This document shows, one piece after another, positions 1 through 34,388 of a stretch of 34,388 nt of DNA. The position numbers and the translations under genes were made by a program. Location of the stretch: positions 1-34,388 of the forward strand of contig CAJOPN010000031.1 of NCBI GenBank assembly GCA_905236285.1, in the 5' to 3' direction. The notes under the pieces are model-generated. The model was not told the DNA's origin, did no database searches, and worked only from the letters and a program-made list of their open reading frames with translations. Each line of letters begins with the position of its first letter. The stretch's first letter is position 1. The stretch is from an uncultured Selenomonadaceae bacterium. Its GTDB lineage: Bacteria > Bacillota > Negativicutes > Selenomonadales > Selenomonadaceae.

Positions 1-1434
1 AAAAGTTGAAAGCCCTTGACTTATATCGTCATTGACTCTGATTGAGGTGAAAATTGATAATTTGCTGACTGAAAATTCTTCTGCACAAACGGGAGCACCT
101 GCATAGGCAAGAAGAACCGCACTTGCAAGTGTACGAATCCAAGTAGTTTTTCCACTCATATTCGAGCCGGTTATAATCGTCGTTCCTGCAGATAATTTTA
201 CATCATTCGTTACCGCTTTTTTGTCCGCAAGAAGTAAACTTGATAAATTTTTAGCCTCAATATACGGCTTTTCTTCATCAAGCAATTTTGGAAAACAAAA
301 AGTTGTTCGCGTCTGTCCGATTGATGCAAGCGACAATAACACTTCCATTTCAGACCATGAATCAATCCATATTCGCAAATGTTTTGCCGCATTGTTCCTG
401 AGTTCAAAAAATTTCATCACGCAGAAAAAATCCAATAAAAATAATCCGTTGCCTAAAATAAAAAATACGGGATTCCTTCGTGTATTGACTATATCGACCA
501 AAATTGAAAGTCTCTGCAATTCTTCCGCCGCCGATATTTCTTCAGTCAATGCATCACGAATTTTTGAAAGGCATATTGAATTAAAATTTGTCTCCTCTAT
601 TCGATTGAAAATTTCTTTGTACAATCTCAACTCATTTGAAATTATTTGCAGCGGTTTTAATATCTCGGACGTTTTACGAAAAAAAATTAATGCAATCAAT
701 AATGAAAAAATCGGGACGGATGAAATTATTGCAATATTTTCAATCATGCCGTTGTAAGTCAATGCAGTTACAAATAAAAAAAGCGGCAATATAAAAAATC
801 GCAGTTTATAAATCGGATTGATTTTTTCAATCGGTTCTTCAATCATTTCTATCAATTCGGTTGTATCGTGATCATTCGGCAAAAGTCGTCCGTATGCTTC
901 AAGATCAAGCGATAATCTGGGTCTCGTTAAAAGTTCAGAAACTCCTTTTTGCCGCGATCTCACTTTTTTAAAATCTTCAGGCGGAATCGGTGATAGTGAT
1001 TCAGCGAGACGATCTCTTCCTCTTTTTGTTCGTGCTGCACATATATATTGAAATATTGATCCTTCTCCGAATATGTGCAGATCTATATCTTGAGGTCTGT
1101 CTCTTTCAAGATATTTTTCTCCGTCATTAGATCGCTTGCGCCATGTTCCTCCCGCTCTTGATATATATGAATTTTGTACCGACATTCTGCTTTTTAAAAA
1201 TTCCGTTCGCCTATGTAATTTTTCATGGTATCTGATTAAACTTGTAAATATCAAAAAAAATATAAGTGCAGCCTCGTAACCGTATAACCAGCCGTCGTAA
1301 CCTGCCGCAAGTGAAAATATCATCAATGTGAAAATTATCGTCCGAATCCAAACGATTTTTTTTGAACGTTTGTGAATTAATTTTTGTTCCGCCAAATCTA
1401 TTTCGCGTTCGTTGTCATAAAATTTTCTGTTCAA
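1..1434 (-). CDS. MutS-like membrane-associated ATPase (MutS domain V), C-terminus truncated by window edge
   Basis: My reverse-strand translation is open from TTG at 1434 (overlapping the dxs stop, TTGA) to position 1. N-terminus (M)NRKFYDNEREIDLAEQKLIHKRSKK has hydrophobic segments; the left end contains Walker A GSNMSGKTTWIRTLASAVLLAYAGAPVCAEEF, typical of MutS domain V. Not in the ORF track because it has no stop inside the window. Confidence 0.88.
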   Translation of the reverse strand, partial: MNRKFYDNEREIDLAEQKLIHKRSKKIVWIRTIIFTLMIFSLAAGYDGWLYGYEAALIFFLIFTSLIRYHEKLHRRTEFLKSRMSVQNSYISRAGGTWRKRSNDGEKYLERDRPQDIDLHIFGEGSIFQYICAARTKRGRDRLAESLSPIPPEDFKKVRSRQKGVSELLTRPRLSLDLEAYGRLLPNDHDTTELIEMIEEPIEKINPIYKLRFFILPLFLFVTALTYNGMIENIAIISSVPIFSLLIALIFFRKTSEILKPLQIISNELRLYKEIFNRIEETNFNSICLSKIRDALTEEISAAEELQRLSILVDIVNTRRNPVFFILGNGLFLLDFFCVMKFFELRNNAAKHLRIWIDSWSEMEVLLSLASIGQTRTTFCFPKLLDEEKPYIEAKNLSSLLLADKKAVTNDVKLSAGTTIITGSNMSGKTTWIRTLASAVLLAYAGAPVCAEEFSVSKLSIFTSIRVNDDISQGLSTF

Positions 1435-3323
1435 TTCATTTTCACCACTCTGTTATAAATTTTCTCGGCGATATTTTCCGCTGTCAATCCGCAATCTTTT
1501 AAAAGCTCCGAACGTGAGGCATGTTCAACAAAATTATCACTTATTCCAAATCGCAAAATCGGTTTGGTGATATTTACATCAGCCAAAAATTCAACAATCG
1601 CACTTCCAAATCCTCCGGCAATTACATTTTCTTCACAAGTCACGATTAATTTTGAATCTCGCGACAATCCATAAATTACATTTTCATCAAGCGGCTTGAC
1701 AAATCGAGCATTGACGACATTTACATATATTTTCATATTTTTTAAAATGTCCGCCGTATTTTTCGCAACTTCAACCATTGAACCGATTGCAAAAATTGTT
1801 GCATCTGCCTCTCCGCTTACTTTTGATATTATTTCTGCTTTGCCCCATGATAAATTTTCGGGATTGTCAATTATTTTTACTCCAAGTCCCGCTCCTCTCG
1901 GATAACGTATTACTGTCGGAAATTTTTTTATTGTTGCCGTGAAAATCATTTGCCTCAATTCGTTTTCGTCTTTCGGTGCCAAAATATTGATATTCGGAAT
2001 GTGCCGCAGATATGAAAAATCAAATACGCCGTGATGAGTTGCTCCGTCTTCTCCGACTATTCCGGCTCGATCGAGACAAATTGTCACAGGTAAATTTTGT
2101 AAACAAATATCGTGAAGAATTTGATCGTATGATCTCTGAGCAAATGTCGAATAAAGTGCAACGACAGGATGAAGACCTCCTGCCGCCATTCCTGCCGCCA
2201 ATGTCATTGCATGTTCTTCGGCTATTCCGACATCAAAAAATCTTTCTGGAAACTTTTCCGCAAAAAATTTTAAACCTGTTCCGCCGGGCATTGCCGCAGT
2301 TATCGCAACTATTTTTTCATCTTCCTTTGCACAGTCAACGATTGCCTTTGAAAAAATTTCCGTGTAAGTTTTCGGCGCAGATTTTTTTATTATTTCACCT
2401 GTGAATTTATCAAATTTTCCAACGCCGTGAAATCTTTCGGGAGATTCTTCAGCCGGCTTGTATCCTTTTCCTTTCGTCGTGCGTACATGAATTATAACCG
2501 GCTCCGTCATTTCTTCTTTCACTCGCGTAAATATTTCCTGCATTGCTTTTATATCATGTCCGTCAACCGGTCCGAGATATGTAAATCCCAATACTTCAAA
2601 CATTGCTCCCTGAACTATTGCTGATTTTAATCCGACTCTCACACTTTTGGCTGCCGTTAAAATTTTGTCGCTCAATCCCGCTATCGGAATTTTTTTTACA
2701 AGTTCTTCAAAATCTCTTTTTGCCTTTCGATATTGCGGTGCAAGTCGAATTTGTGAAAGATATTCGCTTAATGCTCCGACATTTTTATCTATCGACATTT
2801 CATTGTCATTGACGATTACGATTAAATTTTTTTTAAGTTGTCCGGCGTGATTCAATCCTTCAAATGCCTCTCCGCCAGTCAATGCTCCGTCGCCTATTAC
2901 TGCCACTACTCGATTATTTTTTTTCTTCAATTCGGATGCAATTAAAATTCCGAGTGCCGCAGATATTGATGTTGATGCGTGACCTACTCCAAACGCATCA
3001 TATTTTGATTCGCTTATTTTCGGAAATCCTGCCAATCCTCCGCGTTTCCTCAATGTATGAAATAAATCTTTTCGTCCCGTCAATATTTTATGTGTGTATG
3101 CTTGATGTCCCACGTCCCAAATTAATTTATCCGTTTCAAAATCAAAAACGCTGTAAAGTGCCAATGTCAATTCAACTGTCCCTAAACTCGGTGCCAAATG
3201 TCCGCCGTTTTCCGCGACTGTTGACAATATCAATTCTCTTATTTCCTTTGCCAGCTCTCTCAATTCCTGCAAATTCATTTCGTGAAGTTTTTTTATTGAA
3301 TCCAATTCATCAAGCAATCGCAA
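1431..3323 (-). CDS. dxs: 1-deoxy-D-xylulose-5-phosphate synthase
   Basis: 630 aa; GHQAYTHKILTGR, GDGALTGGEAFEGLNHAG, DRAGIVGEDGATHHGVFDFSYLRHIPN motifs of DXS. Confidence 0.97.
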   Translation of the reverse strand: MRLLDELDSIKKLHEMNLQELRELAKEIRELILSTVAENGGHLAPSLGTVELTLALYSVFDFETDKLIWDVGHQAYTHKILTGRKDLFHTLRKRGGLAGFPKISESKYDAFGVGHASTSISAALGILIASELKKKNNRVVAVIGDGALTGGEAFEGLNHAGQLKKNLIVIVNDNEMSIDKNVGALSEYLSQIRLAPQYRKAKRDFEELVKKIPIAGLSDKILTAAKSVRVGLKSAIVQGAMFEVLGFTYLGPVDGHDIKAMQEIFTRVKEEMTEPVIIHVRTTKGKGYKPAEESPERFHGVGKFDKFTGEIIKKSAPKTYTEIFSKAIVDCAKEDEKIVAITAAMPGGTGLKFFAEKFPERFFDVGIAEEHAMTLAAGMAAGGLHPVVALYSTFAQRSYDQILHDICLQNLPVTICLDRAGIVGEDGATHHGVFDFSYLRHIPNINILAPKDENELRQMIFTATIKKFPTVIRYPRGAGLGVKIIDNPENLSWGKAEIISKVSGEADATIFAIGSMVEVAKNTADILKNMKIYVNVVNARFVKPLDENVIYGLSRDSKLIVTCEENVIAGGFGSAIVEFLADVNITKPILRFGISDNFVEHASRSELLKDCGLTAENIAEKIYNRVVKMN

Positions 3324-3353
3324 TTTTTATTCACTCCAAATTTTTTTCTTTTT

Positions 3354-4232
3354 TTAATGCGTTCTCTTTACCAATGTTTTTACAAGTTCTCTCAAAAAAT
3401 CTGCTTCGCCGCCGAATATTTTTAATGATTCAATCGCATCTTCGACTGTTTCAGCTGCCAATTTTTTTGCTTCGTCCAATGTCATCAGCGTGACGTATGT
3501 TGATTTATTATTTCTTTCGTCACTTCCGATCGGTTTTCCTAAAATTTTTTCATCGCCGGTTACGTCCAATATATCATCTGTAATTTGAAATGCAAGTCCG
3601 AAATCTTCGGCGTATTTCGTCAGAGCTTGAAGTTGTTCGCCTGTCGCACTCGATAAAATTGCGCCCGATCTTATTGCCGCTTTGAAAAGTGCTCCCGTTT
3701 TTCCTATGTGCATTTTTTTCAGCGTCTCCAAATTTATTTTCTTTCCTTCAGATAATAAGTCAATTGCTTGTCCTCCGACCATTCCGTTTGTTCCGATTGC
3801 TCTCGTCACTTCAGCTATCACAAATAATATTGCCGCGTGCGTTACTCCTCTTTGTCTCAATATCGTTTCAAATGCAAGCGTTTGAAGCGCATCGCCTGCA
3901 AGTATCGCCATTGCCTCGCCGTAAACTTTATGGCATGTCAATTTTCCGCGTCTGTAATCGTCATTGTCCATCGCCGGCAAATCGTCATGTATCAATGAAT
4001 ATGTATGAATCATTTCAATTGCACTTGCAACTGTTACAAATTTATCTCCGTTGTCGCTTACCGCATCTGCCGCCGCCATTAAAAGTATCGGACGCAGTCT
4101 TTTTCCGCCGCTCATTAAACTGTATTTCATCGCCTCAAGCAATTCTTCGTTTATCGTTTCCGTTCGATTTATTTCCAATAATATTTCTTCTTCTATCAAT
4201 TTTATTCGTTTTTGCCATATTTCATTAAACAT
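3354..4232 (-). CDS. ispA: Polyprenyl (farnesyl/geranyl) diphosphate synthase
   Basis: SLIHDDLPAMDNDDYRRGK and FQITDDILDVTGD Asp-rich motifs. Start set at ATG 4232 (MFNEIWQ) with CGGAGA SD at 4241-4246; the longer ORF start (4283) would translate a hairpin. Confidence 0.94.
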   Translation of the reverse strand: MFNEIWQKRIKLIEEEILLEINRTETINEELLEAMKYSLMSGGKRLRPILLMAAADAVSDNGDKFVTVASAIEMIHTYSLIHDDLPAMDNDDYRRGKLTCHKVYGEAMAILAGDALQTLAFETILRQRGVTHAAILFVIAEVTRAIGTNGMVGGQAIDLLSEGKKINLETLKKMHIGKTGALFKAAIRSGAILSSATGEQLQALTKYAEDFGLAFQITDDILDVTGDEKILGKPIGSDERNNKSTYVTLMTLDEAKKLAAETVEDAIESLKIFGGEADFLRELVKTLVKRTH

Positions 4233-4261
4233 TTTTAACATCTCCGTTAATATAAAAGAAA

Positions 4262-4290
4262 AACCGGACTGAGCATCCGGCAATTTTTTT
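4262..4290 (-). terminator. Intrinsic hairpin between nusB and ispA
   Basis: Minus strand: TTG CCGGA TGCTCAG TCCGG TTTTTCTTTT (stem 4264-4268/4276-4280). Confidence 0.6.
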
Positions 4291-4293
4291 ATT

Positions 4294-4716
4294 TTAATTT
4301 GCGATTGTGGCGAGTATTCCGTTTACAAATCGTCCCGATGAATCTGTTCCGTATTTTTTTGCGATTTCTACCGCCTCATTTATTATTATTCCTTTCGGTA
4401 TGTTATTTTCGGAAAATTTTATTTCATATACGCTCAGTCGCAATATATTTCTGTCCGCTGCTGCCAATCGCTCTATCGTCCAGCCTTTTTTAAGATGAGT
4501 TGAAATTATTTCGTCGATTTCCGATAACTTTTCACGTGCCGATTTTACAACTTCATTAATATATTGACATTCCGATTCGTTTAATTTTTTTCCGCTGTTT
4601 ATGACCGTATCAATTGCGAGTTCTTCATATATGTTTTTTTCTTCTTCTTCGCCACTGTTAAATTCTAACATAAACAGAGCTTTAAAAGCAATTTCTCTTG
4701 CAAGAGAACGACTCAT
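4294..4716 (-). CDS. nusB: Transcription antitermination factor NusB
   Basis: SRSLAREIAFKALFMLEF...AADRNILRLSVYEIKF...IINEAVEIAKKYGTDSSGRFVNGIL. Confidence 0.96.
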   Translation of the reverse strand: MSRSLAREIAFKALFMLEFNSGEEEEKNIYEELAIDTVINSGKKLNESECQYINEVVKSAREKLSEIDEIISTHLKKGWTIERLAAADRNILRLSVYEIKFSENNIPKGIIINEAVEIAKKYGTDSSGRFVNGILATIAN

Positions 4717-4735
4717 TTAATTTCAATCTCCCATG

Positions 4736-4987
4736 CTACCAACGCTGAAATTTATCCGGCAGAATCCTGTTTAATTTTCGTAACGTTTCATCAATCAATT
4801 CATCGCCGTTATCAAATTTCGCTCCGATATACAATCCGATTAAGCCGCATATCATCGCAAAAACTGTATTAAAAAATCCAAAAATTAAAATTGCAATTCC
4901 AAAAATAATTCCGATTACGAATCCGATTTTCCTCGTGCGATGCGTTTCAAAGAAAGCCGAAAAAAATTTTTTTAAGTCGTTCCACAT
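4736..4987 (-). CDS. DUF2273 small membrane protein
   Basis: 83 aa, two hydrophobic segments (IGFVIGIIFGIAILIFGFFNTVFAMICGLIGLYIGAKFD); sits in Asp23/AmaP neighbourhood. Confidence 0.85.
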   Translation of the reverse strand: MWNDLKKFFSAFFETHRTRKIGFVIGIIFGIAILIFGFFNTVFAMICGLIGLYIGAKFDNGDELIDETLRKLNRILPDKFQRW

Positions 4988-4999
4988 ATCAACACCGCC

Positions 5000-5560
5000 T
5001 TAAACAACTCTTTGCTTTCTTTCGACCACCGCATTTGTTATATCTTTAACTTTCACTTCAACAGGTACCGAGCCGATTTGAAGAGCCGTAAAAATTGCTT
5101 TGTTCACGTTATTGACGACTGCCTCGCTTACAGTCGGCGCAGCATGTCCTTGTCCCAATACTATTGCCAATCGAACCGCTACAGGTGCCTCGCCCTTATT
5201 TTTTAAAATCGTTACCGACGTTTCACGCACTCCGCTTATTGAAAGAGCCGCTCTTTCTATCACTCTTTTTATTGCTTCGATTGCCACTCTCACTTCGCCC
5301 GGCTGTCCTTCTTTCAAAAGAATTTCACCGACTGCATTTTCATTTTTTCGCGATGAAAAGACGTATCCGAGAAAGAACAAACTGAAAAAAATCATTACAG
5401 CCAGCACCACGACTGTTTCACGCTGAACGATTATATAATTTAAATATGATTGCCAAATTTGTTTCGGAATTAATTGCAGACACACTCCGGCAAAAATTAT
5501 TACCGAAATAAAAACTGCAAGGACATAGAGAAGCAGAAAAAATCGACTTACGATGCCCAT
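5000..5560 (-). CDS. amaP: Alkaline shock response membrane anchor protein AmaP-like
   Basis: Two N-terminal TM segments then Asp23-like region (AIKRVIERAALSISGVRETSVTI...VKVKDI). Confidence 0.82.
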   Translation of the reverse strand: MGIVSRFFLLLYVLAVFISVIIFAGVCLQLIPKQIWQSYLNYIIVQRETVVVLAVMIFFSLFFLGYVFSSRKNENAVGEILLKEGQPGEVRVAIEAIKRVIERAALSISGVRETSVTILKNKGEAPVAVRLAIVLGQGHAAPTVSEAVVNNVNKAIFTALQIGSVPVEVKVKDITNAVVERKQRVV

Positions 5561-5593
5561 GAATCTTTTTCTCCCTTCTCCATATCAAATTTT

Positions 5594-5995
5594 TTAATGT
5601 ACTCTTGCCTCATCAATTTTTTCTTCTTCTTCAGGAAAACTTACGCCTTGAACGTGAACATTTACTTCAACGACAGAAAGTCCCGTCATATTTTCGATTG
5701 CATGTTTGATATTTTCCTGTGCCGCAAGTGCAACATCGGGAATACGAACGCCATATTTAACGATGATATAAAGATCAATTGCCGCCTCTTTCTCTCCGAC
5801 TTCTACTTTTACGCCTTTGCTGAAATTTTTGCGTCCGAGCATTTCAGCAATTCCGCCGACAAGTCCGCCGCTCATTCCTGCAATTCCGTCAATTTCTGTC
5901 GCCGCAAGTCCTGCAATTATGCTCACAACTTCGTCTGCAATGCGAATCGTTCCGAGTGCCGAATCACTTTTGATTGTATCTTTCTCCATATCCAT
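5594..5995 (-). CDS. Asp23/Gls24 family envelope stress protein
   Basis: GTIRIADEVVSIIAGLAATEIDGIAGMSGG...VEVNVHVQGVSF. Start at ATG 5995 (MDMEKDTIKS) with AGGAGG SD, rather than ORF-track 6094. Confidence 0.92.
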   Translation of the reverse strand: MDMEKDTIKSDSALGTIRIADEVVSIIAGLAATEIDGIAGMSGGLVGGIAEMLGRKNFSKGVKVEVGEKEAAIDLYIIVKYGVRIPDVALAAQENIKHAIENMTGLSVVEVNVHVQGVSFPEEEEKIDEARVH

Positions 5996-6100
5996 TTTTA
6001 AAAATCCTCCTCTGCAATTATATTTTGCTTTAAAAATTTTATTCGCTCTTTTAAAAAATTTTCCTGCAAAATTCTGTAATTTTTTTGTACTCAAAAATAT

Positions 6101-6129
6101 TTGACAGACTCAATTTGAAAATATAAAAT
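6101..6129 (+). promoter_or_regulatory. Sigma-A-like promoter for the pilin operon
   Basis: TTGACA (6101-6106), 17-nt spacer, TAAAAT (6124-6129). Confidence 0.6.
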
Positions 6130-6185
6130 CTTTTTGAGAAGAAAAAATTCAACGTTGAAAATATTTTTTGAGGTGTGAAAATTTT

Positions 6186-6635
6186 TTGAGACGAAATTTT
6201 TTTAAAGAGAAATTTTTTAATGAAAAAGGTTTTATATTAATCGAAACTGTTTTTACGGCAATGATTTTATCTTTCACGGCTTTTATCGTCGTCAACGGTT
6301 TGGAAGTCGCAATTAGAAGTGAACGCATTTCTGTCGTCAAAACAAATGCCGTTCATCTCGCAAATGCCAGAATTGCCGAAATCGAATCTTTTAACGAAAA
6401 TTTAAATTCATTTCAATTTCCTTCAACTTCTTTGACAAATGAAGATTTAATTTACAAAAATTTCTTCGGCATTAACGGCACGATTCAATTTCAAATCGAC
6501 GAAAAAATAAACTCTTCCTCAACAAATTTTGTCAACGTCACAATCAGAGTGAGTTGGGTTGTCAACGGCAATGAAAATTACAGCGACGGAAACAATTATG
6601 AAGAAGTTACAAAAAATATTTATTTTGCTCAATGA
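6186..6635 (+). CDS. Type IV pilin-like prepilin (PilV/GspI-like)
   Basis: NEKG|FILIETVFTAMILSFTAFIVVNGLEVAIRSE prepilin cleavage site and hydrophobic helix. TTG start at 6186 with GAGGTG upstream. Confidence 0.75.
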   Translation: MRRNFFKEKFFNEKGFILIETVFTAMILSFTAFIVVNGLEVAIRSERISVVKTNAVHLANARIAEIESFNENLNSFQFPSTSLTNEDLIYKNFFGINGTIQFQIDEKINSSSTNFVNVTIRVSWVVNGNENYSDGNNYEEVTKNIYFAQ

Positions 6636-7113
6636 ACGCGGCTTTTTGCTCCTTGAATGGATTATTGCTCTGCCTTTGATTGTTATGCTGCTCTGGTCTT
6701 TCAACAATCTTTTCATAAATTCATATGACAAATGCAAATTTTTAATCGCAGATTTTATTCTTCAGCAAGAAATGGAATCGGCTTTGTCAAGAATTGTCGA
6801 GATTGCAAGAATTTCTTATGAATTTGAAGATAAAAACGATGTTTACACTTTTAAATACAAATCAATGAAAAACATTTCACCTGAGAACGGTCAATATAAA
6901 TATTTTAAAGATGAAGGAAAAATTTATCGCGGAGTAAGTTCGGGAAATTCAAATCCAATAACCGGCGACAGTTGGCAGTCAAATACGATAGTCACGAAAT
7001 TTAAATGTCAACAAAACGGAAAATTACTTCATATCAGATTGGAGGCGAAAAGCACGTTAAGCAATCACGAAATTTTTTTGACGACTGAAGTTTACATGCG
7101 CGGACTGCAATGA
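6598..7113 (+). CDS. Type IV pilin-like prepilin (PilW/ComGF-like)
   Basis: NERG|FLLLEWIIALPLIVMLLWSFNNLFINS; overlaps upstream gene. ATG 6598 (MKKLQKIF). Confidence 0.72.
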   Translation: MKKLQKIFILLNERGFLLLEWIIALPLIVMLLWSFNNLFINSYDKCKFLIADFILQQEMESALSRIVEIARISYEFEDKNDVYTFKYKSMKNISPENGQYKYFKDEGKIYRGVSSGNSNPITGDSWQSNTIVTKFKCQQNGKLLHIRLEAKSTLSNHEIFLTTEVYMRGLQ

Positions 7114-7556
7114 ATCAACACGGAATAATATCATTGAGTGCACTTTGTATGATGTTCGTACTTGCGATGGCGATTGCGACGGTTTCAAATTTTGCGGCTC
7201 GTCAGGCTGATATAGTTAAATTTTTCAAAATTGAGAACGAATTGCAATTTGCGGCTGAAGATTGTTTCAATGAAGTAATAAATAATCTTTCAAGCAATCA
7301 AAATCATTACGGCGAATTGGCGGACAATACTCCGAAAATATTTGAACTCAACAGAAATTTGAATGGCAGAAATATGAAATTGACAATTTGCCTGAGAAAA
7401 TTCGTTGCCGATAAAAAAATTGTTGTGATGATTTTAATTGACGTGCCGAATTACAATCACGGAACACATTCATTTTATAAAAAGATTTACGGCTACATGA
7501 GCGCAGTTGAGGATTCGGAAGATGAAAAATATAAATTTAAAGGATATTTTTACTGA
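7110..7556 (+). CDS. Pilus-associated protein, PilX-like (single N-terminal TM)
   Basis: NQHGIISLSALCMMFVLAMAIATVSNFAARQADIVKFFKIENELQFAAEDCFNEV; position in pilin operon. Confidence 0.55.
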   Translation: MNQHGIISLSALCMMFVLAMAIATVSNFAARQADIVKFFKIENELQFAAEDCFNEVINNLSSNQNHYGELADNTPKIFELNRNLNGRNMKLTICLRKFVADKKIVVMILIDVPNYNHGTHSFYKKIYGYMSAVEDSEDEKYKFKGYFY

Positions 7557-8658
7557 AAAGATAAAAAAGAAATTTGAAAAGGCGATAGGTGCTTACGTCG
7601 ATGAAGAAAATAATTTATTCTGCGTATATTTGAAACTTGAAGGCGAAATTTGGAAAGTAATTGATACGATTGAAGATAAAATTTACTCCGATGAAAAAAA
7701 TTTTTCCGAAAAAATTGCAGAAAAAATTTCTGAGCAGATTAAAATAAAAAATTGGCGGACAAATTCAATCGCCTTTTGCTTGAGTAATGATAAGGTCGTA
7801 ATTTATATTGATGATTTTTCAGTCGTGCCGAAAGACAAACTTCAAAATGCAGTTCATTATCAAATGGCAGTCGCAGGTAATTTTGAACCGGATGAATATT
7901 TTTCATCGTATGTCGAGATTGATTCAAACATTTGGATGGAGGCAATTTCAAAAAAAGATGTTTTCAAATGGACGGAATCTTTTTCAAAAAATAATTTGGA
8001 TTTGCTGACTTTGACGGCGGTTCCCGATGAAATTGAAAGCGTCGAAGAAATTAATTTGGAAAATGTCGGCGGATTGTTTTTAATGCGCGGCGGAATAAAG
8101 GCGATAATTGCGGCAAAAAGTTTAATCTTTAAAAAAAAACCGAATTTTATATTGGAACGAACCGACAATCTCAACGGCTTAAATATTTTAAAAATCAATA
8201 CGGCAATATTTTTAATAACGATATTTGCATTAATCGGATTCGGAATATATGATTTTTGGAATTACAAACAAGCGGAAGAAATTTTGCAAAATGAACGCGA
8301 TGAACTTGAATTATTGGAAAAGGACAGACGAAAAGAAGAATTTATAAACAAAATTCAGAACGAATTGAAAAATAAAAATCAAATTTTGACAAGTCTAAGC
8401 GAAGAATCATTTCCATTCAGAAGTTTATTGATACATTTCGGCACGATAAAAATAAAAGGTGTATGGCTGAGAGAAATCCGGACGCTTGAAGATGAAACGA
8501 TTGAAATAAAAGGTGAGGCGGTGAATTATGAGGCAGTCGGAAATTATGTCAAAGCATTGGAGAACGACAGAGAGATTTTCAGCAAAGTTGAAATGAAAAG
8601 TTCAGAGATGAAAACGGAAAATCAGTTGGTGAGATTTACAATAATTTTGACGATATGA
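7522..8658 (+). CDS. PilM/GspL-like plus PilN-like fusion protein
   Basis: N-terminal cytoplasmic region (IGAYVDEENNLFCVYLKLEG..., AVPDEIES), one TM (INTAIFLITIFALIGFGIYDFW), coiled coil, then PilN-like C-terminus (GVWLREIRTLEDETIEIKGEAVNYEAVGNYVKALE). Confidence 0.65.
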   Translation: MKNINLKDIFTEKIKKKFEKAIGAYVDEENNLFCVYLKLEGEIWKVIDTIEDKIYSDEKNFSEKIAEKISEQIKIKNWRTNSIAFCLSNDKVVIYIDDFSVVPKDKLQNAVHYQMAVAGNFEPDEYFSSYVEIDSNIWMEAISKKDVFKWTESFSKNNLDLLTLTAVPDEIESVEEINLENVGGLFLMRGGIKAIIAAKSLIFKKKPNFILERTDNLNGLNILKINTAIFLITIFALIGFGIYDFWNYKQAEEILQNERDELELLEKDRRKEEFINKIQNELKNKNQILTSLSEESFPFRSLLIHFGTIKIKGVWLREIRTLEDETIEIKGEAVNYEAVGNYVKALENDREIFSKVEMKSSEMKTENQLVRFTIILTI

Positions 8659-8667
8659 GGCGATAAT

Positions 8668-9318
8668 TTGGATTCAAGATTACAGGCGATAACAGAATTT
8701 GTACCTCGCGGGAGCAGAGTTGCAGACATAGGAACGGATCACGGATATTTGGCAGCGGAATTAATAAAAAAAAATATTGCGTCGTTTGTGACAGCGACTG
8801 ATAAAAATATCGGACCGCTTGAGGCTGCACGAAAAAATTTAAAAATGCTCGGATTAGAAAATAAAATTGAATTGAGATTGGGAGACGGATTAAAAATTTT
8901 AAAGCCGAATGAAATTGATGTAATATGTATTGCAGGAATAGGTGGAGCATTGATCTGCGACATTTTAAAAAATTCACCCGAAATAATTTCAACGGTAAAA
9001 AAAATAATTTTGCAACCGATGAATGCCTCAGAAAAAATTCGTCAATGGGCAAATGAAAATAATTTTTATATTGAAGATGAAAATTTGGCTGAAGTCGATA
9101 ATATAATTTACGAAATAATTTGTTTAAGCAAAAATTTTATTGATAAAAAATCGACACGTAAATTAAATTCACCGCTATATAATAAATTTATTGAAACAAA
9201 AATTAAAAAATTACAAAAAATACTTGAATCAATGAATCAAAGTCAAAAAGCGTCAAAGAGCGAAAAATATTTTGAAATTGAAAAACAGATAGAAGAATTG
9301 AGGTTGATGTTGAAATGA
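8668..9318 (+). CDS. trmK: tRNA (adenine(22)-N(1))-methyltransferase TrmK family
   Basis: MDSRLQAITEFVPRGSRVADIGTDHGYLAAELI...ICIAGIGGALICDIL; TTG start; followed by Nif3-family gene as commonly seen in Firmicutes. Confidence 0.92.
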   Translation: MDSRLQAITEFVPRGSRVADIGTDHGYLAAELIKKNIASFVTATDKNIGPLEAARKNLKMLGLENKIELRLGDGLKILKPNEIDVICIAGIGGALICDILKNSPEIISTVKKIILQPMNASEKIRQWANENNFYIEDENLAEVDNIIYEIICLSKNFIDKKSTRKLNSPLYNKFIETKIKKLQKILESMNQSQKASKSEKYFEIEKQIEELRLMLK

Positions 9319-10106
9319 AAAATGCAACGGTACAAACTATTTGCGATGCGATGAACAGAATTGCTCCGAAAAATTTGGCTGAAGAATGGGATAATCCCGG
9401 TCTTCTCGTCGGCGATCCTCATCAAGAAGTCAAAAAAATTTTAATTTGTCTCGATGTCAGCGATGAAATTATTGAGCATGCAATTAAAATTGATACTCAA
9501 ATGATAGTCTCTCATCATCCTTTGATTTTCAGAGCAATAAAAAATATTCGTACAGATTTACCTCTCGGCAGAAAAATCGGCAATTTAATTAAAAATAATA
9601 TTGCCTGTTTCGCCGCTCATACAAATTTGGACAGTACTGAAGGCGGAGTTAATGACGTACTCGCCGAAAAAATCGGACTCGTTGAAGTGAAACCTTTCGA
9701 TGATGAAAATTTTTTGGGAAGAATCGGACAACTTGAAAATGAAATGACGGCTGAAGAATTTGCAATACATGTAAAAAAATCTCTCAACGCCGAAAATATT
9801 CGATTGATTAACGCAGGTGATTTTAAAATAAAAAAAGTCGGCTTGTGCAGCGGAGCCGGAAGTGAATTTATTTCAAAGGCAAAATTTTTGGGAGCAGATG
9901 CGTTTGTAACCGGTGACGTAAAATATCACGAGGCACAATCTGCAGTTGAAAATAAAATTCATGTGATTGATGCGGGTCATTTTGCAACAGAATTTCCAAT
10001 CGTTCATGCACTTGCCGTAAAACTTAATGAAGAATTTCAGCGGCTTAAAATTAAAGTCGATATTGAAGAAGATTTTCACTCAAAAGATTTTTTCAAAATT
10101 TTATAA
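9315..10106 (+). CDS. Nif3-like dinuclear metal center protein (YqfO family)
   Basis: PKNLAEEWDNPGLLVGDP, IVSHHPLIFRAIK, AAHTNLDSTEGGVNDVLAEKIGL, HFATEFPIVHAL. Confidence 0.94.
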   Translation: MKNATVQTICDAMNRIAPKNLAEEWDNPGLLVGDPHQEVKKILICLDVSDEIIEHAIKIDTQMIVSHHPLIFRAIKNIRTDLPLGRKIGNLIKNNIACFAAHTNLDSTEGGVNDVLAEKIGLVEVKPFDDENFLGRIGQLENEMTAEEFAIHVKKSLNAENIRLINAGDFKIKKVGLCSGAGSEFISKAKFLGADAFVTGDVKYHEAQSAVENKIHVIDAGHFATEFPIVHALAVKLNEEFQRLKIKVDIEEDFHSKDFFKIL

Positions 10107-10874
10107 GAAAAATTTCAACATTTCACCGACATCAGAAAAAACTTTTTGAGCTTGAGATTTTATAAAATCGCGAGCAGTATTGACAGTATACCCTTTAAAA
10201 GCAGAAATCATCGGTAAATCATTAACTTCATCGCCGATAACATAAATTTCTGAATCATGCCAATTCATTTTCTCGATCAAACAATCCAAACCTTGTTTTT
10301 TGCTTATACCGAAAGGAGTTATATCCAGACTGCAGGCATTGGGATAAGCACAAATTTTTTTTGCAAATTTCTTATTCAGAATTTCGGCACATGTTGCTGA
10401 TTCTTGAGCAGTCTTAAAACCTAAAGAAAATTGATGAATATTTTTCAAATTTGAAATATCCGATTCGCTGATTTCATTTATCGGGAAATCCCATTGATTT
10501 GCCTCTCTCATTATCCAAGAACCTTCAGATTCGTGACAGAGATAGGTAACCTCTTCGGCTGAAAATGCAAAATGAAAAGATTTTTGCACGCTTGATTCTT
10601 CACTTATTAATTTTAAAATTTCGCCGTTGATGTTTCCTTGAAAAATTACTTTATCTGATTTATCGCGAATTATTCCGCCGTTGTTGCAAATCGTGAAATC
10701 ATATTCAATACCGTAATGTTTAAGTTGAGGAATTAACATGCCGTAATCACGACCTGATACCGGCCCGAATTTATTTCCTGCCGCTCTCCATTCGTGAACA
10801 CCTTCAACGGTCTCATTGCTGATTGTTCTTTGTCGAAATAAAGTTCCGTCATAATCACTTGCCGCAATTTTCAT
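10101..10874 (-). CDS. HAD-superfamily hydrolase, Cof-like
   Basis: MKIAASDYDGTLFRQ (DxDGT), ICNNGGIIRD, YVIGDEVNDLPMISAFKGYTV. Confidence 0.9.
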   Translation of the reverse strand: MKIAASDYDGTLFRQRTISNETVEGVHEWRAAGNKFGPVSGRDYGMLIPQLKHYGIEYDFTICNNGGIIRDKSDKVIFQGNINGEILKLISEESSVQKSFHFAFSAEEVTYLCHESEGSWIMREANQWDFPINEISESDISNLKNIHQFSLGFKTAQESATCAEILNKKFAKKICAYPNACSLDITPFGISKKQGLDCLIEKMNWHDSEIYVIGDEVNDLPMISAFKGYTVNTARDFIKSQAQKVFSDVGEMLKFFL

Positions 10875-12535
10875 TTAACAGCCTCCTCAAAAATTACTGC
10901 TTCCAACGGTCTCAAGATCCCTTTTTCATTTTCTTGATAATTTCCAAAAATTAAATTTGCATTCTTCAAAAAATCTGCTTGAAATTTTACTTCGTTCAAT
11001 GTGAAATTAACCAATACATAAATTTTACTTTTTTCTGAAGAACGTTTAAAAGCAAAAATATTTTCATCATCTTTAAAAATTTCTTCATAATATCCGCTTA
11101 AAAGCGTTTCGCTATTTTTTCTAAAATCATTGAGTTTAATATAATAATTCAAGACGGAATTTTCGTCATCAGTCTCAATTTCAGCATTGCATTTTTCATA
11201 ATCATCGTGAATCGGCAGCCATGATGTACCGCTTGTAAATCCTGCATTAATTTTTTCGTTCCATTGCATCGGAGTTCGTGCATTATCGCGGCTGAAAAAA
11301 TGTACAAATTTCATCGCCTGCTCCGGAGAAAATCCTTCATTCAATGCAATTTGATATTGTCCGTGTGAAGATATATCATTATATTTTTCAATCGAATCCC
11401 AAGCTGTATTCGTAAAACCTAGTTCTTGACCTTGATAAATAAAAGGCGTTCCTCTGAGAGTCAAAAGAATTGTTGCAAGAGCTTTGGCGGTTTTAATCGG
11501 ATCGGAATTTTTCGGCATAAAATGATTTATACAGCGCGGTTGGTCGTGATTTTCAAAAAATATCGGACACCAGCCGTTGTTTTTCGTTGCATTTTGACTG
11601 TCGGACAAGGCTTTTTTTAATTCCGTCAATTTCCATTCGCGTGGATAACACCAAATTTCACCATTCGTAAAAGGCAAAACCAAGTGACTGAATTCAAACA
11701 ACATATCAAACACGCCTTTATCTCCGACCCAATTTTTTAATTCATCCGCCGAAACTCCATTTGCCTCTCCGACTGTAAAAATATCGTGATTATCAAAAAC
11801 TTTTCTTTTAAATTCGTGCAGAAAATCTAAAATCCCCGAAGTATTCGCCGTCATTGTGTGAACTGAAATTGATCCGTCTTTATTGTCAGGTTCTCCATCA
11901 ATAAATTTTTTTGGTTTTTTGATATATGTTATTGCGTCAATTCTGAATCCGCCGACACCTTTTTCAAGCCAGAAATTTGCTGCGTCATAGAGTGCTTGAC
12001 GAACTTCAGGATTTTCCCAATTTAAATCAGGCTGTTCAACTGCGAATGTGTGCAGATAATATTGCTGACGTTCATCGCACCAAGTCCAAGCCGAACCGCC
12101 GAATATTGAACGCCAATTTGTCGGAGGTTTTTTTGGGTCTCCGTCTCTCCAAATGTACCAATCTGATTTCGGATTATTTTTTGATGACTTCGATTCGATA
12201 AACCATTTATGTTGATTCGACGTATGATTGTATACCAAATCCATTACAATTTTTATATTTCGTTTGTCGGCTTCTGAAATTAATTTTTCAAAGTCTTTCA
12301 TCGTTCCGTAACGAGGATCAATCGAAGTGTAATCTGAAATGTCATAACCGTTGTCAACTTGCGGCGAAGGATAAATCGGAGTCAGCCAAATTGCACCGAT
12401 TCCCAAGTTTTTAAGATAATCCAATTTCTGAGTGATTCCGTTTAAATCGCCTGTCCCGCTACCTGTCGTATCCAAAAAACTTTTCGGATAAATTTGATAT
12501 ACTGCCGTCTTCTGCCACCATTTAAAATTATTCAT
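10871..12535 (-). CDS. GH13 alpha-glucosidase (TreC/oligo-1,6-glucosidase type)
   Basis: KWWQKTAVYQIYPKSFLDTTGSGTGDLNGITQKLDYLKNLGIGAIWLTPIYPSPQVDNGYDISDYTSIDPRYG, VGGFRIDAI nucleophile region, TVGEANG, FENHDQPR. Confidence 0.92.
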   Translation of the reverse strand: MNNFKWWQKTAVYQIYPKSFLDTTGSGTGDLNGITQKLDYLKNLGIGAIWLTPIYPSPQVDNGYDISDYTSIDPRYGTMKDFEKLISEADKRNIKIVMDLVYNHTSNQHKWFIESKSSKNNPKSDWYIWRDGDPKKPPTNWRSIFGGSAWTWCDERQQYYLHTFAVEQPDLNWENPEVRQALYDAANFWLEKGVGGFRIDAITYIKKPKKFIDGEPDNKDGSISVHTMTANTSGILDFLHEFKRKVFDNHDIFTVGEANGVSADELKNWVGDKGVFDMLFEFSHLVLPFTNGEIWCYPREWKLTELKKALSDSQNATKNNGWCPIFFENHDQPRCINHFMPKNSDPIKTAKALATILLTLRGTPFIYQGQELGFTNTAWDSIEKYNDISSHGQYQIALNEGFSPEQAMKFVHFFSRDNARTPMQWNEKINAGFTSGTSWLPIHDDYEKCNAEIETDDENSVLNYYIKLNDFRKNSETLLSGYYEEIFKDDENIFAFKRSSEKSKIYVLVNFTLNEVKFQADFLKNANLIFGNYQENEKGILRPLEAVIFEEAVK

Positions 12536-12553
12536 AAATATCTCGCCTCTTTT

Positions 12554-13195
12554 TTATTTTTTAAAATTTTTTACGTTTAAATAATCAACGCCTGCACCCT
12601 CTGCACAAAGTCCGTCTCTGTCATCGCGATCTCCTATAAATAAAACTTCATCGGCTTTCAAATTTAATTTCTTGAGAATATTTTTAAGTCCGATCGGATT
12701 CGGTTTCATACATTTAATTAATTCATGGTCGCTGTAAAATGTATAATTCGGTTTAAAATCGACTGCCGTAATTTTTTCATCGACTGCATAATCGGAATAA
12801 ACTATCATTTTAATTCCTTGTTTTTGATTTTGAATTATGCTTTCGATTAATTTTTTTCTCTGAAATATTTTTATTAATTTCAAAGGTTTTTCAAAGAACC
12901 AGAAATGTAATAAATTTTCGATTTCAATCACGGGCATTTTATATTTTTCGGAAATTTTTTCAAGCTGTTTTATTTGAAAATTTTTTTCATCGGCTGCAAA
13001 AAGTTTTTCACGAAGCTGACGATAATCTTTAATTAAAAATATTTCACGAAGTCGAAACGGACTAAGTAAATAATAAATTAAAATCATAAACGTCATACAA
13101 ATTCGCAAAGGCAATTGATAATACAAAGTGCCGTCAAAATCCAATATCCACGCTTTATATTCAGAAATATTTTTTTTATTTTGAATCAGTTTCAT
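12554..13195 (-). CDS. HAD family hydrolase with hydrophobic insert
   Basis: AWILDFDGTLYYQLPLRICMTFMILIYYLLSPFRLRE...VYSDYA...FIGDRDDRDGLCAEGAG. Confidence 0.8.
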   Translation of the reverse strand: MKLIQNKKNISEYKAWILDFDGTLYYQLPLRICMTFMILIYYLLSPFRLREIFLIKDYRQLREKLFAADEKNFQIKQLEKISEKYKMPVIEIENLLHFWFFEKPLKLIKIFQRKKLIESIIQNQKQGIKMIVYSDYAVDEKITAVDFKPNYTFYSDHELIKCMKPNPIGLKNILKKLNLKADEVLFIGDRDDRDGLCAEGAGVDYLNVKNFKK

Positions 13196-14807
13196 TTAAT
13201 AAAGCCTCAAATCTTTCTCTAACTTGAGGAACACTTAACCCGACGATAACTTGAATTGCACAACCGTTATGAACTAAACCGTGTGCACCGTGTGAAGTGA
13301 AAACAGAAGCGTCAGCAATTTTTGAATCGTCTTTAACAGTAACTCTCAAACGAGTTGCACAATTTGTAACGTCAACAATATTTTCTTTGCCGCCTAAATC
13401 TTTCAAAAAGTAAGCCGCTTTAATATCTCTTTCATCGCCTGACGAAATTTTTTCATTGCCTGAAGAATTATTTTGACCTTCACGTGCTTTATAATCTGCT
13501 TTCGTAAATAATTTATCGGTGCCGGGTTCATCACCTCGACCGGGTGTTTTGAAATCGAAATGAATTATCAAAAATCTAAATACGAAGAAATAAATTGCAG
13601 TAAAGCAAAGACCGATAATAATTTGAGTAATGTAAGTACCTGAATGATTCGACCAAAGCGGAATCCAATTTTGAAAGAGAGCCGAATCGAGAAAACCGCC
13701 GCCGAAATTTCCTGTTACGCCGAAAGTATACATTGTCGATGAAAGAGTTGCAGCCAAAATTGCATGTACGAGGAAAAGAGCAGGAGCAATGAATAAAAAT
13801 GTAAATTCAAGAGGTTCGGTAATTCCGCAGAAGAATGCAACTATTGCAGCAGGTGCTACGAGTGCCGCAATTTTTTTACGTCGTTCAGGTTTGGCAGTAA
13901 AATAAATCGCAAGTGCAATTCCGGGACAGCCGAATAATTTACTCATGCCGTGAAGTGCAAATCCTCCTTGAGGAAATAATTCGGCAAGAGGTTTAGTCGA
14001 TTCCGCAAATTCTTTTATATGAGCAAGCCAATATGCTTGGATTCCGTTATCGACGACTGCAGGTCCGAATTGAAACGGCAAGTAGATGAAATGATGTAAA
14101 CCTGTCGGAATTAAAAATCTTTCAAGGAAAGTATACAACCAAACACCGAAAACTCCTGCACTTGTCAAAAATACTTGCAAGGAAGAAATGGCGGCTTGAA
14201 CTTGAGGCCAGACTAAACAGAAAATATAAGCGACAGGAATCATTAAGCCGAAACCTGCGACGACTACGAGTGATGATCCTTTGAAAATTCCCATGTAATC
14301 AGGAACATTTACATCAAATAATTTGTTGTGCAACCAGACTGAAATTGATGCAATGATGATTGCTCCGACTATACCTGTATCAAGAGTTTTGATATTCGCA
14401 ATCATCGTTAAACCCGTTCCGGCACCTGCTGCTTTTGAAAAATCTACTCCGAAACTTGATCCCCAAAGTGTCATCATCGCTTGTATGAAATAATTGAAAA
14501 TCATAAAAATCAAAAACGATTCCATAGCAGCGCGGGCATTTTCTTTTTTCGCAAGACCTATCGGCAAACCTATGCAAAACAACAATGCCATTTGATTAAA
14601 AACTGTCCAAGAACCTTGCTCAACAATGTACCAAAAATTGTGCCATGCCGTTCCTTCTTCAGCAATCGATCCCAAAATCATCGGATTGTTGCACAAAATT
14701 GAAAGTCCGACGAGAATTCCAAACACTCCAAACATTATAACCGGAGTAAACATTGCTCCGCCGAAACGCTGCATTTTTTGCATGATCACATCTTTATTGA
14801 TGATCAT
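13176..14807 (-). CDS. PTS transporter subunit IIC-IIB, alpha-glucoside/glucose family
   Basis: N-terminal IIC (GVFGILVGLSILCNNP..., GITEPLEFTFLFIAP) and C-terminal IIB (DVTNCATRLRVTVKDDSKI); no IIA domain. Confidence 0.9.
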   Translation of the reverse strand: MIINKDVIMQKMQRFGGAMFTPVIMFGVFGILVGLSILCNNPMILGSIAEEGTAWHNFWYIVEQGSWTVFNQMALLFCIGLPIGLAKKENARAAMESFLIFMIFNYFIQAMMTLWGSSFGVDFSKAAGAGTGLTMIANIKTLDTGIVGAIIIASISVWLHNKLFDVNVPDYMGIFKGSSLVVVAGFGLMIPVAYIFCLVWPQVQAAISSLQVFLTSAGVFGVWLYTFLERFLIPTGLHHFIYLPFQFGPAVVDNGIQAYWLAHIKEFAESTKPLAELFPQGGFALHGMSKLFGCPGIALAIYFTAKPERRKKIAALVAPAAIVAFFCGITEPLEFTFLFIAPALFLVHAILAATLSSTMYTFGVTGNFGGGFLDSALFQNWIPLWSNHSGTYITQIIIGLCFTAIYFFVFRFLIIHFDFKTPGRGDEPGTDKLFTKADYKAREGQNNSSGNEKISSGDERDIKAAYFLKDLGGKENIVDVTNCATRLRVTVKDDSKIADASVFTSHGAHGLVHNGCAIQVIVGLSVPQVRERFEALLNETDSK

Positions 14808-14835
14808 TTCAATTACCTCCTGCCATTAAATAATT

Positions 14836-14851
14836 TTGAAATTTGTTTCAA
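14836..14851. promoter_or_regulatory. Inverted repeat TTGAAA-N4-TTTCAA upstream of the PTS gene; candidate operator
   Basis: Perfect 6-bp arms TTGAAA TTTG TTTCAA; the same arms recur at 14916-14934. Confidence 0.45.
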
Positions 14852-14908
14852 TCGATCTTATTTTTCGCTCGAGCACTCAATAAATATCTTGCGTTAAGAA
14901 TAAACTAA

Positions 14909-14941
14909 AAATGCCTTGAAAGCAATAGTTTCAAAGCATTT
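14909..14941 (-). terminator. Hairpin downstream of RpiR-type gene (terminator and/or operator)
   Basis: AAATGCcTTGAAA GCAATAG TTTCAAaGCATTT, near-perfect inverted repeat; minus strand continues into TTTTT. Confidence 0.5.
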
Positions 14942-14988
14942 AGGACTGATAACACCAAATTGAATTTTATTACATTTTATGTACTTTG

Positions 14989-15768
14989 TTACATTAAATT
15001 CTTATCTTCATTTTCTTTTTTTACGTAAATTCGATAATTGACGTACCAAATTTCAATCAGCAAAAAATATGCAAGCATAGATTTAAAAGGAATTTGACTG
15101 TCATCATTCACTTGAAATTCTTCGGAGAATACATAAAGGTTTTCAGTTGAACGACTCGCCAATGTATTTTCATGTAATTTTGTTATCGAAATCAATGGAA
15201 TATCTTTTAATTGCAACTGCAAAGAAAATTCCGTCACCCAATGCGATTCTCCGCTCAATGACACAAATATAAACAAATCATCTTTTGTGACTGTCTTGAG
15301 CACCGAATAAAACTCATCTCTGCCGGCAATGTCATAAATGAAAACATTATCGTAAAAAAACAATCTTTTAATTTCTTGAACAACATTGCTTTGTACGTAG
15401 CCGGACGCAAATGCAAAAACTCGATTCGCCTCATGTATCAATCGACTTGCATTGTCATAATTTCTTCTCATCAAATGCGACCATGTTTTGGAATAAAATT
15501 TTTCAAGTGCCGTCAATATATCATTTGAATGTACTTTTTCTAAAGGTTCTTCTCTCTTTAACGACGATTTTAAATCTCCGAATCCGTCAAATCCCAATTT
15601 TTGTGCAAATCTGACTATTGTCGTACTTGATACGCAACATTCTTTCGCCAATTCATGTATAGAAATTTTACGCATTTTATCATTGTGATTCAATATATAT
15701 TTCCATATTGCCATATCGGTTGATGTCAAATTTTGTTTATTATCGTTAATTATTTCTTCAAGTTTCAT
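14989..15768 (-). CDS. RpiR/MurR family transcriptional regulator (HTH + SIS)
   Basis: MAIWKYILNHNDKMRKISIHELAKECCVSSTTIVRFAQKLGFDGFGDLKSSLK HTH_6; C-terminal SIS-like region (LFIFVSLSGESHWVTEF). Confidence 0.9.
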   Translation of the reverse strand: MKLEEIINDNKQNLTSTDMAIWKYILNHNDKMRKISIHELAKECCVSSTTIVRFAQKLGFDGFGDLKSSLKREEPLEKVHSNDILTALEKFYSKTWSHLMRRNYDNASRLIHEANRVFAFASGYVQSNVVQEIKRLFFYDNVFIYDIAGRDEFYSVLKTVTKDDLFIFVSLSGESHWVTEFSLQLQLKDIPLISITKLHENTLASRSTENLYVFSEEFQVNDDSQIPFKSMLAYFLLIEIWYVNYRIYVKKENEDKNLM

Positions 15769-15800
15769 TCAATTCACCCGAATTTATTTTTTTATTATGA

Positions 15801-15834
15801 AAAAAACGTCCTCGAAAAAATTTTTTGGACGTTT
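15801..15834 (-). terminator. Intrinsic terminator of gpmA
   Basis: Arms AAACGTCC (15804-15811)/GGACGTTT (15827-15834); minus strand ends in a T-tract. Confidence 0.7.
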
Positions 15835-15866
15835 CTTATATTGAAAAATTTTATTTTTATGAAAAA

Positions 15867-16613
15867 TTACTTTTTCTTGCCTTGATTTGCAACGGCTGCC
15901 ATTTTCGCTTTTAATGCCTCTTGATCGCCGAGATAATAATGTTTTACTGCTTTCATATTGTCATCAAATTCATAAACGAGAGGAACGCCGGTCGGAATAT
16001 TTACGCCGATAATATCTTCATCGCTCATGTTGTCGAAATATTTAACGAGTGCACGAAGTGAATTACCGTGAGCTGCAATTAAAACTCTCTTGCCTGCTTC
16101 CATATCTTTTTTGATGACTTCGTTGAAATACGGAACTGCACGATCAATTGTAATTTTGAGACTCTCACATTTCGGTAAAAGTGCGGGATCGACATCACGA
16201 TACATCGGTTGTTTGTTTGCCGCACGATCATCATTGTCATCAAGCGGCGGCGGTGTTACATCAAATGAGCGTCTCCAAATTTTAACTTGTTCTTCACCGA
16301 ATTTTTCTGCCGCTTCACTCTTGTTTTTGCCTTGAAGGTCGCCGTAATGACGTTCGTTAAGTTTCCAGCTTTTTACTACCGGCAGCCATGCACGATCCAT
16401 TTCATCGAGAACATGATTGAGTGTGTGAATTGCTCTCTTGAGATAAGAAGTATAGCAAATATCAAAGTCATAACCTTCAGCTTTGAGAAGTTTTCCGCCT
16501 TCTTTTGCTTCATTGTGTCCCTTTTCGCTGAGATCGACATCCATCCAGCCGGTGAAGAGATTTAATTTGTTCCATTCGCTTTCACCGTGACGAATCAAAA
16601 CCAATTTTTTCAT
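15867..16613 (-). CDS. gpmA: 2,3-bisphosphoglycerate-dependent phosphoglycerate mutase
   Basis: [53 protein letters not shown]; start ATG 16613 with GGAGGT SD. Confidence 0.97.
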
Positions 16614-16724
16614 AAATTTACCTCCGAATCTCAAACAAATTTTTTTAACTTTTTAAATTATATCAGCGTTACGATTTGTTATCAAGATTTTTTTGAAAAT
16701 TTTTTAAAATTTTTTTAAGATTTT

Positions 16725-16753
16725 TTGAATATCTGAATTGATTATAGTATAAT
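16725..16753 (+). promoter_or_regulatory. purE promoter
   Basis: TTGAAT (16725-16730), 17-nt spacer, TATAAT (16748-16753), then GGAGG SD before ATG 16795. Confidence 0.6.
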
Positions 16754-16794
16754 TGAAAATATTTTTTAAAAAATTTGTCGGAGGTTTTTTATTT

Positions 16795-17289
16795 ATGAAA
16801 ATTGCAATCGTAATGGGCAGCGATTCAGATTGGTCTGTTATGAAATCTGCCGTCGATCTTCTCAAAAATTTTGAAATTGATTTTGATATTACTGTAGCGT
16901 CGGCTCATCGCACGCCGGAAAAAGTTAAAAATTTCGTCGAATCATCAGAAAAAAACGGCGCAAAAATTTTCATCGCTGCCGCAGGTTGTGCAGCTCATCT
17001 TGCAGGTGTCGTTGCAAGTCATACTTCGCGACCCGTTATCGGCGTTCCTGTAAGTTCAGAACCTTTCAAAGGTCTTGATTCACTCCTTTCAACCGTTCAA
17101 ATGCCTTCAGGTATTCCTGTTGCAACTATGGCTGTCAACGGTGCAAAAAATGCCGCTCTCTTCGCCGCAGAAATTCTCGCGACAAGTGACGAAACAATTT
17201 TTCAAAAGCTCGTCGATTATCGAAAAAATATGCAAAACGAAATTGAAAAAAAATCTGCCGATATAAAAAAATTGGCTCACGAAAAATAA
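16795..17289 (+). CDS. purE: 5-(carboxyamino)imidazole ribonucleotide mutase PurE
   Basis: MKIAIVMGSDSDWSVMKSA; VASAHRTPEKV; AGCAAHLAGVVASHTSRPVIGVPV. Confidence 0.97.
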   Translation: MKIAIVMGSDSDWSVMKSAVDLLKNFEIDFDITVASAHRTPEKVKNFVESSEKNGAKIFIAAAGCAAHLAGVVASHTSRPVIGVPVSSEPFKGLDSLLSTVQMPSGIPVATMAVNGAKNAALFAAEILATSDETIFQKLVDYRKNMQNEIEKKSADIKKLAHEK

Positions 17290-17367
17290 TTGCATTGACT
17301 TTGATAATATAAATTGTTAAAATTATTTTAAGAGTTTTTAAAAATTTTTTTATGAGAGGTGTAATAA

Positions 17368-18075
17368 ATGGAAAGAACGAATGCCATTCACGAAGGCAAG
17401 GCAAAAATTATTTATGCAACGACCGATCCGAATCAAGTAATAATGTATTTCAAAGATGAAGCAACTGCTCGAAACGGTGAAAAACGCGGCACAATTCAAG
17501 ACAAAGGCATTATTAACAACAAAATCAGTACATATTTTTTTAAACTTTTAAAAGATCGCGGCATTCCGAATCATTATCTCGGCACTCCTGAGCCCAGAGA
17601 TATGCTTGTCAAAAAAATTGAAATGATTCCGCTTGAAGTTGTCGTAAGAAATATTTTTGCAGGCAGTCTCGCCGCTCGTTTCGGCAAAGAGGAAGGTACT
17701 CCGCTTTCAATGCCGATTGTAGAATTTTATTTCAAATGCGATGAATTGAATGATCCTCTTATCAATCGTTATCACGCAATCGCTCTCAATATCGCAAGAC
17801 TTGACGAGCTCAACGAAATTGAACATCTTGCATTTTCGATTAACGCTATCTTAAAAGAAATTCTCAATGCAAAAAATGTTGATCTCGTTGATTTCAAAAC
17901 TGAATTTGGTCGCGATGAAAACGGTAAAATTATGCTCGGCGATGAAATTTCTCCCGATAATTGTCGTTTTTGGGATAAAGATTCAAAACGTAAACTCGAT
18001 AAAGACGTTTTCCGTCACGATCTCGGCAGTCCGGAAGAGGCTTATCAAGAAATGCTGCGTCGTCTCACCGAATAA
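17368..18075 (+). CDS. purC: Phosphoribosylaminoimidazole-succinocarboxamide synthase
   Basis: EGKAKIIYATTDPNQVIMYFKDEATARNGEK; VVVRNIFAGSLAARFG; DFKTEFGRDENGKIMLGDEISPDNCRFWD. Confidence 0.97.
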   Translation: MERTNAIHEGKAKIIYATTDPNQVIMYFKDEATARNGEKRGTIQDKGIINNKISTYFFKLLKDRGIPNHYLGTPEPRDMLVKKIEMIPLEVVVRNIFAGSLAARFGKEEGTPLSMPIVEFYFKCDELNDPLINRYHAIALNIARLDELNEIEHLAFSINAILKEILNAKNVDLVDFKTEFGRDENGKIMLGDEISPDNCRFWDKDSKRKLDKDVFRHDLGSPEEAYQEMLRRLTE

Positions 18076-18162
18076 ATTTTATTATTAAAAAATTTTTATT
18101 CAATATAAAATTAAACAGGCAATAATTTTTAATTTGTCTGTTTTTATTTTTTTCTATTGACA

Positions 18163-18186
18163 ATGAGAATAAAAAATATTATCATT
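18163..18186. promoter_or_regulatory. Fur-box-like site 1 upstream of feoA
   Basis: AATGAGAATAAAAAATATTATCATT, inverted ATGAGAAT/ATTATCAT-type arms. Confidence 0.4.
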
Positions 18187-18195
18187 CGATAAGTT

Positions 18196-18215
18196 CAATA
18201 ATGATTATCATTCAA
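18196..18215. promoter_or_regulatory. Fur-box-like site 2 upstream of feoA
   Basis: CAATAATGATTATCATTCAA, close to the classical GATAATGATAATCATTATC consensus. Confidence 0.65.
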
Positions 18216-18237
18216 TTTAGAAAATGAGGTGAAACAA

Positions 18238-18462
18238 ATGACGTTGAAAGATGCAGAAACAGGTTCAACAGTCAGAATAGATTCTGTCGGAGAATCAAAA
18301 TTAAAAAATCGTTTGATGACTATGGGATTAATTCCGGGTACACGTGTTGAAATTCTTCGTTCGGCACCTATGGGAGATCCTATTGCAATTCGTCTTCGCT
18401 CATACAATTTGGCTATGAGAAAACATGACGCGGAACAAATTCAAGTTTCAAAAATAAGTTGA
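18238..18462 (+). CDS. feoA: Ferrous iron transport protein FeoA
   Basis: MTLKDAETGSTVRIDSVGESKLKNRLMTMGLIPGTRVEILRSAPMGDPIAIRLRSYNLAMR; ATG 18238 after GAGGTG. Confidence 0.95.
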   Translation: MTLKDAETGSTVRIDSVGESKLKNRLMTMGLIPGTRVEILRSAPMGDPIAIRLRSYNLAMRKHDAEQIQVSKIS

Positions 18463-18474
18463 GGTGATAAAAAA

Positions 18475-20379
18475 ATGTCAGCATTGGCAGTTGCATTGAC
18501 CGGTAATCCAAATACCGGCAAGTCAACAATTTTTAATGAATTAACGGGAGCACATCAAAAAATAGGAAATTGGCCCGGTGTAACAGTTGATAAAAAAGTC
18601 GGTTACGTTACATATAAAGATCGTACAATTTCCGTCATCGATTTGCCGGGCACTTATTCAATAAATGCTCATTCGCAGGAAGAAATAGTTGTCAGCGATT
18701 ATTTCAAAGAAAATAAACCTGATATTGTCGTAAATATTCTTGACGCATCGAATATTTCACGAAATTTATTTTTGACTGTCCAGCTTATGGAAAACGGTAT
18801 TCCACTCATCATTAATCTTAACATGATGGACGAGGCTCAACGTCAAGGAATTAAAATTAACGAAAAAGAGCTTGAAAAATGTTTCGGGATGCCTGTGACA
18901 AATACAGTCGGCCGCAGTAATAAAAGCGTCAAAGTTTTGCTTGATGTTTTTACCGAAACACGAATGTCTGATTATCATCCAAGTGAAATGATGCAGGCTC
19001 ATATCGACAAAGTAAATCAAATTAAAGCCAGCGGAATGTCTGCAGAAAAAATTGATGAAGAAGTTATAGCCGCACGCTATGATTTTATTGATAAAGTTAT
19101 GTCTCAAGCTGTGACTACCGAACATATCGGCAATACTTTTTCGGATAAACTTGATTCATGGCTTGCGAATGGTTTTCAATCTCTTGTAATAATGTTCGCC
19201 TTGTTCTATCTTTTATTTCAATTTACATTTAATTGGGTCGGTCAACCTCTCGCAGATTTATTGGGAGATTTTTTGACGGGAGATTTGGTCGATTGGGCAA
19301 AGGAAGCAATGGAAGAGGCAGGAGTTGCTGATTGGATGCAGTCACTCGTTGCAGATGGAGTTCTTGCAGGTGTCGGTGCAGTCGTTGGATTTGTTCCTTT
19401 GATTTTTACTTTGTTTTTCTGTTTGAGTTTTCTCGACGGTACAGGTTACATGGCAAGAGTTGCATTTGTTCTTGATCCGATTATGCGCCGTGCAGGTCTC
19501 AGCGGAAAAAGTATCATGCCGTTGATTATGGGATTCGGCTGCGGAGTTCCTGCAATTATGGCGGCTCGCGGAATGGATACAAATAAAGACAGAATGATTT
19601 CGGTTTTGATTACTCCGTTTTTGACTTGTAATGCAAAAGTTCCGATTATGGCTCTCTTCGCCGCAATGTTTTTCCCTGATAATGCTGCTGATATTGTTTT
19701 CGCAATGTATTTTGTCGGTCTCGCAATCGCAATTATTGCCGCTAAAATTTTAAGTCAAACTGCTTTTAAATCTGAACCGTCAACATTTTTGCTTGAACTT
19801 CCTCCTTATCGTATGCCGGCAATGAAAACTGTTTTGCTCGAAACTTGGGACAAAGGCAAAGGCTATCTTGTTAAAGCCGGTACAATTATTTTTGCCATGA
19901 CTGTTATGATTTGGTTCTTGTCAAGTTTCAATTCGGACGGAATGACTGAAGACATGGATCAATCTTATCTCGCTTCAATCGGTTCTGCAACTTCGGTTTT
20001 GTTTGCTCCTCAAGGTTTTGATACATGGGAAGCAGGTGCGGCAGTTGTAACAGGTGTAATGGCTAAAGAGGCTGTTGTTTCGACTATGGGTATTCTTTAC
20101 GGAATCGGCGACGATGTTTCCACTGAAGTTGAAGATGCCGACGATACCGCCTCTCAATTTATGGCTACTTCAATGGCGGCTGCTTTCACTCCTCTTTCAG
20201 CTCTGGCTTTTATGGTTTTCACTCAGCTTTACTCTCCCTGCGTTACTGCTCTCGGTACTGTTAAGAAAGAAACTCAATCCTGGAAATGGATGGCTTTCAC
20301 TTTCATTTATACATGTTCGGTTGCCTGGATTATTTCAATGCTCGTCTATCAAGTCGGCAGAATTTTAGGCTTTGAATAA
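18475..20379 (+). CDS. feoB: Ferrous iron transport protein FeoB
   Basis: ALTGNPNTGKSTIFNELTGAHQKIGNWPGVTVDKK; DLPGTYSI; FGCGVPAIMAARGMD. Confidence 0.98.
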   Translation: MSALAVALTGNPNTGKSTIFNELTGAHQKIGNWPGVTVDKKVGYVTYKDRTISVIDLPGTYSINAHSQEEIVVSDYFKENKPDIVVNILDASNISRNLFLTVQLMENGIPLIINLNMMDEAQRQGIKINEKELEKCFGMPVTNTVGRSNKSVKVLLDVFTETRMSDYHPSEMMQAHIDKVNQIKASGMSAEKIDEEVIAARYDFIDKVMSQAVTTEHIGNTFSDKLDSWLANGFQSLVIMFALFYLLFQFTFNWVGQPLADLLGDFLTGDLVDWAKEAMEEAGVADWMQSLVADGVLAGVGAVVGFVPLIFTLFFCLSFLDGTGYMARVAFVLDPIMRRAGLSGKSIMPLIMGFGCGVPAIMAARGMDTNKDRMISVLITPFLTCNAKVPIMALFAAMFFPDNAADIVFAMYFVGLAIAIIAAKILSQTAFKSEPSTFLLELPPYRMPAMKTVLLETWDKGKGYLVKAGTIIFAMTVMIWFLSSFNSDGMTEDMDQSYLASIGSATSVLFAPQGFDTWEAGAAVVTGVMAKEAVVSTMGILYGIGDDVSTEVEDADDTASQFMATSMAAAFTPLSALAFMVFTQLYSPCVTALGTVKKETQSWKWMAFTFIYTCSVAWIISMLVYQVGRILGFE

Positions 20380-20392
20380 AATTTTCTGAAAT

Positions 20393-20443
20393 AAAAAAAA
20401 ATCCCGAAGAATTTTTTTAAAAAGTTCAACGGGAATTTTTTTT
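20393..20443. terminator. Bidirectional terminator between convergent feoB and GT41 gene
   Basis: A-tract TCCCG ... CGGGA T-tract (20402-20406/20430-20434). Confidence 0.65.
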
Positions 20444-20470
20444 GCGATTAAGAATCTTTTAAAACTTTTT

Positions 20471-23400
20471 TTAACTCTCTTGAGTCTCTTGCGTCGATTG
20501 AGTCGGCTGCGTTTGTCTTATTATATGTTCGTAACATTGTTCCAATACTCTTGTGTAATGTTTCGGCTGTACAGCATTGGTTCGTTGCAGTCTCATTCTT
20601 AAATCTCTGTGCAATAAATTTAAAACTTCTTTGTCATTCGCCAAACCTACTGCTCTTGCAACATATTCATCGCCGGTTCTTACTGCAAAATCTTTCAAGC
20701 CCAAACTTTGCAAAATTGTCATAGCAAATCTTGTGTCGCGTCTTTCGTTGTAAATGCTTATCACAGGTACACCCATGAATAATGAATCCAAAGTTCTTAC
20801 AGCGTCCGACATAGGAAATGTATCGAGTGAAATATCAATTTGCAAATAATTTGTAATGTAATCCATCAACAACGGCTGAAAAGTTACGTTATCCATATTG
20901 AAACCGATTTTTTTCAATCTTTGATATGCTTGATCGACGAGAGAATCGCTCACAAATTCTTCGGCTCTCAAAATGAGTTTGGAGTTAGGCACGCGATTTA
21001 AAATTGTTTTCCAGACATTGAGCATATCATCGCCGATTTTATTGTAAGAATGAAATGCTCCGAATGTTACATATCCGTTTTGAATTGAAGGAGGCGGAGC
21101 AGGCTGAGGTGCCTCGCTGTTGCTTGCATAACAAAATTGACATGGCATATAAATAAATGTTTCTTTAAAATATTTGTCACGTTCATCAGGCGGATCGGTT
21201 TGTTTGTCTGTTATGAAGTAGCTGATGGAATTTAATCCCGTCGTTGCAGGTGAACCGATTCCCGATACTTGCAGCGGTGCAGGATGATATGCAAATACCG
21301 GCAAGCCTGTCTCTGTTCTGTGTCCCGATAAATCTACCAATATATCAATTTCATCTTCGTGAATTTTTTGTGCAAGTTCTTTGACCGACAAATCTGAAAC
21401 TCTTTCAAAATGTTCTACTGCCGGTTCCATTGCCTGAGTAAACGGATCATCAAATTTATTTAGTGAATACGCCGTGACTTCAAAATAATCTCTGTCGTGA
21501 CAGGCAAGTATTCCGTAAATCAATGAAAAATCATCGCCTTGCTTAAAATAAGGTGAAACATATCCGACTTTGATTCTGCGTTCGTTGAGGACAATTTTTT
21601 TGAATCCGTTAAATTTGTTGTAAGGCTGAATTTTTGCGAAGAGATTTTGATATTCAAAATTATTGTTCACGAGGTCTTCAGTAGAAATTGCAAGATGTTG
21701 AAGTGCATAAAGCGTTTTACTGAAAATAAATGCGCGTTCCTCATTGTCTTTTGCAAGCGGCAATGCTTTATTGTAAACATCAACCGAAATTTTGCAGTCG
21801 CCGTTAATCAACGCAAGTTCGCCGTATATCATATAATATTTTTTCGCCAACTCACGGTCTTTTTCAATTTGTGAAATATATTTTTCGACACTTTTAATTG
21901 TCTCGTAAGCCGTCGCATAATCAAAAAGATTTTGTTCAGCCTTCGCTCTCGTAATTAAAATTTCTGCAATTTTATCTGTTTCAATTCTGCTTGCCTTGTC
22001 GAGCCAATACTTTACACGCTTAATATTCGTCGCATTTTGAATTACATTGTTCCAAAAATTTTTTTCATAATCAATATATTCAAGCGATTGCCGGTATAAT
22101 TTTTCAACGTCTTCTTTCGTCAATTCAGGTTCATCTTGAGGAAAATCAGGCAATTCTTCACCGTTTACCCACGCATTCCAAATTTTTTCGTAAGCCTCTT
22201 CAATTTCACCCATGTAAGTTATGTCATTCATTATCGGTGATTGTCTCATTCTGCGGCGCAATGTCAAATGATATTCTCTTATTTTATCCCAATCATTTGC
22301 AAGCTCGATTGCTTTTTGAATGTATTCTTCTTCAGTAAATGTGCAAAGTTCATCAAGTCCCATATTATGAAGAAGTGAATATCCAAATCTGCCGTTATGT
22401 CTCTCGCCTACCAATGTTATTACAGGTACTCCCATATAAAGAGCGTCGCAAGTCGTACCGCCTCCCGGATATGGAAATGTATCAAGTGCTATGTCCGTCA
22501 AATTATATTTTTTCAAATATTCTTGTTCATCAGGCTCAATTATTACTCTGTCCAAATCAATACCTGCTTTTGTCATTCTTTCCTTCGCGTCATTGATTCC
22601 ATATTCCGATCTGAATGCTTTTCCCTTTAAAAATAATTTGGAATTTTCAACGGCTTTTAAAATTTTTCCCCACGCACTTAACGTTTCATCGGTTACCTTT
22701 GCAAAATTATTGAAACTGACGAAAGTTATATAACCGTTTTTCGTGCAAGGAGCAGGAGAAATTTCCATCGGTGCATCATGCCACATGTAACAAAAATGAC
22801 TGTGTTGAAGCCGCAAAATCTTTTCGCTGAAAAATTTGTCATTAAGTCCGACAGGATCTGTAAATTTATCGCAAAGAAAATAATCAATCGTTTTTAAGCC
22901 CGTAGAATTGAACCAGCCGATTGCAGAAATACAGACTGGCGCAGGTTTATAGCTCATTACCTGCAAAACATTGTTCGCCGTGTGTCCCGATAAATCTATC
23001 AATATATCAATTTCATCTTCACGAATTTTTTTTGCGGCTTGATAAGGCGTGTGAAATAAAATATTTGTCCAGCCATCTACTCCCGCTTTAAATTCTTCCG
23101 CCGCGTGATCTTCCATATTTTTCGGATAGCAATACACTTCAAATTTATTTTTGTCGTAACATTTATAAAATGCGTAAGAGAAAAATGCAACGACGTGACG
23201 GCGAATATCAGGCGAAATATAACCAATACGAATTTTATCATGTTTCGGATGCGTCGCAGGATCAAATTTAAAAATTTTTCTGCCTTCAAAAATATTATTG
23301 TAATCGCAGATCGCCTTGAATAAATCTTCGCGACTGATATTTATATTGTGCAGCGAAAATAAATAATTGCTGTAATCGTCGCATTTAATATTAAATAAAT

Positions 23401-23902
23401 ATTTGTAAGTGTCGGGATCATTTACATATGGAGTTATATCATTTACCGAACTTTTATAATAATGCTCGATACTTTTCGGAGCATCACCGACATATCTGTA
23501 AGCATGTCCCAAAATATTATGAATCATCATCGTTGTCAAAAGTGATGAACCCGGTACTGTCAAAGCCTCTTCGCCGTATTTTATACAGCCTTCATAATCG
23601 TGTCGCAAATCATATACTCGCGATTTTAAAAATACTCTGTAACCACTCGGCGGAAAATGTTTTTCCATGTATTGAGAACCTTTTTCTGCTCTGTCCACCT
23701 CATTCAAATCAACAAAAATTGAAGTCACTTTCTCCATTGGAAACGGATCGTTGGGTTTCATTGCCATTATTTGATCCGCAAGTTCAATTGTTCTTTGGCG
23801 ATCATGTTTATTCATATGAACGTCAAGCAATTCGGCTAAAAGTGCCTCCAAATTTTTTTTCTTCTTCGCTTCAGTTTTCTGTGTCGTTTTAATTTTTCGC
23901 AT
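20471..23902 (-). CDS. Large protein with TPR-like regions and two GT41 (O-GlcNAc transferase/SPINDLY-like) modules
   Basis: Module 1: IRIGYISPDIRRHVVAFFSY...IDILIDLSGHTANN...NGYITFVSFNNFAKVTDETLSAW...LDTFPYPGGGTTCDALYMGVPVITLVGERHNGRFGYSLL. Module 2: IKVGYVSPYFKQGDDFSLIY...IDILVDLSGHRTETG...NGYVTFGAFHSYNKIGDDMLNVW...LDTFPMSDAVRTLDSLFMGVPVISI. Confidence 0.9.
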   Translation of the reverse strand: MRKIKTTQKTEAKKKKNLEALLAELLDVHMNKHDRQRTIELADQIMAMKPNDPFPMEKVTSIFVDLNEVDRAEKGSQYMEKHFPPSGYRVFLKSRVYDLRHDYEGCIKYGEEALTVPGSSLLTTMMIHNILGHAYRYVGDAPKSIEHYYKSSVNDITPYVNDPDTYKYLFNIKCDDYSNYLFSLHNINISREDLFKAICDYNNIFEGRKIFKFDPATHPKHDKIRIGYISPDIRRHVVAFFSYAFYKCYDKNKFEVYCYPKNMEDHAAEEFKAGVDGWTNILFHTPYQAAKKIREDEIDILIDLSGHTANNVLQVMSYKPAPVCISAIGWFNSTGLKTIDYFLCDKFTDPVGLNDKFFSEKILRLQHSHFCYMWHDAPMEISPAPCTKNGYITFVSFNNFAKVTDETLSAWGKILKAVENSKLFLKGKAFRSEYGINDAKERMTKAGIDLDRVIIEPDEQEYLKKYNLTDIALDTFPYPGGGTTCDALYMGVPVITLVGERHNGRFGYSLLHNMGLDELCTFTEEEYIQKAIELANDWDKIREYHLTLRRRMRQSPIMNDITYMGEIEEAYEKIWNAWVNGEELPDFPQDEPELTKEDVEKLYRQSLEYIDYEKNFWNNVIQNATNIKRVKYWLDKASRIETDKIAEILITRAKAEQNLFDYATAYETIKSVEKYISQIEKDRELAKKYYMIYGELALINGDCKISVDVYNKALPLAKDNEERAFIFSKTLYALQHLAISTEDLVNNNFEYQNLFAKIQPYNKFNGFKKIVLNERRIKVGYVSPYFKQGDDFSLIYGILACHDRDYFEVTAYSLNKFDDPFTQAMEPAVEHFERVSDLSVKELAQKIHEDEIDILVDLSGHRTETGLPVFAYHPAPLQVSGIGSPATTGLNSISYFITDKQTDPPDERDKYFKETFIYMPCQFCYASNSEAPQPAPPPSIQNGYVTFGAFHSYNKIGDDMLNVWKTILNRVPNSKLILRAEEFVSDSLVDQAYQRLKKIGFNMDNVTFQPLLMDYITNYLQIDISLDTFPMSDAVRTLDSLFMGVPVISIYNERRDTRFAMTILQSLGLKDFAVRTGDEYVARAVGLANDKEVLNLLHRDLRMRLQRTNAVQPKHYTRVLEQCYEHIIRQTQPTQSTQETQES

Positions 23903-24956
23903 TAACTTTTCTCCTCCACAATTCTAATCTTTTCCTTGCTCCTTCTGCCATTTTCGGCGTTAAAAGCATTGGCTCCAAACCTTTATATGTTTCGTATTTT
24001 TTTAATGCTTTCTCCATTAACGGAATTGCATCAACAAAATTTCCTTTCGATGCCAAACATTCCGCATATTCTGCACAGAACTCAGGTATTTCTGGAAATT
24101 GATTCATTGCAATTTGTACATATTTAATTCTGTCGTCAATTCTTTCAGGAAATTTCGCCAGCAAATTTAAAAGTATTCTGTGCGATGAACTTGCAAATGT
24201 TGTGTCGCGTCGTCCGCCTTCAATGTCAAGGATTGCATATTTTTCGGCGTTCGGATAATCTTTCAAGCCGTTGTAACATTGCGCGATATATCCATAAACA
24301 TTTTCGGGATGATTTGTTACTTCCAATTCGGCAAGCAATAATTTTAAATTTCTCCTCGCCTTATCCATATTTATTTTTGCAGAATATCCCGTGTGATACA
24401 ATTCCAAAAGATTTGTCGGTATCATCGTTACTTTGCCGATTGTATTTCCGTCGGATTTTCTCAATTCTTCGTGAATCCTTCCGTGATAACGACAACCTTT
24501 CATATTTTTGTACATTCGCAAAATATATGTCGTGTCCATAACCTTATTGTCTCTGTCGACATCAATATTAACAAGATTGACTAAAAGTCCTTCTTTATCA
24601 TGCTTGTCTGCCTGCTCGATTATCGCACGTATATTTTTGCCTGAATCATTCGGAAAATATTCATCGGCATCCAAAAAAATTATCCAATCTCCTGTTGCAT
24701 TATCCAACGCCAAATTTCTCGGTGTTGAAAAATCATTGTTCCATTCGCATTCAAAAATTTTTGCGCCGTAACTTTTTGCAATTTCAATCGTGTTGTCCGT
24801 TGAGCCCGTATCGACTATTACTATTTCATCGACCTGCTTTTGAAGACTCTCTATTGAAATCGGCAAATTTCGCGACTCGTTTTTTACGATATAGCAAACA
24901 CTTATTTTTAATGTTTTATTTTTTGCTATTTTTTTCGACGGTTTTAATTTCCTCAA
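23889..24956 (-). CDS. GT2 glycosyltransferase with C-terminal TPR-like region (paralog 1)
   Basis: KISVCYIVKNESRNLPISIESLQKQVDEIVIVDTGSTDNT; PRNLALDNATGDWIIFLDADEYF; TTG start. Confidence 0.9.
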   Translation of the reverse strand: MRKLKPSKKIAKNKTLKISVCYIVKNESRNLPISIESLQKQVDEIVIVDTGSTDNTIEIAKSYGAKIFECEWNNDFSTPRNLALDNATGDWIIFLDADEYFPNDSGKNIRAIIEQADKHDKEGLLVNLVNIDVDRDNKVMDTTYILRMYKNMKGCRYHGRIHEELRKSDGNTIGKVTMIPTNLLELYHTGYSAKINMDKARRNLKLLLAELEVTNHPENVYGYIAQCYNGLKDYPNAEKYAILDIEGGRRDTTFASSSHRILLNLLAKFPERIDDRIKYVQIAMNQFPEIPEFCAEYAECLASKGNFVDAIPLMEKALKKYETYKGLEPMLLTPKMAEGARKRLELWRRKVNAKN

Positions 24957-24963
24957 AATTTCT

Positions 24964-25872
24964 TCACCTCTTCAAATTTTTATTTATATAATCCGTCAGC
25001 AATTTATGCTGTAAGAGTAATTCTTGATCTTTCGGAAAATGTTTCAATGCTTCATTCAAAATTTTCATTATTTCATCAAGCGGACGATTTAATTTTCTCA
25101 TTGCGTACAAAGTTTTCTTATAAAAAATTGCAAGTCCCGTTATCGGTCTTTCATTCGTAGACAATAATTTTTCGGCATGATACAAAACTTTTTCATAATC
25201 TTCAAGTGCAAAGTAACAATCAACCAATGCAATATTATGACGCGTTTGAAGACCTATTTTTTCTGTTTCGGACTTTATTATTGCAAGATTTCTTTTTAAT
25301 TTGCTTTCGGCTTTCGTCGTGCTGTAACCTGTATGATACAATGTCAAATCTTTGTCGGCAATTTTATATTTCAATTCGCCGCCGTTTATATTTTCAACAT
25401 TCTCGTGAATTAAGCCTCTGTATCTCAAATAATCGACGTTACGAATTGCTCGCAGATAATAATCTTGATTTAAAATTTTATTTTCATCATCTTCATCAAT
25501 GTCAATTCGCAGCATGAAAATTGCATCTGTAGACTTTGAAAAATTTTCTATTGCCGCACGAATTTTTTTCGGATAAATAAAAAATTCATCGGCATCAATC
25601 ATTATTATAAAATCTCCTGTTGCATTGTCCAACGCCAAATTTCTCGGTGTCGAAAAATCATCATTCCAATCAGTTGAAATTATTTTTGCTCCGTATGATT
25701 CGGCAATCTCAACCGTTTTATCACTTGATCCCGTATCGACAATAATAATCTCATCAACCGAATTTTTCAAGCTCTCTATTGACCGCGAAATATTTTTTTC
25801 CTCATTTTTGACTATATAGCAAGCCGATATTTTTATTTTCTTTGAACCGGATTTATTTTTAATTTTTCGCAT
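24964..25872 (-). CDS. GT2 glycosyltransferase with C-terminal TPR-like region (paralog 2)
   Basis: KISACYIVKNEEKNISRSIESLKNSVDEIIIVDTGSSDKT; PRNLALDNATGDFIIMIDADEFF; ATG 25872 overlaps end of paralog 3. Confidence 0.9.
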   Translation of the reverse strand: MRKIKNKSGSKKIKISACYIVKNEEKNISRSIESLKNSVDEIIIVDTGSSDKTVEIAESYGAKIISTDWNDDFSTPRNLALDNATGDFIIMIDADEFFIYPKKIRAAIENFSKSTDAIFMLRIDIDEDDENKILNQDYYLRAIRNVDYLRYRGLIHENVENINGGELKYKIADKDLTLYHTGYSTTKAESKLKRNLAIIKSETEKIGLQTRHNIALVDCYFALEDYEKVLYHAEKLLSTNERPITGLAIFYKKTLYAMRKLNRPLDEIMKILNEALKHFPKDQELLLQHKLLTDYINKNLKR

Positions 25873-27241
25873 TTGATTCACCTTTCAACTGCAAAAGTTT
25901 TAAATAAATTCTGTCTGCAATTCTCGTGAAATAACAATTATCATGCGTTTCATCGGTTATTTCGTTCCACACGTCTATTGACTTTTGAAGATCGCGTATT
26001 CCTTCATCAATTCGATTGTTCGACGCGAATATCATTCCGCGTTCAGCATAAAATTCGGGACATTTCGGCAAAAATTTAATCGCCTCGTTTACGATTTTCA
26101 AAATTTCTTCGACAGGTTTTTCAAGAAGATACATTGCTTTTATCATGTCGCGATAAACTCTGTCGGTACGATAATTATTTTTGATTGCCGCTTTTGCATA
26201 TTTCAACGCATTTTTTGAATCATTCATATCGGAGTAACAACTTGCAAGCTGAGCGATTAAAACCGGTTTTGCTCCGACTTTTTCAATTTCAATTTGAATC
26301 TTTGCAATATCTCTTCTGCAATATGATTCATTCGCCTCTTTTAATTTTTTCAATCTCTCAAACAAAATTCCCTGCTGATCGTAGAAAAATGGAATTTCAG
26401 GAAATTTCTTAATTGTGTCGTCGAGAAATTTTAAACAATCTTCAGTCGGATATTTTAATTCGTACATTGCTTTCAAAATATGTATGAAAGGTGCTTCGGG
26501 ATTTGTAATAATTGATTTATAATTTTCGGCAGCACGTTTTGAATAATAAAGAGCCTTTTCATAATCACCGAGTCCGATATAACAATTTGCATAAGACATA
26601 TCCTGCTGAATACGATAACCGAGTTTTTTTTCTTCAAGCTCAAGAATTTTTAAATTGCGAAGGTATTTATCACGATGAATATTTGCAGAGTAACCTGTAT
26701 GATAAATTAAAAATGCATCTCCACCAAAAATATATTTCAAATTGCCGCTTTCAATGTCTTCAATATTTTCGTGAATCATTCCGCGATAACGAATATATTT
26801 TACGTTGCGGAAAATTCTTAAATTGTTGTCTTGATTGATAACTTTAAAATTATTGTCACTATCAACATTTAAACGCGGAATTACAATCGCATCGGTTTCC
26901 TTGTCAAAAAATTCAATCGCTGAACGAACTTTTTCGGGATATGCAAAATTTTCATCTGCGTCCAAAAAAATTATCCAATCTCCGCTTGCGTTGTCGATTG
27001 CGAGATTGCGAGGTGCAGAAAAATCATCCTGCCAAGTCGTACGAATAATTTTTGCTCCGTAATTTTCGGCGACCTCGATTGTCTTATCCGTAGAGCCAGT
27101 ATCAACGACGATAATTTCATCAACAAAATCTTTCAATGAGCGGATTGATTGCGATAAGTTTTTTTCTTCATTTTTTGTGATGTAACATGCCGATATTTTC
27201 AATTTTGATTTTAATTTTTTCGTCGATTTTATTTTTCTCAT
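25859..27241 (-). CDS. GT2 glycosyltransferase with extended TPR region (paralog 3)
   Basis: KISACYITKNEEKNLSQSIRSLKDFVDEIIVVDTGSTDKT; PRNLAIDNASGDWIIFLDADENF; 460 aa with several TPR-like units. Confidence 0.9.
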   Translation of the reverse strand: MRKIKSTKKLKSKLKISACYITKNEEKNLSQSIRSLKDFVDEIIVVDTGSTDKTIEVAENYGAKIIRTTWQDDFSAPRNLAIDNASGDWIIFLDADENFAYPEKVRSAIEFFDKETDAIVIPRLNVDSDNNFKVINQDNNLRIFRNVKYIRYRGMIHENIEDIESGNLKYIFGGDAFLIYHTGYSANIHRDKYLRNLKILELEEKKLGYRIQQDMSYANCYIGLGDYEKALYYSKRAAENYKSIITNPEAPFIHILKAMYELKYPTEDCLKFLDDTIKKFPEIPFFYDQQGILFERLKKLKEANESYCRRDIAKIQIEIEKVGAKPVLIAQLASCYSDMNDSKNALKYAKAAIKNNYRTDRVYRDMIKAMYLLEKPVEEILKIVNEAIKFLPKCPEFYAERGMIFASNNRIDEGIRDLQKSIDVWNEITDETHDNCYFTRIADRIYLKLLQLKGESNAKN

Positions 27242-28372
27242 TTATTTCACCTTGTTGTAATTTGCTTGCTGATAAAGATAGCGTTGATTGTGAGGAGAAA
27301 TTTTCAAAGCCTCAGAGATATTTCTTTTCGCCTCTTTTAAATTTCCTTTCAAAAATTCCAATTCTGCCGACTGTGCAAAAACTACGTCCATAATTCGCGG
27401 ATAATAAGAATTTTCGTAAGTTTCGGCAGGCAAATTTTTCCATATTGACAGCGATTTTTTAAAATATTCAAGAGCTTCTTCAAGTCGATTCAAATCACAA
27501 AGTGTAATTGCACGTTCGGCATAAAATTCAGGCAGTTGAGGAAGAATTTTAATTGCATCGTCAATTACTTTCAAAACTTCTTCATCGGATTGATTTAAAT
27601 TTCTCATGGCATTCATCAAATTTCGATACAATCTGCCGCGACCTGTCAATTCAATCGTCGAAGAATTGAGAGCTTTTTTCACATAAAAAATAACTTTTTC
27701 ATAATCGCCGAGTCCCATATAACAATCAGCCAAAGTAATATCATGCTGCGGACGATGTCCCGAAATTTTTTCTTCACGTTCAATCATTTCAAGATTGCGT
27801 TGAAGTTTTTGTTTAATTTTTGAGGCGGCATAACCTGTGTGAAAAATCGTCAAATCCGAACTGCCGAAAATATAATTCATCTCGCCGCCTTTTATATTCG
27901 TCAAATGTTCGTGAATCAAACCTCTGTATCTCAAATAATCGACATTTTTAAAAATTCTCATGCTCCAATCGTGATTGAGTTCGCGATTTTGTTCTTCGTC
28001 AATATCAATTCGCGGAATTATAATTGTCTCTGCAGATGTTTTTGATATTTCCGATCTTATTTTATTTGGATTTTTAAAAAATTCGTCAGCGTCCAAAAAA
28101 ATTATCCAATCGCCTGTTGCATTTTCGATTGCAAGATTTCGAGGCGTTGAAAAATCATCGTTCCAAGCCATCGTTAAAATTTTTGCGTTAAATGATTTTG
28201 CAATTTCAACAGTTGAATCAGTCGAGCCGGTATCAACGACAATTATTTCATCAACGGCGGATTTTATACTTTCCAATGAGCGCGGCAAATTTTTTTCTTC
28301 ATTTTTAACCATGTAACACGCAGAAATTTTTATTTTTTTTGAACCGGATTTATTTTTTTTAATTTTTCTCAT
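27242..28372 (-). CDS. GT2 glycosyltransferase with C-terminal TPR (paralog 4)
   Basis: KISACYMVKNEEKNLPRSLESIKSAVDEIIVVDTGSTDST; PRNLAIENATGDWIIFLDADEFF. Confidence 0.9.
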   Translation of the reverse strand: MRKIKKNKSGSKKIKISACYMVKNEEKNLPRSLESIKSAVDEIIVVDTGSTDSTVEIAKSFNAKILTMAWNDDFSTPRNLAIENATGDWIIFLDADEFFKNPNKIRSEISKTSAETIIIPRIDIDEEQNRELNHDWSMRIFKNVDYLRYRGLIHEHLTNIKGGEMNYIFGSSDLTIFHTGYAASKIKQKLQRNLEMIEREEKISGHRPQHDITLADCYMGLGDYEKVIFYVKKALNSSTIELTGRGRLYRNLMNAMRNLNQSDEEVLKVIDDAIKILPQLPEFYAERAITLCDLNRLEEALEYFKKSLSIWKNLPAETYENSYYPRIMDVVFAQSAELEFLKGNLKEAKRNISEALKISPHNQRYLYQQANYNKVK

Positions 28373-28373
28373 T

Positions 28374-29513
28374 TCAAATGTTCCTTTTATATTTCGCCGC
28401 CAACTTTTTATAAGTTTGATTGTTCGGCGACAATTTTATTGCCTCTTCCATGTTCCATAGTGCCTGCTTGAAATTTCCGACGTAAGCCTCAATTTCAGCA
28501 AGCCGCATATAAACTTTGTCAACCGCTCCGGCAAAATATGATTCTTCATGTACATCACTTTTCATTTTTCGCCATACTTCAAGCGATTTATGAAAACTCA
28601 AATATGCCTCATCAAGACGATCAAGTCCGCAAAGAATCATACCGCGTTCGGCATAAAACTCAGGCAGATTCGGAAGTTTTTTAATTGCCTCGTTCGCTAC
28701 TTTCAACATTTCTTCGTCGGAATAATTTATTTCTCTCATTGCGTTTAAAATTTTGTGATATAAATTTCCATGTCCTGCGATTGCCTCATAATCTGAATTT
28801 AAAGCCTTTTGAGCATGATAAAGTGATTTTTCAAAATCTTTCAAGCCGGCGTAACAATCTGCAAGTGCCATATCGTGACGCGGTTCATGTCCGAATTTCT
28901 TTGATTCAAGCTCAATCAATTTTAAATTTCTCAGCAATTTTTCTTTAATTACTTTTGTGCCGTAGCCTGTGTGGAAAATTTTTAAATCATCATTGCCGAA
29001 AGTGTAATCCAAATTTTCATGTTTTAAATCGGTGATATTTTCGTGAATCAATCCTTTATATCTCAGATAATCGACATTTTTAAAAATTCTTGCACACCAA
29101 TCACGGCTTATTTCGGAATTGTTGTTTGATTCGTCAATATTTATTCTCGGAATTAAAATTACATCTTTGCCGACCTTTTCGATTGCGGCACGAATTTTTT
29201 TTGAAGTTGCGAAAAATTCATCGGCATCAAGAAAAATAATCCAATCACCGACTGCGGCATCAATCGCCATATTTCGCGGCGTTGAAAAATCATCGTTCCA
29301 AGTCGTATTTAAAATCTTTGCTCCGTAACTTTCGGCAATTTCAACAGTCGAATCCGTCGAGCCGGTATCAATTACAATTATTTCATCTGCAATATTTTTT
29401 ATGCTGTCCAGACTTCGAGATAAATTTTTTTCTTCATTTTTCGTCATACAGCACGCGGAAATTTTCAAATCGCTTTTGGATTTAATTTTTTTTGTCGGTT
29501 TTAACTTTCGCAT
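28374..29513 (-). CDS. GT2 glycosyltransferase with C-terminal TPR (paralog 5)
   Basis: KISACCMTKNEEKNLSRSLDSIKNIADEIIVIDTGSTDST; PRNMAIDAAVGDWIIFLDADEFF. Confidence 0.9.
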   Translation of the reverse strand: MRKLKPTKKIKSKSDLKISACCMTKNEEKNLSRSLDSIKNIADEIIVIDTGSTDSTVEIAESYGAKILNTTWNDDFSTPRNMAIDAAVGDWIIFLDADEFFATSKKIRAAIEKVGKDVILIPRINIDESNNNSEISRDWCARIFKNVDYLRYKGLIHENITDLKHENLDYTFGNDDLKIFHTGYGTKVIKEKLLRNLKLIELESKKFGHEPRHDMALADCYAGLKDFEKSLYHAQKALNSDYEAIAGHGNLYHKILNAMREINYSDEEMLKVANEAIKKLPNLPEFYAERGMILCGLDRLDEAYLSFHKSLEVWRKMKSDVHEESYFAGAVDKVYMRLAEIEAYVGNFKQALWNMEEAIKLSPNNQTYKKLAAKYKRNI

Positions 29514-29529
29514 AAATTTTTACCTTTCA

Positions 29530-29558
29530 TTGACATTAATTTAAAAATTGTGTATAGT
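29530..29558 (+). promoter_or_regulatory. Sigma-A-like promoter for the YgbA_NO-like gene
   Basis: TTGACA (29530-29535), 17-nt spacer, TATAGT (29553-29558). Confidence 0.6.
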
Positions 29559-29597
29559 TTAGAAAAAAATATGAATTATAAATGGAGAGATTTTTTA

Positions 29598-30104
29598 ATG
29601 GGAATTTTAGATAAGATTAAAAGCATACTTCCAAAACGAAAAGAGCCGGAACTGAAAAATAATATTCCGAAAGAAAAGGAGAATATCAGAAAAACATTCG
29701 GCGTTTATTGTCATAAAAATCATGGAACCGAAGGCGACAAACTTTGTCCGAAATGTACCGCGCTTTTGACGACAATTTTTATTAAAATCGGTCGCTGTCC
29801 TTACGGAATCGGCAAGCCTATTTGTGACAAATGTGAAACTCCTTGTTTCGGTGAAGATACCACGAAAGAATTTAGAAATATTATGAGTTCATCTTCAAAA
29901 AAAATGTTGCTGTCCCATCCGATGATGACAATTAAACATAAATTACAAGGATTAGGCGTTGATTATGCAAAGCAGGAACGCGACAAAAAATCCACCGACA
30001 AGCAGAAAGAGGCTGAACAAAAAGTTAAAAACAAACTTACAAATGCAATGAAATCACCGAAATCATCGAAGTCAAAATCAAAATCGAAAAGAAAGAAAAA
30101 ATAA
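29598..30104 (+). CDS. YgbA_NO (nitrous oxide-stimulated promoter) family protein with Lys/Ser-rich tail
   Basis: YCHKNHG...LCPKCTALLTTIFIKIGRCPYGIGKPICDKCETPCF...MLLSHPMMTIKHKL resembles E. coli YgbA Cys pattern. ATG 29598 with GGAGAG SD; ORF-track start 29550 lies upstream of the -10. Confidence 0.78.
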   Translation: MGILDKIKSILPKRKEPELKNNIPKEKENIRKTFGVYCHKNHGTEGDKLCPKCTALLTTIFIKIGRCPYGIGKPICDKCETPCFGEDTTKEFRNIMSSSSKKMLLSHPMMTIKHKLQGLGVDYAKQERDKKSTDKQKEAEQKVKNKLTNAMKSPKSSKSKSKSKRKKK

Positions 30105-30108
30105 TTTT

Positions 30109-30696
30109 TTAAATATCATAAAACACGTCGCTGACTTCTACAAGCAAATCATCGAAAATGGAAACTTTTATTTGTGTTTTAATTTCTTCGCGTTCCTTTT
30201 CAGTCAACAATTCAAGATCAACTTCCTCAAAAATATGATAAATATAATCCAAATTAAATTTTCTGTCAATCAAATGATAAACTTGAATCGATTTGTCAAT
30301 CGGATTGACGATCCAATATTCTTTAACGCCGTTTCTTTCATAGGCATCTTTTTTTTTGCCGAAATCTTTTTTTGCCGTTGATTTTGATAATATTTCAACA
30401 ATTAAATCAGGTACTCCGTAAATAGTGCCCCCGTCTTTCAAAATTTTTCTGTCACAAACAATACTTAAATCCGGCATAAAAAGACTTCCGTCAGGCAAAT
30501 GAACATCAATATTGTCTCCAAAAACTTTTCCGCAATTATTTTTTCGACAATAATTTTTAAAAATTGTAATCAAATTACTGTCAACATCTGCGTGAATCCA
30601 ACCGGGACTTGGTGACATAATATTTTTTACTCCTTCAATAATTTCATAACGTTCCACATAATCAATACTGTAAGCGGCACTTGACATAAAAATCAC
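30109..30696 (-). CDS. Uma2 family (DUF820) PD-(D/E)XK-like protein
   Basis: LFMPDLSIVCD...GVPDLIVEILSKSTAKKDFGKKKDAYERNGVKEYWIVNP. Confidence 0.9.
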   Translation of the reverse strand: MIFMSSAAYSIDYVERYEIIEGVKNIMSPSPGWIHADVDSNLITIFKNYCRKNNCGKVFGDNIDVHLPDGSLFMPDLSIVCDRKILKDGGTIYGVPDLIVEILSKSTAKKDFGKKKDAYERNGVKEYWIVNPIDKSIQVYHLIDRKFNLDYIYHIFEEVDLELLTEKEREEIKTQIKVSIFDDLLVEVSDVFYDI

Positions 30697-30708
30697 GCTC
30701 CTTAAAAA

Positions 30709-31926
30709 TTATTTGAAACTGAATTCACTCGGCGGGGGAGGTTGTTCACCGGCGAGAATTTTTTTCTGAATTTCTTTTTCGCCTTGTCGTCCGATATTTA
30801 CCAAAATTCCTACAGCCGCCATCGTTACAATTAAAGAAGTTCCGCCGTAACTTATGAAAGGAAGAGGAACGCCGACGACGGGAAACATTCCGCCAACCAT
30901 CAGAAGATTTGCAATCGCTTGACCGACTACCAAAATCATTATTCCCATTGACAAAACTTGTCCGTAAACATCTTTTGCTTTGTTCGCCACTCTTGCCGAA
31001 TAAACTGCCAATGCCAAAAATAATAAAAATACAAACAACGCTCCCAGAAATCCGTTTTCCTGACAAAAAATCGCAAATGCAAAATCGGTATGAGCCTCAG
31101 GCAGATAATCGTATTTGCTCACGCCGACTCCCAAGCCCATTCCCGTCAATTCTCCGCTGCCGATTGCCGAAAGTGATTGAACTGTTTGGTAGCCCATATT
31201 TTGAGCATCTGACCACGGATCAAAAGTTACTTTCAATCTTTCAATTCGATACGGCTGACGCAAAATCATTCCGATTGCTCCAGCTACCACTATTCCGACC
31301 ATCGTCAATAATTTTTTCTTTTCCAATCCGACAACAACCATCATAAAAATCGGCACGCCTAAAATTATGCAAGCCGTTCCCATATCAGGTTCTTGTTCCG
31401 TCAAAATGAACATTATAAAAATAAAAATTGTTTGCGGAGTGATGACATCAATTTTTCTTTTCGCCTGAACTTGAACTGCAAGATAAGCACTCATTAACAT
31501 TATTGAAACAAGTTTTGCAAGTTCGGCAGGCTGAAATTGAGTTATTCCGAGCGGTAACCATCTTTTTGCACCATTGACTGAAGGTCCGATTATTAAGACG
31601 AGTATCAAACACAGAATCGTAACGATCATTACAACGGGAATATATTTTCGCCAGACGTGATAATCTACTCTGAAACACAAAATAAATGCAATCAATCCGA
31701 TTACGATATTTATTATATGTCTTTTCAGGAAAAAATAAGGCGTGTCAAAATCTGCTTCAGCAATTATGAAACTTGAACTGAAAACATTTATTGTTCCTAA
31801 AATCAGCAATACGAACATTATTCCGATTATTGCTTCCATGTCATTGTTCCAAAATCTTTTTCGTTCATTCTGTGCAGACTTTGAAGAAGAATTGTTTTTG
31901 ATTGATTCATCTGTTGCTTTAGGCAA
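30709..31926 (-). CDS. FtsW/RodA/SpoVE family peptidoglycan polymerase
   Basis: NGAKRWLPLGITQFQPAELAKL; EQEPDMGTA; YLPEAHTDFAFAIFCQENGFLGAL; GVPLPFISYGGTSL. TTG start. Confidence 0.94.
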   Translation of the reverse strand: MPKATDESIKNNSSSKSAQNERKRFWNNDMEAIIGIMFVLLILGTINVFSSSFIIAEADFDTPYFFLKRHIINIVIGLIAFILCFRVDYHVWRKYIPVVMIVTILCLILVLIIGPSVNGAKRWLPLGITQFQPAELAKLVSIMLMSAYLAVQVQAKRKIDVITPQTIFIFIMFILTEQEPDMGTACIILGVPIFMMVVVGLEKKKLLTMVGIVVAGAIGMILRQPYRIERLKVTFDPWSDAQNMGYQTVQSLSAIGSGELTGMGLGVGVSKYDYLPEAHTDFAFAIFCQENGFLGALFVFLLFLALAVYSARVANKAKDVYGQVLSMGIMILVVGQAIANLLMVGGMFPVVGVPLPFISYGGTSLIVTMAAVGILVNIGRQGEKEIQKKILAGEQPPPPSEFSFK

Positions 31927-31939
31927 TTTTTATATCACC

Positions 31940-32563
31940 TCAAAATTTAATTACACAGCGATTGATGGGAACTCCCATTGCGCTGAATTTTTTTTCGTAT
32001 TCGGTTTCGATATTGTCAGGAAAATTTTCATCATGCAGATTATATGTAACTTCGCTGACTTTTGCATTAATAAGTTCAAATTGTTCAAGCGAATAATCGA
32101 ATAAATCGCGATTGTCAGTTTTAAATTGAATTTCACCGTCCAATTTCAAGATTTTTTTATATTTCTCCAAAAATTTTATATTCGTCAAGCGGCGTTTTGC
32201 ATGTCTTTTTTTAGGCCAGGGATCACAAAAATTTATGTAAAAACGATCAATTTCATTTTCGTTAAAAAGTTCTTCAATACTATTTATATCAAAAATTATC
32301 AATCGAACATTCGACAAATTTTTTTCGCGAATTTTTCGAGCCGCTGCATAAATTACCGTCGCTTCCATTTCGAGACCGATAAAATTTATTTTGGAATTTA
32401 TTTCAGCAAGTTGACTTATAAAATCTCCTTTGCCTGTTCCGAGTTCAACAAAAATTTTTTCATTTTCATTTGAAAAATTTTTTCGCCAATCATCAGCGGC
32501 AATAACAATATCATTATAATCAAGAAGTTTTTCGTTCACATTTGATTTTTTTCTTATCCTCAA
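31940..32563 (-). CDS. trmB: tRNA (guanine-N7-)-methyltransferase TrmB
   Basis: VELGTGKGDFISQLA; FINFCDPWPKKRHAKRRLT; TDNRDLFDYSLEQF. TTG start. Confidence 0.93.
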   Translation of the reverse strand: MRIRKKSNVNEKLLDYNDIVIAADDWRKNFSNENEKIFVELGTGKGDFISQLAEINSKINFIGLEMEATVIYAAARKIREKNLSNVRLIIFDINSIEELFNENEIDRFYINFCDPWPKKRHAKRRLTNIKFLEKYKKILKLDGEIQFKTDNRDLFDYSLEQFELINAKVSEVTYNLHDENFPDNIETEYEKKFSAMGVPINRCVIKF

Positions 32564-32665
32564 ATTTTTTCACGTCCTTTTATGAATATATTATCAAAAT
32601 TTTTTTCAAAGTCAAGACAATATTAAAAGCCCGAACTTTTTCAAGCCGAGCCGTTATTTTCAATT

Positions 32666-33019
32666 TGGTGGAGATGAGGAGAGTCGAACTCCTGTCCGAA
32701 AGCATTGTTATAAAGATTTCTCCGAGCGCAGTCGATGATCGAATTTAAGTTCAGAAGAGTTCATTGACAAACTCATCATCGCCGAGCGTCTTTAAAAAAA
32801 TTCCCGAATCGTTACGACGCAATCACAATACAGTATCTCACATCAGCCTCTGACCCGATCTAGTGAGAGATCAATCGGCAGAGGTGGCAATTAAGCTGCC
32901 AAAGCGTAATCTTCGTTTGCTTTTATATTTAAAGCATTTTCACCTTACTGAAGCGGTTCGATGACCCCGCTGCTCGCTTACCTTATCCCATCTGCCCCCG
33001 TCGAAACCTTTACATCCCC
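32666..33019 (-). ncRNA. ssrA: Transfer-messenger RNA (tmRNA)
   Basis: Minus strand 5' GGGGATGTAAAGGTTTCGACGGGGGCAGATGGGATAAGGTAAGCGAGC... and 3' GGACAGGAGTTCGACTCTCCTCATCTCCACCA; acceptor stem GGGGATG/CATCTCC. Tag frame GCA AAC GAA GAT TAC GCT TTG GCA GCT TAA at 32891-32920 = ANEDYALAA. Confidence 0.96.
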
Positions 33020-33036
33020 GAAAAAATTTTTTGTTT

Positions 33037-33065
33037 AATTTATCACAAGTTTTTATTTTTGTCAA
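33037..33065 (-). promoter_or_regulatory. Promoter of ssrA
   Basis: Minus strand TTGACA (33065-33060), 17-nt spacer, TAAATT (33042-33037). Confidence 0.55.
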
Positions 33066-33090
33066 TTCAATTTTATTGCTTCATTAAATA

Positions 33091-33120
33091 TTGTACAAAA
33101 TTTTTATCTTATGCTATAAT
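33091..33120 (+). promoter_or_regulatory. Promoter of response regulator gene
   Basis: TTGTAC (33091-33096), 18-nt spacer, TATAAT (33115-33120). Confidence 0.55.
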
Positions 33121-33153
33121 GTTTAAAAATTTTTTTGGAAGGATTGATGTAAA

Positions 33154-33537
33154 TTGTCAGATAATGCAAATGCCACAGTCTTAATCGTTGATGATGACGA
33201 TATGATGATTCAAATGGCAGAATTTATTTTGAGCAAAGACACAAATTTTAATATACTGAAAGCAAAATCCGGTTTGGAATGTTTGAGAACTCTTCAGAGC
33301 GGAGAAAAAATTGATTTGATTCTTCTTGATATTCAAATGCCAGGTATGGACGGAATAAAAGTTATGGAACTCATTCAAAAACATGATTATTGGAAATTAA
33401 TTCCCGTTATTTTTTTGACGGCCGCTTCAGATAAAAACACGGTTATGAAAGCCGGTCAGATGGGAGCAGTCGGTTACATCAAAAAACCTTTCACGCCTGA
33501 AGATTTTATTCAGAGAATCAATCACGTTTTAAATTAA
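33154..33537 (+). CDS. Single-domain response regulator (CheY-like receiver)
   Basis: VLIVDDDDMMI, LILLDIQMPGMDG, VIFLTAAS, GYIKKPF; TTG start; no output domain. Confidence 0.93.
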   Translation: MSDNANATVLIVDDDDMMIQMAEFILSKDTNFNILKAKSGLECLRTLQSGEKIDLILLDIQMPGMDGIKVMELIQKHDYWKLIPVIFLTAASDKNTVMKAGQMGAVGYIKKPFTPEDFIQRINHVLN

Positions 33538-34158
33538 ATTTTTTCGTTTTTGGATTGTTTTTATATGATTCATAAATTCGCAGATTTTATTCACCGATTT
33601 AACGCCGTTAATTTCCAAACTTCCGGATAAATCAATTCCGTACGGCTGAAAAATATCGACTACTTCACGAAGATTTTGCGTTGAAATTCCTCCGGCAATA
33701 AAAAACGGTTTTGTCAATTTCCGTGTTTCAAGTGAAGCTTTTCTCCAATCAAATGTTTGTCCTGTGCCTCCTGCTCTTCCTTTGACGAATGAATCAAGCA
33801 AAATCATATCGCAGGGGAAATTATTCACTTCACGCATATCAAGATTGTCATTGTAACGCCAAGCCTTAATTATCGGAGCACGAATTTTTTGAACAAATTG
33901 CTCGTCTTCGTTTCCGTGAAGTTGAACGTAATCCAATCCGACAAGTCTTATAATCCCGTTTATCACTCCAGCACTTTCATTTACAAATACGCCGACTTTT
34001 TTCAATGCAACTGCTTTTGAAATTTCCGCCGCTTTAAACGGACTTATAAATCTGGCACTATTTTTATAAAAAATAAATCCGATAAAATCTGCTCCGTTTT
34101 CTTCAGCCGCAATCGCTGCCTCTCTTGTTTTTATTCCGCATATTTTTACTTTTAACAT
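33529..34158 (-). CDS. trpF: Phosphoribosylanthranilate isomerase
   Basis: KVKICGIKTREAAIAAEENGADFIGFIFY...VQLHGNED...GGTGQTFDW...FIAGGIS...GIDLSGSLE. Confidence 0.95.
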   Translation of the reverse strand: MLKVKICGIKTREAAIAAEENGADFIGFIFYKNSARFISPFKAAEISKAVALKKVGVFVNESAGVINGIIRLVGLDYVQLHGNEDEQFVQKIRAPIIKAWRYNDNLDMREVNNFPCDMILLDSFVKGRAGGTGQTFDWRKASLETRKLTKPFFIAGGISTQNLREVVDIFQPYGIDLSGSLEINGVKSVNKICEFMNHIKTIQKRKNLI

Positions 34159-34244
34159 TTTTTCACCTTAATTTTTTTTTATTTTTTAAAAATTTTTTTG
34201 TTTAATTCTTTATGAAAAAAATTCTTCCTGCAGAGGTTCATAAT

Positions 34245-34388
34245 ATGTTATTTACAGAATTATTGAAAATGGCAGCTTTATCATTGGTCGCGAATAAATT
34301 AAGAACTCTTTTGACGATGCTCGGAATTATAATCGGAGTTGCGGCGGTAATTGCAATGGTCAGCGTCGGAATGGGAGTCAAAAAAAAT
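34245..34388 (+). CDS. MacB/FtsX-type ABC transporter permease, N-terminal fragment truncated by window edge
   Basis: MLFTELLKMAALSLVANKLRTLLTMLGIIIGVAAVIAMVSVGMGVKKN, typical MacB_PCD N-terminus; open at edge. Confidence 0.8.
   Translation, partial: MLFTELLKMAALSLVANKLRTLLTMLGIIIGVAAVIAMVSVGMGVKKN

Follow-up and report, generated by a model that had tools for sequence, protein, structure and literature searches.

Organisation of the island

The window analysed here is a stretch of 34,388 nt that represents the whole of contig C31 of a MAG (81% complete). The source is a rumen Selenomonadaceae bacterium. ORF and domain analysis revealed six minus-strand ORFs, overlapping or nearly so, at positions 20471-29513, comprising five tandem GT2-TPR genes and a single gene encoding a 1143-aa TPR-GT41-TPR-GT41 protein. 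This agrees with the first-pass annotation of this DNA, which had described six packed minus-strand glycosyltransferase genes with TPR-like parts. The operon's first gene, GT2_1 (28374..29513), specifies a 379-aa protein in which a GT2 domain of the GmaR/SunS class is followed by a C-terminal TPR region, as judged from ORF, domain, alignment, AlphaFold, and Foldseek data. Downstream on the same strand lie GT2_2 (27242..28372; 376 aa, GT2 plus TPR), GT2_3 (25859..27241; 460 aa, with an extended TPR region), GT2_4 (24964..25881; 305 aa from a GTG start, with a short TPR tail), and GT2_5 (23889..24956; 355 aa, GT2 plus TPR, with a TTG start; ORF, domain, and tree data). The GT41 gene (20471..23902) completes the series and was identified by its domains, residue checks, its model, and SPINDLY as its nearest relative.

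The GT41 gene and GT2_5 overlap by 14 nt (23889-23902), a 7-nt gap separates positions 24956 and 24964, two genes abut at 27241/27242, and a 1-nt gap occurs at 28372/28374. The GTG start of GT2_4 at 25881 produces a 23-nt overlap, while the ATG of an MRKIK leader at 25872 produces one of 14 nt and is the likelier start. A divergent intergenic region of 36 bp (29514..29549) lies 5' of both GT2_1 and a YgbA-family gene, and a motif search of this region upstream of the island returned no convincing sigma-28-like promoter that would connect the island with flagellar regulation.

The GT2 enzymes resemble GmaR and SunS

The DADE, (K/R/H)xGxIHE-type, and HTGY motifs form invariant alignment columns in all five GT2s, which range from 305 to 460 aa. 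The residues D96, A97, D98, and E99 are furthermore invariant across these proteins and 19 homologues, and correspond to the acidic metal-binding motif (DAD) of GT-A enzymes. The first-pass annotation had noted these motifs, the second of them as (Y/H)xGxIHE, in the five proteins; alignments revealed, however, that the IHE and HxGY motifs are common to the GmaR/SunS class rather than particular to the island. A C-terminal TPR arm was found in the GT2s by domain search and modelling, being weakest in GT2_4. The AlphaFold model of GT2_1 (pLDDT 88) has ThuS/SunS as its best Foldseek match, with TarS/TarP/RmlT ranking lower, while sequence comparison identifies GmaR as the nearest solved relative (E 2.7e-57). 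The GT2s score 60-89 bits against the SunS equivalog model TIGR04195, far below its curated cutoff of 350. Their motifs, TPR arm, and kinship mark these enzymes as putative protein glycosyltransferases of the GmaR/SunS class.

A duplicated TPR-GT41 protein with a degenerate second domain

The 1143-aa protein scores 277 bits against PF13844 (cutoff 25) and combines TPR regions with GT41 domains of the GT-B type. Its model (pLDDT 87) matches the structures of SPY/OGT, and its closest relative is SPINDLY (E 6.6e-74). Mutants of SPY at H495, K665, or Y744 are inactive or nearly so. Domain 1 (aa ~196-600) retains the equivalents of H495, N662, K665, K689, and Y744 of SPY, together with those of V497/I592 in the methyl pocket, and carries Lys at A731 in the alignment, Gly at T747/T748, and Asp at E752. 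In the ISPDxxxH motif, the conserved His corresponds to SPY H495 and OGT H558 (PMC9715652). On the evidence of these residues, domain 1 looks catalytically intact. SPINDLY-like, GDP-fucose-using GT41 enzymes are characterised by K689, A731, and Y744 (PMC10027727); domain 1 displays a mixed form of this signature, with the first and last positions kept and the second replaced, resembling the 'intermediate' group of that study.

Domain 2 (aa ~741-1130) possesses G, K, and M at the positions equivalent to H495, K665, and Y744, and thus lacks the complete catalytic set. All three residues are present in the second domain of 5 of 28 unfused congeners, versus 17 of 18 fused ones. Despite its lost active-site residues, domain 2 is under purifying selection in the island's clade, where, from its sequence, it looks to be no longer catalytic. 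The dual-GT41 protein of the first-pass annotation does, then, contain two GT41 domains, of which only the first looks intact.

Co-occurrence and linkage point to flagellin

Among 251 Negativicutes genomes, 122 of which encode flagellin, the GT2 type was found in 87, all of them with flagellin (Fisher p 4e-39). Flagellin is likewise present in 61 of the 62 GT41-positive genomes (p 2e-22), and G060 carries GT41 without a flagellin match. Within the island's family, 57 flagellated genomes possess both GT2 and GT41, and five non-flagellated genomes from two genera possess neither. Flagellin is not dependent on the module, which some flagellated Negativicutes genomes lack.

The first-pass annotation had proposed that related genomes be searched for linkage of the GT41 and multi-GT2 block to flagellin, and such linkage was indeed observed. 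In other genera of the family, flagellin lies within the same 20 kb in 43 of 52 loci (on the same strand in 42, ~1 kb away), a count that pools the first loci, partly picked for nearby flagellin, with all other loci of the family for which positions were listed. The gene order in these relatives is FlgL-FliW-FlaG-FliD-FliS-FliT-flagellin-GT2xn-GT41xn. Linkage to flagellin extends to other families (L147, L153, and L182-L186). In the flagellated L182-L186, outside the family, GT2 adjoins flagellin and no GT41 was found within 20 kb, implying that a GT41 close by is not essential for GT2 function.

These patterns bear on a role in LPS, capsule, or teichoic-acid-like polysaccharide synthesis, pathways in which GT2 domains are common and to which the lower-ranking Foldseek matches TarS/TarP/RmlT might be thought to point. 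Such a role is highly improbable and was rejected: linkage and phyletic distribution track flagellin, the TPR arms and the GmaR/SunS/SPINDLY kinship favour protein acceptors, and no wzx/wzy/waa-type genes were seen around the island in the window. Co-occurrence with LPS or capsule genes only, which had been named beforehand as an outcome that would speak against protein glycosylation, did not emerge.

The first-pass annotation had noted that flagellin is missing from the window and had left the acceptor undefined. The former observation stands; however, the window is a single contig of an incomplete MAG, and the missing gene therefore says little. Five Flagellin_N matches occur on the other contigs of the MAG, one of which (C147) is FlgL; a flagellin gene of the MAG lies at L016 8414-9964. 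The MAG also carries genes for dTDP-rhamnose-type and GDP-fucose donors. Co-occurrence, linkage in relatives, and enzyme kinship together strongly argue that the acceptor is most probably flagellin, and lend good support to the dedicated protein O-glycosylation system that had been suggested. We consider it about 85% probable that the island serves to O-glycosylate flagellin in the cytosol, by means of TPR-bearing glycosyltransferases that act before export.

Fusion, expansion, and relocation within the genus

In the island's genus, the module is no longer located at the flagellin locus. Flagellin is absent near the module in 48 of 49 loci and, in the congener G040, lies ~0.45 kb from a fused GT2-GT41-GT41 gene. 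Since most loci of the genus lack an adjacent flagellin gene, linkage is here deduced from relatives. The neighbours conserved in the genus encode YgbA_NO, a Na/Ala symporter, PFK, queuosine functions, an EAL/GGDEF protein, and GH32, and suggest no common pathway.

GT2 and both GT41 domains form one polypeptide in 18 congeneric loci, and these natural one-chain fusions indicate functional coupling of the two enzyme types. According to tree analysis, four of the five GT2s stem from an old expansion specific to this lineage, and orthologues occupy corresponding slots in relatives: GT2_2 in L042, L043, L044, and L045; GT2_3 in L042, L043, L045, and L048; and GT2_4 in L042-L045 and L048 (joined to the next GT2 in L042, L043, and L045). 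GT2_5 is the orthologue of the single GT2 that adjoins, or is fused with, GT41-GT41 elsewhere in the genus.

Might the module have been re-targeted in this genus to another exported protein, for example the giant RTX-type proteins, so that flagellin is now a minor target or none at all? The loss of linkage, the decay of GT41 domain 2 and the gain of four GT2s in the lineage, and the giant RTX proteins adjoining flagellin genes in the MAG would all be consistent with this. It nevertheless seems quite unlikely, as the sampled members of the genus keep flagellin, G040 has it beside the fused enzyme, and the module is without a linked RTX gene.

Proposed mechanism

As a flagellin module, the island's TPR-bearing glycosyltransferases would capture flagellin ahead of its export, while it is still unfolded or held by a chaperone. 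Judging from the enzyme families, sugars would be transferred directly in the cytosol, with nucleotide sugars as donors and Ser/Thr as the first acceptors, after which the enzymes would act on each other's products. No lipid-linked intermediate would be involved, and each enzyme would handle a single sugar step or a single site. The GmaR-type GT2_1-5 would most likely add HexNAc or hexose, although the donor is uncertain. For the SPINDLY-type domain 1, again with uncertainty, the most likely sugar is a hexose or a deoxyhexose of the fucose or rhamnose class, and not GlcNAc. Domain 2 would probably act as a platform that binds flagellin or holds it in position.

Within this scheme, GT41 could initiate on Ser/Thr with the GT2s acting in extension only, in keeping with the protein-modifying nature of the GT41 family, the joint work implied by the GT2-GT41 fusions, and the short oligosaccharides that Selenomonas sputigena flagellin reportedly carries. 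We regard this division of labour as somewhat doubtful, given that L182-L186 have a flagellin-adjacent GT2 and no GT41 within 20 kb, and that the nearest GT2 relatives, GmaR and SunS, place the first sugar directly on protein, GmaR adding GlcNAc to flagellin (PMC9638930). The GT2s may thus also initiate. Tentatively, and at rather less than even odds, the GmaR-type and SPINDLY-type transferases may form one machine, a single glycan assembly line that is fused in some species and divided into separate leader-tagged subunits in others, where one GT41 is a conserved pseudo-enzyme holding flagellin and each GT2 accounts for a fixed residue or site.

Significance and comparison with known systems

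Flagellin glycosylation is an already known kind of system, and it is the enzyme architecture that is unusual here. The new details are the GT2-GT41-GT41 fusions, a degenerate yet constrained second GT41, the GT2 expansion, and the departure from the flagellin locus. The island supplies candidates for the enzymes that build the heavy and unusual O-glycans found on Selenomonas flagellin; our search, outside of which Rath et al. 2018 fell, returned no paper assigning enzymes to these glycans. Separate genes, fusions, and decayed GT41 copies provide a natural series in which to study how template-free protein glycosylation encodes order and site choice. In the rumen and mouth, the habitats of flagellated Selenomonadaceae, the sugars on flagellin can influence both adhesion and recognition by the immune system.

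The island GT2s share with GmaR, the flagellin O-GlcNAc transferase of Listeria monocytogenes, the DADE-type, IHE, and HxGY motifs, a C-terminal TPR and, by linkage in relatives, the probable acceptor. GmaR is, however, a single gene product of 637 aa, in contrast to five paralogues that work beside a GT41 and are too short to leave much room for the antirepressor part of GmaR. The SunS/ThuS S-glycosyltransferases (TIGR04195) match over their full length in structure (GT2 plus helical arm), but no bacteriocin precursor was seen near the island and, in contrast to them, the island enzymes probably do not modify a Cys peptide. SPINDLY O-fucosyltransferase and OGT have the same TPR-plus-GT41 architecture, which in the island protein is duplicated with a degenerate second copy. 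In the GtfA/GtfB pair of serine-rich-repeat adhesins, an active glycosyltransferase is assisted in acceptor binding by an inactive homologue, followed by serial cytosolic extension; GT family and acceptor differ, and the likeness is in the way of working only.

The TPR part of FlmG, the Caulobacter flagellin glycosyltransferase, binds flagellin (PMC7591256). Like the island proteins, FlmG is a soluble TPR-plus-glycosyltransferase protein, and its acceptor, flagellin, is probably theirs too; unlike them, it is a single enzyme and uses pseudaminic acid. Finally, the relative G134 is almost certainly S. sputigena ATCC 35185. Its 437-aa flagellin contains T149, S182, T199, T259, and S334, which we take to be the S. 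sputigena flagellin sites of Rath et al. 2018. PMC13339959 (citing Rath et al. 2018) describes this flagellin as a heavily glycosylated O-glycoprotein. A homologous GT2/GT41 module lies directly downstream of the glycosylated flagellin, with three GT2 and three GT41 domains in a flagellin-linked arrangement, compared with the five GT2s and one intact GT41 domain of the unlinked island.

Association with flagellin

No acceptor gene lies in the window, and the first-pass annotation, which had proposed a dedicated protein O-glycosylation system, left the acceptor blank. The proposal is sustained here by phyletic pattern, linkage and the known product of a relative. These three lines point to flagellin as the acceptor of the island enzymes, and we strongly infer that the island is a flagellin O-glycosylation module.

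Flagellin was present in 122 of the 251 Negativicutes genomes compared. The GT2 type (E<=1e-40) was found in 87 of the 251, all 87 with flagellin; GT41 (E<=1e-60) was found in 62 genomes, 61 of them with flagellin. Within the window's family, 57 flagellated genomes possess both GT2 and GT41, and five non-flagellated genomes, belonging to two genera, possess neither. Co-occurrence was assessed by Fisher test, the p-values of which overstate independence owing to kinship among the genomes; the two losses in the family and the scatter across other families are separate events. The sole exception (L172, genome G060, contig C80) is a genome of 99% completeness that encodes a GT41-GT41 protein and gave no flagellin match.

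Linkage of the GT2/GT41 block to flagellin was also sought in related genomes, as the first-pass annotation had suggested, and was found. In the family's other genera, the gene order is FlgL, FliW, FlaG, FliD, FliS, FliT, flagellin, GT2s and GT41s. Flagellin lies within the same 20 kb in 43 of 52 loci (same strand in 42), usually at a distance of 1 kb from the first GT2, in a pool that includes some loci chosen partly for flagellin adjacency. Loci without a nearby flagellin are mostly close to contig ends or retain other axial genes. In the window's own genus, 48 of 49 loci have the module apart from flagellin; one congener has flagellin 0.45 kb from the module.

Many flagellin-linked clusters are closed by a TPR protein that begins with an MGK(A/T)SR-K-rich stretch (L192 2265-3143, L176 19059-20000, L187 16720-17643). 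In the window's own genome, an 814-aa protein without a Pfam match (L016 5812-8256) adjoins flagellin and resembles CDP-glycerol transferases by eye; its homologues (L147, L075, L179, L182) recur in or beside the relatives' clusters. Another flagellin of this genome (L018 9804-11468, contig C138) carries a von Willebrand factor A domain as its central variable part (Pfam: VWA, Flagellin_N, Flagellin_C). Proteins of the RTX type (with hemolysin calcium-binding repeats), one of them 2007 aa long, divergently adjoin or flank flagellin genes there (L019 3145-9168 and 9304-10227; L018 3-2204 and 14334-15182).

In G134, almost certainly Selenomonas sputigena, a 437-aa flagellin is encoded just upstream of GT2-GT2, GT2 and GT41-GT41-GT41 proteins. 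Its residues T149, S182, T199, T259 and S334 match the O-glycosylation sites reportedly described for S. sputigena flagellin by Rath et al. in 2018. That work on S. sputigena flagellin glycosylation is cited by PMC13339959.

Island organization and GT2 paralogues

The window comprises one whole contig of a MAG that is 2.07 Mb in size and 81% complete; the relatives of this MAG are rumen Selenomonadaceae MAGs. The island reads as first annotated: six minus-strand genes end to end at 20471-29513, five encoding GT2 and TPR domains and the sixth GT41 (Pfam), with DADE, GxIHE and HTGY common to all five GT2s. The junctions likewise run from a 14-nt overlap to a 7-nt gap; an overlap of 14 nt at GT2_4/GT2_3 presumes that GT2_4 starts at the ATG of its MRKIK leader. 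In the genus' unfused clade (including GT2_1-GT2_5 and GT41 of the window), an MRK(I/L)K, Lys-rich leader is common to the two kinds of protein, GT2 and GT41, whose folds are unrelated; it is possibly a shared docking tag. Fused proteins start with another Lys-rich leader (such as MAKRKKKK), and the MRK(I/L)K leader is mostly absent from flagellin-linked relatives. Beside the island lie a YgbA_NO-family gene (29550-30104), a Uma2-family gene (30109-30696) and a tmRNA gene (32666-33019).

In the tree, the single GT2 carried by the rest of the genus is orthologous to GT2_5, and the other four, GT2_1 to GT2_4, make up a lineage-specific group. For each of these four, a separate orthologue is present at three or more of the loci L042, L043, L045 and L048 (L044 has fewer), which indicates an old expansion in which every slot has been retained. 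This would fit distinct jobs for the four, such as different sugars, positions or sites.

GT41 domains and donor sugars

At 18 congeneric loci, two GT41 domains are joined with between one and three GT2 domains in a single polypeptide of about 1340-2140 aa, which ties GT2 and GT41 to one process. The equivalents of SPINDLY H495, K665 and Y744 are kept in every scorable domain 1. In domain 2, all three are kept in 17 of 18 fused proteins and in 5 of 28 separate genes; domain 2 has thus decayed where the genes are separate. It retains its full length and remains under constraint (dN/dS about 0.06-0.12 in the measurable cases), and is therefore maintained without the usual catalytic residues. By analogy, domain 2 may be a pseudo-enzyme with a role in binding or positioning flagellin. 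The window's genome holds two further single-GT41 genes (L014, contig C32, 5301-7151; L015, contig C154, 4209-5597), the latter having lost its H495- and E752-equivalent residues.

Of the three SPINDLY signature residues, domain 1 retains two, K689 and Y744; it also retains the V497/I592 methyl pocket. It differs in carrying Lys in place of A731, Gly in place of T747/T748 and Asp in place of E752. A clash with GlcNAc has been reported for Y744. These residues are suggestive of a deoxyhexose or hexose donor rather than GlcNAc. The genome encodes a dTDP-glucose dehydratase and a GDP-mannose dehydratase, both over cutoff, and on one of its flagellin contigs a GDP-fucose-synthase-like gene adjoins a mannose-1-phosphate guanylyltransferase-like gene.

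Comparison with known glycosyltransferases

The GT41 protein is modelled (pLDDT 87) as TPR-GT41-TPR-GT41, with SPINDLY as its nearest solved relative. The GT2_1 model (pLDDT 88) comprises a GT-A domain that leads into a helical arm, and matches ThuS and SunS over its whole length (Foldseek). By sequence, its nearest solved relative is GmaR (profile E 2.7e-57). Given this kinship, both kinds of glycosyltransferase belong to classes known for modifying proteins within the cytosol. GmaR is the flagellin GlcNAc-transferase of Listeria, and it has the IHE and HxGY motifs in common with the GT2s of the window.
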